From positions 744,001-808,000 of the forward strand of contig JAOPKE010000001.1 in NCBI GenBank assembly GCA_025517465.1: a stretch of 64,000 nt of DNA. Reading direction: 5' to 3'. Source of the DNA: Halobacteria archaeon HArc-gm2. Lineage in GTDB: Archaea > Halobacteriota > Halobacteria > Halobacteriales > Haloarculaceae. Of the stretch, positions 1 through 64,000 are shown in pieces. The notes beneath the pieces were generated by a model that did not search any database, was not told where the DNA came from, and saw nothing but the letters and a program-made list of their open reading frames with translations. The first letter of the stretch is position 1. The number at the start of each line of letters is the position of its first letter. Made by a program: the position numbers and the translations under genes.

Positions 1-151
1 TCGAGGGCGCGAAGGCGTGGTCGTACTTGACTCCCTCAACGGCGAGGCGGTCGATCGTCGGCGTCGTCTCACGACCGTAGCCGTAGCAGGACACGTGGTC
101 CTGCCGCACTGCGTCGAGAACGAGAAAGAGGATGTTGGGCTTTGCAGACAT
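1..151 (-). CDS. Sulfatase-like (alkaline phosphatase superfamily) enzyme, N-terminal part only
   Basis: Reading down from an ATG at 151-149 on the minus strand gives 50 residues with no stop before the window edge, so the gene is cut by the window. The visible part, beginning MSAKPNILFLVLDAVRQDHV and continuing with CYGYGRETTPTIDRLA, is the standard start of sulfatase/phosphatase-superfamily enzymes, in which the Asp of LDAVRQDH binds the catalytic metal. It starts 2 bp after the stop of the related gene upstream, so the two are probably one transcript. The nucleophile region lies outside the window, so its substrate cannot be judged. Membership of the glycosylation locus is inferred from position. 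Confidence 0.85.
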   Translation of the reverse strand, partial: MSAKPNILFLVLDAVRQDHVSCYGYGRETTPTIDRLAVEGVKYDHAFAPS

Positions 152-153
152 GA

Positions 154-1122
154 TTACATGTAACCGAGGTCTTCGAGTTGTTGTTGCACCCGCTGACCGC
201 CGCTACCCAGGTCACGGGATTCGATCGACGGGGCGTGCGCTGTGCGGGAGAGCTCCGCATCGATCGCATCCCGTACGTCGAGGACGCTGTCGATGCGATT
301 CACGAGGGTTGGATCGGTCGCGGCCGCCATGGCTTCGTGGGTGTGGACGCCGTCCTGCAGACCGTGGTCACTAACGAGTAGCAGTTCGTCGTCCTCACGG
401 AGATCTTCCCGGAGCTCGCCGACGAACTCATCAATTTCGTCGTACGCCCGGCGCTGCAGTTCCGGCAGGTCGTACGTGACGTGCCCAATCAAGTCGAGAC
501 CGCTCGTGTAGGCGAAGACGAGTTCGTGACGGCCACCGCGGAGCGCCCGCCGGGCACGTGCGATTCGGACCATCGCCATTTCCAGGCAGTGCTCGTAGAA
601 CTCGTACGGGTCAGAGGAGCGATGGCCGCCGGTGGCCTCAGGGTCGCGCTCGAAGAGGTCGCCGAGGCGCCGGCGGAGGCTGTGTTCCCGGTCCTCTAGA
701 TCCGGATCGACGACGTAGTTCGGGACGCCGATGGCCCGGGCCTCGCGGTCGTCGAATACCGTCGCAATATCGTTTTCCTCGTAGTACGTGTCCGGCACGC
801 GGAACGCGTCCTCGTCGGTGTTCGTCAGCAACCAGGCGCCGATTCGGCTCTGGAGGCCATCCGGCAAGAGGTAATCGGCGAGGTCGCTCCCCCAGCGGAG
901 GGCCGAATTTTCCCAGGCGACACCGTCGTCGAGTTCCAGGCCGTGTTCGGTCGGAACGAGACCGGTGATGATGGTCGGCCACAGCTCATGGGTGCTGGGT
1001 TCGCCCACCGAACTGTCGATAGTGTCAATGGAGGAGTGGGCGTCGAGCGTCAGATTGGGATGGTCGTCGGAATCGACCAGATCGGGGTCGAGTGCATCGA
1101 TTCCCAGCACGACTAGAACCAT
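154..1122 (-). CDS. Type I phosphodiesterase/nucleotide pyrophosphatase-like enzyme
   Basis: A 322-residue protein of the alkaline phosphatase superfamily. It opens MVLVVLGIDALDPDLVD, with the metal-binding Asp at about residue 9. The motif STHELWPTIITG follows at 43-54, in which Thr44 sits where type I phosphodiesterases have their nucleophile. Near the C-terminus LLVSDHGLQDGVH supplies the conserved Asp-His metal pair. There is no signal peptide or membrane segment, so it probably acts in the cytosol. An ATG at 1140 would add six residues; the ATG at 1122 matches the family's usual hydrophobic first strand. It is divergent from the next gene across about 96 bp. The substrate is unknown; phosphate or sulfate esters on glycan precursors are the obvious guess from context. 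Confidence 0.85.
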   Translation of the reverse strand: MVLVVLGIDALDPDLVDSDDHPNLTLDAHSSIDTIDSSVGEPSTHELWPTIITGLVPTEHGLELDDGVAWENSALRWGSDLADYLLPDGLQSRIGAWLLTNTDEDAFRVPDTYYEENDIATVFDDREARAIGVPNYVVDPDLEDREHSLRRRLGDLFERDPEATGGHRSSDPYEFYEHCLEMAMVRIARARRALRGGRHELVFAYTSGLDLIGHVTYDLPELQRRAYDEIDEFVGELREDLREDDELLLVSDHGLQDGVHTHEAMAAATDPTLVNRIDSVLDVRDAIDAELSRTAHAPSIESRDLGSGGQRVQQQLEDLGYM

Positions 1123-1218
1123 TCGTACTTGTGGGAACATGACGGGTCCGTTAATCTCTTTCGGAGACGAACCGGAATACAGAAGTTGGTACGGCAGTTC
1201 TCCGCAATTAAGTCGGTT

Positions 1219-2610
1219 ATGGACTCGACCAATATTCTCTGGATAACGCTGGACAGCGTTCGTGCCGACCACACCAATCTCGACGAGTACGAACGCGATA
1301 CGACGCCCGAGATTGCTGCGCTTGGCAGGGACGGGCATGCCTTCAGGAACTGCATCTCGCACGGGAAGGCGACCCTGACATCCAGCGGCGCCATTTTGAC
1401 CGGACTGGCGCCGACCCGGAATACCCTCGGGGTCAGCGGACGGATGCTTCCGGACGGGGACGGGGTCAGGACAGTTGCCGATCGGTTCTCCGACGCCGGC
1501 TATCACACAGCCTGCCTCTCCCGAAATTCGTTCGTCAGTTCCGCCACTGGCCTTGACCGCGGCTTCGACCAGATGCAGTGGCTCGCCTCCGAGACCATCC
1601 TCGAGGCCGGACCGCTGACACTCGCGAAGTACCTTATGAACATCCGGTCGCACTCGGCCGGACTGACGACGGACACGGCCAAGCACGCGACCCCGTACCT
1701 GATGAACGAAACAGCGAAGAAGTGGCTCGGTTCCTTCGAGGCGGCAGATGAGCCGTTTTTCTTCTACTTGCACTACAACGAGCCCCATCGGCCGTACTAT
1801 CCCCCGCTCGACTACATCGACGAGTACACCGACGGTCTCGGTATAACGGGCCGAGAAGCCGCCGAACGCGCCCTGGAAATCCACCAGAACCTGAAGGAAC
1901 TCATCGCCACGGGCTGTGACCTCAGCGATCGGGACTGGGACCTCCTCGCGGCGATGTACGACGCGGAGATAGCGTACACGGACGACATGGTCGGCGGGCT
2001 CGTCGACCACGTCCGTTCGATGGATTTGGAGGACACCGTTGTCGTCGTCACCGCGGATCACGGCGAGCTGTTCGGCGAATACGGCCTGATGTCACACAAG
2101 TACGTCCTCATCGACGCGGTCACCCGCGTTCCGCTCGTGATCTCCGGGCTCGACGATGATCTGATGGTCAACAGCGACGACGTGATCCAACACAGTGACG
2201 TCATGACGACCCTCCTTGAAATCGCGGGGGCCGACGCCTCCGGGACCATCGGTACTGACCTTAGGAAGACGGCTCCGGAGTTCGCGATCTCCCAGCGAGG
2301 CCCAGTGGAGTTCGACGACCTCTATCAATTCGACGACTCCTTCGACGCGTCCCGGTTCCACCAGCCTACGTTGTCCGCCATCCGGACCGAGGAATACCGG
2401 TACCAGCAGAGCGAGGGCGGGGCTGAACTGTTCGCCCTGCCCGACGAGGAGACCGACGTCTCGGACGAGCATCCCGACGTCGTCGACGACCTCTCTGCGA
2501 GTCTCGGCCAGTGGATCGAGGAGCACGGCCAGCCGATCGGCAGGGGCCAGTCAAGCGAGTTCTCCGGGGCAGTCAACCGACAGCTGCGCGATCTAGGGTA
2601 TATAGACTGA
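1219..2610 (+). CDS. Sulfatase-like alkaline phosphatase superfamily enzyme with Thr at the nucleophile position
   Basis: A 463-residue protein. The start MDSTNILWITLDSVRADH contains the metal-binding Asp12, and TADHGELFGEYG (Asp280-His281) contributes the second metal pair. In true sulfatases the motif is C/S-x-P-S-R-x3-LTG. Here the aligned stretch TLTSSGAILTG (52-62) has Thr52 and lacks the Pro and Arg, so formylglycine chemistry looks unlikely. A Thr nucleophile is known in phosphatase, phosphodiesterase and phosphoglycerol-transferase branches of the superfamily. The ATG at 1219 begins the conserved core; upstream in-frame codons do not. Its stop overlaps the flippase start by one base (TGATG), which indicates a shared transcript and a role in surface glycan assembly. 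Confidence 0.85.
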   Translation: MDSTNILWITLDSVRADHTNLDEYERDTTPEIAALGRDGHAFRNCISHGKATLTSSGAILTGLAPTRNTLGVSGRMLPDGDGVRTVADRFSDAGYHTACLSRNSFVSSATGLDRGFDQMQWLASETILEAGPLTLAKYLMNIRSHSAGLTTDTAKHATPYLMNETAKKWLGSFEAADEPFFFYLHYNEPHRPYYPPLDYIDEYTDGLGITGREAAERALEIHQNLKELIATGCDLSDRDWDLLAAMYDAEIAYTDDMVGGLVDHVRSMDLEDTVVVVTADHGELFGEYGLMSHKYVLIDAVTRVPLVISGLDDDLMVNSDDVIQHSDVMTTLLEIAGADASGTIGTDLRKTAPEFAISQRGPVEFDDLYQFDDSFDASRFHQPTLSAIRTEEYRYQQSEGGAELFALPDEETDVSDEHPDVVDDLSASLGQWIEEHGQPIGRGQSSEFSGAVNRQLRDLGYID

Positions 2611-4070
2611 TGCGGCTCGGCAAGACCGCCGTGTATCACTTCGGGACCCAGATAGTTATCTCTCTGTCGGGGTTCATCGCGACGTTCGTCATCGGCGTGC
2701 TCGGCGGCGCTTCGGATCTTGGGTACTACTCCTATGCCGTCGGTCTGGGGTTCTTTTGGCTCGTCATCCCCGCGGATGGAGTCTCTCAGGCCCTGAAAAA
2801 GCGAATGAGCGAAGGGGACGAGCCCGCGGCTTACTTCGGCGGCGGTGCGCTGATCAACGCAGCTCTGGCCCTGTCGTTCGGCGCGCTCGTCCTCGTGCTC
2901 GGGGCGGCGCTCCGGACGACGGACGCACCAAACCTCGTGCTGGTCCAGGTGCTCACCCGCTACGACGTGGCGGTCGCGACGCTGCTTGTCGCGGCGACGT
3001 TCATGAAGACGACGCTCGCAGGGCTCGAAGGCCAGAAATTCGTCGCCCGATCCGGGAGCCTGAAAGCCGTCGACCGCGTGTTCCGTACGACCATCCAGGT
3101 CCTGGTCGTGGTCCTGGGGTTCGGTGTTGCGGCGCTCACGTTTGGGCACGCTGTCTCGCTCGTCGCCGTCGCTGCTCTTGGAGTCGCCGTCTCCGGGACC
3201 AGACCGGCTCGTCCCGGCTGGGTTCACGTCCGGAGTCTGTGGGACTACGCGAAATACGCTTGGGTCGGCGCGCTCCGCGGTCGCGTCTACGGGTGGATGG
3301 ACACCATCGTCCTCGGAATGTTTCTCACTGGGGCAGCAGGCGCGACGCTGCTGGGCGTCTACGAGGTGGCCTGGGGGATCGGATCGCTGCTCGCGACTGC
3401 CAGCTCCTCGATCAGTGCAACGCTGTTCCCGGAGATGAGCGATCTCAGTTCGAACGGCGACCGCGAGCGAGTGATCCACTACCTCGACGAGGCCCTCGCG
3501 TTCAGCGGCGTGATCGTAGTCCCGGGATTCGTCGGGGCAGCCCTCGTCGGTGAGCGGATACTGTTGTTCTATCGGCCGGAGTACGCGGTTGGCACCACAG
3601 TCCTCGTCATACTCGTCGGGGCGTACCTCCTCGACGTCTACGCCAGCCAGTTCCTCAACGTCCTCAATGCCGTCGATCGGCCCGACGTCGCAATGCGAGT
3701 CAACGTTGCGTTCGTTTTGGCGAACGTGGTACTCAACGTCGTGCTCATCTGGTGGATCGGGTGGACGGGCGCCGCAGTCGCGACCGCCGCGTCGGCCGGT
3801 GTCAGAGCGACCGGAGGGTACGTCGCGCTCGCTGGTCTCCTGCACGACGTGAGCGTTCCAGTTCGGACGCTGGGAGCTCAGGCCATCTCGGCCGGCCTAA
3901 TGGGAATCGTGTTGGTCAGTGTCGAACCGGTGGTTCCACATGGTCGGGTCTGGACACTCGCGCTCGTGCTAGGTGGCGCCAGCGTATACTTCGGGATTTT
4001 GCTCGCCGTATCGGTCCGTGTCCGGTCGAAGACGCGCTCGCTGTTGCCTGCCCGTGTGCGAGTTGTTTAA
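2610..4070 (+). CDS. Oligosaccharide/polysaccharide flippase (Wzx/MATE-like)
   Basis: A 486-residue, highly hydrophobic protein with about 12 to 14 predicted membrane segments. It begins MRLGKTAVYHFGTQIVISLSGF, typical of the polysaccharide biosynthesis flippase family. Family members move lipid-linked glycans across the membrane. In haloarchaeal N-glycosylation such proteins are candidates for flipping dolichol-phosphate-linked sugars to the outer face, where AglB works. Translation starts at the ATG overlapping the TGA of the preceding sulfatase-like gene. AglB lies 3.7 kb downstream. The lipid-linked substrate is inferred from context, not seen. Confidence 0.85.
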   Translation: MRLGKTAVYHFGTQIVISLSGFIATFVIGVLGGASDLGYYSYAVGLGFFWLVIPADGVSQALKKRMSEGDEPAAYFGGGALINAALALSFGALVLVLGAALRTTDAPNLVLVQVLTRYDVAVATLLVAATFMKTTLAGLEGQKFVARSGSLKAVDRVFRTTIQVLVVVLGFGVAALTFGHAVSLVAVAALGVAVSGTRPARPGWVHVRSLWDYAKYAWVGALRGRVYGWMDTIVLGMFLTGAAGATLLGVYEVAWGIGSLLATASSSISATLFPEMSDLSSNGDRERVIHYLDEALAFSGVIVVPGFVGAALVGERILLFYRPEYAVGTTVLVILVGAYLLDVYASQFLNVLNAVDRPDVAMRVNVAFVLANVVLNVVLIWWIGWTGAAVATAASAGVRATGGYVALAGLLHDVSVPVRTLGAQAISAGLMGIVLVSVEPVVPHGRVWTLALVLGGASVYFGILLAVSVRVRSKTRSLLPARVRVV

Positions 4071-4173
4071 TGTGTGCTTCGGAAGCCTGAGATCCGCTCT
4101 ACCCGAGAGTTAGACACGCCGTCTACGGGAGGTATGAGAATCCTTAATTACGCCGGTGGACATCAAATTTGAC
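4071..4173 (+). promoter_or_regulatory. Short intergenic spacer, possible promoter for the third sulfatase-like gene
   Basis: The 103-bp gap between the flippase and the next gene contains an AT-rich stretch (CCTTAATTA, 4142-4150) about 25 to 30 bp before the ATG at 4174, compatible with an archaeal TATA box and a leaderless or short-leader transcript. No other element was recognised. Confidence 0.35.
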
Positions 4174-5520
4174 ATGGAAAACGTCCTCTTCGTTACAATC
4201 GATTCCCTCCGTGCGGACCACGTTGGCTATCACGGGTATGAACGGAATACGACACCGTTCATCAACGAGTACGCCTCGCGTGGCAGTCGATTCACCAACG
4301 CGTTCGCTCACGCTGGCGGCACCCGCTTTTCGTTCCCGGCGCTGCTGACGGGCGTCACGCCGATGATGTACGGCGGTTACGACCGCGTGTCAAAGGATCA
4401 GACCCTTGTCTCTGAGGTGTTCGGCAACGCCGGTTACCGAACCGGTGGATTCCACTCCAATCTCTACATCTCCGCCCAGTTCGGCTATGACCGCGGCTGG
4501 AACGAGTTCTTCGACTCGGCGCCGGAGGAGTCGACGACGGCCGGTCTCCGCAAGTGGGCGAAGACGACGTTCTCGGGACCGATCCTCGACGCTCTTCGAT
4601 GGGGCTACGACTTTCTGGAGTCCTCGGCAGGAGTTAACGTCGGTTCGTACCACGTCCCCGGGGACGAAATCACCGACAAAGCGATCGAGTTCATCGAAAC
4701 CGACGACGACAGGCCGACCTTCCTCTGGGTCCATTACATGGACGTCCACCACCCGTTTCTCCCGCCAGAGGAGTACCAGCTCGAGTTCCGGGACGAACCC
4801 GTCAGTGACCGAGAATCGATCAAGCTTCGCCGGAAGTTCATCGAGGAACCGGAGAAGGTTACCGACGAGGAGTTTCAGACGTTTATCGACCTCTACGACG
4901 CGGAAATCCTCTTCAACGACGCCCAGATCGGGCGTCTGATGGAGACGGTCGAGGATGAGTGGGGGGACGACTACGTGATGGCCCTCACATCCGACCACGG
5001 GGACCACTTCCTCGAACACGGCTACTTTGGGGGTGCTCGCGGAAAGGACGTCAAGACCCACGTCCCCCTATTCTTCGAGGGATGGGACGACGACGGAACG
5101 TACGACGAACTGGTCGCGCTGAACGATATACCGACCACCCTCGTCGACGCCGTCGGCCTCGACGTGCCGAATAACTTCCACGGCCACAGCCTCTACGATC
5201 TAGTCTTCGACGGAGAGTGGGACCGCGACGCCATCTACGGCGGCTGGTCGCCCGACGACGGGGATCACTACGTCGTCCGCGAAGATCGCTGGAAGCTCAT
5301 CGAGCATCCGGTCGACGAAGACGAACTGTACGACCTGATCGATGACCCGACCGAGACGAGCAACCGCGTCGGTGAGGCGGCAACCGAGGAACGCCGCCTG
5401 CGCGAAAAGCTCGACCGACACCGACAGCGTGTCCTATCTACCGACGACGCGGACGTGAAGCGGCCGGACATGAGCGAGGACGTCAAGGAACGGTTGCGTC
5501 GGCTTGGTTACAAAGAGTGA
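4174..5520 (+). CDS. Sulfatase-like alkaline phosphatase superfamily enzyme with Thr at the nucleophile position
   Basis: A 448-residue protein, beginning MENVLFVTIDSLRADHVGYHGY. Asp10 and the later SDHGDHFLEHG (Asp274-His275) are the expected metal ligands. The nucleophile region reads TRFSFPALLTG (50-60): Thr50 replaces the Cys/Ser of sulfatases and the Pro/Arg of the formylglycine signal are missing, as in the gene at 1219. An in-frame GTG at 4156 would add six residues, but the ATG at 4174 starts the conserved strand directly. The C-terminus (DVKERLRRLGYKE) resembles the C-termini of the other two complete enzymes (QLRDLGYID and QLEDLGYM), so the three appear to be diverged paralogues. 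It probably modifies or remodels a glycan; the reaction is unknown. Confidence 0.85.
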   Translation: MENVLFVTIDSLRADHVGYHGYERNTTPFINEYASRGSRFTNAFAHAGGTRFSFPALLTGVTPMMYGGYDRVSKDQTLVSEVFGNAGYRTGGFHSNLYISAQFGYDRGWNEFFDSAPEESTTAGLRKWAKTTFSGPILDALRWGYDFLESSAGVNVGSYHVPGDEITDKAIEFIETDDDRPTFLWVHYMDVHHPFLPPEEYQLEFRDEPVSDRESIKLRRKFIEEPEKVTDEEFQTFIDLYDAEILFNDAQIGRLMETVEDEWGDDYVMALTSDHGDHFLEHGYFGGARGKDVKTHVPLFFEGWDDDGTYDELVALNDIPTTLVDAVGLDVPNNFHGHSLYDLVFDGEWDRDAIYGGWSPDDGDHYVVREDRWKLIEHPVDEDELYDLIDDPTETSNRVGEAATEERRLREKLDRHRQRVLSTDDADVKRPDMSEDVKERLRRLGYKE

Positions 5521-5529
5521 GTGCCGGCG

Positions 5530-6690
5530 TCACCGCAATCCTGAATCCAGGATCGACCTGTAGCGCTCACAGGCGGCCTCGAAGCCGTATTCTTCTTCGA
5601 TCAGTTCCCGTCCGAAGTCGCTGATGGCCTCGAGGTCGTCCCGCTCGAGGATTGCGACAATGCGTGTCGACAGGGCGTCCGGATGACGCGACTCGATGTG
5701 GAACCCTGTCTCGCCGTCGCGGACCACGTCAGGCACCCCGGAAACGGGCGTCGCGTAGACGGGCGTCCCACAAGCCAGCGCTTCGAGAATCGTCGTCGGG
5801 AGCCCCTCCGTCGGTTGGGATGGAAGGAGAACCAGTTTGAGTTGGTTCAACTCGGCGGGCACGTCGTCGTGGGCGACCCACCCGGCCATCTCGACGCTCC
5901 CCTCGTCGATTTCAGCGCGCAATTCGTCCGCGAGCCACTCCCCGAGGTCCCCGTCACCGATGAACCGGAACGTCACATCGTCGGGGAGCGAACGGGCGAC
6001 GGCCGCGAGTTCTCTGATCCCTTTCTCTTCGTCAAGTCGACCGAGAAACCCGACGACCCGGTCGCGGTCCGAGTACGGGATGTCGACGGTGAACTCGTCG
6101 GTCCGAACGTAGCGCGCGCCCGAAGGAAACACCCCGTCGGCGTCCGGGTCGAGGCCGAGTTGCGAGGCCATGGCGGGCGTGTAGGTCACGACGCCGTGGG
6201 CGATGGCGAAGCCGGCCCGTTCAAGTCTACTGACGAGTCCGGCGAGGAACGCGGCGATGGGGGACGGGAGCTTCTGTTCCCAGTTCAGCCTGAGGGTCAG
6301 GGGGACGTCTCCGCGGGGTTCGACGAGAACGGTTTTCCCCAACGCCCTCGCGACGAGCATCGGAAATACATACGAGGTCGCGCCGAAGAAAAGAATCACG
6401 TCCTCGTCGCGAGTGACGACGGTGCGGGCCATCCGGATTTGATTCAGGATGAACCGAGCGGCGGCAACAACGGCGGACCCGCCCACACCCTTTCGCGTCA
6501 GTTCGATCACTTCACGTTTCTCCCAAATCTCGGAATCCTCTGGCAGGTTGGCAGTAACAAGCGTAACACCAGTGATTGCGGCGAGGATATCGAGTAGGCT
6601 TCGCGTCGCGTTCTCGCCTGCGGCCGCGAGCGGGTGCGTGACGACGCAGACGTCTGGGAGGTTTTCACCGGATGCCTCGGTAGCTTCCAT
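5530..6690 (-). CDS. Glycosyltransferase family 4 (group 1)
   Basis: A 386-residue GT-B fold glycosyltransferase. The C-terminal Rossmann domain contains RVVGFLGRLDEEKGI and the nucleotide-sugar motif EGLPTTILEALACGTPV, with the paired Glu residues typical of GT4 enzymes. It would transfer a sugar from a nucleotide sugar to a lipid-linked acceptor at the cytosolic membrane face. The ATG at 6690 lies 2 bp after the stop of the AglG-like gene; a GTG at 6702 would overlap that gene and is less likely. It is co-directional with the AglG-like gene and probably co-transcribed. Which sugar it adds cannot be read from the sequence. Confidence 0.88.
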   Translation of the reverse strand: MEATEASGENLPDVCVVTHPLAAAGENATRSLLDILAAITGVTLVTANLPEDSEIWEKREVIELTRKGVGGSAVVAAARFILNQIRMARTVVTRDEDVILFFGATSYVFPMLVARALGKTVLVEPRGDVPLTLRLNWEQKLPSPIAAFLAGLVSRLERAGFAIAHGVVTYTPAMASQLGLDPDADGVFPSGARYVRTDEFTVDIPYSDRDRVVGFLGRLDEEKGIRELAAVARSLPDDVTFRFIGDGDLGEWLADELRAEIDEGSVEMAGWVAHDDVPAELNQLKLVLLPSQPTEGLPTTILEALACGTPVYATPVSGVPDVVRDGETGFHIESRHPDALSTRIVAILERDDLEAISDFGRELIEEEYGFEAACERYRSILDSGLR

Positions 6691-6692
6691 CG

Positions 6693-7631
6693 TTAGCCCC
6701 ACCTGTAGATTCCGTACAGATAGCCCAGACCGACAGTTGCCGTGAAGACGACGAGCATGATGAGCTGGCTCGCTCGAGGTAGGGACGGACTGCGGAGGAG
6801 CCCGACGACGCGGTCTGGGAGGAACTCGGTCAGTAGCTGTCCCAGGAATGCCGATTCCTCACCAGCAGATCCCGGGACGAGTACCTGCATTCCCCGCTTC
6901 GAGTAGCCCTGCCAGAACGCCCGGTCCAGGAGCCAGACCGGGTCGGTGCGGTAGTCGAAGATCTTGTGGGCGACTTTCGCGTCCGGGTTGTAGTAGACGC
7001 GATGACCGTACTCGGTATCGAGGCGGGCGGCGAGTTCAGTCTCGCCTCCCTGCAAGTTGGCGTCGCCCTTGCGCCCCCCGATGTCGTCCTCGAAGCCGCC
7101 GAGATCCAGGAACGTCTCACGGTCGAAGGAGATGTTCGACCCGAAGGTGTTGCGCACTTCGCCAGGTGTGTCCTCGTCGCCGCCGGCGGGACCGAACCCG
7201 CGTTGAGTCACGCCGACGAGCCAGTAGAACTCCTCGGGCAGGAAGGCAGGCTTCCCGGCGACCCATGCGGGCGTCATCCGGCCGCCGACAGCCCGGACAT
7301 CCCGCTGTTCGTAGACGTCCACTAGTTCCTGAATCCATCGTTCGTCGGCGATGGCGTCGTCGTCCACGAACGCGACGACGTCACCCGTGGCGACTGCCGC
7401 GCCGTTGTTCCGACTCTCCAGCAGGCCGACGTTCTCCTCGTTGCAGTGGAGAACGATGTCGCCCTGGTCATCGAAATCTTCCTGGAACCGGTCGTAGACG
7501 GCCTCGTTCCCGTCGGAGACGAGGACAAGTTCCACGTCCTCGTACGTCTGGTCGAGAACGCTCCGGGCCGCTTCCGAAAAGTCGTCGTATCGATCGAGCG
7601 TGTGCGTACAGAGGACGACCGAGACGCGCAT
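6693..7631 (-). CDS. aglG: AglG-like glucosyl-dolichyl-phosphate glucuronosyltransferase (GT2)
   Basis: A 312-residue family 2 glycosyltransferase. It starts MRVSVVLCTHTLDRYDDF and has the DDD nucleotide-sugar/metal motif at 90-92 (AFVDDDAIAD). It continues with EEFYWLVG, RNTFGSNISF and FWQGYSKR, and ends in one membrane segment at about 290-309 (LIMLVVFTATVGLGYLYGIY). This order and the single C-terminal anchor match the AglG I remember from Haloferax volcanii, which adds hexuronic acid to the dolichol-linked N-glycan precursor. In-frame codons upstream of 7631 encode no family-like sequence. It is divergent from aglB across 177 bp. The exact sugar specificity is inferred. Confidence 0.85.
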   Translation of the reverse strand: MRVSVVLCTHTLDRYDDFSEAARSVLDQTYEDVELVLVSDGNEAVYDRFQEDFDDQGDIVLHCNEENVGLLESRNNGAAVATGDVVAFVDDDAIADERWIQELVDVYEQRDVRAVGGRMTPAWVAGKPAFLPEEFYWLVGVTQRGFGPAGGDEDTPGEVRNTFGSNISFDRETFLDLGGFEDDIGGRKGDANLQGGETELAARLDTEYGHRVYYNPDAKVAHKIFDYRTDPVWLLDRAFWQGYSKRGMQVLVPGSAGEESAFLGQLLTEFLPDRVVGLLRSPSLPRASQLIMLVVFTATVGLGYLYGIYRWG

Positions 7632-7808
7632 ATCACTCCGGTAGCAGTGACGCGAGAAAGGCGTTTTCATCCGCCAACCCACCGGTCGCGTTCGCATCCC
7701 TGTCCCGGAATTACGGGCAGTGCGGTGGGCCGTTCGCATATAAGCGTTCGACGCCGGATCCCGGTTATATGACAAGGCTTATGGAGACGATGTGACTCCT
7801 TCCGTCCA
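7632..7808. promoter_or_regulatory. Divergent promoter region between aglG and aglB
   Basis: The 177-bp spacer has AT-rich TATA-like sequences in both directions: CTTATAT on the minus strand at 7738-7744, facing aglG, and GGTTATAT (7763-7770) plus GGCTTATGG (near 7776-7784) on the plus strand. The last is about 30 bp before the aglB ATG, the spacing expected for a nearly leaderless haloarchaeal transcript. Confidence 0.45.
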
Positions 7809-10800
7809 ATGAGTCAATGGCGGGGCCGCCTCGAAGAGAACCCCGAACTCGAGTCAGCCGCCGACTGGGTTACAGCCAACTACCATATCCCGGTCGTCGC
7901 ACTGTTGCTCGCGTTCATGCTGTGGAATCGGCTTCGGAGCGTCTCCAACTTCGTCGTCGACGGTGAGGTACTGTTTCACGGGAACGACGCCTGGTATCAC
8001 TATCGGTCAGTCTCCTACACGGTGCGGAACTGGCCGGCGACGATGCCGTTCGACCCGTGGACCTACTTCCCGTACGGCAACGCGTCGGGTCAGTTCGGGA
8101 CGCTGTTCGACCAGATAATCGCGACCGCCGCTCTCGTCGTGGGGCTCGGTTCCCCGAGTGACCAGACGGTCGCCTTGACCGTCCTCGTCGCCCCGGCATT
8201 CTTCGCCGCGGCGGCCGGCATCCCGACGTATGTCATCGGCCGACGCCTCGGCGGTCGGATCGGTGGCATCACCGCCGTCACCGTCCTCGCCTTCTCCGTC
8301 GGTTCCTTCTTCAACCGAAGTCGGGTCGGCTTCGCCGACCACCACGTCGCCGAGGCGCTGTTCCAGGCGCTCGGCATCCTGGCCGTGATGGTCGCGATCA
8401 CTGCCGCCCACCGCGAGAAACCGATCTACGAGCAAGTCGTCGAACGTGACTTCGGCACGCTCCGGCCGACGCTCCTCTGGAGTGCGCTCGCCGGGTTCGC
8501 GATTACGCTCTACCTCTGGGTCTGGCCCTTCGGCGTCCTCCTCATCGGTATCGTCGGCGTCTTCCTGCTCGTCCAGATGTGCCTCGAAGTGCTCCGCGGC
8601 GAGAGCCCGGAACACACCGCATTCGCCGGTGCGGTGATGCTGGCCGTCACGGGCGTCACGATACTCCCGTCGACGCAGACCGCTACGCTGACTGCCAGCG
8701 ATTATTCGATCCTTCATCCGCTCCTCGCGTTCGCCGTGGCTGGCGGTTGCGTATTCATGGCGTGGCTGGCTCGCGAGTGGGAAGACCGCGACCTCGACAG
8801 GACGCTCTACCCGGTGAGCGTCGGTGGGATCATCGCCGGCCTCGTCCTCCTGACGTGGCTCGTCCTTCCCGGCGTAATCGACTACTTCGTCAATCAATTT
8901 CTCCGAATCTTCGGACTGGGGTTCACGACGAGTCAGACGGGTGGGACCGTCGGCGAAGTCCAACCACTGGTCAACTGGGAGCGACAGGGCCTCGGCTACG
9001 GAATCCAGCAATTGTTCGACGCCTACGGGTTCGCCCTGTTCCTGGGTTTCCTTGGCGGTCTCGTCGTTCTTGCCCGCCACATCTGGGACGACCACATACC
9101 GGCCGAGCAACTGCTTATCGTTGTCTGGCTCGCCTTCATGACCGCGACGACGTTCACCCAGGCCCGGTTCCAGTACTACCTCGTGTTCCCGCTCGCGGTG
9201 TTGACGGGGTACGCGGTGAGCATCGTCGTCGGCTGGATCGACCTCGAACTGGACGGCGACGTGACGAACATCGAGGCGTACCAGGCCCTAACTATCGTCG
9301 CCATCCTCCTCGTCATCCTCGTCCCCATCGCACCGACGGCGGTGGCCGCAGGGTCCCCCAACCAGGGCTTCAACCACCCCGACGGCGACATCCGGGCGTG
9401 GAGTGAAGGTCTCGGCTGGATGGAAGAGAACACGCCCGAGGAGGGCGCATTCAACGGGAGCGACGGTAATCTGGACTACTACGGTACCTACTCGAAAACG
9501 GACGACTACGATTACGCGCAGGGAGAGTACGGCGTCCTCTCCTGGTGGGACTACGGGCACTGGATCACTACCATCGGCGAGCGGATTCCGAACGCCAACC
9601 CGTTCCAGCAAGGAACACGATCGGCAGCGAACTTCCTGATCGCGCCCAACGAGACGCAGGCCAACGACGTCCTCGACGAGATGGACGAGGACGACGCGAA
9701 GACCCGCTACGTCGTCATCGACTACAAGATGGTCGACACGTACTCCAACTACCGCGGGAAGTTCTTCGCACCCACGCAGTTCTACGACGAGGGCGACGTC
9801 ACCCTGGACGACTACACCCAGCGCATCTACTACAACCTCCAGAACGGCGCGTACTTCCGCCTCCAGTCACAGGAGTTCTACAACACGACGGCCGTCAGGC
9901 TCTACCAGCACCACGGGAGCGCCGTGGAGCCCGAACCGTACGTGATAGACTGGAGTCCGACGCAGGTGCAGAACGGCGCGACCGTCAACGCTGTTCCGCC
10001 ACAGGAGCCGAACTCCACGAGCAGTTTCCGCCAGTTCGATTCGATGGCAGACGCGCGGGCCTACGTCGCGAACGACAGCTCGGCACGGATCGGTGGCATC
10101 GGCGGCAAGCCGAGCCAGCGAGTCGAAGCGATGGAGCACTACCGACTCGTGGGAGCCAGCGACAGGTCAGCCACCACGAGCAACAACTACAACCGCGGTC
10201 TGCTCTCGACCGGACTGGCGCTGTTCGGCGACCAGGGAGCGACCGTAGTCCAGAACCGAGCGAACTGCAATAGTGACGTGACCGTACCCCAGCGTGGCGG
10301 CGGTTACGCCTGCCTCAGCCAGGGCGCCGCTGACTTCCTTCAGCCCACGGAACCCCGCTGGACGAAGGTCTTCGAGCGCGTCCCCGGTGCGACGATCGAG
10401 GGGACCGGCCCCGCGGACACGACCGTCCGCGGACAGGTCGAGATGCAGATGCCCGGTTCCGACGAGACGTTCACCTACCACCAGGTCGCCGAGACCGACG
10501 AGAACGGGGAGTTCACGATGACCGTCCCCTACTCCACGACCGGCTACGACGAGTGGGGTCCCGACGAGGGACACACCAACGTGAGCGTCCGGGCCAACTC
10601 CAGCTACCAGTTCCAGACCGCCACCCAGGCCGACAACGGAACCGTATACTCCTGGAGCGGAACGACCGACGTCAGCGAGGGCCAGGTCATCGGGAAGGAC
10701 GACTCGGTGTCGACTGTCGACATGGAGCGGTCAGAACTGTTCAACCCCAACGAGCAGGGCAACGAGTCCGACGGCTCGGAGAACGTGACGGCCGGGAACG

Positions 10801-10913
10801 AGACGGACGGCTCCGACGGCGATTCGACCAGCGACACGTCCGGTGACGAGACGACCGAGAGCGGGACGGACGCCAACACGACCGGATCGCTGGTTCCCGC
10901 CGCCAGAGACTAG
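7809..10913 (+). CDS. aglB: Dolichyl-phosphooligosaccharide-protein glycotransferase (STT3/AglB)
   Basis: A 1034-residue oligosaccharyltransferase. The N-terminal half has about 13 membrane segments. It carries the acidic loop motif HGNDAWYHYRS near residue 57 and RSRVGFADHHVAEA further on, matching the metal-binding acidic motifs of STT3 proteins. The diagnostic WWDYG is at 579-583, at the start of the external catalytic domain that recognises the Asn-X-Ser/Thr sequon. The last 60 residues or so are an acidic Ser/Thr/Asn-rich tail. It transfers the lipid-linked glycan to surface proteins such as S-layer, archaellin and pilin. The adjacent glycosyltransferases and flippase would supply its substrate. 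Confidence 0.97.
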   Translation: MSQWRGRLEENPELESAADWVTANYHIPVVALLLAFMLWNRLRSVSNFVVDGEVLFHGNDAWYHYRSVSYTVRNWPATMPFDPWTYFPYGNASGQFGTLFDQIIATAALVVGLGSPSDQTVALTVLVAPAFFAAAAGIPTYVIGRRLGGRIGGITAVTVLAFSVGSFFNRSRVGFADHHVAEALFQALGILAVMVAITAAHREKPIYEQVVERDFGTLRPTLLWSALAGFAITLYLWVWPFGVLLIGIVGVFLLVQMCLEVLRGESPEHTAFAGAVMLAVTGVTILPSTQTATLTASDYSILHPLLAFAVAGGCVFMAWLAREWEDRDLDRTLYPVSVGGIIAGLVLLTWLVLPGVIDYFVNQFLRIFGLGFTTSQTGGTVGEVQPLVNWERQGLGYGIQQLFDAYGFALFLGFLGGLVVLARHIWDDHIPAEQLLIVVWLAFMTATTFTQARFQYYLVFPLAVLTGYAVSIVVGWIDLELDGDVTNIEAYQALTIVAILLVILVPIAPTAVAAGSPNQGFNHPDGDIRAWSEGLGWMEENTPEEGAFNGSDGNLDYYGTYSKTDDYDYAQGEYGVLSWWDYGHWITTIGERIPNANPFQQGTRSAANFLIAPNETQANDVLDEMDEDDAKTRYVVIDYKMVDTYSNYRGKFFAPTQFYDEGDVTLDDYTQRIYYNLQNGAYFRLQSQEFYNTTAVRLYQHHGSAVEPEPYVIDWSPTQVQNGATVNAVPPQEPNSTSSFRQFDSMADARAYVANDSSARIGGIGGKPSQRVEAMEHYRLVGASDRSATTSNNYNRGLLSTGLALFGDQGATVVQNRANCNSDVTVPQRGGGYACLSQGAADFLQPTEPRWTKVFERVPGATIEGTGPADTTVRGQVEMQMPGSDETFTYHQVAETDENGEFTMTVPYSTTGYDEWGPDEGHTNVSVRANSSYQFQTATQADNGTVYSWSGTTDVSEGQVIGKDDSVSTVDMERSELFNPNEQGNESDGSENVTAGNETDGSDGDSTSDTSGDETTESGTDANTTGSLVPAARD

Positions 10914-10963
10914 TTCTGTTACACGAGGAGGTTGCTACCCTCGCCACCGACCGACGCTGGCAA

Positions 10964-11272
10964 TTACTTCTCGGCGACGCTCTCTCGACGCCACTCGACG
11001 AAGTCGGTGACGGCGTCCGATTCGTCGATCCGTTCGATCGGGACCACTTCGTAGGGGTGGCGCCGCTCCACCAGTTCGACGACGTCGTCGTAGCGGTCGG
11101 CAGTCGTCTTGACCATGAGGAGCGCCTCGTCTGCGAACTGTACCTCACCGTCCCAGCGGTACGTCGACGTACAGTTGACGCTGTTGACGCTCGCGGCCAG
11201 ACGCTTCTCGACGAGTGCTCGTGCGAGCGGTTCACTCTCCGAGAGCGGAACTGCGACCAGGGCTGTCGGCAT
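10964..11272 (-). CDS. cutA: CutA1 divalent-cation tolerance protein
   Basis: A 102-residue protein beginning MPTALVAVPLSESEPLARALVEKRLAASVN, with VNCTSTYRWDGEVQ, EALLMVKTT and HPYEVVPIERID in the usual CutA order. CutA proteins form very stable trimers with a ferredoxin-like fold and have been linked to copper or other divalent metal tolerance, although the biochemical role is unsettled. The length is normal for the family. It converges with aglB, with about 50 bp between the stops, and is probably transcribed alone. Confidence 0.93.
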   Translation of the reverse strand: MPTALVAVPLSESEPLARALVEKRLAASVNSVNCTSTYRWDGEVQFADEALLMVKTTADRYDDVVELVERRHPYEVVPIERIDESDAVTDFVEWRRESVAEK

Positions 11273-11367
11273 AGGCGGAGTATAGATGGCCCGGGGAAAA
11301 GAGGTCGAGGTAATCCGGGCAGTACCGCAGTTTCAGCGACGGTGGTCGCGAGAGCGCCGCGACGGGG

Positions 11368-11547
11368 TCACTCGGCCAGCGGGTTGTAGCTCCCGTTGAT
11401 GTCCCACTCGTGGAGACAGTACGGGTCGCCGATGAGTTTCTCACCGTCCTCGGAATCGATACGCCAGGTGGAGACGTCCTCGTCCCAGACGTCCCGTCGC
11501 CCGCATCGTTCGCAGGTCCGCTCGGTCGGTGGGACCACTTCGTTCAT
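11368..11547 (-). CDS. HEWD family small zinc-ribbon-like protein
   Basis: A 59-residue protein read from the ATG at 11547 to TGA at 11368. It begins MNEVVPPTERTCERCGRRDVW, continues with TWRIDSEDGEKLIGDPYCLHEWDINGSY and ends NPLAE. It has one CxxC pair and a third Cys before the HEWD tetrapeptide that names this haloarchaeal family. The family is widespread in haloarchaea but has no assigned function; the Cys pattern suggests a metal-binding or nucleic-acid-associated role. Confidence 0.85.
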   Translation of the reverse strand: MNEVVPPTERTCERCGRRDVWDEDVSTWRIDSEDGEKLIGDPYCLHEWDINGSYNPLAE

Positions 11548-11598
11548 ACCTACAAGGATCTCTCCAGGGGCTAATCAGCGTGCCGGTCCGGAGTCTCC

Positions 11599-12057
11599 TC
11601 ACTCGAACTGCGGGAGGTCGTCGGGACCGTCGTACTCGCTCTCCCAGTCGACGTACTCGTTCTCGAGCACCTCGCTCACGACGCCGCCGAGTTCCGCCAT
11701 GGCGGCGTTGATGCCCGAGACCGTGTCCCAGGAGTCGAGATCCGGGTGGATATCCCGTTCGCGCCAGTTCTCCGGGAGACCGGGGGCGTGATAGCCGACG
11801 CGGGTGGCGAAGGCGTCCCAGAAGAAGTCGAACTCGGCGATCAGGCCCAGGTCGAGGACGACGCCGAAGGCCGTCTCTGAGAGGTCCGTGCCGTCGGCCC
11901 ACTCCTCGAACGCCCGTTCCCAGGCGCCGTCCTCGAGAAACGATTCGAGTTCCTCGCGTCGGTACTCGGTCCCGTCGGGGTCGGCGTCGTCGTAGTCCGC
12001 CGCGTCCTGGGCGGGGTCGAGCGCCGGCGGCTCCGGAGCGTCAACGTCGAGAGGCAT
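11599..12057 (-). CDS. Conserved haloarchaeal-type hypothetical protein
   Basis: A 152-residue, strongly acidic soluble protein beginning MPLDVDAPEPPALDPAQDAADY. No catalytic motif or membrane segment is visible. The middle part (RAFEEWADGTDLSETAF and IAEFDFFWDAFATRVGYHAPGLPENW) is predicted mostly helical and rich in aromatic residues. Codon use and acidity match the neighbours, and no competing frame fits the region. It sits between the HEWD gene and a thioesterase on the same strand, but gaps of 51 and 82 bp give no strong operon signal. Function unknown. Confidence 0.75.
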   Translation of the reverse strand: MPLDVDAPEPPALDPAQDAADYDDADPDGTEYRREELESFLEDGAWERAFEEWADGTDLSETAFGVVLDLGLIAEFDFFWDAFATRVGYHAPGLPENWRERDIHPDLDSWDTVSGINAAMAELGGVVSEVLENEYVDWESEYDGPDDLPQFE

Positions 12058-12139
12058 GTCCGAAGAGATGGTCGGTGTCGGGAAAAGGGTACCCGTTAGC
12101 AGGGTTCGAGAACGACGGACTCTGGCCGCCGGTACCGGC

Positions 12140-12583
12140 TCACCGGTCAGCGTGTTCTGCGACTGCCTGCTCGTGGAGTTCGCGGCCTCGCTCGGAGTCG
12201 ACGGTCAACTCGGCGACAGGCGTCGGATCGCCGTCCTCGTCGACGGCGACGTAGACGGAGTAGGATTCGGTCGTCGGGACGCGGTCGCCCGTCCGCGGAT
12301 CCTCGCGAAACGTCTCCAGGCGAACCTGGACGCTCGTCCGCCCGGCGTCGAAGACGTACGCCCGGATCAGTGCCACGTCACCGACCGAGATCGGCCGCTT
12401 GAAGTTCACCTGGTCCATCCGGGCGGTGACGCAGTTCTCGCCGGAGAAACGCATCGCCGAGAGCGCACCGAGTTCGTCCATCCACTTGAGAACGTTGCCA
12501 CCGTGGGTCGTCTGGAGGTTGTTCGCGTGGTTGGGCTGGACCAGCCAGCGGTTCTCGATGTACGTGTCTATCAGATCCGGCAT
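12140..12583 (-). CDS. Acyl-CoA thioesterase, hotdog fold
   Basis: A 147-residue protein. The core NLQTTHGGNVLKWMDELGALSA matches the acyl-CoA thioesterase branch of hotdog-fold enzymes (cytosolic BACH/YciA type): HGG begins the hotdog helix and the acidic residues of MDE are the expected catalytic positions. VNFKRPISVGDVALIRAYV is the second conserved strand pair. It hydrolyses acyl-CoA to free acid and CoA. The ATG at 12583 is chosen because upstream in-frame sequence looks unlike the family. The chain-length preference is unknown. Confidence 0.88.
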   Translation of the reverse strand: MPDLIDTYIENRWLVQPNHANNLQTTHGGNVLKWMDELGALSAMRFSGENCVTARMDQVNFKRPISVGDVALIRAYVFDAGRTSVQVRLETFREDPRTGDRVPTTESYSVYVAVDEDGDPTPVAELTVDSERGRELHEQAVAEHADR

Positions 12584-12671
12584 AGCGACGAGTTTCCGAT
12601 GGGAACGAAAGAGTGTATCGACCGCGAAAGAGGAAGACAGAATCGTGTGACTGCGCCGAGCGAAACAGTGG

Positions 12672-12947
12672 TCAGGCGGTGACGTACTGGGCTTCCCAGT
12701 CCTGTCGTGCCGACAGCTCACGCCGACCACGGCTGGTGAGCGTGTAGAAGTTCGTCCGGCGGTCGCGCTGGCCCTTCTCGACCATCCCCTTCTCGACGAG
12801 TGTGTCCAGGTTGGGGTAGAGTCGACCGTGATTGACCTCGCTCTCGTAGTAGTCCTCGAGTTCTTCCTTGATAGCGAGTCCGTGGGGTTCTTCGAGGCCC
12901 GCGATGACGTACAACAGATCACGCTGGAATCCAGTTAGATCGTACAT
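12672..12947 (-). CDS. PadR family transcriptional regulator
   Basis: A 91-residue winged-helix regulator starting MYDLTGFQRDLLYVIAGLEEPHGLAIKEEL, followed by HGRLYPNLDTLVEKGMVEKG and RRTNFYTLTSRGRREL. This is the compact PadR form common in haloarchaea. A TTG at 12956 would add three residues, but the ATG at 12947 matches the family start. An 8-bp inverted repeat at 12985-13013 lies just upstream and is a good operator candidate, so autoregulation is likely. The divergent gene beyond the operator encodes a TraB-like membrane protein, which may be co-controlled. The ligand is unknown. Confidence 0.9.
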   Translation of the reverse strand: MYDLTGFQRDLLYVIAGLEEPHGLAIKEELEDYYESEVNHGRLYPNLDTLVEKGMVEKGQRDRRTNFYTLTSRGRRELSARQDWEAQYVTA

Positions 12948-12984
12948 GGTAACCAACTAGGTATAAGATCTCCGTATATATCAC

Positions 12985-13013
12985 GTTATCTGAGACGATA
13001 GAAACCAGATAAC
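12985..13013. promoter_or_regulatory. Inverted repeat, likely PadR operator
   Basis: GTTATCTG at 12985-12992 and CAGATAAC at 13006-13013 form perfect 8-bp arms with a 13-bp spacer, so equivalent bases are 21 bp apart, two helical turns. It lies 38 bp upstream of the PadR start, next to the AT-rich GTATATATCAC (12974-12984) that could be the padR TATA region. The geometry suits a dimeric winged-helix repressor. Confidence 0.55.
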
Positions 13014-13186
13014 CCCAACGTTATCGTCCAGTGTGGCACCGAACGCGTTCGCTCAAGGCGGTGAAAGACGTGTTTTCGAATTGTTATTACTGACATACAG
13101 TCCGCGAGCACGCACACCGCCCCTTCGTCGTCCCTGGCGCTTCCCGTCCCGACAACGATAACAGGGGTGAATGAGTAGCGAGGGTG

Positions 13187-14734
13187 ATGACCGAACCCGC
13201 CGAGTCCGGCCGGGACCTGCCGCCCCAGGGTGGGGGAGAGGGCAGCGTCACGGTCGTGGGCACGGCCCACGTCTCCCAGGACAGCGTCGACGAGGTCGAA
13301 GAGACGATCGAATCCCGCCGGCCGGACGTCGTCGCCGTCGAACTCGACGAGGGCCGGTACAAGCAGATGAAAGGCGAGGCGCCGGAGGACCTGGACGCCA
13401 GCGACATGTTGCGGGGGAACACCGTCTTCCAGTTCCTGGCCTACTGGATGCTCTCGTACGTCCAGACCCGTCTCGGCGACCGCTTCGACATCTCCCCGGG
13501 GGCGGACATGCTCGCCGGCGTCGAGACCGCCGAACGACTCGGTCTCGGCGTCGCCCTCGTCGACAGGGAGATCCAGACCACCGTACAGCGATTCTGGGCG
13601 CGACTGACCCTCAAGGAGAAACTCGTCCTCGTGGGGAGTCTGCTCGCCGAATTCGACGACCCGCGAGTCGTCGGGACCGGGCTGGGGATGGCCATCGGAC
13701 TGGTGGTCGGCGTCGCCGCCGAATCTATCGCCGGTCCGGTCCTCCTCCCCGCCGGCGCGTGGGCGGGTGGAACGCTCCCGGCGATACCGCTACTCGGTGG
13801 GCTCGCTATCGCCGCCGCGGACTTTCTGATCGTCGCGCTCGGAATCGGTCTCGTCGTCGGGATCCCCATCGCACTCTTGCTGACGTCGCTGGGCGGCGAC
13901 GAGGACATGGAGGAGTTCGACATGTCCGACCTCACCGACGGCGACGTCGTCAGCGCCATGATGGAGGAGTTCCGCCGGTTCTCGCCGGGCGGCGCCGAGG
14001 CGCTCATCGACGAGCGCGACGCCTACATCGCTCACCGACTCGTCGCGCTTCGTGAGGCTGGCTACGACGTCGTCGCCGTCGTCGGTGCGGGCCACCAGGA
14101 GGGCATCGAACGATACCTCGCCGACCCGGCCTCGCTGCCGCCGATGGACTCACTCGTCGGGCAGGAGGAAAGCGGTCGATTCTCGGTCTACAAGATCGTC
14201 GGCTACGCTATCACGCTCGCGTTCCTGGCCTTCTTCGTCCTGCTCGCGCTCGGCGGCGCGAGCCAGCAGTGGCTGCTCGAACTGTTCGCCGCGTGGTTCG
14301 TGGTGAACGCCGTGTGCGCGGGCGGACTGGCGCTCGTCGCGGGCGCCCGCTGGACGAGCGCGGCCGTCGGCGGCGGCATCGCCTGGATGACGAGCGTCAA
14401 TCCACTGCTCGCTCCTGGCTGGTTCGCCGGCTACGTCGAACTCAGGTACCAGGACGTCAGCGTCGCCGACATCGCGACCCTCAACGAGATTCTCGACGAC
14501 CAGGAGTTACCCATTCTGGAGCTGATCCGGCAGATGCGCGAGGTTCCCCTCTTTCGCCTCATCATGGTCGTCGCACTCACGAACGTCGGGAGCATGATCG
14601 CGAGCTTGATCGTCTTCCCGGCTATCCTGCCGTGGCTGTCGGCGCCCATCGGCGGCGTCGAGGCGATGGGCGGATTGCTCCTCGAGGGTGCCCGGACCGG
14701 TGCCGACGTCATCTGGTCCGCGGTGAGCGGATGA
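13187..14734 (+). CDS. TraB/PrgY family membrane protein
   Basis: A 515-residue protein. The N-terminal domain carries VTVVGTAHVSQDSVDEVEE (the GTAH motif), RPDVVAVELDEGRY and, after residue 280, VAVVGAGHQEGIERYL. These are the conserved His/Glu motifs of the TraB/PrgY family, which is related to putative metal-dependent peptidases and pheromone-shutdown proteins. A hydrophobic insertion in the middle and a C-terminal bundle of membrane segments follow. ATG 13187 is preferred to GTG 13184. Its stop overlaps the start of an M50 peptidase gene (ATGA), so the two are translationally coupled. Substrates are unknown. Confidence 0.88.
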   Translation: MTEPAESGRDLPPQGGGEGSVTVVGTAHVSQDSVDEVEETIESRRPDVVAVELDEGRYKQMKGEAPEDLDASDMLRGNTVFQFLAYWMLSYVQTRLGDRFDISPGADMLAGVETAERLGLGVALVDREIQTTVQRFWARLTLKEKLVLVGSLLAEFDDPRVVGTGLGMAIGLVVGVAAESIAGPVLLPAGAWAGGTLPAIPLLGGLAIAAADFLIVALGIGLVVGIPIALLLTSLGGDEDMEEFDMSDLTDGDVVSAMMEEFRRFSPGGAEALIDERDAYIAHRLVALREAGYDVVAVVGAGHQEGIERYLADPASLPPMDSLVGQEESGRFSVYKIVGYAITLAFLAFFVLLALGGASQQWLLELFAAWFVVNAVCAGGLALVAGARWTSAAVGGGIAWMTSVNPLLAPGWFAGYVELRYQDVSVADIATLNEILDDQELPILELIRQMREVPLFRLIMVVALTNVGSMIASLIVFPAILPWLSAPIGGVEAMGGLLLEGARTGADVIWSAVSG

Positions 14735-15348
14735 ACTTCAGCGCTCCCGAACTCCGGGACCTCGCCGTGGCGTGGGTCACGCTCGGCGTCGCCTTCACCG
14801 TGTTACTCGAACGTGCTGGGATCCAGAGCGCGCTCCGGGGCAACGTGGCCAGCGTCGCCGGGGAACTCGGCTCGACGTTCGCCGTTTCGATGGTCACGGT
14901 CGGCGTCGGCTTCCTCTTCCACGAACTCGCCCACAAAGTCGTCGCCGTCCAGTTCGGGCAGGTCGCCGAGTTCCGGGCCGATTACAGCATGCTGTTCGTC
15001 GCCGTCGTCGGGGCGTTCATGGGCTTTCTCTTCGCCGCGCCCGGCGCCGTCCACCACCGCGGGCGGATTACGCCCAGGGAACACGGCCTCATCGCCGTCG
15101 CCGGCCCGGTGACGAACCTCGTCTTCGGCGCCGTGTTCGTCGGCGCGTGGCTCGTCGCGCCGTCGGGGATACTCTCCGAAATCGCCTGGTTCGGACTGTT
15201 GATCAACTTCCTCCTGGCGGGGTTCAACATGATCCCGTTCGGCCCGCTCGACGGCAAGACGGTGCTGGACTGGAGCAAGGGAGCCTACGCCGTGGTGGCG
15301 CTCCCGAGTTTCGCCCTCGCCGCGCTGGTCGTGTTCGCCATCTTCTGA
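14731..15348 (+). CDS. M50-family (site-2 type) membrane metalloprotease
   Basis: A 205-residue integral membrane protein with the zinc-binding HELAH at about residues 67-71 (FLFHELAHKVVAVQFG) in a membrane segment. The second family motif NMIPFGPLDGKTVLDWSKG lies near the C-terminus, where the Asp completes the zinc site. It is a minimal M50 protease without PDZ or CBS domains. The 4-bp ATGA overlap with the TraB-like gene indicates that the two products are made together, possibly acting on the same membrane proteins. No substrate is apparent. Confidence 0.9.
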   Translation: MNFSAPELRDLAVAWVTLGVAFTVLLERAGIQSALRGNVASVAGELGSTFAVSMVTVGVGFLFHELAHKVVAVQFGQVAEFRADYSMLFVAVVGAFMGFLFAAPGAVHHRGRITPREHGLIAVAGPVTNLVFGAVFVGAWLVAPSGILSEIAWFGLLINFLLAGFNMIPFGPLDGKTVLDWSKGAYAVVALPSFALAALVVFAIF

Positions 15349-15399
15349 CCGCCGTCGGCGAGCGAGAAGCTTTTTGATCGCGCTCTCCCCACTCGTGGT

Positions 15400-16605
15400 A
15401 TGGAGTACCGTCCCGTCCCGGAATCCCGTCTCCAGGCGTTCGAAAACGTCGCACACTACGCGTTCTCCCCCGAGGAACAACCGGACGAGAGTGACCGAGT
15501 AGCGGACCCGTCCAAGCAGTTCGGTGAGCCCCGGGCCATCTTCGAGGGGGGCGAACTGACCGCGATTTGCCGGCTCCTCGAGTTCGAGGCACGCTGCCGA
15601 GGCGAGTGGCTCTCGCTCGGCGGACTCAGGGCCGTCGCGACGCCGCCGGAGTATCGACGGGACGGGCGCGCGGCGACGTTGCTTCGGCAGTCCCTCGGCG
15701 AGTTCGTCGAGCGCGACATCCCCCTCGTCGCGCTGTGGCCGTTCGACCACGACTTCTACGCCAGTGCTGGCTGGGCCAGCGCCGGCAAACACGCGACGTA
15801 CCGGTTCCCGCCCGACGCGCTGGAACCGGTCGCCGCGAACGAGACGGGGCGCCTCTTCCGTCCGTCCCCGGACGACTGGGAACGCCTCCGTCGGGTGAAT
15901 CAGGCCGACGGCGAGGAGACGTCGCTCACACTCCGGCGGACCGAGCACTGGTGGCGCCACCGCGTGTTCGAACAGTCCGGGACCAGCCGCCACGTCTACG
16001 CGTGGGAACGTGACGGTACCGTGGAGAGCTACGTCGTGTACACCGTCGCTGGTGGCGAAGACGACCGGACGCTCACCGTTCACGACGTCGCGGCGGTGGA
16101 CGACAGGGCGTTCCGCCACGTCTGCTGGCTCCTCTTCACGCACGATTCCCAGGTCGAGAGCGTCGAACTGCCAGGTGACCCCAGCCACGCGCCCGGCGAG
16201 CTACTGGACCGGGTCGCCGCGCCGGAGACCGTCACCTGTGAACTGGACCACGGGGCGATGGTCCGCGTCGCCGACGTGCCGACTGCGCTCGAAGCCATCC
16301 CGTATCCCGACGACGTCGCCACCGAGTTCGTCCTCGACGTCGAAGACGGGCTGGTCGACTGGAACGACGCCACCTTCCACGTCGCCATCGAGGACGGCGA
16401 CGCCCGATGCCGCCGCGGCGAGAACGCGAACGAATCGGCACACGTGTCGGTGTCCGTCGGCACCCTCTCACAGTTGGTCGTCGGCTACGGCACCGTCGAG
16501 CGCGCACAGCGGGCCGGTGACCTGGTGATTCACGACGACGAACTCGTAGAGGCGCTCGACCGGGCCTTCCACCCACGCCCCGTCGAACTCTCGGAGTTCT
16601 TCTGA
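15400..16605 (+). CDS. Eis-like GNAT N-acetyltransferase
   Basis: A 401-residue protein with the layout of the enhanced-intracellular-survival (Eis) group. The N-terminal GNAT domain has LGGLRAVATPPEYRRDGRAATLL, in which YRRDGRA is the acetyl-CoA loop, and FYASAGWASAG. A second GNAT-like domain follows, then a C-terminal SCP2-like domain (from about 300, ending VELSEFF) that supplies the carboxylate typical of the family. Bacterial relatives acetylate amines, including aminoglycosides; the archaeal substrate is unknown. A T-rich GCTTTTTGATC about 30 bp upstream is a reasonable promoter. Confidence 0.87.
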   Translation: MEYRPVPESRLQAFENVAHYAFSPEEQPDESDRVADPSKQFGEPRAIFEGGELTAICRLLEFEARCRGEWLSLGGLRAVATPPEYRRDGRAATLLRQSLGEFVERDIPLVALWPFDHDFYASAGWASAGKHATYRFPPDALEPVAANETGRLFRPSPDDWERLRRVNQADGEETSLTLRRTEHWWRHRVFEQSGTSRHVYAWERDGTVESYVVYTVAGGEDDRTLTVHDVAAVDDRAFRHVCWLLFTHDSQVESVELPGDPSHAPGELLDRVAAPETVTCELDHGAMVRVADVPTALEAIPYPDDVATEFVLDVEDGLVDWNDATFHVAIEDGDARCRRGENANESAHVSVSVGTLSQLVVGYGTVERAQRAGDLVIHDDELVEALDRAFHPRPVELSEFF

Positions 16606-16647
16606 CGAAACGGAGCCCTTTTGCCCGCGCCGCGCACCCTCACGCAC

Positions 16648-17643
16648 ATGACCGAGGAGGACGCGGACGACGCGGCAGAGGGGCTCACCTACGCCGAGAC
16701 GGGCGTCGACATCGACGCCAGCGAGGCGGCGACGGCCGCGCTTATCGGCGCCGCGGGCGAGTTCGAAGGTGACTACGCCGGACTCGTCGACATCGGCGAG
16801 CAGTACCTCGCGCTCGCGACGGACGGCGTCGGGACGAAACTCCTCGTCGCCGAAGCCGTCGACGACTACTCCACCATCGGCATCGACTGCATGGCGATGA
16901 ACGTCAACGACCTGATCGCCGCCGGCGTCGAACCGGTCGCTTTCGTCGACTACCTCGCCGTAGAGGAGCCAGACGACGACGAGGCCGAACAGATAGGCGC
17001 CGGGCTCCGGGAGGGCGCGAAACGGGCGGGCGTCGCGCTGGTCGGCGGCGAGACGGCCGTCATGCCGGACGTGATCAAGGGCCTCGACATCGCGGGCACG
17101 TGCGCGGGACTCGCCCCCAAGGACGCCGTCTTCCCCGGCGAGGCCGAGGTGGGCGACGTTCTCGTCGGCTGGCCGTCCTCGGGCATTCACTCGAACGGGC
17201 TCACCCTCGCCAGGGAGGCGGCGACCCGGAATCACGAGTACGGCGACCCCTTCCCGCACGACGAGAGCCAGACCATCGCCGAGGCGCTCCTGACGCCGAC
17301 GCGCATCTACGCGGAGGTACTGGAACCGCTCCGTGAACACGACGCGAACGCCGCGGCCCACGTCACGGGCGGTGGCTGGACGAACCTGACGCGGATGGGC
17401 GAGTTCCGGTACGAAATCGACGACCCGTTCGACGCCCAGCCCGTCTTCGAGTTCGTCCAGTCGGCGGGCGACGTCAGTGACGAAGAGATGCACCGGACGT
17501 TCAACATGGGGACCGGATTCGTCGCGGCGCTCCCGGAAGCGGCAGCCGATGCGGTCGTCGACGCCACCGAGGACGGCAGGAGAATCGGTCAAGTTTCCGA
17601 CGGTGACGGGACCGTCAGTGTGCGAGGACTAGATCTGAACTGA
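16648..17643 (+). CDS. purM: Phosphoribosylformylglycinamidine cyclo-ligase (AIR synthetase)
   Basis: A 331-residue PurM protein. It shows LTYAETGVDIDAS, LALATDGVGTKLLVAE, GIDCMAMNVNDLIAAGVEPVAFVDYLA, GGETAVMPD, GWPSSGIHSNG and HVTGGGWTNL in the family order, covering the ATP and FGAM binding regions. It converts FGAM to aminoimidazole ribotide in purine synthesis, using ATP. An in-frame TTG at 16621 would add nine residues; the ATG at 16648 fits better because GAGCCCTTTTGCC, a likely TATA region, lies about 30 bp before it. It appears monocistronic. Confidence 0.96.
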   Translation: MTEEDADDAAEGLTYAETGVDIDASEAATAALIGAAGEFEGDYAGLVDIGEQYLALATDGVGTKLLVAEAVDDYSTIGIDCMAMNVNDLIAAGVEPVAFVDYLAVEEPDDDEAEQIGAGLREGAKRAGVALVGGETAVMPDVIKGLDIAGTCAGLAPKDAVFPGEAEVGDVLVGWPSSGIHSNGLTLAREAATRNHEYGDPFPHDESQTIAEALLTPTRIYAEVLEPLREHDANAAAHVTGGGWTNLTRMGEFRYEIDDPFDAQPVFEFVQSAGDVSDEEMHRTFNMGTGFVAALPEAAADAVVDATEDGRRIGQVSDGDGTVSVRGLDLN

Positions 17644-17656
17644 AAATCGGGGCTCG

Positions 17657-17809
17657 TTACTCGCCAGTGGTCGCGTCACTCTTTTCCGCAATGCGAAGCT
17701 GCAGCGCTTCCCGAAGGTGGTATCGCGCCTCGTCGTCGTCGGAGGCCCGAAGCGCCGCCTGCAGCTGACGTTCGATCGGGTCTTCACGTTCCTGCAATTC
17801 AGGGGTCAT
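17657..17809 (-). CDS. Small conserved-type hypothetical protein (50 aa)
   Basis: An ATG at 17809 opens 50 codons ending in TAA at 17657. The product begins MTPELQEREDPIERQLQAAL and continues RASDDDEARYHLREALQLRIAEKSDATTGE. It is charged, predicted as two amphipathic helices, with haloarchaeal-style acidity and third-position GC. It converges on purM with 13 bp between stops. The frame fits the space well, but no function can be assigned. Confidence 0.6.
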   Translation of the reverse strand: MTPELQEREDPIERQLQAALRASDDDEARYHLREALQLRIAEKSDATTGE

Positions 17810-17868
17810 CGAATCGGTCGACGACCCGGTCGAATAAATACAGCGGTCACCGTTTACCGCGTTAATCG

Positions 17869-18411
17869 CTAACTAACGCGGGCAGCGATGTCGGCTTCGG
17901 TGATGATGCCGACGGTCTCACCGCTCTCGACGACCAGCACTGCGGCGTTGTGATTGAGGTAGGCGTCGATTTCGTCGATAGTCGCGGTGGGCTCGACGAG
18001 TGCGATGGACTCGTGCATGACGTCCGCGACCGGGAGGTCGCCGACGTTGTCGCCCGTCCGCTGGCGGATGTCGTTGTTGCCGATGAGCCCCTGTGGCATT
18101 CCGTCCCTGACCACCGGGACCTGTGAGTACCCGCGCTCGTCCATCAGCTGTTTCGTCTCGTGGACGGAATCGTCGGGAGCGACGCTGACGACGGGGGCGT
18201 GCATGAGGTCCGAGGCGCGCAGAATGCCACCCTCTGCCTCTTCGAGCGCGTTGACGATGCGACGGAGCGTGGAGAGCCGCGGATCGACGTCTCCGCCCTC
18301 GATTCGTGCTATCAACGGCTGGGAGACGTCGGCGCGCTCGGCGAGTTCGCTCTGCGTGAGCTCCAGTTCGGTCCGTCGCTCCCGCAGATCCTCGGGCGTC
18401 GGCAAATCCAT
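17869..18411 (-). CDS. XRE-type HTH regulator with paired CBS domains
   Basis: A 180-residue protein. Residues 1-60 form an XRE/Cro helix-turn-helix (RTELELTQSELAERADVSQPLIARIEGGDVDPRLSTLRRIVNAL). Two CBS motifs follow, at about 68-120 (DLMHAPVVSVAPDDSVHETKQLM) and about 125-178 (VADVMHESIALVEPTATIDEI, ending TVGIITEADIAARVS). CBS pairs usually sense adenine nucleotides or related ligands, so this is probably a DNA-binding protein tuned by cell energy or purine status. It lies just beyond purM, but there is no direct evidence that it controls purine genes. Confidence 0.9.
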   Translation of the reverse strand: MDLPTPEDLRERRTELELTQSELAERADVSQPLIARIEGGDVDPRLSTLRRIVNALEEAEGGILRASDLMHAPVVSVAPDDSVHETKQLMDERGYSQVPVVRDGMPQGLIGNNDIRQRTGDNVGDLPVADVMHESIALVEPTATIDEIDAYLNHNAAVLVVESGETVGIITEADIAARVS

Positions 18412-18503
18412 ACAGAGTAATAACTACAGGTAATACAAAAAGCCATCGGCACTGGCAGCCCAGACGCCTCGCCCCGTGGCGAGCATCTGTCTGCACGTCG
18501 GCC

Positions 18504-18875
18504 TCAGGAGTCGGGTTCGACCTCGGCCTCGTCGCCCTCGAACTCGATGGTCTCGACGACCTTGAGCGGGACGTCCCGCAGCGACCCGCCGATCTCGCTC
18601 TTGGCGATGCGCTGGGCGTGTTCCGTCGACTCGGCGTTGAAGATCTTGATCTCCAGGACCAGTCCGACGAGCGCCGTGTCGGCGGCAATGAAGGCCGAGT
18701 CGAACGGCTCCCCACAGGCGGGACAGCCGGTCGCGCCGACCTCGACTTCGACGTACTCCATGTCCGACTGGTTGAGCCGCTTGCCCGCTTCGCTCACGGC
18801 GACACCGATCGCGTCGTCGATGTCTTCGACGTCACGGACCAACCAGGCTGCTTCCATCGCGACCAGATAGTTCAT
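18504..18875 (-). CDS. UPF0212 (DUF555) family protein
   Basis: A 123-residue protein beginning MNYLVAMEAAWLVRDVEDIDDAIGVAVSEAGKRLN, with a CPACGEPFD motif at about 52-60 and AFIAADTALVGLVLEIKIFNAES. This is the typical archaeal UPF0212/DUF555 sequence, conserved across euryarchaea and of unknown function. The CPAC pair may bind metal. The length and start are normal for the family. Confidence 0.92.
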   Translation of the reverse strand: MNYLVAMEAAWLVRDVEDIDDAIGVAVSEAGKRLNQSDMEYVEVEVGATGCPACGEPFDSAFIAADTALVGLVLEIKIFNAESTEHAQRIAKSEIGGSLRDVPLKVVETIEFEGDEAEVEPDS

Positions 18876-19148
18876 ACCACAACGTGCACGGTCCGTCTAC
18901 TCTATTGTTTTGATCCCGGTCCGCGCACGTCATCGTCTCCTTCGCCATAAGTTATGGAAATGGCGGGCGACTCCAACTCCGGTATTACCGCTTCGGAGCC
19001 AGCGCCGGGACTTTGAAACAGCCCGAGTTCGTTCAAACCGCAGATGTCGTGTTTGACGGCCTCAAACTGTGTTTCACAGCCGAATCGCCTCTGGAGGCCC
19101 GTTGCAAACACTTATGTAGTGGAACTCCCCCAGAAGGTAGCGAAGGCG

Positions 19149-19322
19149 ATGGAATCCCGACTGTACCAACTCGGCGTGTTCGCACTGTACCAACTCAGCG
19201 TGCTACTCGGCATCTTCCTGTTGCCGGTCGCACTGGCCGCCCAGAAACTGGGCGTCCCGCTCCCACTGCACAGAGTACTCAACCGGCTCGACGAGGCATA
19301 CGACCACGCGACGCCGAACTAG
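19149..19322 (+). CDS. Small membrane-associated hypothetical protein upstream of psmB
   Basis: A 57-residue protein beginning MESRLYQLGVFALYQLSVLLG and continuing IFLLPVALAAQKLGVPLPLHRVLNRLDEAYDHATPN. It has one membrane helix followed by a short cytosolic tail. The ATG at 19149 starts the hydrophobic segment after two charged residues; longer in-frame starts add poorly conserved-looking sequence. Similar short proteins near proteasome genes are familiar from haloarchaea, but no role is known. It ends 91 bp before psmB, which has its own TATA-like sequence. Confidence 0.65.
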   Translation: MESRLYQLGVFALYQLSVLLGIFLLPVALAAQKLGVPLPLHRVLNRLDEAYDHATPN

Positions 19323-19379
19323 GTGCCGACACAGCCGACCGGCAGTCCCCACCTGGCGGCCACAGCTACCCGAACGAAT

Positions 19380-19413
19380 GCTTTTATCAGCACTGGAGTG
19401 ATAGGTGAGTCCA
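19380..19413 (+). promoter_or_regulatory. psmB promoter
   Basis: GCTTTTATCAGC at 19380-19391 places a TATA-like core about 30 bp before the psmB ATG at 19414, the usual spacing for a leaderless or short-leader archaeal transcript. Confidence 0.45.
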
Positions 19414-20139
19414 ATGCGTGACCCAGAGCCTGGGGCCAACTTCGCCGACGACCCCCTGAACCGAGACCGGTTCCAGCAGGACCCCTACGAGCCCGAACTG
19501 GGCTCACTCCCCGACGCGAGCGACCGCGACGAGGAGTCCGTCAACAAGACGGGGACGACGACCATCGGGATCACCACCACCGACGGCGTCGTCGTCGCGA
19601 CGGACCAGCGCGCTTCGCTCGGCGGTCGGTTCGTCTCGAACAAGAACGTCCAGAAAGTCGAGCAGATCCACCCGACTGCGGCACTGACGCTCGTGGGGAG
19701 CGTCGGCGGCGCCCAGTCGTTCATCCGGACGCTCCGTGCCGAAGTCGACCTCTACGAGGCCCGGCGCGGTGCGAACATGAGCATCAGCGCCCTCGCGACG
19801 CTGGCCGGGAACTTCGCCCGCGGTGGTCCCTTCTTCGCCATCAATCCGATTCTCGGCGGCATCGACGACGAGGGCCACCACGTCTACAGCATCGACCCCG
19901 CCGGTGGCGTCATGGAAGACGACTACACCGTCACCGGATCCGGCCTCACCGTCGCGTACGGGACGCTCGAGAGCCTCTACGAAGCGGACATGAGCAACGA
20001 GGAAGCGAAGGAAGTCGCCGCCGCAGCCATCAACGCCGCCGCCGAGCGCGACACCGGCTCCGGCAACGGCGTCTACCTCGCCGACGTCACCGACGAGGGC
20101 GTCGACATCCAGAGCTACGAGTTCGACGAACTCCTGTAA
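19414..20139 (+). CDS. psmB: Proteasome subunit beta
   Basis: A 241-residue precursor of the catalytic 20S proteasome subunit. A 47-residue acidic propeptide ends NKTG. Self-cleavage would expose Thr48 (TTTIGITTTDGVVVATDQRASLG), the N-terminal nucleophile, with the conserved Asp and Lys residues (TDQR, FVSNKNVQK) following. GSGLTVAYGTLE near the C-terminus is also characteristic. The subunit forms the inner rings of the proteasome that degrades unfolded or tagged proteins in the cytosol. ATG 19414 is preferred over codons upstream because of the propeptide start MRDPEPG and the TATA spacing. Confidence 0.97.
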   Translation: MRDPEPGANFADDPLNRDRFQQDPYEPELGSLPDASDRDEESVNKTGTTTIGITTTDGVVVATDQRASLGGRFVSNKNVQKVEQIHPTAALTLVGSVGGAQSFIRTLRAEVDLYEARRGANMSISALATLAGNFARGGPFFAINPILGGIDDEGHHVYSIDPAGGVMEDDYTVTGSGLTVAYGTLESLYEADMSNEEAKEVAAAAINAAAERDTGSGNGVYLADVTDEGVDIQSYEFDELL

Positions 20140-20251
20140 CCGGATCAGTCCCCCGTCGTTCGTTTTCGCCGCTATCTCGAACCCGCCTGAGCGGTGGGCT
20201 CGCACGGCCGTGACCGCCATCGACAAGTAGTCCCCTGCCGAGGACTGGGAT

Positions 20252-21589
20252 ATGACACTGTTCGGGACGGCGGGGATCCGCGGCACCGTCGACGACAAGG
20301 TGACGCCCGAACTGGCCCTCGCCGTCGGTCAGGCCGTCGGGGCCGACGGCGACGTGTGCGTCGTGGGCTACGACGGCCGGGAGACGAGTCCCGCGCTCGC
20401 GGCGGCCGTCGAGGCCGGCGTCGAGAGCGCGGGAGGGTCCGTCTTCCGCGCGGGCCAGGTGCCGACGCCGACGCTCGCGTTCGCGTCGCGCGGTCGACGC
20501 GGTGTGATGGTCACTGCGAGTCACAATCCGGCCCGCGACAACGGGATCAAACTGTTCGTCGACGGCACGGAGTACGACAGCGACGCCGAACGACGAATCG
20601 AGGACCGGGTCGCCAGTGGCGCAGACACCGCTTCGTGGGACGAATGGACCTCACCCCGGTCGATTTCGCCGCTCTCGAACTACCGCGAGGCCGTCGCCAC
20701 GTACGCCGAAACCCACGGTGCGACGTCGACCGGCCTCACCGTGGCCGTCGACTGCGGGAACGGGATGGCCGGCCTCGCCACCCCGCAGGTGCTCCGGCGA
20801 CTCGGTGCTGACGTCCGGGCGCTGGAAGCCAACGTCGACGGGACCTTCCCGGCACGGGAGAGCAAGCCGACGCCGGAGAGCCTCGAAGCCCTTCGCGAGT
20901 TCGTGGCCGGCACCGACTCCGACCTGGGCATCGGACACGACGGCGACGCGGACCGCATCGTCGTCGTCGCCGCGGACGGGTCGGTCGTTCACGAGGACAC
21001 CATCGTCGCTATCCTGGCCGAACACTACGTCCGTGAGTCGACCGAAGCCGATCCGGTCGTCGTCACGACGCCCAACGCCTCCGCCAGGATCGACGAGCGC
21101 GTCCGCGAAGCCGGTGGCGACGTCGAGCGGGTCCGTCTCGGTGCGCTACACGAGGGAATCGCCCGGGCGACCGGCCCGGTCGTGTTCGCCGCCGAGCCGT
21201 GGAAACACATCCACACGAGTTTCGGACCGTGGATCGACGGCGTGGCGAGCGCGGCAGTACTCACACAGCTCGTCGCCGACCGTGGCCTAGCCGACCTCCG
21301 GGGCCCCATCACCGAGCGCCCGTACCGTAAGGTGAGCATTGACTGTCCGGACGACGCGAAAGAAGCGGTGATGGCTACCCTCCAGTCGTCGCTCCCGGAC
21401 CGGTTCCCCGACGCGACCGTGGACACCGACTACGGCGTTCGCCTGGAGCTGCCCGACGGTTCGTGGACGCTCGTTCGACCCTCCGGCACGGAGGCGTACG
21501 TCCGCGTCTACGCCGAGAGCGACGACGTCGACGACCTCGTGTCGGCCGTCGTCGCCGACGTCGAGGACGCCGTCGAAGCCGAGTCCTAG
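20252..21589 (+). CDS. Phosphomannomutase/phosphoglucosamine mutase family enzyme
   Basis: A 445-residue alpha-D-phosphohexomutase. It shows FGTAGIRG at 4-11, the phosphoserine loop TASHNPARDNGIK with the catalytic Ser90, the metal-binding loop GHDGDADRIVVVA in the middle and the phosphate-binding RPSGTEAYVRVYAES at the C-terminus. All four domains are complete. The reaction interconverts hexose-1- and hexose-6-phosphates (mannose, glucose or glucosamine; not decidable by eye), feeding nucleotide-sugar synthesis and so possibly the glycosylation locus. No co-transcription with neighbours is evident. Confidence 0.92.
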   Translation: MTLFGTAGIRGTVDDKVTPELALAVGQAVGADGDVCVVGYDGRETSPALAAAVEAGVESAGGSVFRAGQVPTPTLAFASRGRRGVMVTASHNPARDNGIKLFVDGTEYDSDAERRIEDRVASGADTASWDEWTSPRSISPLSNYREAVATYAETHGATSTGLTVAVDCGNGMAGLATPQVLRRLGADVRALEANVDGTFPARESKPTPESLEALREFVAGTDSDLGIGHDGDADRIVVVAADGSVVHEDTIVAILAEHYVRESTEADPVVVTTPNASARIDERVREAGGDVERVRLGALHEGIARATGPVVFAAEPWKHIHTSFGPWIDGVASAAVLTQLVADRGLADLRGPITERPYRKVSIDCPDDAKEAVMATLQSSLPDRFPDATVDTDYGVRLELPDGSWTLVRPSGTEAYVRVYAESDDVDDLVSAVVADVEDAVEAES

Positions 21590-21679
21590 ACCGTCGGCGA
21601 GGCCGAATCGTAGCCAGTCGTCGCCGCCGAACCGTCGCGCGTCGGTGGCTATTTGGGCGTCCCCGTCGACCCACAGTCC

Positions 21680-22069
21680 ATGGATTCACTGGTCGAGGCC
21701 GCCCGGGAGGCGACCGAGTCGTCCTACGCTCCCTACTCCGAGTACTACGTCGGCGCCGCACTCGAGACTGCCGACGGCACCGTCTTCACGGGCTGTAACA
21801 TCGAGAACGCGAACTACAGCAACAGCCTCCACGCCGAAGAGGTCGCCATCGGCAGCGCCGTCCGCGCCGGCCACCAGGAGTTCGCCAGAATCGCCGTCAG
21901 CACGGCTGCCCGCGACGGCCAGACCCCTTGTGGGATGTGCCGCCAGACGCTCACCGAATTCTGTGACGAGGACTTCCCGGTGGTCTGCGACGAGGGCGAC
22001 GACGAGACGACCGAGTACCGCCTCGGCGACCTCTTGCCCGCCACCATCAGCAGGGAGGACCTCGCATAA
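21680..22069 (+). CDS. cdd: Cytidine deaminase
   Basis: A 129-residue homotetrameric-type cytidine deaminase. SYAPYSEYYVGAAL precedes GCNIENANYSNSLHAEEVAI, in which His51 and Glu53 replace the more usual Cys-Ala-Glu while keeping a zinc ligand and the catalytic Glu. PCGMCRQ (Cys84, Cys87) gives the other two zinc ligands. It deaminates cytidine and deoxycytidine to uridine. The ATG at 21680 begins the conserved helix. The stop lies 2 bp before the uridine phosphorylase-like gene, so the pair forms a pyrimidine-salvage operon. Confidence 0.95.
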   Translation: MDSLVEAAREATESSYAPYSEYYVGAALETADGTVFTGCNIENANYSNSLHAEEVAIGSAVRAGHQEFARIAVSTAARDGQTPCGMCRQTLTEFCDEDFPVVCDEGDDETTEYRLGDLLPATISREDLA

Positions 22070-22071
22070 CG

Positions 22072-22932
22072 ATGGCCGGTGACGGTCCAGACGAGACGGT
22101 AGACGACGAGCAGCCCAGCGAAGATCCGAGCGAAGGCGGGGAGCAATATCACCTGGCGGTCGGCCCCGGCGACGTCGCCGAGAGCGTGCTCCTCCCGGGG
22201 AACCCCGAACGGGTCGAGAAGGTCGTCGAGTCGTGGGACGACCACGACGTCGTCGCCGAACACCGCGAGTACCGTACGGCGACCGGCACCTACGACGGGA
22301 CGCCCATCTCCGTCACCTCGACCGGAATCGGCTCCCCGTCGGCCGGTATCGCTGTCGAGGAACTGGCCCGCGTCGACGCCGAATCCCTCATCCGGGTAGG
22401 GTCGTGTGGCGCCATCCGAGAGGAGGCGAACGTCGGCGACCTGGTCATCTCCACCGGCGCTGTCCGCCAGGAGGGGACCAGCAAGGAGTACGTCCGCGAG
22501 GACTACCCCGCGACGGCGGACTACCGCGTGGTCTCGGCGCTGGTCGCGGCGGCGGAGGAACTTGGCTACGACTACCACCTCGGCGTCACCTGTAGCACCG
22601 ACAGCTTCTACGCCGGCCAGTCCCGGCCCGGCTTCGACGGGTTCGAAGCCCGCGACAGCGACGAGAAGATCGAGGAACTCCGTCAGGCGGGCGTCCTCAA
22701 CTTCGAGATGGAGGCCGCAGCCATCCTGACGCTGGCATCTCTCTACGGACTGCGCGCCGGCGCGGTCTGTACGGTCTACGCCAATCGAGTGACCGGTGAG
22801 TTCCGCACCGAGGGCGAGCGAAAGGCCGCGAAGACCGCGAGTCTCGCGGTGAAGTTCCTTGCCGAGATGGACGACGTCGTCGAAGAAACCGGCGCGAACC
22901 GTTGGCACGCCGGGCTGTCCATCGAGCGGTAG
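22072..22932 (+). CDS. Nucleoside (probably uridine) phosphorylase
   Basis: A 286-residue member of the PNP/UDP family. After an acidic 24-residue extension it shows YHLAVGPGDVAESVLLPGNPERV, GSCGAI, and near the C-terminus VLNFEMEAAAILTLASLYGLRAGAVCTVYANR, with the substrate-binding MEAA. It cleaves a nucleoside with phosphate to base and ribose-1-phosphate. Pairing with cytidine deaminase, 2 bp upstream, favours uridine as substrate: cytidine is deaminated, then uridine is split. A role for the ribose-1-phosphate in an archaeal nucleoside-degradation route is possible but inferred. Confidence 0.9.
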   Translation: MAGDGPDETVDDEQPSEDPSEGGEQYHLAVGPGDVAESVLLPGNPERVEKVVESWDDHDVVAEHREYRTATGTYDGTPISVTSTGIGSPSAGIAVEELARVDAESLIRVGSCGAIREEANVGDLVISTGAVRQEGTSKEYVREDYPATADYRVVSALVAAAEELGYDYHLGVTCSTDSFYAGQSRPGFDGFEARDSDEKIEELRQAGVLNFEMEAAAILTLASLYGLRAGAVCTVYANRVTGEFRTEGERKAAKTASLAVKFLAEMDDVVEETGANRWHAGLSIER

Positions 22933-23152
22933 TCGAGAGCAGAGAGATAGCGTTGAGCATACCGCGCGACCAGCGGGAGCGCGGTTCGCCGTCAGAGCAA
23001 AGCTCTGACGAGCTCGCGTTCGCGGTGCTCACGCGAATCACTTCACGCGAACGCAGTGAGCGTGAAGGAAGTTTTTAGCGTAGATTTTTACGAGGAGTGG
23101 TGCCCGCAAGCCGCCGGAGGCGGCTGAGGACACCCGACGAAGTAAAAAGGTA
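22933..23152. repeat. Convergent spacer filled with hairpins
   Basis: The spacer between the phosphorylase gene and the NADH dehydrogenase gene contains five inverted repeats. They are: 22961-22985 (7-bp stem, 11-nt loop GACCAGCGGGA); 22991-23009 (8-bp stem, AAA loop); 23014-23036 (6-bp stem whose loop on the minus strand is GAGCACCGCGA); 23041-23067 (8-bp stem, loop GAACGCAGTGA, followed by TTTTT at 23072-23076); and 23109-23125 (7-bp stem, GGA loop). Two of the loops fit GARCNNNGYGA, as in the 57-bp array near 56 kb, and the first deviates slightly. Confidence 0.85.
23041..23076 (+). terminator. Hairpin plus T-run, likely terminator of the cdd-phosphorylase operon
   Basis: An 8-bp stem (CTTCACGC/GCGTGAAG) with an 11-nt loop is followed 5 bases later by TTTTT, about 110 bp after the phosphorylase stop. 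Archaeal termination depends mainly on the T-run, so the hairpin may be incidental. Confidence 0.45.
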
Positions 23153-24328
23153 CTACATCTCCGGCCACGCCTTCACGGCGCGGCGCGGGCCGGTGATGGA
23201 GTTGATCCACTTGGCGGCGATGGCCTTCTTCAGCGATTCGGCCATGAAGCCGCCGAAGGTGCCGATGGGCGCGCCGACGCCCATGAAGGAGACGTCGTGA
23301 GCGACGGCGGTGTCGCCGATGGAGACGACCGTCCCCATGTCGTTGTGGGTCCACGTCCGGAGTGGGCGACCGCGGATGGCGCGGGCGAGGTTCTCGCCGG
23401 CGACCTCGGCTGCCTGCCAGGCGGCCTGTGCCGTCGGAGGCGCGGGATTTTCGCCCGGCTGGTCGACGAGCGCGCAGTCGCCGATGGCGAAGATTTGCTC
23501 GTTCGTCGTCTGGAAGTCCTGCTCGGCGTTGATGCGGTGGGAGCGCTCGTCCTTGTCGACGTCGACGTCGTGGATGGCCTCGCGGCCGGTGATGCCGCCG
23601 GTCCAGATCAGTTCGTCGTAGGCCAGTTCGTCGTCGTCGCCGATGTAGACAGTGTCCTCGTCGACTTCGCCGATGAACTCGCCGCACATGATGTTGATGT
23701 CGCGCTCGAGGAGGCGCTTGCGGATAGCGCCCTGGAGTTCCGGGTCGCCGTTGGGCATGACCTCGTCCAGGCCCTCGACGAGGTGAATTTCGATGGGCGC
23801 CCGGTGTTCGTCCCGGTACTTGGCTATCTCGCCGGCCGTCTGGATACCGGAGAGGCCGGCACCGCCGACGACCATCTGGGCAGGGTCGCTCTGGGTCGCG
23901 TCACGGGCCGCGTCGGCGACCGCGTCGTGGATGCCGAGGGCGTCGTCGAGGCTCTTGAGCGTGTGGGCGTACTCTTCGAGCCCCTCGATGCCGAAGAAGG
24001 CCGTCCGGGAGCCGATGGCGACGAGGAGGTAGTCGAACTCGACGGTGGCGTCGTCGGCCAGTTCGACCACGCGCTCGTCGGCGTCGACGTCGACCACTTC
24101 GCCCTGCCGGAACGTCGTCCCGGGGGACTTGATCGCCTCGACGGGGACTGTCACGTGTTCCTCGACGGACGGATCACGGATACAGCGGTGCGATTCGTGG
24201 AGAACTAGATGGTAGTCGGTGTCAGAGATCCAGGTGACGTCGGCTTCCCCGTCCAGTTGTGCCTCGAGGCTCTTGATAGCGCCCGCGCCGGCATACCCTG
24301 CGCCGAGGACGACGACCTTCTCAGTCAT
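23153..24328 (-). CDS. ndh: FAD-dependent NADH dehydrogenase, type II
   Basis: A 391-residue two-dinucleotide-fold flavoprotein. VVVLGAGYAGAGAIKSL at 4-20 binds FAD. A second glycine-rich site (MVVGGAGLSGIQTAGEIA) binds NADH. FAIGDCALVDQPG near residue 300 is the C-terminal FAD motif. The C-terminal part (MAESLKKAIAAKWINSITGPRRAVKAW) is amphipathic and would hold the protein on the membrane. It oxidises NADH and reduces menaquinone without pumping protons. The gene converges with the nucleoside phosphorylase gene and appears to be transcribed alone. Confidence 0.92.
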   Translation of the reverse strand: MTEKVVVLGAGYAGAGAIKSLEAQLDGEADVTWISDTDYHLVLHESHRCIRDPSVEEHVTVPVEAIKSPGTTFRQGEVVDVDADERVVELADDATVEFDYLLVAIGSRTAFFGIEGLEEYAHTLKSLDDALGIHDAVADAARDATQSDPAQMVVGGAGLSGIQTAGEIAKYRDEHRAPIEIHLVEGLDEVMPNGDPELQGAIRKRLLERDINIMCGEFIGEVDEDTVYIGDDDELAYDELIWTGGITGREAIHDVDVDKDERSHRINAEQDFQTTNEQIFAIGDCALVDQPGENPAPPTAQAAWQAAEVAGENLARAIRGRPLRTWTHNDMGTVVSIGDTAVAHDVSFMGVGAPIGTFGGFMAESLKKAIAAKWINSITGPRRAVKAWPEM

Positions 24329-24525
24329 ACACCGCTAGCTGGGAATTGAAAGGATACAAATGCTTTGAAAGAGCCGTGCTTGCCGCCGTTTGTCTCGATC
24401 ATTCATAACGAATGCCTGCTCGGCGTTCGTCGTCGGAACTCGCGAAATCCATCGAGACAGGAGCGACCGGAGAACGTCGAGAGGTCGGAGAAGAACGAGT
24501 CGAACGGAGAGAAAGAGTGATACAG

Positions 24526-25059
24526 CTAGTGTTCCGGTTCGCCGGCTGGGGCGCGCATATCGTCGATAGTGAGCACGAGTTTGTTGCTCGTGTCGTCTTT
24601 CCCGGCGAGCGTACCGATGATCTGGAGCTTCGAGAGCGGCGTGGGACCGACTGTGATGGTGTCGCCCTCGTGGTAGTCCGCGATGGACCCCTGGAGCTGA
24701 ATCTCTGCGCGGCACTGCTCGGGGTGGTGGACGCTCGTCAGGTCGATTTCCTCGACGGTGGCGTCGGGCTGGGTCTCGCCGTTGTGCTGGAGGGGGACGT
24801 GGGCCGCGTCGTCCATGTCCTGAATCTGTAGCGCGTCGTAGGCGTTAGCGGTCGGCTTGTAGCCGCCCTTCGGGCCGGGGACGCCCTCGACGAGCTGGAG
24901 GGCTTTCAGGCTCTGCATCTGGTTCCGGATCGTCCCGGGATTCCGGTCGACCTTGTCCGCGATGTCCTCCCCCTTGACCGCGCTCTCGCTCTCCTTGTAC
25001 AGGTTTACGAGTTCCTGGAGAATGTTCTTTTGACTGGGCGTCAATTCGATCGATGACAT
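24526..25059 (-). CDS. Winged-helix (Rrf2/TrmB-like) regulator with C-terminal domain
   Basis: A 177-residue protein. The N-terminal HTH reads MSSIELTPSQKNILQELVNLY, then AVKGEDIADKVDRNPGTIRNQMQSLKALQLVEGVPGPKGGYKPT, as in haloarchaeal regulators usually called Rrf2-like. The C-terminal half (TVEEIDLTSVHHPEQCRAEIQLQG and DTITVGPTPLSKLQIIGTLAG) looks like a small beta-barrel ligand or protein-interaction domain. A perfect 10-bp palindrome lies at 25071-25080 between its TATA-like box and its start, which fits autoregulation. Target genes and ligand are unknown. The gene lies on the same strand as ndh, 197 bp upstream of it. Confidence 0.83.
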   Translation of the reverse strand: MSSIELTPSQKNILQELVNLYKESESAVKGEDIADKVDRNPGTIRNQMQSLKALQLVEGVPGPKGGYKPTANAYDALQIQDMDDAAHVPLQHNGETQPDATVEEIDLTSVHHPEQCRAEIQLQGSIADYHEGDTITVGPTPLSKLQIIGTLAGKDDTSNKLVLTIDDMRAPAGEPEH

Positions 25060-25070
25060 AACGGAAGGTT

Positions 25071-25080
25071 CGGTATACCG
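25071..25080. promoter_or_regulatory. Perfect palindrome in the regulator's promoter
   Basis: CGGTATACCG is a perfect 10-bp palindrome 12 bp upstream of the regulator's ATG (25059), just downstream of the minus-strand TATA-like TTTAAGG at 25083-25089. A dimer bound here would block initiation, so it is a candidate autoregulatory operator. Confidence 0.5.
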
Positions 25081-25191
25081 TTCCTTAAACCCGACGGTGG
25101 ACCGGGCGTCGCCGGCGCGACAGGACGCCGCGCTGGCCGTTGAATCGACCGAAGCGGTACGCCTTTGTCAGTCGGTGGACGTAATTGGTAC

Positions 25192-26109
25192 ATGAACGGC
25201 CAACGCGTTCTCGTCACCGGCGGCGCCGGTTTCATCGGATCGAATCTCGCGAACCACCTGGCTGCCGACAACGACGTCGTCGCGCTGGACGACCAGTATC
25301 TCGGCACGCCCGAGAACCTCGACGACGACGTGGAGTTCGTCGACGCGAGCGTCACGGACGAAGACCTGCCGACCGACGTCGACGTCGTGTTTCACCTCGC
25401 GGCGCTCTCCTCGTACGCCATGCACGAAGAGAACCCGACGAAGGGCGCCCGGGTGAACGTCGAGGGGTTCGTCAACACCGTCCACCAGGCTCGCCAGGAC
25501 GGCTGTGACACCGTCGTCTACGCCTCGACCTCTTCCATCTACGGCAGCCGAACGGAACCCTCCCCCGAGTCGATGGACGTCACCGTCAACACGGGGTACG
25601 AAGCCTCCAAGATGGCCCGCGAGACGTACGCCGAATACTTCCACAACCACTACGGCCTCTCGCTGGCCGGCATGCGCTTCTTCTCGGTCTATCAGGGCTA
25701 CGGTGGTGCGGAGGAACACAAGGGCGAGTACGCGAACGTCATCGCCCAGTTCGCCGACGACGTCGCCAGCGGCGAGTCTCCCGTCCTCTACGGCGACGGA
25801 AATCAGACCCGCGATTTCACGCACGTCGACGACATCGTCCGCGGCCTCGAACAGGCCGCCGAGCACGAACTCGACGGTATCTACAACCTCGGGACGAGCG
25901 AGGCGTACGACTTCAACGAAGTCGTGGAGATGATCAACGCCGAACTCGGCACCGACGTCGAACCTGAGTACGTCGAGAACCCGATTCCCGACGACGTCTA
26001 CGTCCACGACACCTGCGCAGACGCCGAGAGGATGCGCGAGGCAACCGGCTGGGAGCCCCAGATCGATTTCGAAGAGGGAATCCGGCGCGTCTGCGCGCAG
26101 TACAAGTAA
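25192..26109 (+). CDS. NAD-dependent epimerase/dehydratase (extended SDR)
   Basis: A 305-residue extended short-chain dehydrogenase. VLVTGGAGFIGSNLANHL at 5-22 is the NAD-binding motif. YASTSSIYGS and YEASKMARETYAEYF provide the catalytic Ser/Thr and Tyr-x3-Lys. YGDGNQTRDFTHVDDIVRG and NLGTSEAYDFNEVVEMI are typical of UDP-glucose 4-epimerase relatives. It would interconvert or dehydrate a nucleotide sugar, perhaps for surface glycans. The ATG at 25192 begins the Rossmann strand; an upstream GTG adds nine unconserved-looking residues. The exact sugar cannot be told. Confidence 0.9.
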   Translation: MNGQRVLVTGGAGFIGSNLANHLAADNDVVALDDQYLGTPENLDDDVEFVDASVTDEDLPTDVDVVFHLAALSSYAMHEENPTKGARVNVEGFVNTVHQARQDGCDTVVYASTSSIYGSRTEPSPESMDVTVNTGYEASKMARETYAEYFHNHYGLSLAGMRFFSVYQGYGGAEEHKGEYANVIAQFADDVASGESPVLYGDGNQTRDFTHVDDIVRGLEQAAEHELDGIYNLGTSEAYDFNEVVEMINAELGTDVEPEYVENPIPDDVYVHDTCADAERMREATGWEPQIDFEEGIRRVCAQYK

Positions 26110-26181
26110 CGACGATTCGAGTGGCGATTCTCCCAGCGGACGGCGGCGCCTTTTAGCCGGTCCGCGCCTCAACTTCTCTCG

Positions 26182-27093
26182 ATGACGAGAACCGTCCGTA
26201 TCCTCGGGGTGCCGATGGACCTCGGAGCCGACCGGCGGGGCGTCGACATGGGGCCGTCGGCCATCCGGTACGCCGGGCTGGCCGACCAGCTGGAAGCCAC
26301 TGGTCTGACCTGCGTCGACGGCGGCGACGTTGCCGTCCCGCGACCGGAAGAGCGGGACCCGGACGCCTCCCAGCCGGCCGACGGCCAGGCGAAGTTTCTC
26401 GCCGAGACGGAGACGGTCACCGGCCGGGTCGCGGACGCGGTAAGCGACGCCGTCTCGGCCGGTCACCTCCCGCTGGTCCTCGGCGGCGACCACTCCATCG
26501 CCATCGGGTCCGTCGCGGGTGCGGCGGACGGCGACGACCTCGGTATCCTCTGGTTCGACGCCCACGGCGACTTCAACACGCCCCAGACCACGCCGAGCGG
26601 CAACGTCCACGGGATGTCGCTGGCCGCCATCCTCGGCGTCGGCCCGTTCGAAGACGTTCCCTGGGCCGTGACGCCCGGAATCGATCCGGCGAACGTCGCG
26701 CTCGTCGGACTCCGTGACCTAGACGACGAGGAGAAGCGACTGATCCGGGAGTCCGACGTCACAGCCTACACGATGAGCGACATCGACGACCGGGGCGTCA
26801 CCGACGTCGTCGACGACGCCATCACCGTCGCGACGGAGGGCACCGACGGCGTCCACGTCAGTCTCGACATGGACTGGCTCGATCCGACGGAGGCCCCCGG
26901 TGTCGGCACGCCGGTCCGCGGCGGCGTCTCCTACCGCGAGGCCCACGTCGCGATGGAGTACGTGGCGGACGTCGGCGACCAGTTGCGCTCGTTCGAACTC
27001 GTCGAAGTGAACCCCATCCTCGACCAGCACAACCAGACGGCGGAACTGGGCTGTGAACTCGTCGCGAGCGCGTTCGGCAAGCGTATTCTCTGA
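26182..27093 (+). CDS. rocF: Arginase (ureohydrolase family)
   Basis: A 303-residue ureohydrolase with all dinuclear manganese motifs: GGDHSIAIG (His104), [11 protein letters not shown] (Asp126, His128, Asp130) and SLDMDWLDP near residue 226. GNVHGMSLA at 140-148 and the C-terminal [25 protein letters not shown] are arginase-like rather than agmatinase-like. It hydrolyses arginine to ornithine and urea in the cytosol, an entry to arginine catabolism in haloarchaea. GCCTTTTAGCC about 30 bp before the ATG is a likely TATA region. Agmatinase or formiminoglutamase activity remains possible. Confidence 0.9.
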
Positions 27094-27119
27094 GTCTCGG
27101 CCGGAACACGGTGTCCAGG

Positions 27120-27461
27120 CTATCTCGCCGACCGGCGCTGGCGATACTCGAACGCCAGCGCGAGTACGCCGGCGACGACTACCGGACCGAGGACGAACGG
27201 CGACGTCACGCGGGAGACGAAGAACTCGAAGAGAAAGGGGAAGAACGGCTGAACTACGTCGACGCCCCAGATAACTTCGGACCGCTCGGCCATTTCCCAC
27301 ACCTGCCAGTAATACCAAGCTGGTTTCGGGAGTCCGCCGACCAGAAATCCACTGACTACTAACGCGCCGGCGATTCGGACGAGCAGGCTTCGATACGCGG
27401 CGAGCGGTGGCTGCGCTACCGGGCGGCGGTCCACGCGATATTCGTGTCGTTTACTGGACAT
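27120..27461 (-). CDS. Small membrane protein, third of three tandem paralogues
   Basis: A 113-residue protein with a basic N-terminus (RRPVAQPPLAAYRSLLVRIAG) and two or three membrane helices. The last helix is in FFVSRVTSPFVLGPVVVAG, followed by LALAFEYRQRR. It is closely related to the protein immediately upstream (27464-27823): PVAQPPLAAxRSLLVRI and VSRVTSPxVLGPVV are shared almost exactly. The start is 2 bp after the upstream stop. I recognise no family. The strong sequence repetition implies recent tandem duplication with membrane topology kept. Confidence 0.8.
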   Translation of the reverse strand: MSSKRHEYRVDRRPVAQPPLAAYRSLLVRIAGALVVSGFLVGGLPKPAWYYWQVWEMAERSEVIWGVDVVQPFFPFLFEFFVSRVTSPFVLGPVVVAGVLALAFEYRQRRSAR

Positions 27462-27463
27462 CG

Positions 27464-27823
27464 TCAGCCCCCTCGTTCAAGCACGGCTTCGAACCGACCC
27501 CTCCGATATTCGAGCGCGAGCGCGGCGACGCCGGCGGCGACCACCGGACCGAGTACCAGCGGCGACGTCACACGGGAGACGAGAAAGTCGAAGAGGAAGA
27601 AGAAGACAGGTTGTCCCACCTCGACGCCCCAGACCGCCTCGCTCGTCACAGGAGGATCCATCGGCAGTCGGTAGAACCACGGGGATTTCGGGACGAGCCA
27701 GGTCACGAGGCCACCGACCAGCACCGCACCGGTGATTCTGACGAGCAGACTCCGAAACGCGGCGAGCGGTGGCTGTGCGACCGGATGTGGAACTTCGTCG
27801 CGTCCGAATCGATTACGGGACAT
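27464..27823 (-). CDS. Small membrane protein, second of three tandem paralogues
   Basis: A 119-residue protein. It has PVAQPPLAAFRSLLVRITG, a first helix around residues 27-45, SEAVWGVEVGQPVFFFLFDFLVSRVTSPLVLGPVVAAG and the tail LEYRRGRFEAVLERGG. The tail motif EYRRGRF is shared with the first paralogue, and the N-terminal block with the third, so it is intermediate between them. Spacing to both neighbours is 2 bp, indicating a single transcript. No catalytic residues are evident; a channel-like or structural role would be a guess. Confidence 0.8.
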   Translation of the reverse strand: MSRNRFGRDEVPHPVAQPPLAAFRSLLVRITGAVLVGGLVTWLVPKSPWFYRLPMDPPVTSEAVWGVEVGQPVFFFLFDFLVSRVTSPLVLGPVVAAGVAALALEYRRGRFEAVLERGG

Positions 27824-27825
27824 CG

Positions 27826-28200
27826 TCAGTCACGTTCCTCCAGCACGGAATCGAACCGGCCCCGCCGATATTCCAGCACGAGCGTGAGGAGACCGAACGC
27901 GACGACGGTCCAGACCACGACCGGCGATTCGAGTCGGGAGACGGCGAAGGCGAGCGTGTCCCGGACCGGATCGCCGGTCAACTCGACGGCCCAGAGCGCC
28001 TCGATCTGCTCCCGCCAGTTTTCCGGCGGGATACCCATGAGGAGGGCTCGACGGACTTGGCGGCGGAACGACCCCACCCAGGCGCCCGTTACGATGGCGA
28101 CGGCACCGAGAACGCCCGCGAGCAAGCGCACGTAGGCGCCGAGTGGCAGGTAGCCCGGCACGCGGCCACCGGCTCGGTCGTCGTAGTGGAGGTGTCTCAT
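27826..28200 (-). CDS. Small membrane protein, first of three tandem paralogues
   Basis: A 124-residue protein and the most diverged of the three. The N-terminus (MRHLHYDDRAGGRVPGYLPLGAYVRLLAG) is followed by a helix, a longer loop (RRALLMGIPPENWREQIEALWAVELTGDPVRD), then FAVSRLESPVVVWTVVAFGLLTLVLEYRRGRFDSVLEERD. The last 20 residues align with the second paralogue (EYRRGRFEAVLERGG). It opens the operon; the upstream 160 bp separate it from a divergent lipoprotein gene. Function unknown. Confidence 0.8.
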   Translation of the reverse strand: MRHLHYDDRAGGRVPGYLPLGAYVRLLAGVLGAVAIVTGAWVGSFRRQVRRALLMGIPPENWREQIEALWAVELTGDPVRDTLAFAVSRLESPVVVWTVVAFGLLTLVLEYRRGRFDSVLEERD

Positions 28201-28362
28201 GGCCTACCCGATAATTTTCGGGCCGAACTCCAAAAAAGTATCTCAGAACTACTCCACGTTTGGACGACTTCGTTCGACCGCGCGATGGCGCAGAAAGCGT
28301 GACTAAAATCCGAGCCTGTCCATCCAGAAGTAACTTCAACGGGCCGGGTGTGCTCGATACAG

Positions 28363-29691
28363 ATGCCCGACAAGCGCCCCTCCCGGCGAACGGTCCTCCG
28401 GAGCGCTGTCCTCGGTCCGACGACGCTTTTCGGAGGCTGCTCCGCGCTCACGGGCGAATCACAGTCGGCTGCGCTCCCCGACGCGACGCCCGGACCGGAA
28501 GACTGGCCCGCACAGGGCTACGACGCGCGGAACAGCCGTTACAACGGCGACACCGCTCCACCGTGCTCCGAACCGGACGTTCGCTGGAGTCGTGACTTCG
28601 AACACTGCTACGCGCCGTTCGTCCGGGGCGACCGCGTCGTTCTGAACGCGAACGACCACGTGACGTGCCTCCGTTCGACCGACGGCGAACGCCGCTGGCG
28701 GTCGGCATCCGAACCGTGGGGGTTCGAAACCCCGACACTGGGGGCCGAACGGGCGTACGTCACGGGCGTGGACTGCGTCTTCGGTGTGGACCTCGAGAGC
28801 GGCGACGAGACGTGGCACGGCGACCCCTGTCACGGAGCCAACACCGCCAGCGGAACCGTCGCCGACGGGCGACTGTACCTGGAGTACGGCGGCTACTTCT
28901 CTGCGCTCGATGCCACGGGGCGAGTGACGTGGGCTTGCAGTCACGACGCGCAGGGGACGCCCGCCGTCGTCGGGGACACCGCCTACGTCGCGACGGCGTT
29001 TACCGCCGAGGCGGTCGATCTGACCGCGACAGCAATCGAATGGCCCTGGGAAGACCGTGACGACGACGAACCGGCACACGCGTCCCGGGACGCGGCGACG
29101 AAGTGGTCCGTCCCCGCCGAATCGAGGATTACGGGCCCACGGATTTACCGGAGTCCGGCCGTCTCCGAGGACACGGTGTTCGCCACTGTCGAATTCGAAG
29201 GTAGCTACGGCGGACAACTACGGGCTCTCGACCGCGAAACCGGCGAGGAACAGTGGCGCGTCTCGTCACCCCCGGACTGGCACGCTGGCGAGGCAACCCG
29301 CGACCGTCCGGATCCGGTCGGTCGTCCGACGGCACCAGTCGTCACCGACGACCTGGTCGTGACGAGCCTCGGAGACAGGGTACTTCGAGCGTTCACGCAC
29401 GATGGGGAAGAAGCGTGGGCGAGCGAGTTCGACCACTCAATTATCGATGTCGTCGGCGCCAGAGATACTATCGTCTCGACGGTACACGACCGGTCAGTCG
29501 AGCAGACCGCGGCCGGTCACGCAGCGCTGGCGGCTGTCGACCGTCACTCCGGCGACCGACTCTGGAAACGGACGTTCGAGGACCACGTCCATGGCCTCGC
29601 CGTCGCCGGCGGTACGATCTACGTCTCGGTCGTGACCGAGCGGCGAGACGACGGGAACGTCGATGGGATGCGACTGCTGGCGCTGGAGTGA
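28363..29691 (+). CDS. PQQ/beta-propeller repeat lipoprotein (BamB-like)
   Basis: A 442-residue exported protein. The N-terminus SRRTVLRSAVLGPTTLFGGC has the twin Arg at 8-9 and a lipobox Cys26, so it is probably Tat-exported and lipid-anchored outside. Repeats of the PQQ/pyrrolo-quinoline-type propeller follow, for example LRSTDGERRW, VDLESGDETWHG, LRALDRETGEEQWRV and VDRHSGDRLWKRTF, each with the Gly-Glu/Asp-x-x-Trp signature. Such proteins usually scaffold other surface proteins and need not bind PQQ. ATG 28363 is chosen over GTG 28348 because it leaves a normal Tat signal. It is divergent from the membrane paralogue operon. Confidence 0.87.
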   Translation: MPDKRPSRRTVLRSAVLGPTTLFGGCSALTGESQSAALPDATPGPEDWPAQGYDARNSRYNGDTAPPCSEPDVRWSRDFEHCYAPFVRGDRVVLNANDHVTCLRSTDGERRWRSASEPWGFETPTLGAERAYVTGVDCVFGVDLESGDETWHGDPCHGANTASGTVADGRLYLEYGGYFSALDATGRVTWACSHDAQGTPAVVGDTAYVATAFTAEAVDLTATAIEWPWEDRDDDEPAHASRDAATKWSVPAESRITGPRIYRSPAVSEDTVFATVEFEGSYGGQLRALDRETGEEQWRVSSPPDWHAGEATRDRPDPVGRPTAPVVTDDLVVTSLGDRVLRAFTHDGEEAWASEFDHSIIDVVGARDTIVSTVHDRSVEQTAAGHAALAAVDRHSGDRLWKRTFEDHVHGLAVAGGTIYVSVVTERRDDGNVDGMRLLALE

Positions 29692-29725
29692 TCGAACCGT
29701 CTCCGCGAAAAAGCCGCTCGCGGTA

Positions 29726-34421
<4,696 letters not shown>

Positions 34422-36845
34422 ATGACCTCGCTACAGTCGGAACTCGGGGAGGAGGAGGGGATTGCGGAGGAACTGGCAGAGAGCCAGCGCGCCATCTCTA
34501 TCGCCGAGTTCTTCGAGAAGAACAAGCACATGCTCGGGTTCGACTCTGGAGCCCGGGGACTCGTCACCGCCGTCAAGGAAGCGGTGGACAACGCGCTCGA
34601 CGCCTGCGAGGAGGCCGGCATCCCGCCGGACATCTACGTCGAAATCCAGGAGCAGGGCGACTACTACCGCCTGATAGTCGAGGACAACGGACCGGGGATA
34701 ACCAAGGAACAGATCCCCAAGATCTTCGGGAAACTGCTCTACGGTTCCCGGTTCCACAAGCGCGAGCAGAACCGCGGCCAGCAGGGTATCGGTATCTCCG
34801 CCGCGGTGCTGTACTCCCAGCTCACAAGCGGGAAACCCGCGGAGATCACCAGCCGAACGCAGGGTGGCGACGAGGCCCAGTACTTCGAGCTGATCATCGA
34901 CACGGACCAGAACGAACCGGAGATCGACGTCGAGGAGACGACGACGTGGGAGCGGCCCCACGGGACCCGCATCGAGATGGAGATGGAGGCCAACATGCGG
35001 GCCCGCCAGCAGCTACACGACTACATCAAGCACACCGCCGTCGTCAATCCTCACGCTCGCATCGAACTCCGTGAGCCCAACGACCACTTCAAGTACGAGC
35101 GGGCGACCGACCAGCTCCCGGCCGAGACAGAGGAGATACGGCCACACCCCCACGGCGTCGAACTCGGGACGCTGATCAAGATGCTCGACGCGACGGATTC
35201 GTACTCCGTCTCCGGTTTCATGCAAGGGGAGTTCACCCGCGTCGGCCAGAAGACCGCCGATGACGTCATCGACAGCCTCAAAGACCGCCACTACGGCCGC
35301 GAACTCTCCTGGCAGCCGCCCGAAGCGAAGAAGAAGCGAGATTACAAGGCGTTCCTCGAACAGGCCGTCTCCAACAAGGGTGCAGACGCCACCTCGCAGT
35401 TCGCGACGAACGTCGCCGACGTCGTGAGCGGCCGGGAGCGCGTCTCCCACCAGGACGTCGTCGAAATCGTCGACAACGTCGCCGACGGGGTCGAGGACGA
35501 CCACGACGTCACCTTCGGCTCGACGGTCCGCGAGAACGCCGTGGACGCCGTCTGGGGGCTCGTCACGGGTACCGCCGAGGCCGAGGACGAGGACGCGCCC
35601 CAGGAGTACCGCGCCGCGGACCTCTACCGGATGATCGACGAGGCCACCACGAGCCGCAAGGACGACGCCGGCATCAAGGGCCTCGCCGACCGCATCGCGG
35701 CCAAACTCGTCCGCGAGGACGGCCACCGCGACCGGTTCACGCACGACGAACTCACGGAGTTCGTCCGGAAGTCCGCTGAAGACACCGAGGAGTACGACGA
35801 CGTCACCTTCGGCGAGACGGCCAGGGAGAACGTTCTCGAACGGCTCTGGGCCATCGGTCGGACCGTCCCGGACGACGCGCCCGACGTCTCGGAGATAGCC
35901 GGGGACCGCGACACCGCCAGCGAACTGCTGGAGGCGATGCGGGAGACGGACATCATCGCGCCACCGACCGACTGTCTCGCGCCCATCACCGACGAACTGG
36001 TCGAGGCGGGGCTGAAGAAGGAGTTCGACGCGGACTTCTACGCCGCCTCCACCCGGGACGCTTCGGTCCACGGCGGCGACCCGTTCATCGTCGAGGCGGG
36101 CCTGGCCTACGGCGGCGACGTCGAGGCCGAGAACAAGGCGACAGTGATGCGCTTCGCCAACCGCGTCCCGCTCGTTTACCAGCGGGGCGCCTGTGCGACG
36201 ACGGACGTCGTCAAGTCGATCAACTGGCGCAACTACGGCCTCGACCAGCCCGGCGGCTCCGGCATCCCGAACGGCCCCGTCGTCATCATGGTCCACGTCG
36301 CCTCGACGAACGTGCCCTTCACGAGCGAGTCCAAGGACGCCGTCGCGAACGTGCCCGAGATGGAGTCCGAAATCGAACTCGCCATCCGCGAGGCCGCTCG
36401 CGACCTGAAGTCCTACCTGAACAAGCGCCGCTCGATGCAGCAACGGCGCGAGAAGCAGAACAAGCTCGCCACCATCCTCCCCGAGATGGCCGAGAAACTC
36501 ACGGAAGTGACGGGCCGTGACGAACTCGTCATCGACGACTCCATCGCCCGCATCATGAACAACGTCCTCGTCGAGCGGAAAGTGGAGGACGGCACAGTCA
36601 AAATCGTCGTCGAGAACAACTCCGACACGAACGCCGACGTCGACGTGACGGACATCGTCAGCGCCGAGCCCCAAGACACGAACGGCGCCCAGGTGGTCGA
36701 GATGGACGGCGAGTGGTTCGTCAAGTGGTCGGAGACGGTGAGTTCCGGCGAGGAAGCCACGCTGGAGTACAGCGTCGAGGGTGACGCGGAGTTCGACATC
36801 ACCGTCGACGGCGTCGAGGAGGAACTCCTGACGGTGAACGCATAA
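34422..36845 (+). CDS. top6B: DNA topoisomerase VI subunit B
   Basis: An 807-residue Top6B, the ATPase subunit. The GHKL motifs are [29 protein letters not shown] and [15 protein letters not shown]. An H2TH-transducer arrangement follows. An acidic insertion of over 150 residues (about 330-530) contains two repeated EDHDDVTFG-like/REN segments ([22 protein letters not shown], then [22 protein letters not shown]). The tail ends in an Ig-like domain ([30 protein letters not shown]). It pairs with Top6A to relax and decatenate DNA with ATP. The 2-bp gap to top6A indicates one transcript. Confidence 0.97.
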
Positions 36846-36847
36846 TT

Positions 36848-37948
36848 ATGAGCACAGACAGCAACCTCAACGAAGCGGAAGCGCGCGAACAGCTACTTGA
36901 TCTCGCGGCGGACTTTTACGACCAGTTCGCCGACGGTGACGTCCCCCGGATGCGTATCCCGACCCGGACGAAGACCAACATCGAGTACGACGAGGACGAG
37001 AAGGTGTGGGTGTACGGCGACCGCTCCAGCACCCGGAGCGCCAAGACGGTCTCCGGCGCCCAGAAGCTCCTGAAGGCGACCTACACGATCGACTTCCTGG
37101 CCGACCAGCTCGACCAGGACCGCTCGTCCACCCTGCGTGAGTTGTACTACCTCTCCGAGTCCTGGGACCTCGACGAGGCCCAGTTCAACAGCCAGGACGA
37201 GTCGAACAACCTCATCGAAGACCTCGAAATCGTCTCCGAGGTCAAGCGCGAGGACTTCCACATGCGCCCCGAGGAGTCCGGCGCGAAGGTGATGGGGCCG
37301 CTGCTCCTCCGCGAGCAGACCCGGCGGGGCGACCGCGAGATCCACTGCCAGGACGACGTCGGGCAGGGCGGCTACCAGATTCCGAACAACCCAGACACCA
37401 TCGAGTTCCTGGACAACGATGCGGACTTCGTGCTCGCGGTGGAGACCGGTGGTATGCGCGACCGCCTGGTCGAGAACGGTTTCGACGACGACTACAACTC
37501 CATCGTCGTCCACCTCGGTGGTCAGCCAGCGCGTGCGACCCGGCGACTCATCAAGCGGATGCGCGACGAACTCGACCTCCCCGTCGTGGTCTTCGCCGAC
37601 GGTGACCCGTGGTCGTACCGCATCTACGGCTCGGTGGCCTACGGCTCCATCAAGTCCGCCCACCTCTCCGAGTACCTCGCGACGCCGGACGCCCAGTACA
37701 TCGGTATCCGCCCGCAGGACATCGTCGAGTACGACCTGCCGACGGACCCGCTGTCGGACTCCGACGTGAACGCGCTGGAGTCCGAACTCGAAGACCCGCG
37801 CTTCCAGACGGAGTTCTGGGAGGAACAGATCGAACTGCAACTCGACATCGAGAAGAAGGCTGAACAGCAGTCACTGGCCGCTCGCGGGCTGGACTTCGTG
37901 ACGGACACCTACCTCCCGGAGCGACTGGACGAGATGGGCGTGCTCTAG
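36848..37948 (+). CDS. top6A: DNA topoisomerase VI subunit A (Spo11 homologue)
   Basis: A 366-residue Top6A. The winged-helix (CAP) domain carries [13 protein letters not shown], whose Tyr100-Tyr101 pair contains the DNA-cleaving Tyr. The TOPRIM domain contains [38 protein letters not shown] and [21 protein letters not shown] with the metal-binding acidic residues. Together with Top6B it forms the type IIB enzyme that makes transient double-strand breaks; eukaryotic Spo11 descends from this family. Length and motifs are complete. Confidence 0.98.
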
Positions 37949-37979
37949 CTGGGGTTCCGTTTCTACCGCTCGGCCGAAG

Positions 37980-38726
37980 TCACCGCTCGTCCAGCACGAC
38001 CGGAACGCTTCTGGACGCCACGTCGTCGACGAACGCGGCTGAATCGCTCTCCAGCGCCTCGAACGTGTTGTAGTGGATCGGGAGCACGAGGTCCGGGTCC
38101 ATCGCCTCGGCGAGGTCGGCGGCGTCGTGCCGATCCATCGTGAAGCTCTTCGCGATGGACGGGACGAACAGCGAGACGTCGAGTTCCTCGTGGCCGGGGA
38201 TGACGTCGGAGTCGCCGGGCCAGAAGACGCGCGTGCCGTCGACGTCGACCAGGAAGCCACAGCCGATACCTTTCGGGTGGACCGGCGTGCCGTGGGCGTC
38301 CACGTTCGGGCCCTCGGGGTCGTTGTAGGCCGGGACAGTCCAGATGGGAACGTCGCCGGCGAGCAGTTCGTCTTCCATACCGACGGTGACGACGTCGTAG
38401 TCGAGGTCGGCCGGCCGGTCCAGGTCACGGTCGCTGTCGTGGACGTTTATCCCCTCGAAGAGCACCACGGTTGCGTCGTCGCTGGCGACCCGGCGGATCC
38501 CCTCCGGATCGTAGTGGTGAACGTGTGTGACGCAGACGACGTCTCCATCCTTCGCGTCGTAGTCCCGGGCCGGCGGGTGTCGGATCCCCTCGGCGTGGGG
38601 TTCCCAGTCGTCGGTGAGGACGCCGTACCGTCCAGGGTCGACGTAGACGACCGAGTCGTCGCCTTCGATACGCAGAGTCGCGTAGCCGAGCCAGTCGACC
38701 GTGAGGTCGTCGTGACGGACTGTCAT
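37980..38726 (-). CDS. Metallo-beta-lactamase fold hydrolase (UlaG-like)
   Basis: A 248-residue protein. WLGYATLRIEGDDSVVYVDPGRYG is the typical first strand of UlaG-like MBL-fold proteins. VTHVHHYDPEGIRRV is a variant of the HxHxDH metal motif, with His-Val-His-His followed by Asp. VFWPGDSDVIPGHEEL and VLPIHYNTFEAL give the later Asp and His ligands. All metal positions appear occupied, so it is probably an active hydrolase of unknown substrate. It converges with top6A across 31 bp. Confidence 0.88.
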   Translation of the reverse strand: MTVRHDDLTVDWLGYATLRIEGDDSVVYVDPGRYGVLTDDWEPHAEGIRHPPARDYDAKDGDVVCVTHVHHYDPEGIRRVASDDATVVLFEGINVHDSDRDLDRPADLDYDVVTVGMEDELLAGDVPIWTVPAYNDPEGPNVDAHGTPVHPKGIGCGFLVDVDGTRVFWPGDSDVIPGHEELDVSLFVPSIAKSFTMDRHDAADLAEAMDPDLVLPIHYNTFEALESDSAAFVDDVASRSVPVVLDER

Positions 38727-38786
38727 GGGAGTGTAGTTGGTGATCCACCGGTATAAGGAGGCCGTTCCGGGCTCGTCCGTGTCGCC

Positions 38787-41222
38787 TCAGCCGCCGATTT
38801 CGGCCGGGACGCGGACGACGTCGCTCTGCCCTGGTGCAGGGTACGGCTGGTCCGCCCCGTTCTCGAGCGTCAACGCTCGGTCCCCGTCGCCGTCCTGGTA
38901 GGCGACGGCGACGAGCGTGTGACCGTCCGGTAATTCTCTATCCACCTGAATTTCGACCTCCCTGTGGGTACCCGGACCGAGGTACGTGGACTGGCCGACG
39001 ACCGGCCCCTCGCGGTCGTCGAGGTAGAGGACGACGTAACCGCCCTCGGACAACGACGCGGATTCGACGGTCACGGTCTCGGCGCCCGCGGCGGGGCCGT
39101 CCATCGTTATCGACGCGACGGGCGAGGAGAGCAAGAGGAACGCGACGTAGGCGACGCCGAGCAGGACGGCGGCGTGTTTCGCGCCGTCACGGAGCGTCCC
39201 TTCCCCGAGCATCCCGCCGATAAAGCCGGAGAAGACGGCGTGGACGAGTGCGGTGTGGAAGAACGCGAGGGTGTAGGCGGCCTTGTCGACGCTGCCGAAC
39301 CGGGCGAACTGGTCGGCGTTGACGCCCAGCCTGCTGGTCTCCTCGGCAGACGGCGTGGGGACGTGTGACGGCAGCGCCGGGACGAGCACCTCCTGGACGG
39401 CGACGATGATGATCAGGAAGACGAAGAAGGAGACGTAGATGACGACGAGGTACGAGAGCATCTGCTGACGGCGGCGCCGTCGGAGCCGCTGGTCGGCCCG
39501 CGCCTGGGTCGCGGCGATGCGCAACACCGGACCGAGCGACCCGCTCGCGCGCATCGCGTTGGTCACCAGCGTGACGACGCGGGTGATAGACGTCGTCCGG
39601 ACGCGACGGCCGAAGCGGACCAGCGCGTCGTCGAGGTTCGACCCCATCCTGACGTCGGCCCAGATGCGCTCGACTTCCGGCGAGAGCGCACCGACGTCAC
39701 TCCCCCGGAGTCGTTCGAGGCTCTCGACGAGCGTCATCCCCGCCTCGTTGAGGCTCGCGAGGCGTTCGAGGAACTCGGGCGTCGCAGCCTCGATGCGGCG
39801 GACGCGATAGGCGTATACCGTCCGGGTGATGGCAAAGCTCCCGAGAACCAGCAGGGCGGCCTGCACGAGGACGTCGTCGAGCAGTCTGACGTTGACGACG
39901 CTGGTCTCGAACGCGGGCGGCGCCCGGATCAGGACGGAGAGGAGCGCGATGGGAACCGTCACGTACAGGATCCGGGAGGGATTCCAGAGCAGCGTCTGGA
40001 GCGGCGAGCGCAGAACCCCGCTGACCCGCGCGAAGCCGTCGTAGACCGCGAGCTGTGACAGTCCCTCGCGACTGGACGCGACGATGCCGCCGTCGGTCTG
40101 CGGAACGCCGTCGTGGGTGACCGACCGGTCGGGAGAGCGAGTCTCCGTCGAGTCCAGCACCGAGGTTGTGTGGTTCGCGGCGATGCCAAGCGACTCCAGT
40201 TTCTGTGTGAGGTAGACCATGAACCCGACGTTCGCCAGCGGAACCATCACGTAGCCGAGCAACTGGATGAGCCAGAGCGTGTCCGTCGTCGTCAGCCCGA
40301 ACACGAGCAGAATCGTGATGAGGAAGAGCACGGCCGCGACCAGCACCGTCACGTACGCCTCGGCGATGGTCGCCAGGTGTTCGAGGATCTCCTCCTGGCG
40401 GTCGGCCGCTTCCTCCTGGTAGCGCTCGTACTGGTTCCGCAGGAACGCCGAGAGTCGCTGGCCGCTCTGGAGGACGCTCGCGAGGTTCTCCGAGAACGTC
40501 TTGAACTCCTCGCTGGGCGTCCGGCCGGCCATTCGACGGATAGCGGTGATCATGTCGCGACCGAAGAGATCCATCTCCCGGACGGCGACGGTGGTCTCCC
40601 GGGCGCTCTCGCCGTATATCTCCTCGTTCTCGGAGAAGGTCCGGAGCGCGTCGGGGAACGCGACGCCGCCGCGAGACAGCGCGTACATGAAGGCGACGGT
40701 GCGCGGGAGGCCTTCTTCGACGTTACGCTGGCGGACGGCCGCCCGACTCTTGAGTCGCTCCCATCGAAAGACGTACGTCCCGAGCGCAGCCGAAATGCCG
40801 CCGAAGACGCCCCCGAACGCCACGACCAGCAGGGTCTGGTTCGGTGCCAGGACGAGTTCGAACCCGCGGATTCGCAGGGCGGCCACTATGTCGTTCGGTA
40901 GCCCCAGCAGGAGGTCGACGATGGCCGGGATGAACAGCAGTATCGCGCCGAAGATGTACGCGCCGACGATGGCGCCGCCGAGGCTGGCGACACCGACGTA
41001 GAGGTAGGTACGGGAGGCGTAGGCCCGGTAGGTCTGCGGGACGAACGCCGCTCGCAGGAGTCGCGAGCGCTCCGGTGACTCGCTGACGTAGCGCCCGAAC
41101 AGCCGACGTGCGTATCGCGTCGCCGCCCTGTCCCACGACTCGTCGACGGTGACGAGGAAGACGGCTGCTGCGAGCGCGACGACGACGGTCAGCGGGACCA
41201 GTCCGAGTGGATTCAGCGCCAT
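38787..41222 (-). CDS. Archaeal type IV pilus assembly membrane protein (PilC/TadC-like)
   Basis: An 811-residue membrane protein with two type II secretion F domains. The first is around residues 165-300 (RNVEEGLPRTVAFMYALSRGG, then LASVLQSGQRLSAFLRNQYERYQEEA). The second is around 500-610 (LERLASLNEAGMTLVESLERLRGS and IADVRMGSNLDDALVRFG-like sequence). Membrane segments surround both, and a C-terminal extracytoplasmic domain of about 100 residues follows. Such proteins form the membrane platform on which the PilB-type ATPase acts. The start lies 1 bp after the ATPase gene's stop, and the two are co-transcribed. No pilin gene is visible nearby. Confidence 0.88.
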   Translation of the reverse strand: MALNPLGLVPLTVVVALAAAVFLVTVDESWDRAATRYARRLFGRYVSESPERSRLLRAAFVPQTYRAYASRTYLYVGVASLGGAIVGAYIFGAILLFIPAIVDLLLGLPNDIVAALRIRGFELVLAPNQTLLVVAFGGVFGGISAALGTYVFRWERLKSRAAVRQRNVEEGLPRTVAFMYALSRGGVAFPDALRTFSENEEIYGESARETTVAVREMDLFGRDMITAIRRMAGRTPSEEFKTFSENLASVLQSGQRLSAFLRNQYERYQEEAADRQEEILEHLATIAEAYVTVLVAAVLFLITILLVFGLTTTDTLWLIQLLGYVMVPLANVGFMVYLTQKLESLGIAANHTTSVLDSTETRSPDRSVTHDGVPQTDGGIVASSREGLSQLAVYDGFARVSGVLRSPLQTLLWNPSRILYVTVPIALLSVLIRAPPAFETSVVNVRLLDDVLVQAALLVLGSFAITRTVYAYRVRRIEAATPEFLERLASLNEAGMTLVESLERLRGSDVGALSPEVERIWADVRMGSNLDDALVRFGRRVRTTSITRVVTLVTNAMRASGSLGPVLRIAATQARADQRLRRRRRQQMLSYLVVIYVSFFVFLIIIVAVQEVLVPALPSHVPTPSAEETSRLGVNADQFARFGSVDKAAYTLAFFHTALVHAVFSGFIGGMLGEGTLRDGAKHAAVLLGVAYVAFLLLSSPVASITMDGPAAGAETVTVESASLSEGGYVVLYLDDREGPVVGQSTYLGPGTHREVEIQVDRELPDGHTLVAVAYQDGDGDRALTLENGADQPYPAPGQSDVVRVPAEIGG

Positions 41223-41223
41223 G

Positions 41224-42855
41224 TCAGGACGGAACGTCGACGTCGGCGGCGTCTATCTGCTCGATGACCACGTCCGAGTCAGCGTAGTACTTGTTCACCA
41301 TCGCGGTGAACCGACGGTAGTCGGAGATCCCCTTCTGCTGGAGGAATCGCAGGAACCGCTTCCGGTCGGCGAGTTCCCGGCGGAGTTCCGACTGCGTCCA
41401 GCCCCGCTCCTGCCTGATCTCGTCGAGCAGGTCGCTGCTCGAACTGCGGAAGGAGTCGTCGACCGAGTCCCAGGCGTAGGAGTTTGAGTAGTCGAGTTCG
41501 CCCGTCCGCTGGTCGATCCCCTCGATCTCGGCGATGGTCTTCGCCCGGCGGACGCGCTCGCCGCCGGACTGGCCCAGCACCTGTACGCAGAGGACGTCGA
41601 GCGACTGGACCATCGGGCGCGGGACGTTGATCGGTTCGTTCTCCAGGCGATTGATGACGGTCTGGACCGAGTCGGCGTGCATCGTCGAGAACGTCGTGTG
41701 GCCGGTGTTCATCGCCTGGAACAGGGTGATGGCCTCCTCCCCGCGGACCTCGCCGACGATGATGTACTCTGGCCGGTGACGCAGGGCCGAGCGGAGCAGG
41801 TCGTACATCGTGATGTCGGAGTCGTCGAGTCGCTCGCGGGTGACCGAGGAGAGCCAGTTGTCGTGGTACAGCGAGAGCTCACGGGTGTCCTCGATGGTCA
41901 GCACCTTCGAGCGGGGCGGGACGAACATCGAGACGGCGTTCATCGACGTGGTCTTGCCCGCCGCGGTGCCGCCGGCGAAGATGAGCGACTTGTTGGACTC
42001 GATGGCCAGCCAGAGGAAGGCGAGCATCTCCAGGCTGAACGTGCCGTAGTTCAGCAGGTCGATGGGGGTGAACGGCTCGTCCGCGTACTTTCGGATGGTG
42101 AACGCCGAGCCGCGGGGCGTCACCTCCTCGCCGAGGGCCAGTTCGATACGAGAGCCGTCGGGCAGCGTCGTCGAGACGACGGGGTCGGAGACGGAGATGT
42201 GGCGGCCCGAGCGCTGGGCGAGCTGGACGACGAAGTCGCTCAGTTCGCCGTCGGCGAAGGAGACGTTGGTCTCGATGTCGGTGTAGTCGTCGTGGTAGGC
42301 GAAGATGGGGAGGTTCGCGCCGTCACACGAGAGGTCCTCGATGTGGGGGTCGTGCATCAGCGGGTCGATGCGGCCGTACCCCTGGAACGAGCGGTAGAGG
42401 TAGTAGTAGAGGCGGTAGAACGTCTCCGGTTCGACGAGGACGCCGTACTCCTCGATGCGGGCGCGAAGCTCCTCTGTGAGCGCGTCCTCGGGATTCTCGT
42501 CGACGTCCGCCCGGTAGATGAGCGGGTCACGGACGTCGTCGAACAGCCTGTCGAGCAGGTCGCGCTCGAACTCGTCGAGACTCGGCTCGACGACGTGGTA
42601 GCGGTGTTCGTTGGCCTCCGGGTCGTGGTTGATAGACGCGAAAGCGAAGGGCGCGTTGAGCCAGTAGCGGTCGACCTCGTCGTAGCCGTCGAGCCCGTCG
42701 AACGAAACGATGGTACCGTGGCGGCTGGGGTCGTAGTTGGAGACGGGCACTGCCGACCCGCTGAGGACCTTCGCCGTGCGGGACAGCCACTCGCGGACGT
42801 CGGCCAGCGGTCCGCGCGAGGCGTCGTCTCCGTCTGGGGACTCGTGTTCTGACAT
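41224..42855 (-). CDS. Type IV pilus/secretion ATPase (PilB/GspE family)
   Basis: A secretion ATPase of 543 residues from ATG 42855; a GTG at 42906 would add 17 residues. A GGGAG ribosome-binding-like sequence just upstream of 42855 supports the shorter form. The Walker A motif is FAGGTAAGKTTSMNAVS. It is followed by the Asp/Glu box LTIEDTRELSL, Walker B YIIVGEVRGEEAI and the His box TGHTTFSTMHADS. These are complete for a VirB11/PilB-type hexameric ATPase that powers pilin polymerisation. The partner membrane protein is the next gene. The system could build adhesion pili; minor pilins would have to be elsewhere. Confidence 0.9.
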   Translation of the reverse strand: MSEHESPDGDDASRGPLADVREWLSRTAKVLSGSAVPVSNYDPSRHGTIVSFDGLDGYDEVDRYWLNAPFAFASINHDPEANEHRYHVVEPSLDEFERDLLDRLFDDVRDPLIYRADVDENPEDALTEELRARIEEYGVLVEPETFYRLYYYLYRSFQGYGRIDPLMHDPHIEDLSCDGANLPIFAYHDDYTDIETNVSFADGELSDFVVQLAQRSGRHISVSDPVVSTTLPDGSRIELALGEEVTPRGSAFTIRKYADEPFTPIDLLNYGTFSLEMLAFLWLAIESNKSLIFAGGTAAGKTTSMNAVSMFVPPRSKVLTIEDTRELSLYHDNWLSSVTRERLDDSDITMYDLLRSALRHRPEYIIVGEVRGEEAITLFQAMNTGHTTFSTMHADSVQTVINRLENEPINVPRPMVQSLDVLCVQVLGQSGGERVRRAKTIAEIEGIDQRTGELDYSNSYAWDSVDDSFRSSSSDLLDEIRQERGWTQSELRRELADRKRFLRFLQQKGISDYRRFTAMVNKYYADSDVVIEQIDAADVDVPS

Positions 42856-42976
42856 CGGTCTCCCGGCGCTCGTGGCCAGTTGCTCCGAGGTTTCGTACCA
42901 TCGCACATAAATGAGGGGTCCCGATTATCAGCAGACGCAACAGCGACCGACAGTGTTCTACCGCCCAGCAGGAACC

Positions 42977-43486
42977 CTACGCCCGGTCGACGGTGAGAAG
43001 GAGGTAAGCGAACGCGAGCGCGAACAGCGCACCGACCGGTGCGGTCACGCTCTGTTGCGTTGCGAACAGGACACTCGAGGCGAGGAGAAGCGCGCCCACG
43101 AGACCGAGGAGGACGCCCTGGACCCTGACCGGGTCGGCGGGGAACTGCGAATCGACGCGGTCCTCAGCCGCGTAGTAGGCGATACTGACACCGACGGGGA
43201 GGAGCGAGACGAGTGCACCGGCCACCCAGAGCCAGCTGGCGAGCGCGAGCGACTCGGGGTTGAACGAGACGGCGTCGGTGAACAGCAGGAAGGGTCGTTC
43301 CTGGTTCCCGAAGGAGATGCCGAAGATGTACTGCAGGCGGAAGTACAGGAAGCGGATGACGACGACGGTGGCGCCGGCGCCGCGGAACTGCACGTTCATC
43401 ACCGTCGCCGACCACGGGAGCAATGCGACGAGCCACGTCGACAGCACGGCGAACTCCCCCGCGTACTCTGACTTGACCCAGGCCAT
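42977..43486 (-). CDS. Conserved haloarchaeal-type membrane protein
   Basis: A 169-residue protein with four to five membrane helices, beginning MAWVKSEYAGEFAVLSTWLVALLPWS. A loop with FGISFGNQERPFLLFTDAVSFNP lies between helices one and two. The C-terminal helix pair (LLGLVGALLLASSVLF and VGALFALAFAYLLLTV) is well formed. No catalytic motif is visible. It lies 121 bp upstream of the pilus ATPase gene on the same strand, so it may or may not be part of that unit. Function unknown. Confidence 0.78.
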   Translation of the reverse strand: MAWVKSEYAGEFAVLSTWLVALLPWSATVMNVQFRGAGATVVVIRFLYFRLQYIFGISFGNQERPFLLFTDAVSFNPESLALASWLWVAGALVSLLPVGVSIAYYAAEDRVDSQFPADPVRVQGVLLGLVGALLLASSVLFATQQSVTAPVGALFALAFAYLLLTVDRA

Positions 43487-43593
43487 GCACTGAGGCGAGT
43501 GTCGCGGGGCTTAAATTGTGGGCATCGACGCGCCGACGAGTATCCGGCGGCGTTACGTTCTTTGTCATGGGTACCCAAGGAGAGAATACTCAG

Positions 43594-44064
43594 ATGCGGC
43601 GCGACTACTTCGACGCGAACGTCGACGACGACGAGCAGGACCGGCCAGTGATAGCGATCGCTTTCGACGGCCCCGACGGCCTCCTCTCGGAACGGCTCGG
43701 GACGGACGACGGCCCGCTCGAATCGAGCGAGATCGACGTCACGTATCGACTGACGAACGGGGAGAACGGGACGGACGAGAACGGAACAGGCGATGACGGG
43801 ACGACGCGCGGCGGCGTACTCTCGGTGGCGAACCGACTGACGGGGGAGTTCGTCCTGGAGGTACGGGTCGACCCGGGCGCCGTCTCCGACCTCGTTCGGG
43901 CCAGCAAGGAGACCGGGGGCGAGGACGGGAGTCGGTACCGGTTGCGCCTCGTCGACGCCGAGGGGAACCCGACGGTGTACGACAAGGGGACGCTGCTCGT
44001 CTACGACGCCGACGGGAGCCTGCTGCGCCAGCGGAGCCTCATTCCGGGCGGCGTCGAGTTGTAG
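43594..44064 (+). CDS. Haloarchaeal DUF5793-like protein
   Basis: A 156-residue acidic soluble protein. The start MRRDYFDANV and the following DRPVIAIAFDGPDGLLSERLG resemble the haloarchaeal DUF5793 family as I recall it. The middle has an Asn/Gly/Thr-rich loop (NGENGTDENGTGDDG), and the second half is probably all-beta (GEFVLEVRVDPGAVSDLVRAS, then YRLRLVDAEGNPTVYDKGTLLVYDADG). ATG 43567 would add nine residues; 43594 matches the family start. No function is known. Confidence 0.75.
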   Translation: MRRDYFDANVDDDEQDRPVIAIAFDGPDGLLSERLGTDDGPLESSEIDVTYRLTNGENGTDENGTGDDGTTRGGVLSVANRLTGEFVLEVRVDPGAVSDLVRASKETGGEDGSRYRLRLVDAEGNPTVYDKGTLLVYDADGSLLRQRSLIPGGVEL

Positions 44065-44183
44065 GACGACTAGTTGTTTACTCGCTTTTCGATCAATCGC
44101 GTCGCGGCCGCGGAGGATATTGCCCGATAGTGATAGAAATCGATCGTTATGAAACGTCGCTGGTGAAATCCAGATGAGCGGGA

Positions 44184-44216
44184 TTTAAGCGGGCCCGAGC
44201 CCCGCTTTCGCATGAC
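44184..44216 (+). promoter_or_regulatory. sucCD promoter
   Basis: TTTAAG at 44184-44189 in GGGATTTAAGCGGG is 33 bp before the sucC ATG, the expected place for a TATA box driving a nearly leaderless transcript. Confidence 0.5.
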
Positions 44217-45368
44217 ATGAGATTGCACGAATACCAGGCGAAGCAGGTCTTCGCCGACGCGGGAATCCCGACGCCCGCGGCTCAGCTCGCCGATACCGTC
44301 GACGACGCGGTCGCGGCGGCCGAGGAGATCGGGTATCCGGTGGCTATCAAGGCACAGGTCCACGTGGGCGGCCGCGGCAAGGCCGGCGGCATCAAACTCG
44401 CCGAGAACGAAGCCGAGGCCGAGGAGTACGCAGAGGACATCCTCGGGATGGACCTCAAGGGCTACGAGGTCAAGCGCGTCCTCGTCGAGGAGGCCGTCGA
44501 CTTCGTCAACGAACTGTACGTCGGCGTCACGATGGATCGGGGCGAGGGCGAACCCGTCGCCATGGTCTCGACGAAGGGCGGCGTCGACATCGAGGCCGTC
44601 GCCGAGGAGGACCCCGAGGCCATCGCGCGGGAGCACGTCGACCCCGCCTTCGGGATGCACCCCTACCAGGCCCGGAAGGCCGTCTACGACGCGGGCGTCG
44701 ACCGCGAACTCGCCCGCGACGTCTCCAGCATCCTGCAGACGCTGTATCAGATCTGGGACGACAAGGACGGCTCCGACGCGGAGATCAACCCGCTGATGAT
44801 CACGTCCGACGACGAGGTCATCGCGGCCGACGCCGTGCTCAACACGGACGACGACGCCCTGTTCCGCCACCCCGACCTCGTCGAGATGGAGGAGGAAGGC
44901 GAGTTCGAGGGGAGCGAACTCGAGGAGAAGGCCGACGAGTACGGCTTCGACTACGTCCGCCTCGACGGCAACGTCGGCATCATCGGCAACGGCGCTGGCC
45001 TCGTGATGACGACGCTGGACCTGGTCGACCACTTCGGCGGCGAGCCCGCCAACTTCCTCGACGTCGGGGGCGGCGCCAAGGCCCAGCGCATCGCGAACGC
45101 GCTGGACATGGTGTTCTCCGACGAGAACGTCGACTCCGTCGTGTTCAACATCTTCGGTGGTATCACGCGCGGCGACGAGGTCGCGAAAGGGATCAACCAG
45201 GCGCTCGAACAGTTCGACGAGATTCCCAAGCCCGTCGTCGTCCGCCTCGCGGGGACGAACGCCGCCGAAGGGATGGAGATTCTGAACGAGGACCTGGTCA
45301 CGGTCGAGGAGACGCTGGAGGACGCCGTCCAGCGCTCCGTCGCGTACGCACAGGAGGGATCACAATGA
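44217..45368 (+). CDS. sucC: Succinate-CoA ligase (ADP-forming) subunit beta
   Basis: A 383-residue SucC. It starts [20 protein letters not shown] and has the ATP-grasp motifs [22 protein letters not shown] and EINPLMI. The C-terminal CoA-ligase domain has [22 protein letters not shown] and [17 protein letters not shown]. With SucD it makes ATP (or GTP) from succinyl-CoA in the citric acid cycle. The sucD start overlaps the stop of this gene by 4 bp (ATGA), so the subunits are coupled in translation. Confidence 0.98.
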
Positions 45369-46234
45369 GCGTTCTAGTAGACGAAGACACCCGCGTCGTC
45401 GTCCAGGGTATCACTGGCGGCGAGGGCAAGTTCCACGCAGAACAGATGATCGAGTACGGGACGAACGTCGTCGCCGGTGCAGTCCCCGGCAAGGGCGGCC
45501 AGGAGGTCGCCGGCGTCCCGGTGTACGACACGGTCGAGCAGGCCGCGAAGGCGGAGGACGCCAACGCCTCCGTCGTGTTCGTCCCGCCGGCCTTCGCCGG
45601 TGACGCGCTGTTCGAGGCGCTCGACGCGCCCCTCGACCTCGTCGTCGCCATCACCGAGGGCATCCCGACCCAGGACATGGCCCGCGTCAAGCGCAAGCAG
45701 GACGAGACCGACGTCCACCTCGTCGGTCCCAACTGCCCCGGCGTCATCACGCCGGACGTCGCCAAACTCGGCATCCTGCCGGGCAACATCTTCTCGTCGG
45801 GCGACGTCGGCCTCGTCTCCCGCTCGGGGACGCTGACCTACCAGGTCGTCGACAGCCTCACCCAGCGCGGCATCGGCCAGACCACCGCCATCGGCATCGG
45901 CGGCGACCCCATCATCGGCACCTCGTTCGTCGACGCCCTCGAACTGTTCGAGGCCGACCAGGACACCAAGGCGGTCGTCATGTGCGGCGAGATCGGCGGC
46001 GAGGACGAGGAGCAGGCCGCCCGCTACATCGGCGAGTACATGGACACGCCGGTCGCCGGCTTCATCGCCGGCCGCACCGCACCGCCGGGCAAGCGCATGG
46101 GCCACGCCGGCGCCATCGTCTCCGGTTCCGGTACCGGCACCGCCGAGTCGAAGATCAACGCGCTGGAGAACAACGGCGTCCCTGTTGGTGACACTCCCGA
46201 GGAAGTCGCCGACAACGTCGAAGACCTGCTGTAA
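45365..46234 (+). CDS. sucD: Succinate-CoA ligase (ADP-forming) subunit alpha
   Basis: A 289-residue SucD. The Rossmann CoA-binding domain has [19 protein letters not shown], then [10 protein letters not shown]. The ligase domain carries the phosphorylated His247 in [23 protein letters not shown]. The sequence ends normally at TAA. A degraded second copy of the last 110 bp follows immediately downstream (about 46274-46447), interrupted by a hairpin element; the gene itself is intact. Confidence 0.98.
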
Positions 46235-46273
46235 CACGGTTTTCCCGACACCGGACGTGTCGTCCGAATTCCG

Positions 46274-46447
46274 GTGTCCGTTTCCGGTACGGTACCGCCG
46301 AATCCATGATCAACGCACTGGAGAACAACGGCGTCCTGTGCGAGCGGAGCGAGCACAGGGCTCGATAGACGAACGGAGTGAGTCTATCGGCGTCCCTGTT
46401 GGTGACACTCCCGAGGAAGTCGCCGACAACGTCGAAGACCTGCTGTA
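46274..46447 (+). pseudogene. Duplicated 3' end of sucD, interrupted by a hairpin element
   Basis: From about 46274 the sequence repeats the sucD codons for [20 protein letters not shown] with several substitutions and small deletions. It is then broken at GGCGTCC (46330-46336) by 52 bp of hairpin sequence and resumes with a second GGCGTCC (46389-46395). After that it matches the last 52 bases or so of sucD up to CTGCTGTA without a visible difference. This is a tandem partial duplication. The near-identity of the distal part against divergence of the proximal part suggests gene conversion or unequal age. It is not expected to be expressed. Confidence 0.85.
46337..46388. mobile_element. Single inserted double-hairpin unit inside the sucD tail duplicate
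   Basis: The insert is hairpin 46337-46357 (TGTGC/GCACA stem, loop GAGCGGAGCGA), linker GGGCTCGA, then hairpin 46366-46386 (TAGAC/GTCTA stem, loop GAACGGAGTGA). GGCGTCC borders it on both sides (46330-46336 and 46389-46395). Intact sucD has a single GGCGTCC here, so the second looks like a 7-bp target duplication or the element's own end. The unit has the same design as the 57-bp units at 55944-56171. Confidence 0.75.
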
Positions 46448-46739
46448 GGTCGGTCGCGCTAGCGGCATACGGCGTCGATTCGATTTTTCTTCGCGGTAGG
46501 AACCCCGGAACAGCGACTGGGACCACCGATTTCCGGATAATGGCCCACTACCGTACGCGGTAGAATTCATCCCGAGAGCGGCCAGCATCTCGATTGACGG
46601 CAGCCGACGCGATAGGAACGGGAGAGATCAATCGACGAACGTCCACTCGATTCCGGAGAAAGTGGGAGACCTGTGCCAACCATGGACAGTACGTAAACGT
46701 TCCGGTGTCTCTAAATACCGCGCCTGGGAACTTTCGACT
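46448..46739. other. Intergenic region without a recognised gene
   Basis: Nothing coding stands out in these 292 bp. CTACCG-TACG-CGGTAG at 46548-46563 is a short inverted repeat. CTCTAAATACCG at about 46711-46722 could be a TATA region about 25 bp before the zinc-finger gene. Confidence 0.5.
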
Positions 46740-46982
46740 ATGCCCCACATTTGCCGGGACTGCAAGCGCACGTTCAACACGGAGCTCGAACTCGAGCTCC
46801 ACCGCGACACGTGCGACGCCGGCGAGCTGTTCTGTGACGAGTGCGGCGAGCGGTTCGCGGAGCGGCGCGCCACCGAGGACGGCTGGCACTATCGCTGCCC
46901 CAACGACGACTGCGACGGCGACGGCATCGGCGACGACATCCACCAGGTATCGAACGTACGACTCGAAAAAGCGACGAAGTAA
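46740..46982 (+). CDS. Small zinc-finger protein
   Basis: An 80-residue protein from the ATG at 46740. It begins MPHICRDCKRTFNTELELEL and has CxxC-x12-His-x4-Cys (RDCKRTFNTELELELHRDTC), close to a C2H2-type finger with Cys as last ligand. A second set of pairs follows (FCDECGERF and YRCPNDDC). The two zinc sites suggest a nucleic-acid or protein-binding role. The sequence ends with a short charged tail. Longer in-frame starts upstream encode unlikely sequence. No partner gene is evident. Confidence 0.85.
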   Translation: MPHICRDCKRTFNTELELELHRDTCDAGELFCDECGERFAERRATEDGWHYRCPNDDCDGDGIGDDIHQVSNVRLEKATK

Positions 46983-47062
46983 TTCTACAGAAAACCACGT
47001 TTGCGGAGCCTCGGGTTTCGAGCGATAGACATCTGTCGCACAGTCATTACACAGTCTGCTAG

Positions 47063-47368
47063 TTACGAGACCAACGAGAGCAGGCTAGAGACCAACGAAA
47101 GCAGACTGGTTACTAGGACCGCAACGAGCATTCCAAGAGCTAGCAGTCGCAGGACGCTCGCTGCCCGCCATTGACCCTCTGGCAATGTTTCGGCGACGCC
47201 ACTGGTTCCCGCAGCGGCCCCGATGACGAGCATTTCTATCATTCCGCCGTTGGCCAGAAACTCAGAGAACGCGTAGATCGCGAAAAACGCGAGCGAACCG
47301 AAAATGGAGACGCGAGCGTTCTCCCATCCGCTCGGTGCGGAAAAGAGCTGACCGAGACGCATCGTCAT
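47063..47368 (-). CDS. Small membrane protein with tandemly repeated C-terminus
   Basis: A 101-residue protein with three predicted helices (SIFGSLAFFAIYAFSEFLA, EMLVIGAAAGTSG and LLALGMLVAVLVTSLLSLV). The last 14 residues are a duplicated SLLSLVS, encoded by an imperfect 21-bp tandem repeat at 47067-47108. ATGs at 47368 and 47362 are both possible. I recognise no family. The middle stretch EFLANGGMIEMLVIGAAAG is seen in some haloarchaeal membrane proteins in my recollection, without known function. Confidence 0.65.
   Translation of the reverse strand: MTMRLGQLFSAPSGWENARVSIFGSLAFFAIYAFSEFLANGGMIEMLVIGAAAGTSGVAETLPEGQWRAASVLRLLALGMLVAVLVTSLLSLVSSLLSLVS
47067..47108. repeat. 21-bp tandem duplication
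   Basis: Units 47067-47087 and 47088-47108 both begin GAGACCAACGA and differ at a few positions. They extend the small membrane protein's reading frame by seven codons, which looks like replication slippage. Confidence 0.8.
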
Positions 47369-47536
47369 AATACTGGTCGGTGTCGAAACGCAAAAAAGTT
47401 GTAGCTATCCAAATTCGAACGGTCAATGCGACCCATCTCATTCGGAAAATCGCAGACTAACGTGCCATCCGATGGTTTCGACGGGCGATAATCGGGGCCG
47501 AAGCTATACGGTCGTCCGTTCGAAAGCCGCCACAAG

Positions 47537-48433
47537 ATGATCGACGCGCGGGAACTACGCAAGGAGTACGGGAACTTCGTGGCGGTGGAGGGGAGCACGT
47601 TTTCGGTGGATGAGGGCGAGGTGTTCGGCGTCATCGGCCCCAACGGCGCGGGGAAGACGACGACGCTGAAGATGCTCGCCGGGCTGCTCGAACCGACTGA
47701 CGGCGAGGCCACCGTCGCCGGGTTTGACGCGTCCGATCCGGAGATGCGGAAACAACTGGGCTTTCTGCCGGAGGAGTCCCCGCTGTACGAAGAGATGACG
47801 CCGATTTCCTACCTGCAGTTCTTCGCGGACCTGTACGAGGTACCGGGAGACGTCGCCGAGGAGCGGATGCTCGACACGCTCGAAAAACTGGATCTCGAAC
47901 ACCACGACCGGAAGCTCGGCGACATGTCGAAGGGGATGAAGCGGAAGGTCGCCATCGCCCGGTCGCTGATCAACGACCCCGACGTCCTGATCTACGACGA
48001 ACCAGCCAGCGGGCTGGACCCGCTGACGACGAACTACGTCATCGAGTTCACCGAGCAACTGGCTAAGGAAGGCAAGACCATCGTCTTTTCGGCCCACAAC
48101 CTCTTCCACGTCGAGTCTATCTGCGACCGTGTCGCGATCATGAACGACGGCCAGATCGTCGCCCGCGGCGACCTCGAAGCGCTACAGGACCAGTACGGCG
48201 AGCGACGGTACCGCGTCTACACGACGGTCGAGGTTCCCGACGCCATCGAGGAGAGCGGCACCTGGTGCCGCGTCGTGGACAGCATGGACGGCGTGGACGC
48301 CACGCGCGCCGTCGCGAACGACCGCGGCGGCGAGGTCATCGACATCCGGACCGAGGAGTCGAGCCTCGAAGAGGTGTTCCTCAACGTGGCCGACTCGGCG
48401 ACGCCGAACCCACGCACCGTCGAGGAGGCGTAG
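47537..48433 (+). CDS. ABC exporter ATP-binding protein
   Basis: A 298-residue ABC ATPase. It has Walker A GPNGAGKTTTLKML at 34-47, Q-loop LGFLPEES, signature LGDMSKGMKRKVAIARSL, Walker B VLIYDEPASGLDPL and the H-loop VFSAHNL. The C-terminal 80 residues (RYRVYTTVEVPDAIEE, ending SSLEEVFLNVADS) form the regulatory extension seen in NatA/ABC-2 exporters. It energises the two permeases encoded immediately downstream, whose genes abut or overlap. Substrate unknown; the set resembles Na+/drug-type ABC-2 exporters. Confidence 0.95.
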   Translation: MIDARELRKEYGNFVAVEGSTFSVDEGEVFGVIGPNGAGKTTTLKMLAGLLEPTDGEATVAGFDASDPEMRKQLGFLPEESPLYEEMTPISYLQFFADLYEVPGDVAEERMLDTLEKLDLEHHDRKLGDMSKGMKRKVAIARSLINDPDVLIYDEPASGLDPLTTNYVIEFTEQLAKEGKTIVFSAHNLFHVESICDRVAIMNDGQIVARGDLEALQDQYGERRYRVYTTVEVPDAIEESGTWCRVVDSMDGVDATRAVANDRGGEVIDIRTEESSLEEVFLNVADSATPNPRTVEEA

Positions 48434-50257
48434 ATGGACGGGCGACGACTCCTGCGGATCGCTCGCTGGGAAGTGACGAAGAACGCCGGTGGCGTCGACC
48501 GGCGGACGGTCGTGGTGATGGTGCTGGCCATCGTCGGGATGGGACTGGTCGCCGCGCTGGCGGTGGGCGGCGCCGGTGCCGGACTCGACTCTGGAATCTA
48601 CCGCGTCGGCGTCGACCAGTCGAGCCCCTACTACGCGCCAGCTGACAACGACTCGACGTTCGCGACGGTTCCCCCGAGCCAGCCGGGTATCTATCGAGGT
48701 GAGCAGGAACTGCTGTTCGTCAGTACGGCGCTGGTCGACCGCTCGCGGACGTCGAAGGGATACGCCGCCCAGTCGGAGTTCCGGGACACCGTCGACGGCT
48801 ACAACGAGCAACGGATGGCCGATGAGGACAACGCCACGGCTGCGTACCCGGTGTCCGTCGACCTGCAGTACGTCGAGCAGGACGGCGTCACCGAGAGCCT
48901 CGCGACTGGGGACGATGGGACCGCCGATGGCAGCGCCGGTGGCAGTGACGGCTCTGGTGGCGGCGGAGGCGGCGGTTCGGCGGCCGGATCCGGGTCGGGC
49001 GGGACCGGAACGGCCACCACCGACCAGGACGCCGCCGGGAGTCTCGGCGGCCTCGGCGCAGGGCTAACCGGCGGCGCGACGAGCGGGACGCCGGCGGACA
49101 TCCAGCCGCCGTTCCCGTTCGAATCCCTGGTGCTCGCCTTCCTCTTCGTCGTCCCGCTGAACTTCGTCATCCAGGCGTACGGGTCGACGATGCTCTCCGA
49201 GCGACTCAACCGCCGCGGCGAACTGTTGCTCGTCTCGCCGGCGAGTCGCGCCGAGATTATCGCGGGCAAGACGCTTCCGTACTTCCTCGGCGCTGTCGGC
49301 GTCGTCACGGCAATCACGCTCGCGCTCAGGTTCAGCGGCATCGCACCGAGCGGGAGCTACGTCGCGGTGCTGGCTGTCCTGCCCCTGGCGGCACTGTTCC
49401 TCGCCGCGACGTTCTGCGGGGCGATGTTCGCCAGGTCGTTCAAGGAACTCACGTTCGTCACCGTGACCATCACCGTCTCGCTGACGAGCTACGCCTTCGT
49501 CCCGGCCATCTTCACGCAGATTAACCCGATCGCGCTCATCTCGCCGCTGACCATCGTCGTCCGGGACCTGCAGGGCCAGTCGATATCGCTGCTGAACTTC
49601 GCGTTCTCGGTGTCGCCGCCGACGCTGACCGCGGCCGTCCTGTTCGGCCTCGGCGCGGGACTCTACCGCGAGGAAGACATGTTCACCCAGCGGGCCATCC
49701 CGCTGAAGGTGCTCGACTCGCTCTCGGGGCGCATCTTCTCGAAGTGGAGCGCGCTGAAGCTGTCGGCGCTGCTCCTCCCGTTCGTCTTCGTCGCCGAACT
49801 CGCGGCGGTCGCGATGCTGTTCGCGTTGCAGGAGATCTCCATCCCGCTGGTGCTCCTCGCAGTCGTCGTCATCGAGGAGATAGCCAAGAGCCTCCACCTC
49901 TACGCGGGCTTTTCCAGCGGGCGGTACTCGCGGAGCCTCCGCCCGGCGCTGGTGGTCGGCGCGCTGAGCGGCGTCGGTTTCTTCATCGCCGAGAAGTTCG
50001 TGCTCATCGCTCAGTTGGCCGACCTGCAGAACGTTCCGACCGGCGAAGCAGCGTTCCTCGGGAGCAACGTGCCGCCGGGTGTTTCCCCCGCCATCGTAGC
50101 CGCACTCCTGCTCGTTCCGCTCGCCCTCCACGTCGTGACGGCGAGCGTGTCGTCGCTCGGCGCGCGCAAGGGCAAACGGCAGTACGCCGTCGCCGTCCTC
50201 GCGGCGATGGCGATCCACTTCGCCTACAACTACGCGGTGGTGAGCACCCTTGTCTAA
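48434..50257 (+). CDS. ABC-2 permease fused to a PrsW-like intramembrane protease domain
   Basis: A 607-residue protein starting directly after the ATPase stop. Residues 1-440 form an ABC-2 permease: an N-terminal helix, an external domain with a Gly/Ser-rich linker (about 155-215) and six helices (VLAFLFVVPLNFVIQAYGSTMLSERLNRRGELLLVSP). The C-terminal 150 residues look like PrsW: EEIAK at 481-485, GVGFFIAEKF with Glu520, His566 in LHVVTASVSS and HFAYN at 595-599. These match the EExxK, GFxxxE, H and HxxxN pattern. The protease residues appear intact. A transporter coupled to membrane proteolysis is suggested but unproven. Confidence 0.82.
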   Translation: MDGRRLLRIARWEVTKNAGGVDRRTVVVMVLAIVGMGLVAALAVGGAGAGLDSGIYRVGVDQSSPYYAPADNDSTFATVPPSQPGIYRGEQELLFVSTALVDRSRTSKGYAAQSEFRDTVDGYNEQRMADEDNATAAYPVSVDLQYVEQDGVTESLATGDDGTADGSAGGSDGSGGGGGGGSAAGSGSGGTGTATTDQDAAGSLGGLGAGLTGGATSGTPADIQPPFPFESLVLAFLFVVPLNFVIQAYGSTMLSERLNRRGELLLVSPASRAEIIAGKTLPYFLGAVGVVTAITLALRFSGIAPSGSYVAVLAVLPLAALFLAATFCGAMFARSFKELTFVTVTITVSLTSYAFVPAIFTQINPIALISPLTIVVRDLQGQSISLLNFAFSVSPPTLTAAVLFGLGAGLYREEDMFTQRAIPLKVLDSLSGRIFSKWSALKLSALLLPFVFVAELAAVAMLFALQEISIPLVLLAVVVIEEIAKSLHLYAGFSSGRYSRSLRPALVVGALSGVGFFIAEKFVLIAQLADLQNVPTGEAAFLGSNVPPGVSPAIVAALLLVPLALHVVTASVSSLGARKGKRQYAVAVLAAMAIHFAYNYAVVSTLV

Positions 50258-51338
50258 GCAGAGTGGCCGGTCGTGGGACCCGCGACTCGTCGTCGCAAGG
50301 CGTGACCTATCCTCGCTGTCGCGGGAGAAGACCATCGTGCTCGCACTGCTGATACAGCTGTTCGTCGCGGCGTTCTCGTCGTTCCTCGTCGTCGGCCTCA
50401 CGTCGCTGTACGACCCCGGGTCGGTCGAGGCCGGCCAGATCGAGATCGGCGTCTCGGGCGACCAGCAGTCCGCCCTCTTCGAGGCCGTCCAGCGCCAGTC
50501 CGGCGCGACGCCCGTCGGCTACGAGGAGCCAGCGGGCGCCCTGCAGGCCTTCCACAGAGGTGAGGTCGACGCGGTGCTGACGGCGACCAGCGCGCCCGCA
50601 GCCGAGGGCGGCGGGTCGGTGATGCAGGTGTCGGCCACTGTGCCGGACGGGAGCATCAGGACGACAGTGGTCGTCGTCCAGGTCCGGCAGGTCCTGAAGA
50701 CGCTGGAGCGCCAGGAGCGCGCCGAGCGGCAGGACGACATCGAACACGACCCTCTTCCGCTCCCGCCAGAGGCGAACGCGAGTCCGTACTTCGGGTTCAC
50801 CTACACGGTCCTCATTCCGCTCTTGCTCTTCCTGCCGCCGTTCATCAGCGGATCGGTCGCCGTCGACAGCGTCACCGAGGAGATAGAGCGCGGAACGCTC
50901 GAACTGCTCCGCGTCGCGCCGATTTCGCTCGTCGACGTCGTCGACGGGAAGGCGCTGGGAATGATCCTCCTGGCCCCGGCGCAAGCGGCACTGTGGACAC
51001 TTCTCCTCGCCGTCAACGGGACGGCGGTGGCGAACCCGCTGTGGACGCTGACGCTCGTGACGGCCATCGCGGCCATCGTCGTCATCGTCGGCGTCGTGCT
51101 GGGGCTCCATCTGGGTCGGCGCCGTCCTGCCCAGTTGCTGTACTCCGTCGTGACGCTCGTCGTCTTCGGCGGCGCAGTGCTGTTACCCGAACACCCGGCG
51201 ACGACGGCGGCGAAACTCGCCATCGACAGCCCGACGCCGACGACGTACGGCCACGTTCTCGGCTACGTGCTCGTCGCCGCGGTGCTGTACGCGCTCACCC
51301 GGCGCTACGTCGACCGGATCGAACCCGAGTCGCTGTAG
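50250..51338 (+). CDS. ABC-2 type permease
   Basis: A 362-residue ABC-2 permease. There is an N-terminal helix (KTIVLALLIQLFVAAFSSFLVVG), an external domain of about 140 residues, and a C-terminal set of five or six helices starting FGFTYTVLIPLLLFLPPFISG. The motif EEIERGTLELLRVAPISLVDVVDGKALG is typical of the family. The only sensible start is the TTG at 50250, overlapping the end of the preceding gene by 8 bp, which fits coupled translation. It completes an ATPase-permease-permease set; both permeases probably form a heterodimer. Confidence 0.88.
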   Translation: MSKQSGRSWDPRLVVARRDLSSLSREKTIVLALLIQLFVAAFSSFLVVGLTSLYDPGSVEAGQIEIGVSGDQQSALFEAVQRQSGATPVGYEEPAGALQAFHRGEVDAVLTATSAPAAEGGGSVMQVSATVPDGSIRTTVVVVQVRQVLKTLERQERAERQDDIEHDPLPLPPEANASPYFGFTYTVLIPLLLFLPPFISGSVAVDSVTEEIERGTLELLRVAPISLVDVVDGKALGMILLAPAQAALWTLLLAVNGTAVANPLWTLTLVTAIAAIVVIVGVVLGLHLGRRRPAQLLYSVVTLVVFGGAVLLPEHPATTAAKLAIDSPTPTTYGHVLGYVLVAAVLYALTRRYVDRIEPESL

Positions 51339-51368
51339 ACCGGACCGGTGCCTCGTCGTCTGGCCCGT

Positions 51369-51878
51369 TCAGCCGCGACGGACGGCATCGGCGACCGACC
51401 GAACTGTTCCGAACTCGTCGTCGCTGTACGTGATGAAGCGCACGTCGTCCAGCGTCTCCGGGTCGTACTCGTCGATTGTTTCGCAGATACTGCGCGCACC
51501 CTCCTGCAGATCGAATCCCGCGACGCCGCAGCCCAGCGCGGGCATCACTAGCGACTCGGCGCCGAGTTCGTCCGCTGCTGCCAGCGCGTTCCGCGTCGCG
51601 TCGCGGATACTCTCGGCGGTCGCTTTGCCGTCGCCGTAGTGGGGCATCGCCGCAGCGTGGACGACGTACTCCGCGTTCAGGTCGTACGCGTCCGTGACCG
51701 CGGCGTCACCGAGGTCGACGGGTCCTTCGGCGACGGCTTCGTCGTTGATCGCCTCGCCGGCGCCGCGTCGCAGCGCGCCAGCGACGCCGGACCCCATCTG
51801 CAGGCTCGTGCCGGCGGCGTTGACCAGAACGTCGGCGGACTGCTGTGCGATGTCGCCCTGTACGACGTCGAACTCCAT
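51369..51878 (-). CDS. Macro domain (ADP-ribose binding) protein
   Basis: A 169-residue stand-alone macro domain. It begins MEFDVVQGDIAQQSADVLVNAAGTSLQMGSGVAGALRRGAG, the ADP-ribose-binding start. ALGCGVAGFDLQEGARSICETI is the second conserved loop. The catalytic Asn and Gly-rich loop of ADP-ribose hydrolases (VNAAG, GSGVAGAL) are present. It probably removes or binds ADP-ribose or O-acetyl-ADP-ribose. It starts at the ATG at 51878; upstream frames are not family-like. It converges with the ABC permease gene and is divergent from the DUF2071-like gene across 88 bp. Confidence 0.92.
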   Translation of the reverse strand: MEFDVVQGDIAQQSADVLVNAAGTSLQMGSGVAGALRRGAGEAINDEAVAEGPVDLGDAAVTDAYDLNAEYVVHAAAMPHYGDGKATAESIRDATRNALAAADELGAESLVMPALGCGVAGFDLQEGARSICETIDEYDPETLDDVRFITYSDDEFGTVRSVADAVRRG

Positions 51879-51966
51879 ACGACGGGGTTCGCGCTCGACC
51901 ACCAAGTTTCTCGGGGCGACGGTTTCGACGGGAGGACTGAAGCCCGTTCCGCCCCGACCTGACGCC

Positions 51967-52668
51967 ATGCAACTGGCCGGGCGCCCGCTGACGACGACGC
52001 TCCGCGACGTCTGCTTCCTCCACTGGCCGGTTCCCGAAGCCGTCGTCGAAGACGTCGTCCCGAGCTGGCTCACGCCTGACGTCGCCGACGGAACGGCCTG
52101 GATAAGCGTCCTCTCCACGGCGATGCGCCGTGTCGACGTGTTCGGCCTCCCGGTCCGCGAGAACGTACGCGCGGTGACGGTCAGAACGTACGTCCGCTCA
52201 CCAGGGGGCGACCGCGGCGTGTACGTGCTCTCGATGGCCGTGGACGACCGCCTGGTTGCTGACGCCGCGAACCGTCTATTTCGGGTCCCCACCTCGACAG
52301 CGACCATCGGACGGTCGACGAACGGCGGCGAAATCGCGATTCGCCTGGCCGGCCACGGCGAGTCCACGAGCGCGTTCGAGGTGACGTACGAACCGTCGGG
52401 GGCTACCCAGACCGGGTCACCGGACACGCTCCCGTCGTTCCTCGTCGAGCGCTACCGGTACTTCACCGAGGGGGCGCTCGGCACGCGCCTGTGCGGTAGT
52501 GTGGGCCACGAGCCGTGGAAACTCAGGACGGCGACGGCATCGGTGATTGGGAGCGACTTGCTGGACGAGTTCGAAGTACAAACGGCCGAGACGGACCCCC
52601 TCGCCCACTACAGCGACGGCGTCGAGATGCGCATCGAGCCGCCGGTGCCACTCGCACTGGTCGACTGA
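51967..52668 (+). CDS. DUF2071-like protein
   Basis: A 233-residue protein. RDVCFLHWPVPEAVVEDVVPSWLTPDVADGTAWISVLSTAMRRVDVFGLP follows the pattern of DUF2071 (YqjF-like) proteins. So do NVRAVTVRTYVRSPGGDRGVYVLSMAVDD and LVERYRYFTEGALG. The fold is related to acetoacetate decarboxylase, but the catalytic Lys of that enzyme is not obvious. The ATG at 51967 follows the natural start of the first strand. The function is unknown; it ends 25 bp before the stop of a convergent potassium-channel gene. Confidence 0.85.
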   Translation: MQLAGRPLTTTLRDVCFLHWPVPEAVVEDVVPSWLTPDVADGTAWISVLSTAMRRVDVFGLPVRENVRAVTVRTYVRSPGGDRGVYVLSMAVDDRLVADAANRLFRVPTSTATIGRSTNGGEIAIRLAGHGESTSAFEVTYEPSGATQTGSPDTLPSFLVERYRYFTEGALGTRLCGSVGHEPWKLRTATASVIGSDLLDEFEVQTAETDPLAHYSDGVEMRIEPPVPLALVD

Positions 52669-52693
52669 CGCGTGCCGACCGGACAGCCGCCAC

Positions 52694-54331
52694 TCACTCG
52701 CTCGTGAGCGCAGTCAGTTCGTTGATCCCGCTGTCCGGTCCAGCGACGATGACGGAGTCGCCCGCCTGGAAGGTGAACGAGGGCGGGAGATCCGTGAGCA
52801 CCTCGTCGTCGCGCTCGACGGCGATGACTGTACAGGAGGTCCGCGCGCGAATGTCGGACTCCTCGAGGCTCTGGCCGGCGAGTCGACCGGCCTCGACGCG
52901 GACGACCTCGACTTGCTGGTCGAAGGAGATGACGTCCTCGTTGAGAATCGTCGAGGCGAGCATCCGACCGCTCACGGTCGACAGGGCCAGAACGTAGTCG
53001 GCGCCGGCACGGTAGAGCTTCGTGACGTTCTCCCGCTCGTTCGCGCGAGCGATGACCTCGACGTTCTCGCTGAGTTCGCGGACGACCAGAGTGGCGAAGA
53101 CGGCGAGCGTATCGTCGGAGAGCGTGAGAATGACTGTCGACGCCGAGTCGATGCCGGCCGCCCTGAGCGTGTCCGCATCGGTCACGTCGCCGACGACGTC
53201 GACCCCGGTCTTCTCCTCGAGGTCGATAGCGTGGCAGGTGAATCCGGCGGCAGCGACCGACTGTTTGACAGTCGAGCCGACCTCGCCGTACCCACCGACG
53301 ACCACGGCACCGCGACCGTTCTGTCTGGTCTCCGAGCGCGTCCACTCTTTGAGTGTCTCGAGCTGGTGTTCGCGGCCCGCGACGAGCAGTATCGTCCGCT
53401 CGTCGATGCGGGCACTCGGCGAAGGCGGCGTCACGAACTCGCCGCGGAACCACGCGCCGATGATGTTGGCACCCGTCCGTTCCCGGATCCCGCTGTCCTC
53501 GACGGTGACGCCGGCGATTCGACTTCCGGCCTGCACCGGGAGTTCAGCGATTTCGAAGTCGTCGGCGATCTCCACGGCATCTGCCACCTCGCTCGTGAGG
53601 CCGGTCGTCACCTTCGTCGCGATGCTCTCACCGATGAGCTGTCGCGGTGAGAAAACGGTGTCCGCGCCCGCGTAGCGGTGGTAATCTGCCATGTCCGGGT
53701 TCTCGGCGAACGTGATGACCTGGACGCCGTCGCCTTCGACCAGCTGGCCGGCCGCGAGCACGACGCTCGCGTTGGTCTCGTCGTCGACGTCGACCACCAG
53801 CGCCCGCGCCGCCTGGAGGTTCGCAGCCGCCAGGTCGTCGACCGACTCCGGGTCACCGTGGACGACGGAGAGTCCGCTCTCGAACAGTTCCGTCGCCAGT
53901 TCTCGGTCGGGCTCCACGACGACGTAGTCCACGTCGAGGACGTCGAGTTCGTCGACGAGCGTCTGACTGCGATCGGTGTAGGTGCAGATGACGACGTGGT
54001 CCTCGAGGTCGGCGACGCTCGTGGGTGGTGTCGTCGAGAGGCGGTCCTCGATCCACGGGACGACGAACAGCGGGAGGGCCATGAAGATGAAGAACACGCC
54101 CGTGAACATCATCGAGATGACGAGCAGGATCATCTGCGGACTCTCCCAGACGGCGTCCTCGCCGTACCCTGTCGTCGTGAACGTCTCGACGACGACCAGG
54201 AGCGACCGGAAGAAGCCCCGTTCTTTGCCCTCGAACGTCGCCATCCCCCACTCGTACGCCAGCGCGTAAACGACGATGACCGCGAAGAACGTCCCGAGGT
54301 AGTACAGCGCCCGGCGCTGGCGACGCTTCAT
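52694..54331 (-). CDS. Potassium channel with two RCK (TrkA-N/C) units
   Basis: A 545-residue protein. Two N-terminal helices (LYYLGTFFAVIVVYALAYEWG and ILLVISMMFTGVFFIFMALPLFVVPW) flank the pore loop FTTTGYGED, whose TTGYG (53-57) is a K+ selectivity filter. Two tandem RCK units follow: the first about 105-310 (DHVVICTYTDRSQTLVDEL, then ADTVFSPRQLIGESI), the second about 330-545 (RGAVVVGGYGEVGSTVKQSV, GVDVVGDVTDADTL). The first Rossmann motif is unusual (CTYTDRS instead of GxGxxG), while the second is canonical. It gates K+ flux in response to nucleotides or ions, important in a salt-in organism. Confidence 0.93.
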   Translation of the reverse strand: MKRRQRRALYYLGTFFAVIVVYALAYEWGMATFEGKERGFFRSLLVVVETFTTTGYGEDAVWESPQMILLVISMMFTGVFFIFMALPLFVVPWIEDRLSTTPPTSVADLEDHVVICTYTDRSQTLVDELDVLDVDYVVVEPDRELATELFESGLSVVHGDPESVDDLAAANLQAARALVVDVDDETNASVVLAAGQLVEGDGVQVITFAENPDMADYHRYAGADTVFSPRQLIGESIATKVTTGLTSEVADAVEIADDFEIAELPVQAGSRIAGVTVEDSGIRERTGANIIGAWFRGEFVTPPSPSARIDERTILLVAGREHQLETLKEWTRSETRQNGRGAVVVGGYGEVGSTVKQSVAAAGFTCHAIDLEEKTGVDVVGDVTDADTLRAAGIDSASTVILTLSDDTLAVFATLVVRELSENVEVIARANERENVTKLYRAGADYVLALSTVSGRMLASTILNEDVISFDQQVEVVRVEAGRLAGQSLEESDIRARTSCTVIAVERDDEVLTDLPPSFTFQAGDSVIVAGPDSGINELTALTSE

Positions 54332-54463
54332 ACCTCACAACACTGGAGCCGCCCATTAAGGGTTCCGTCAGACGCCCGCAGCAGTGAGTCTGGGTGAAGC
54401 CGCGGACCCAGTTCAGACCCAGAAGGCGAACGGTTTTCCGCCCGACGACCGTGCCATCGGCTG

Positions 54464-55255
54464 ATGCTACGCGGCGCGATAGTCGACCTCGACGGGACGG
54501 TGTACACGGGCGACGAACTGGTCGAGGGCGCCGACGACGGCGTCGACGACCTCCGCACCGCCGGCGTGACGCCGCTGTTCTTCTCCAACAACCCGACGCG
54601 CGACGGCGACGCGTTCGTCGAACGCCTCGTCGCGATGGGCGTCGACGCTCGGCCCGGCGACGCCTGCTCGGCCGCGGACGTGACAGCGGCGTACCTGCGC
54701 GAGGAGCACCCAGGATCGTCCGTCTATCTCGTCGGTAGCGACTCGCTGTCGGACGTCCTCCGCGACGAGGGCGTCACGCTCACCAGCGACCCGGTCGGTG
54801 CCGACGTCGTCCTCGCGTCGTGGACGGAGTCGTTCGCCTACGAACACCTCCAGGCCGCGCTCGACGGGCTCGACGAGGAGACGGCGTTCCTGGCGACCGA
54901 CCCGGATCGCACGTACCCAGTCGATAAGGGACAGTTCGTCCCCGGGACGGGGGCCATCTCCGGCGCTATGGCTGCCGCGGCCGGTAGTGAAGTCGACCGC
55001 GTGCTCGGCAAACCGTCGCCGACGGCGCTGGCGTACGCGCTGGACCGGATCGGAGCGCCGCCGGAGGCGTGCCTCGTCGTGGGCGACCGGCTGAACACCG
55101 AACTGGCGATGGGTGACCGTGCGGGAATGACGACAGTTCTCGTGCTTACGGGCGTCTGCGACCGGTCGGACGTCGAGGCGGGACCCGTCGAACCCGACTA
55201 CGTCCTCGACTCGCTGGCGGCCATCGGAACCGTCCTCGACGACCTGTCCGACTGA
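54464..55255 (+). CDS. HAD superfamily IIA phosphatase (NagD-like)
   Basis: A 263-residue HAD-IIA hydrolase. The motifs are VDLDGTVYTGDELVEGA (Asp8 nucleophile, Asp10 acid/base), FFSNNPTRDGDAFVERL (motif II Ser/Asn), GKPSPTALAYAL (Lys) and VVGDRLNTELAMGDRAGM (motif IV acidic residues). The cap domain lies between the core motifs, as in NagD and pyridoxal/nucleotide phosphatases. It dephosphorylates a small phosphorylated metabolite. The length is normal. No operon partner is evident. Confidence 0.93.
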   Translation: MLRGAIVDLDGTVYTGDELVEGADDGVDDLRTAGVTPLFFSNNPTRDGDAFVERLVAMGVDARPGDACSAADVTAAYLREEHPGSSVYLVGSDSLSDVLRDEGVTLTSDPVGADVVLASWTESFAYEHLQAALDGLDEETAFLATDPDRTYPVDKGQFVPGTGAISGAMAAAAGSEVDRVLGKPSPTALAYALDRIGAPPEACLVVGDRLNTELAMGDRAGMTTVLVLTGVCDRSDVEAGPVEPDYVLDSLAAIGTVLDDLSD

Positions 55256-55302
55256 CGACACTGCCGGCGCCTTTATCGTCGTGACAATCGTTACCATCTA
55301 GT

Positions 55303-55318
55303 GTGCTCGTGCGAGCAC
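55303..55318. promoter_or_regulatory. Inverted repeat before the DJ-1/PfpI gene
   Basis: GTGCTCG-TG-CGAGCAC has perfect 7-bp arms and ends 10 bp before the ATG at 55329. It is downstream of CCTTTATCG (about 55270-55278), a possible TATA box. Its position would allow it to act as an operator or a leader hairpin. Confidence 0.45.
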
Positions 55319-55328
55319 GGTGTCACCA

Positions 55329-55919
55329 ATGGGAAAGGATATCCTCATGATCGTCGGCGACTTCGGTGAAGACTTAGAGATAATGGTCCCCTTCCAGGCG
55401 CTCCAGGCGGTCGGTCACGACGTGGACGCGGTGTGTCCCGACAGGGAAGCGGGTGAGTCGGTCAAGACCGCAGTCCACGACTTCCGCGGCGACCAGACGT
55501 ACCTCGAAGAGCGGGGCCACGACTTCGAACTGAACGCGACGATGGCGGACGTCGATCCCGCCGACTACGACGCGCTCGTCGTCCCGGGCGGCCGGGCCCC
55601 GGAGTACCTCCGGACCTACGACGAAGTTATCGAAGTGGTCCAGCACTTCTTCGAGGCGGGCAAACCCGTCGCGTCGCTGTGCCACGGGCCGCAGATACTC
55701 GCCGCGGCTGGCGTGCTGGATGGCTACGAGATGACGTCCTATCCGGCCGTTCGCGCCGAGTGCGAGGCCGCGGGCTGTTCCTGGGTCGACGGCGTCGTCA
55801 CGGACGAGAATCTGGTGACGGGGCAGGCCTGGCCCGACCATCCGGAGTGGATCGCGCAGTTCCTCGACCTGCTCGGGACCGAAGTGAGCCACGGCGAACC
55901 GGTCGCCGCGGACGACTGA
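55329..55919 (+). CDS. DJ-1/PfpI family protein
   Basis: A 196-residue DJ-1/PfpI-superfamily protein. MGKDILMIVGDFGEDLEIM holds the conserved Glu of the first strand-loop (EDLE). YDALVVPGGRAPEYLRTYDEVI and PVASLCHGPQILAAAG follow, with the nucleophilic Cys in LCHGP. Family members act as proteases, glyoxalases or deglycases; here a stress-response glyoxalase or deglycase-type role is likely. A GTG at 55320 would add three residues, but the ATG matches the family. The stop TGA is the beginning of a 16-bp inverted repeat that surrounds the 57-bp hairpin array. Confidence 0.92.
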   Translation: MGKDILMIVGDFGEDLEIMVPFQALQAVGHDVDAVCPDREAGESVKTAVHDFRGDQTYLEERGHDFELNATMADVDPADYDALVVPGGRAPEYLRTYDEVIEVVQHFFEAGKPVASLCHGPQILAAAGVLDGYEMTSYPAVRAECEAAGCSWVDGVVTDENLVTGQAWPDHPEWIAQFLDLLGTEVSHGEPVAADD

Positions 55920-56228
55920 TAGTGGTGGTTGTAAGCCCGTCCCGGCATCCTGTCGAGCGCAGTGAGACAGGGCTGGACGGACGAGCAGCGCGAGTCCGTC
56001 GGCGTCCGGCCGAACTGCGTGAGGCCGGGCTCGAGAGACGAACGGAGTGAGGCTATCGGCGTCCCGACGAGCATGGCGAGTCGGGGCTCGGGAGACGAGT
56101 GCAGCGAGTCTCCCGGCGTCCTGTCGAGCGCAATGAGACAGGGCTCGACGGTCGAGCAGCGCGAGTCCGTCGGCGTTCGACGGGATGGGTGCCTTCGAAC
56201 GCCGGTGAAAAGTTACAACCACCACTAT
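55919..56228. mobile_element. Hairpin array bounded by a 16-bp inverted repeat
   Basis: ATAGTGGTGGTTGTAA at 55919-55934 is exactly repeated in inverse orientation at 56213-56228. Between them lie four contiguous 57-bp units (55944-56171) and a short unique right part. The whole 310-bp segment sits between the DJ-1 stop codon and the zinc-ribbon gene. It carries no convincing gene. The inverted ends could be terminal repeats of a transposable array or the base of one large folded RNA or cruciform. No known insertion sequence was recognised. Confidence 0.7.
55944..56178. repeat. Four 57-bp tandem units of paired hairpins
   Basis: Unit borders GGCRTYC recur at 55944, 56001, 56058, 56115 and 56172, exactly 57 bp apart. 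Each unit holds two hairpins with 11-nt loops fitting GARCNNNGYGA: 55949-55972, 55976-56000, 56006-56028, 56036-56054 (imperfect), 56063-56085, 56090-56114, 56120-56142 and 56147-56171 (one mismatch). Stem sequences differ between units but remain self-complementary, so base pairing is conserved by compensatory change. The linker between paired hairpins is GGGCT or GGGCTCG-like. Confidence 0.9.
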
Positions 56229-56305
56229 GACGCCCCGGTTCCGACCGCTCGAACGATTTTTCAGCCTCACCAACGCTTTTGGTTCCGTGTCCGGATACAC
56301 CCGCT

Positions 56306-56524
56306 ATGGTCTCCGAAGACGCGACCGACTCCGGCTGTCCGAAGTGCGGTCACACCGAAACTGACGTCGGCACCATCTCTACGACCGGCGGCGGACTGAG
56401 CAAGATGTTCGATATACAGACGAACCAGTTCAGCGTCGTCTCCTGCCTCAACTGTGGGTACTCTGAACTGTACCGCGACACCGGCTCGGCCGGCAGCGAC
56501 ATCGTCGACGTGTTCCTGGGGTGA
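56306..56524 (+). CDS. Small zinc-ribbon protein
   Basis: A 72-residue protein starting at the ATG at 56306. GCPKCGHTETDVGTISTTGGG and VVSCLNCGYSELYRD give two CxxC pairs, the pattern of the nucleic-acid-binding zinc-ribbon family (DUF2082-like). MFDIQTNQFSVV lies between them. The adjoining gene, 3 bp downstream, encodes a small membrane protein, so the two may be co-expressed. Function unknown; the family is often near membrane or stress genes. Confidence 0.85.
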   Translation: MVSEDATDSGCPKCGHTETDVGTISTTGGGLSKMFDIQTNQFSVVSCLNCGYSELYRDTGSAGSDIVDVFLG

Positions 56525-56527
56525 GTC

Positions 56528-56749
56528 GTGCCCGGCGTCAGCCTGCTGTTCGCGCTGGTAGCGCTCCTCCTCACCGTCGGTGGCGGACTGGCCCTCTACG
56601 CGCTGGTGCGCGGCGAACGGAACCAGCGAACGACCACAGACCGTGAGACCGCCGAGCGGCTGGCTCGGCGTGACACGCGTGACGAGGACGAAGGGGCAGA
56701 GCAGACCCGGGACGGTAACGGGCCCATCGAAGGGAACCACTGGGGTTGA
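56528..56749 (+). CDS. Small single-pass membrane protein
   Basis: A 73-residue protein from a GTG at 56528, beginning MPGVSLLFALVALLLTVGGG and LALYALVRGERNQRT. One membrane helix (about 4-27) is followed by a charged cytosolic tail. The GTG start is 3 bp after the zinc-ribbon stop. It has no recognised family and ends 9 bp before the stop of the convergent sugar dehydrogenase gene. Confidence 0.65.
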   Translation: MPGVSLLFALVALLLTVGGGLALYALVRGERNQRTTTDRETAERLARRDTRDEDEGAEQTRDGNGPIEGNHWG

Positions 56750-56758
56750 TACCCAGCC

Positions 56759-58102
56759 TCAGGCCGGCCGGAGCCGATACACCGCACCCGACGAGCCGCT
56801 GACTCCGGCTTCCTCGCTGGTACAGACGAGGAGCTCGTCGGCCGCATCCCGCCCGAACGTGGGCACGAACGGTCCCACGTCCTCGACCGGAACGGTCGTC
56901 ACCGGCCAGAGCCCCTCCGAGCGCTCACGAGCGACGAACAGCTCGCCCTCCGCCTGCCAGTCGGCGAAGACGTAGGTCCCCTGGAGCGACGGGACAGCGT
57001 CGCCGTCGTACAGGTAGCCGCCGGTGACCGAGACGCCGGCGACTCCCTCACCGTCGTGGGGATACTCGATGATCGGGTCGACCAGCGGGTCGCCGTCGGG
57101 CGTCTCGTCCGGACAGCTGTCCGCCTCGAAGCAGTGGGTTCCCTCCCGGACGTTCCAGCCGTAGTTGCCGCCGCGTTCGACGACGTCGACTTCCTCGTAG
57201 GCGTTCTGGCCCACGTCCGCCGCGAACAGTCGACCATCGGGGCCGAAAGAAATGCGCCAGGGATTGCGGAATCCCCAGGCGTAGTGCTCGTCGAACCCGT
57301 CCGCGCCGACGAGCGGGTTGTCGTCTGGGATGGCGTAGTTTCGGCCCTCGCCGCCGCCGTTGCCGTCGACGTCGACGTCGATTCGCAGGATGCTCCCGAG
57401 GAGGTTCTCGGTGACGTCCTGGCCGTTTCCGCCCGCGGTAGCGTCGTACCAGTCTTCGACGTGGCCGGTGCCCTGGTCACCGCCGCCACCACCGTCGCCG
57501 ACCGCTACGTAGAGGAAGCCGTCGGGCCCGAACGTGACAGCGCCTGCGTTGTGGTTCGCCTGGGGTTCGGGAATCTCGAGCAACGTCGTCTCGGAGTCGG
57601 GGTCGGCGGTCGTGCCGTCAGGGCCGGTCCGGAACGAGGAGAGGACGAAGGTATGGGAGTAATCGTCCGGCGTGTTCGGCCGGGGTGGCGCGCTGTAGCG
57701 GACGAACACGCGGTCGTCGTCCGGGAAGTCCGGATGGAAGGCCAGTCCCAGCAATCCCTGCTCTGTGACCCCGGAGAGGGCGACCAGGCGCTCCGAGACG
57801 TCGAGGAACGGCTCGGTCCGCTGGTCGCCGTCCTCGACGAGGTGGATCTGTCCCGTCTGGTCGGCGACGAACACGCGATCCGGCTCCGGAACGGCCACTG
57901 AGACGGGCGAGGTGAACCCGTCGGCGAGTAGCTCACCGCGGAGCCGCAGGTCACCGAACGGGTCGTTCTCGGTCTCGTTGTCCTCCTCATTCTCGTTGTC
58001 GTCCTGGTTCTGGTCTCGATCACCTCGACAGCCGGCGAGCGCGCCGAGGAGGAGGGTTCCGGTCTGGAGGGCACGACGGCGAGTGACGGGATTCGTTCGC
58101 AC
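56759..58102 (-). CDS. PQQ-dependent sugar dehydrogenase family lipoprotein
   Basis: A 447-residue protein. The GTG start gives MRTNPVTRRRALQTGTLLLG, with twin Arg residues and a lipobox Cys25 (GALAGC), so it is Tat-exported and lipid-anchored. An acidic linker follows. The beta-propeller core has VSVAVPEPDRVFVADQTGQIHLVEDG, GLLGLAFHPDFPDDDRVFVRYS, NHNAGAVTFGPDGFLYVAVGDGGGGGDQG, RNPWRISFGPDGRLFAADVGQNAYEEVDVVERGGNYGW and GVSVTGGYLYDG. These are soluble glucose/sorbosone dehydrogenase signatures. It may oxidise extracellular sugars, but cofactor use cannot be confirmed by eye. Confidence 0.9.
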   Translation of the reverse strand: MRTNPVTRRRALQTGTLLLGALAGCRGDRDQNQDDNENEEDNETENDPFGDLRLRGELLADGFTSPVSVAVPEPDRVFVADQTGQIHLVEDGDQRTEPFLDVSERLVALSGVTEQGLLGLAFHPDFPDDDRVFVRYSAPPRPNTPDDYSHTFVLSSFRTGPDGTTADPDSETTLLEIPEPQANHNAGAVTFGPDGFLYVAVGDGGGGGDQGTGHVEDWYDATAGGNGQDVTENLLGSILRIDVDVDGNGGGEGRNYAIPDDNPLVGADGFDEHYAWGFRNPWRISFGPDGRLFAADVGQNAYEEVDVVERGGNYGWNVREGTHCFEADSCPDETPDGDPLVDPIIEYPHDGEGVAGVSVTGGYLYDGDAVPSLQGTYVFADWQAEGELFVARERSEGLWPVTTVPVEDVGPFVPTFGRDAADELLVCTSEEAGVSGSSGAVYRLRPA

Positions 58103-58231
58103 ACCGGAGAGGCTCGGCGAAGCCGATTAACTGTTTTGCAGGTCGGCCCGCGCGCCGATAAACTCGGAACAACGGGAGAGTGTCTCGTAGTCGAACCACT
58201 TTTGGGACCAGTGAGCGAACTTTACAACACA

Positions 58232-58480
58232 ATGGTCGACAAAGCGGACCTCAGAGAGCAGTTCACCGAAGCGTTCGAGGGCGCAGACTACCCCATCTCC
58301 AGTCCGATGGACCTCGTGCCGGCACTTCCCAACGGCCCGTCGACGAAGTTCGAATCGGGCGATTTCTCCATGACGGCGATGGAACTCAACACGAAACTCT
58401 CCGGGGACTTCCCCTACGACGACGTCGAGGCCTTCGTCGACGACGTGATGGCCGACCTCGAAGATCAGGACCTCATCTAG
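58232..58480 (+). CDS. MTH865-like small protein
   Basis: An 82-residue protein starting MVDKADLREQFTEAFEGADYPI, with SSPMDLVPALPNGPSTKFESGDFSMTAMELNTKL and FPYDDVEAFVDDVMADLEDQDLI. It fits the archaeal MTH865 family, a small EF-hand-like helical fold of unknown function. Upstream in-frame codons from 58136 give unlikely sequence. It stands alone between two minus-strand genes. Confidence 0.88.
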   Translation: MVDKADLREQFTEAFEGADYPISSPMDLVPALPNGPSTKFESGDFSMTAMELNTKLSGDFPYDDVEAFVDDVMADLEDQDLI

Positions 58481-58488
58481 GAGGTTTC

Positions 58489-58977
58489 TCAGCTCCCGAG
58501 ACTCGCGAACACGACCAGTAGCGTCGCGACGGTACCGAGGACAAACAGCAGGACGTTCGCGGCCCAGTTCTTCGCGTACACCAGGTCGAGCGTGAAGTGA
58601 CGGTCTGAGAGCGGCCAGAACGGCCGGATCCCCATCGGCGTGATGACGTCGGCCAGCAGGTGGGAGACGACCGTCAGCGCGCCAACGGCGAACCCGAACC
58701 GGCCGAACGTTCGAGCCGCCGCGGCGTCGACCTGCGACCCGACGACCCACCCCGCTGCGCCCACGAGGAGTCCGACGAGAACCGCGAAACCGAACGTGTG
58801 AGTCGGGCCACGGTGGTCCACGAACGGAATGGGGCGGTCGCAGTCCGGCGCCATCGCCAGCGCGATGGCGAGCGCGCCACCGACGAGAGCGAGGGCGTCG
58901 TCACCGCTGGCGAGGAGAAAGCGGGCGACCGGTGAGTACAGGAGAAGGGCAGTCCCGTAGTGACCCAGCTGCATCAT
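58489..58977 (-). CDS. Membrane-bound metal-dependent hydrolase (YdjM-like)
   Basis: A 162-residue protein with four membrane helices. The motifs DCDRPIPFVDHRGPTHTFGFAVLVGLL and VVSHLLADVITPMGIRPFWPLSD match the family once called LexA-binding inner-membrane metal-dependent hydrolases. It supplies Asp and His residues for a metal site (DHRGPTH, HLLAD). It may cleave a membrane lipid or phosphate ester. Start at 58977 or 58974 (two adjacent ATGs). It lies directly before the TnpB element, whose left end begins just after its start codon. Confidence 0.87.
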   Translation of the reverse strand: MMQLGHYGTALLLYSPVARFLLASGDDALALVGGALAIALAMAPDCDRPIPFVDHRGPTHTFGFAVLVGLLVGAAGWVVGSQVDAAAARTFGRFGFAVGALTVVSHLLADVITPMGIRPFWPLSDRHFTLDLVYAKNWAANVLLFVLGTVATLLVVFASLGS

Positions 58978-59113
58978 AGGGAAGCAAGGTGGATACCTGC
59001 GCCTTTAGGCGCAGGAGGAAACCGACACTTATGAACGATACATCTCTCGATAGCAGGCCGACTCTCGCTTTGTTTATTAATATTTAAGTACATAGTACAT
59101 ATTGTGATACTAT

Positions 59114-60316
59114 ATGGAGGTTCGTCGAACCGTTCCCGTCAAACTCGACGTCGACGAGAGCGACGCGGACCTTCTTCACGAGACGATCCAACAGTTCCTC
59201 GACGCTGCGAACTACGTCGTCGACGCAGCCTACGACGGTGAATGGGTCGAGACCCGCAAGTCCGTCCTTCAGGAGGAGACGTACAGCGACGTCCGTGAGC
59301 GAACGGAGCTCCACAGTAACCACGTGCAGTCTGCACGCGACCGTGCTGTCGACGCGCTCAAGAGCGTCGTCGCTAAGTGGTCGAATGAAGAATCGGCGTC
59401 TCTCCCGACCTTCACGACGCCGTTCTGCGAGTACAACCACCGCAACGCGACGTTCTACGACGATCACGCAACGCTGTCGACTGTTGATGGGCGCGTCACC
59501 GTCGGGTACCAGTTTCCCGACGACGACCGCGACACGCCCCACTCGCAGTACCTCACGAGCGAGGACTTCGAAACGACCGGCGCCACGCTCCATTATCGCG
59601 AGGGCTCGTTCTTCCTGCACGTCCGAACAAAGGCGGACGTGGACGTCCCCGACCGACCCGAGAACGGAACGGTTCTTGGAGTCGATCTCGGGGTCGAGAA
59701 CATCGCCGTCACCTCGACGGGAACATTCTGGAGCGCAGACGAGCTCAACCACTGGCACCGCGAATACGAGAAGCGTCGTGGATCGCTCGGACAGTGCGGG
59801 ACGAGATGGGCGCACGAGAACATCCAGTCCGTTGGTCGAACGGAAACTGGACGTTTCGAGCAGCTCTTGCATCGGGTCGCGAACGGGATCGTCGACGAGG
59901 CGCTCGAGAATGGGTGTTCGTACATCGCCTTCGAGGACCTGACGAACATCCGCAATCGTATGGGTGGACTCAAGAAGCTCCACGAGTGGGCGTTCCGCCG
60001 ACTCTACAGCTACGTCGAGTACAAAGGCGAAGCGCTTGGGCTCTCCATCCAACAGGTGAACCCACAGTACACGAGCCAGCGGTGTTCGACGTGCGGATTC
60101 ACCCACAAACAGAATCGCTCGTCGCAGGACTCGTTCTGTTGTCGGGACTGCGGGTACGAGAACCACGCGGACTACAACGCAGCGAAGAACATCGGTCTGA
60201 AGCTCCGTCGCAACCAGACTGGGGGCGGGGGAGGCGCACCCGTAGGCGTGCGCTTGAACAACGGGATGTTGACCACGAACGGGGTAGTTCCCGTACCAGA
60301 TTCGGTTAGAGTGTGA
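59114..60316 (+). CDS. tnpB: TnpB RNA-guided endonuclease (IS1341-type)
   Basis: A 400-residue TnpB. RuvC-like catalytic residues are Asp191 in [13 protein letters not shown], Glu274 in [14 protein letters not shown] and Asp353 in [13 protein letters not shown]. The zinc finger uses CSTCGF and CCRDCGYE. The N-terminal OB/REC region and the motif [22 protein letters not shown] are intact. All catalytic residues are in place, so it is likely active. Family members cut DNA next to a target motif, guided by an RNA from the element's right end, and help the transposon persist. The AT-rich leader at 59071-59113 is probably the promoter. Confidence 0.95.
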
Positions 60317-60356
60317 GTCCATGTTGAATGCCACGGCCGTTAGGCCGTGGTAGCTT
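60210..60356 (+). ncRNA. Candidate omega/re-RNA region overlapping the tnpB 3' end
   Basis: In related elements the guide RNA starts inside the 3' part of tnpB and runs to the right end. Here the G-rich stretch after NQTGGGGG and the terminal hairpin 60331-60350 occupy that place. The boundaries are only approximate, and the guide segment would be the flanking DNA just after the right end. Confidence 0.5.
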
Positions 60357-60487
60357 ACACGCGCCCTACTGCGTTCTGCCCTAAAATTCTACGGAGTGAG
60401 CGCCGGTTCTCGCAGCGTCACCGGTATCGATCTGTGGCGCTCCGACCAACGACAGTTATTTCCTGTCCTTGGCGTTAGTTGACCCTA

Positions 60488-61159
60488 ATGCTGAGCGCAA
60501 AGATGGAGGACTATCTGAAAGCCATCTATCGCCTCCAGCGCGACGGCGACGGCCCGGTGACGACCTCGGCGCTGGCCGACGCGCTCGACGTGACGTCACC
60601 GACGGCATCCAGCATGCTCGACACGCTCGAGGAACGGGGATTCGTCGAACGGGAGAAGTACCAGGGGACGAGGCTCACGCGGGACGGCGAGACGGTTGCG
60701 CTCGAGGTCATCCGCCACCACCGGTTGCTCGAGACGTACCTCACGGAGCAACTGGGGTTCGACTGGACGGAGGTCCACGACGAGGCCGATCGACTCGAGC
60801 ACCACATCAGCGAGGAGTTCGAGCGCCGCGTCGCCGCTGCGCTCGACGACCCCGTGGTCGACCCCCACGGAGACCCCATCCCCAGCGAGACGCTGGAGCC
60901 CCTGGACGGAACCCCTGGCATCACGCTCGCGGAACAGGAACCCGGTGACGTGGTTGTCGTCGAACGAGTGAGCGACCGTGACCCCGAGGAACTGTCCTAC
61001 CTCTCGAAACAGGGAATTACGCCGGACCAGCGGGTGGAAGTCCTCGACGTGGCGCCCATCGGCATGATGACCGTCCGCGTGGACGGCGACGAGGTGTCGC
61101 TGCCCGACCGCGTGACGGAGATGATCCAGGTGATCACCGTCGAAGAGGCAGAACTCTGA
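60488..61159 (+). CDS. DtxR/MntR-type metal-dependent regulator
   Basis: A 223-residue iron/manganese-dependent repressor. The winged helix is MEDYLKAIYRLQRDGDGPVTTSALADALDVTSPTASSMLDTLEERGFVEREKYQGTRLTRDGE. The dimerisation/metal domain follows, with EVIRHHRLLETYLTEQLGFDWTEVHDEADRLEHHISEEFERR holding the His, Glu and Cys/Asp ligands. A C-terminal FeoA/SH3-like domain covers about 140-223. ATG 60488 is chosen over TTG 60479. It probably controls metal uptake genes elsewhere. The neighbouring TnpB element is unrelated. Confidence 0.93.
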   Translation: MLSAKMEDYLKAIYRLQRDGDGPVTTSALADALDVTSPTASSMLDTLEERGFVEREKYQGTRLTRDGETVALEVIRHHRLLETYLTEQLGFDWTEVHDEADRLEHHISEEFERRVAAALDDPVVDPHGDPIPSETLEPLDGTPGITLAEQEPGDVVVVERVSDRDPEELSYLSKQGITPDQRVEVLDVAPIGMMTVRVDGDEVSLPDRVTEMIQVITVEEAEL

Positions 61160-61204
61160 GGCCGAGGCCTCACCGCCGGCAGAACTGACCCGAGCACCTC
61201 GCGT

Positions 61205-61507
61205 TTACCTGGCGGTCGCCGAGTTCCGCCGGGTGACGTACAGCGAGTAGGCGATGATTCCGAATCCGACCATGGTCAGCCCGTTCTCCAGGACGAGCGC
61301 CTGGGCCCCGTCGAACACGAGTAACTGGTCGACGATACCCGCGAGCAGCGAACCGAAGGTGACGATACCGAATCCCACGGCGAGATACGTGAGCCCGGAA
61401 GAGCCGGTCTTGCGAGCGGCCTTGGCGGCGAGATAGGTAATCAGGCCGCCCAGGCAGAGCGTGACGGTCTTGAATGCGATGACGACGATTGGAATAGTCC
61501 CGTTCAT
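61205..61507 (-). CDS. Small three-helix membrane protein (DUF7521-like)
   Basis: A 100-residue protein with three membrane helices (MNGTIPIVVIAFKTVTLCLGGLITYLAA, SGLTYLAVGFGIVTFGSLLAGI and LVLENGLTMVGFGIIAYSLYVT). Proteins like this are commonly found next to an ArsR-like regulator in haloarchaea. The start lies within the stop of that regulator, which it overlaps by 4 bp. No function is known; a redox or signalling membrane role has been suggested by context only. Confidence 0.82.
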   Translation of the reverse strand: MNGTIPIVVIAFKTVTLCLGGLITYLAAKAARKTGSSGLTYLAVGFGIVTFGSLLAGIVDQLLVFDGAQALVLENGLTMVGFGIIAYSLYVTRRNSATAR

Positions 61508-61866
61508 AGTTCCTCACTGATGCGTGACCAGAAGCGTGCGAGCCGTTCGTCGGGTGATTCGGATCCACTCACCACGTCGACATCAAAGGACTGGTCTCCG
61601 TCGACGGCGACGAACACCCCGTCGAAGTCCCTGACGTAACAGGTGGCGTGGTGCCCATCGGAGCGAATCCGCGTGCGTTCCTCGACGAGGCCTGCCTCGC
61701 TCAGGATCTCCAGCTTGCGGTACGTGCTCGTCTGGGGGAGATCACACTGCTCTGCGACCTCCTTGGCGGAGGCGGGCGAGTCGAGGGAGACAACTATCTG
61801 ACGACAATCGGGGTCCGCGAGGGCGTCGAACAGTGGTTGATTCGCGTGGTGTTCGTCTGTCGTCAT
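61504..61866 (-). CDS. ArsR-like winged-helix regulator
   Basis: A 120-residue protein starting at the ATG at 61866. PLFDALADPDCRQIVVSLDSPASAKEVAEQCDLPQTSTYRKLEILSEAGLVEERTR is a clear ArsR-type HTH. A C-terminal beta region follows (GHHATCYVRDFDGVFVAVDGDQSFDVDVV). The gene for a small membrane protein overlaps its end by 4 bp, so this pair acts as a unit. No metal-binding Cys pair typical of metal sensors is visible, so the signal is probably not a metal. Confidence 0.87.
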   Translation of the reverse strand: MTTDEHHANQPLFDALADPDCRQIVVSLDSPASAKEVAEQCDLPQTSTYRKLEILSEAGLVEERTRIRSDGHHATCYVRDFDGVFVAVDGDQSFDVDVVSGSESPDERLARFWSRISEEL

Positions 61867-62132
61867 GGCTATCGATCCGTCGCGATCCGTCGGCCGAATC
61901 ACAGGGTTCGTCGTTCAGGTCCCGGCTGTCGCCTCGGCGGACCCTCACTTCAGAGGGGCGATTGCGGGGGAGGCCCCTCAACGTACCGGTTCGTCGGTCA
62001 GCGTGCGGAATTCAGGGTGACGGCCGCGTCCGGACGTATTCGATGACCGAATAAAGTATCGAATACCGATTTCCAGAATCTGGAAACCAGAGCGTCGCAT
62101 TACGTCGAAGCGGGTCGAACACAGAATCAGGT
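61867..62132. promoter_or_regulatory. Divergent region regulator / halocyanin with two inverted repeats
   Basis: TATTCG-ATGAC-CGAATA at 62037-62053 and TTTCCAG-AAT-CTGGAAA at 62070-62086 are perfect inverted repeats with 6- and 7-bp arms. They lie 46 to 96 bp upstream of the halocyanin start, close to AT-rich sequence (ATAAAGTATCGAATACC, 62051-62067). They are good candidates for regulator-binding sites; whether the adjacent ArsR-like protein uses them is not known. Confidence 0.45.
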
Positions 62133-63029
62133 ATGCGCTCCCCGCTTACCAGACGCCACCTCCTCGGTACCGCAGCAGGACTGACGGCCACCGCCGGATG
62201 CGTAAGTAGCGGAACCACACGCTCACCGGACACGGCCGAGAACGGTTCCACTCAGACCTCCACTACAGAGCCATCGGAGGACGCGAGCGAGCAATCCGAA
62301 ACCGACCTCGACGCCTGGCTCGCCGACGCCAACGGGTACGACGGAACGATACCCCGGGCGGGCCACGACGATTCCGTCTCGATCTGGGTCGGCGAGGACG
62401 CCGAGCACGATGGCGAGTACCTGGCGTTCGACCCGCCGGCTATCGAGATCGCGCCCGGCACGACAGTCTACTGGGAGTGGACCGGCCACGGCGGCGCGCA
62501 CAACGTCGTCTCTACCGACGACGCCTTCGAGAGTGGCGACCCCGTCGAGGCCAACACCGGCACTATCTTCGAACACACGTTCGAGGAGACCGGAACGTAC
62601 CGCTACGTCTGCGAAGAGCACGACGACGATGGCATGAAGGGCGCCATCGTCGTCGCCACGCCACCGTCGACTGACTATCCGGCCGTGGACGAGTGGCTCG
62701 CGGGCGTCAGCATCTGGGACGGGACCATCGCCGACGAAACCGACGTCGAGACGACGACCGTGACAGTCGGCGCCGAAGACCACCGCGGCGCGTTCGCGTT
62801 CTCGCCGCCCGCGGTAAAGATTGCAGCCGGGACGACGGTCTCGTGGGAGTGGACTGGCGAGGGCGGCGGTCACGACGTCGTGTTCGAGGACGCCGATATC
62901 CGGACTGACGACATCCACGTTGAGCCCGGCGTCCACTTCGAGCACATGTTCACGGAGTCCGGTGTCTACCGGTACGCCTGTCGACCCCACGAGGGCGTCG
63001 GCATGAAGGGCGTCGTCGTCGTCGAGTAG
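62133..63029 (+). CDS. Halocyanin with two blue-copper domains
   Basis: A 298-residue lipoprotein. TRRHLLGTAAGLTATAGC gives the Tat motif and lipobox Cys23. After an acidic linker, two plastocyanin-like domains follow. The first has GGAHNVVSTD, RYVCEEHDDDGMKG; the second has GGHDVVFED, RYACRPHEGVGMKG. Each has the complete His-Cys-His-Met set for a type 1 copper. Halocyanins are mobile electron carriers on the outer face of the haloarchaeal membrane. Two domains in one protein are less common than one; they may pass electrons between them. Confidence 0.94.
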   Translation: MRSPLTRRHLLGTAAGLTATAGCVSSGTTRSPDTAENGSTQTSTTEPSEDASEQSETDLDAWLADANGYDGTIPRAGHDDSVSIWVGEDAEHDGEYLAFDPPAIEIAPGTTVYWEWTGHGGAHNVVSTDDAFESGDPVEANTGTIFEHTFEETGTYRYVCEEHDDDGMKGAIVVATPPSTDYPAVDEWLAGVSIWDGTIADETDVETTTVTVGAEDHRGAFAFSPPAVKIAAGTTVSWEWTGEGGGHDVVFEDADIRTDDIHVEPGVHFEHMFTESGVYRYACRPHEGVGMKGVVVVE

Positions 63030-63351
63030 GGACCAGATTCGAACCGGAGGAGCCGGTCGAGCCCGGTTCGCTGCGCGCGACCTCCCTGATTAGAATCCCG
63101 CCATGCCAGTTCAGTCGTCGCTACGCTCCTCCTTGCACGGGCGTGGCGGGACTGAGCGAAACCGAAGGTTTCGCGAAGGTCGCCACGCCCGCGAGTGTGT
63201 TTCGAGCGGACGCGAGAAACCACGAAGCGGGCGTGGCGGGATTCGAACCGGAGCGAGACATTCCTGCTCGGGCTTCGCCCTGTGCGGGCTGTGACTCGCA
63301 GGGCTCGAATCCCGCCATGCCGGTTCAGTCGTCGCTACGCTCCTCCTTGCA
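63030..63351. repeat. Repeated fragments of the adjacent tRNA-Arg 3' half
   Basis: A 59-bp segment at 63093-63151 recurs at 63307-63365 with one mismatch. The second copy's last 14 bp are the acceptor/T-arm part of the tRNA gene. A further 22-bp copy (63228-63249) matches the tRNA 3' end at 63352-63373 exactly. Inverted versions of the same T-arm (63093-63107 and about 63304-63321) lie beside the direct ones. No gene is convincing; frames across these repeats resemble each other only because of the repeats. This may be the residue of repeated integration or excision at the tRNA. Confidence 0.75.
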
Positions 63352-63425
63352 CGGGCGTGGCGGGATTCGAACCCGCGATCTAGGGGTTAGGAACCCCTCA
63401 CCCTGATCCACTAGGCCACACGCCC
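63352..63425 (-). tRNA. tRNA-Arg (anticodon CCT)
   Basis: The complement of 63352-63425 folds as a cloverleaf: acceptor GGGCGTG/CACGCCC, D-arm region TGGCCTAGTGGATCAGG, anticodon stem AGGGG/CCCCT around the loop TTCCTAA with anticodon CCT, and T-arm GCGGGTTCGAATCCCGC. The CCA end is not encoded. Codon AGG is its target. The sequence next to its 3' end contains repeated copies of its own 3' half. Confidence 0.95.
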
Positions 63426-63502
63426 TGTTCGGTACAACGCAGGTTAGTGAAAAACGCTTTCCGTTCCACTCCGGGGAGTGAAAATAGCAGAAATCGCGCG
63501 AA

Positions 63503-63775
63503 TTACTCGGTGGACGTCTCGGTCGTGGTGGATTCGGTGGCGTCCGATTCGACCGTGGTGTCGGCGGACGTGCTCGACTTCGTCTCGCCGTCGCGAATCT
63601 CCTGGAGTTCCTGCTCTACTTCTTCGCGGCCTTTCTGGAATTCACCCATCGCCTCGCCGGTCGAGCGGGCGAGCTTGGGGATCTTGTTCGCGCCGAACAG
63701 CAGGACTGCGATCAGGAGAATGATCATCATCTCCTGGGTTCCGGGCAGTCCGATTTGAAGGACGGGTGCTACCAT
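63503..63775 (-). CDS. tatA: Sec-independent translocase subunit TatA
   Basis: A 90-residue protein beginning MVAPVLQIGLPGTQEMMIILLIAVLLFGANKIPKLARSTGEAMGEFQKG. It has one membrane helix, the FGxxKIPKLAR hinge and an amphipathic helix, then an acidic Ser/Thr-rich tail. TatA forms the pore-like part of the twin-arginine translocase, which haloarchaea use heavily. The Tat-dependent lipoproteins found in this window depend on such a system. tatC genes are not in the window. Confidence 0.93.
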   Translation of the reverse strand: MVAPVLQIGLPGTQEMMIILLIAVLLFGANKIPKLARSTGEAMGEFQKGREEVEQELQEIRDGETKSSTSADTTVESDATESTTTETSTE

Positions 63776-64000
63776 CGTAAGCGGAATTTACGCTGTCGTT
63801 ATTATAGGCTTTTTGCTCGTCTCAGCGGAGCCAGACTACACGAATGCGTGGGGATAGTGGGACGTCGGCAGTCGTGTGAGCGCGCTGGGTCCGTATTCGC
63901 CACGTTACCGGCGGTTGAGGTGGTATAAGCGTCAGTTCGACGATGGCATCACTCCGTGCGAGCGAGTGTCCAGTCGCGTGTTCATCGCGGCGAATCGACG
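63776..64000. other. Window-end region without a clear gene
   Basis: No convincing coding frame is visible in these 225 bp. GGTATAAGCG (63931-63940 approximately) precedes an ATG at 63943 by a short distance. The following 19 codons stay open to the window edge, so a truncated gene may start there, but its sequence looks weak. Confidence 0.3.

Follow-up and report, generated by a model that had tools for sequence, protein, structure and literature searches.

The 64,000-nucleotide stretch of DNA analysed here (the window, from Halobacteria archaeon HArc-gm2, genome G000) contains the 3' end of sucD twice, once intact and once, a short distance downstream, split by a unit of two hairpins. This raises the question as to what the inserted unit is, and how a gene comes to stand beside a spare and interrupted copy of its own end.

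The interrupted copy of the sucD end

The complete sucD gene (45365..46234, plus strand as for all features below, 289 aa) has an uninterrupted tail running from GGCGT to the stop codon (46175..46234), and this left copy is identical to 46389-46448 except for the last base. Read one base earlier, 46388-46447 is an exact repeat of 46174-46233 (60 bases), far above chance expectation, with the two copies ending in different stop codons (TAA versus TAG). Between them lie a locus-specific spacer with a run of Ts (46235..46273), which has no match in the nearest relative G006 and is possibly a new terminator, and a diverged copy of the sucD DNA from upstream of the insertion point (46274..46334), which ends in GGCGT, is 89% identical to 46135-46181 over 46290-46336 and shows weaker likeness back to 46274. 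This is followed by hairpin A (46335..46359, stem CCTGTGC and GCACAGG around the loop GAGCGGAGCGA), the linker GCT at the centre of a GGCTC (46360..46362), hairpin B (46363..46389, stem CGATAGAC and GTCTATCG around the loop GAACGGAGTGA) and the right copy of the sucD tail (46389..46448), with both hairpins assigned from folding and covariation.

As the copies are spaced 155 and 214 nucleotides from start to start the insert is 59 bp long, and it can be read equivalently as 46330-46388 or 46335-46393. Its strand folds into the two hairpins both as RNA (-31.7 kcal/mol, z -3.3) and as DNA (-15.5, z -2.2). Fold and exact repeat together bear out the description in the first-pass annotation of a sucD end duplicated downstream and interrupted by a double-hairpin unit. 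A T run in the spacer 3' of the intact sucD stop is also present in most other genomes with this arrangement (e.g. G001, G045, G053 and G059), where it might fit a new archaeal terminator.

Anatomy and abundance of the module

Genome-wide the repeating unit is a module of 57 bp consisting of GGCGTC, hairpin A, GGCTC and hairpin B followed by the next GGCGT, and within arrays modules run head to tail. The window sucD module carries the commonest type of hairpin B in the family and a hairpin-A stem one pair longer, which makes it 59 bp and puts it out of frame. G000 contains 542 occurrences of the hairpin core GANCGNAGNGAG versus 153 of a reversed control; strict module matches number 49 in G000, 31 in G006 and 30 in G004, with none for the reversed pattern in these genomes, and fewer or none elsewhere, so that counts per genome range from 0 to 49. 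Many modules are positioned after stop codons.

The stems (6 and 8 bp) are variable and yet remain paired through compensatory changes among 39 distinct modules. At stem position (9,23), for example, the pairs are GC (12), CG (12), TA (7), AT (5) and TG (3), so that all 39 are paired compared with 15.8 expected by shuffling. The 11-nt loops are structured and follow the pattern GA-RC-NNN-GY-GA, in which R and Y are complementary and NNN is often GNA. In DNA, GNA triloops with closing C-G and tandem G-A pairs form stable structures, and the likeness of the module loops to these is suggestive only.

An Rfam search with the module returned nothing above chance, annotated phages and viral contigs gave no module match, and a plasmid search gave four matches, all weak. 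One weak match was seen on Halobacterium salinarum pNRC200 (315340-315393, L436), with an OB-fold gene on one side and a tnpB gene on the other. Related hairpins are found within other haloarchaeal repeats (...GGACTGAAAGGGCGAG..., at L163, L165, L166, L357 and L359), which hints at a broader superfamily of hairpins sharing the core GAGCGNAGCGAG.

Edges of the insert

The module ends are not inverted repeats, and its two edges behave differently. On the left GGCGT (rarely GGCAT, GGTGT or GGGGT) precedes the module, its fifth base is T in nearly all copies, and the module's own C follows. The right edge is GGCG or GGTG plus any base, continuous with the target (GGCGT, GGCGC, GGCGA, GGCGG, GGTGG). 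The sucD interruption had been read as a 52-bp unit with GGCGTCC on both sides, taken as a 7-bp direct repeat. Unit and repeat together are equivalent to the 59-bp insert, and to this extent the reading stands, but a plain 7-bp target duplication is ruled out because the right edge, including its fifth base, follows the target while the T-C on the left belongs to the module. The last CC is common to both sides only since hairpin A and sucD both happen to continue with C, and species in which sucD has GGCGTG or GGCGTT share GGCGT alone. The sequence common to both edges is therefore GGCGT at most (4-5 bases), which is also the linker between modules throughout the family, and because of this coincidence an element-borne tag and a target sequence are not fully separable.

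Presence and absence of modules among relatives

Filled and empty sites were compared between G000 and G006, with six site pairs examined in detail. At five of the six the difference is exactly 57 bp (C13:191208, C15:26572, C18:135149, C15:25787 and C1:304698); of these C15:26572 is a unique intergenic site and C13:191208 a degenerate copy of an 80-bp element described below. The sixth pair (C12:477882) is of equal length in both genomes with differing modules, and at a further site (C14:355893) a four-module array is wholly missing from G006. Orthologous arrays differ by whole modules. Few module differences were seen over 400 kb compared between G001 and G003, as both genomes are module-poor. 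The proposal that the repeat family is tied to precise insertion events is borne out by these filled and empty pairs, and when other family members were checked for an empty form with one repeat copy, empty sites with a single GGCGT were indeed found. At most sites precise loss is possible as well; for single sites we infer gain rather than loss.

Modules within genes and within an 80-bp inverted-repeat element

Modules also occur in frame inside genes. For tsaD/kae1 in Haloarcula, 24 species are empty, five carry an additional 57 nt in frame and one an additional 39 nt, and other genomes have in-frame modules in an amidase, an isochorismatase and a histidine-kinase ATPase. Gene-borne modules are always read in the GGC-GTC (Gly-Val) frame, and the sucD and tsaD targets encode a similar GVPV stretch. 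As 57 bp is 19 codons and the Gly-Val frame is open, insertions into genes would be tolerable as 19-residue loops.

A second kind of host is an 80-bp element with 15-bp terminal inverted repeats (TAGTGGTGGTTGTAA), present in 46 copies in G000. The copy in the window (55920..56227) contains four head-to-tail modules (80+4*57=308 bp) and is flanked by TGA direct repeats. Element lengths follow 80+n*57 bp: 31 of the 46 copies are 79-81 bp and others include 136-137 (five copies), 194, 308 (two copies) and 365 bp, with deletions in a few. The modules lie at the same internal GGCGT; one copy has the module in the opposite arm and on the opposite strand. TGA..TGA or TCA..TCA flanks were found in 37 of 45 copies, from which the 80-bp element appears to insert at TGA stops, in genes of either strand.

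sucD alleles across the family

Relatives had been proposed as a source of filled and empty sucD alleles, and both kinds exist. A search for the right sucD junction in 146 family genomes found the same arrangement in ten, three in the window's own genus (g1, which includes Halomicrobium katesii) and seven in Haloarcula, among them Har. amylovorans, Har. salina and Har. pellucida, recognised by identical sequence. G006 and G002 are among the genomes that lack it. The intact sucD tail had further been taken as the simple pre-insertion sequence, a view that does not survive the comparison. In the unfilled G006 and G002 the sequence 3' of sucD is that which follows the interrupted copy in filled genomes, and it is therefore the right-hand tail, together with its downstream DNA, that continues the ancestral locus.

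The two tails also evolve in concert. Within a genome they differ at 0.9 of 58 sites, between genomes at 6.8 of 58, and site patterns are concerted in 265 cases versus one that is paralogue-specific, with concerted patterns also in pairs of genomes whose inserts are homologous. This points to homogenisation of the sucD tails by gene conversion, in which case the 'empty' copy would be no untouched fossil, though, taken by itself, this pattern could also result from several recent duplications that arose independently. A candidate in which the whole sucD insert is a site-specific element with a foreign tail was discarded, the tails matching the host's own sucD in every genome.

Filled genomes are scattered over the sucD tree in about eight separate places. 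All filled alleles have a GATAGAC-type hairpin B and a common design, while their spacers differ among lineages. For G045, G055 and G059 the inserts can be aligned over ~200 nt at 79-86%, with empty species lying between these genomes. Most interrupted copies, including that of the window, are out of frame or contain long inserts; the copy in G049 is fully in frame. No genome examined has a module within its sole sucD copy.

A second gene with a spare end

The same layout is seen in G001, G002 and G003 at a gene of the NAD-dependent epimerase family, where the complete gene is followed by a short spacer, a short flank copy, a module and a tail copy; the locus is empty in seven relatives. In G003 the last part is repeated twice. 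At this locus (L344, G003:C2:541201-541574) the epimerase tail and module form a tandem duplication with a 206-bp period. Since a second gene repeats the architecture in three species, the spare gene end is not peculiar to sucD.

Origin of the module and of the spare sucD end

Taken together, the joint explanation that fits best is that the unit represents a palindromic haloarchaeal module, mobile but non-autonomous, with its own history at sucD, an account we consider probable. A module (57 bp as a rule, 59 bp at the window sucD) would enter beside a GGCGT-like site, and because every module brings a fresh GGCGT, arrays would accumulate head to tail. We favour movement as a folded single-stranded hairpin acted on in trans by an enzyme, perhaps of the HUH type. 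At sucD the simplest account is a single entry into the tail, most likely no later than the common ancestor of Haloarcula and Halomicrobium, after which an intact end may have been restored by partial tandem duplication involving an uninterrupted allele carried in the same polyploid cell. Gene conversion would afterwards have kept both tails alike, and recombination between them could repeatedly have removed the whole insert to leave scarless empty alleles. What is observed directly is the precise 57-bp presence and absence, the growth of arrays by whole modules, in-frame insertions, paired stems with compensatory changes, concerted sucD tails and a second gene of the same architecture.

No transposase linked to the module family was found. 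G000 has a single Y1 transposase gene (PF01797), in an IS605-type element whose end hairpins (CCCACCCCTAAAGGGGTGGG and CCCACGGCTTTAGCCGTGGG) are unlike those of the module, and no Y1 hit was obtained in the carriers G002 (module) and G053 and G064 (filled sucD alleles), so an association with Y1 transposases was rejected.

The main rival to an enzyme acting in trans is microhomology-driven template switching. Here modules would spread without any transposase, by slippage or switching between GGCGT microhomologies helped by fork-stalling hairpins, and the sucD duplication and its module would stem from one template-switch event. The lack of an associated enzyme is in keeping with this, as are the whole-module changes in orthologous arrays and the GGCGT at both edges, which are what switching predicts, but for every precise single module at a unique site or in an essential gene, as seen in several genera, two accurate 4-5 bp switches would be needed, and the 80-bp palindrome also has a module in its opposite arm and strand; we regard this explanation as unlikely. 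Another view concerns sucD alone and holds that insertions occurred independently in each lineage because the GGCGT in the sucD tail is a strongly preferred target. The roughly eight separate positions in the sucD tree, the lineage-specific spacers and the GVPV stretch encoded by both the sucD and tsaD targets speak for it. Against this, homology among the inserts of G045, G055 and G059 extends over ~200 nt, all filled alleles share their type of hairpin B and design, the tails evolve in concert even where inserts are homologous, and recombination across a 60-bp repeat makes losses easy, which leaves independent entry rather unlikely. The two unrelated genes with one layout have also led us to consider that insertion itself makes the spare end, the module copying the downstream end while transposing; the host gene would then be rescued within the transposition step, which seems to us improbable.

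Two further explanations give the structures a role. The hairpins could be chiefly functional RNA or DNA structures such as terminators or mRNA stabilisers that are maintained by selection, with mobility old or negligible, and both the strong compensatory changes and the many modules 3' of stop codons accord with this. It is difficult to reconcile with presence that differs among nearest relatives, in-frame copies in genes and counts of 0 to 49 per genome, and we hold a chiefly functional origin to be quite doubtful. Alternatively the copy made up of flank, module and tail could be a silent 3' cassette whose recombination into the gene would give a protein variant with 19 inserted residues. 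At both sucD and the epimerase gene the module is flanked by homologous arms, the tails are homogenised and the G049 copy is fully in frame, yet the majority of sucD copies, that of the window among them, are out of frame or long-inserted, the enzymes concerned are cytoplasmic and no genome was seen with a module in its only sucD copy, making such a switch very improbable.

Relation to known repeats

A literature search for a haloarchaeal or archaeal family of this kind found no description among accessible papers, most subscription papers being outside reach, and a search with the hairpin sequence gave only unrelated matches. Like MITEs (reviewed in PMC10969869) the module is small, gene-less and mobile, but it has no terminal inverted repeats and its right GGCG-N follows the target; it is the 80-bp host element that is MITE-like, with inverted repeats and a 3-bp direct repeat (TGA or TCA in 37 of 45). 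Non-autonomous derivatives of IS200/IS605 would fit the two end hairpins and the fixed short one-strand target, whereas the only Y1 element of G000 has unrelated hairpin ends. With the GTAG REP and BIME sequences moved by RAYT (TnpA-REP) (PMC2817692, PMC6006769) the module shares a hairpin with a conserved 5' foot and non-autonomous spread; its foot however is GGCGTC and not GTAG or GTGG, no RAYT was found beside the modules and some carriers are without any Y1 transposase.

The closest likeness is to the CGTC-tagged REP repeats (Di Nocera et al. 2013, PMC3733652), which include Rickettsia RPE-4 and RPE-6. These are short palindromes with a CGTC tag at the 5' foot that occur in many copies, often after genes, some within palindromes and some in frame in genes, and they have no known dedicated transposase (PMC3733652). 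They have been reported from five bacterial phyla with stems of 8-9 bp, loops of 4-5 nt, a CCA-like tail and mostly head-head dimers, head-tail dimers being called negligible (PMC3733652). As no enzyme is known to move such repeats, CGTC-tagged palindromes are a long-standing bacterial puzzle, for which the archaeal family offers pairs of filled and empty sites, changes by whole modules and conserved genes (e.g. tsaD/kae1) with in-frame insertions, in a family that is well sampled and has relatives amenable to genetics. In addition, the sucD and epimerase loci point to how a broken gene end may be replaced and then held identical to a spare copy, which would make haloarchaeal gene conversion measurable. 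The haloarchaeal module resembles these repeats in the GGCGTC before hairpin A (with GGCAT and GGTGT variants; the tag of hairpin B is GGCTC) and, as for RPEs, in its in-frame copies in tsaD, amidase, isochorismatase and histidine kinase genes. It differs in its stems of 6 and 8 bp, its structured 11-nt loops, the lack of a CCA tail and its organisation as a head-to-tail hairpin pair with alternating GGCGTC and GGCTC tags and a 57-bp period. Since tag and in-frame insertion agree while stem, loop, tail and dimer orientation do not, we do not file the haloarchaeal unit as a member of the CGTC-REPs; it works like an RPE or CGTC-REP, and these are the nearest described kind.
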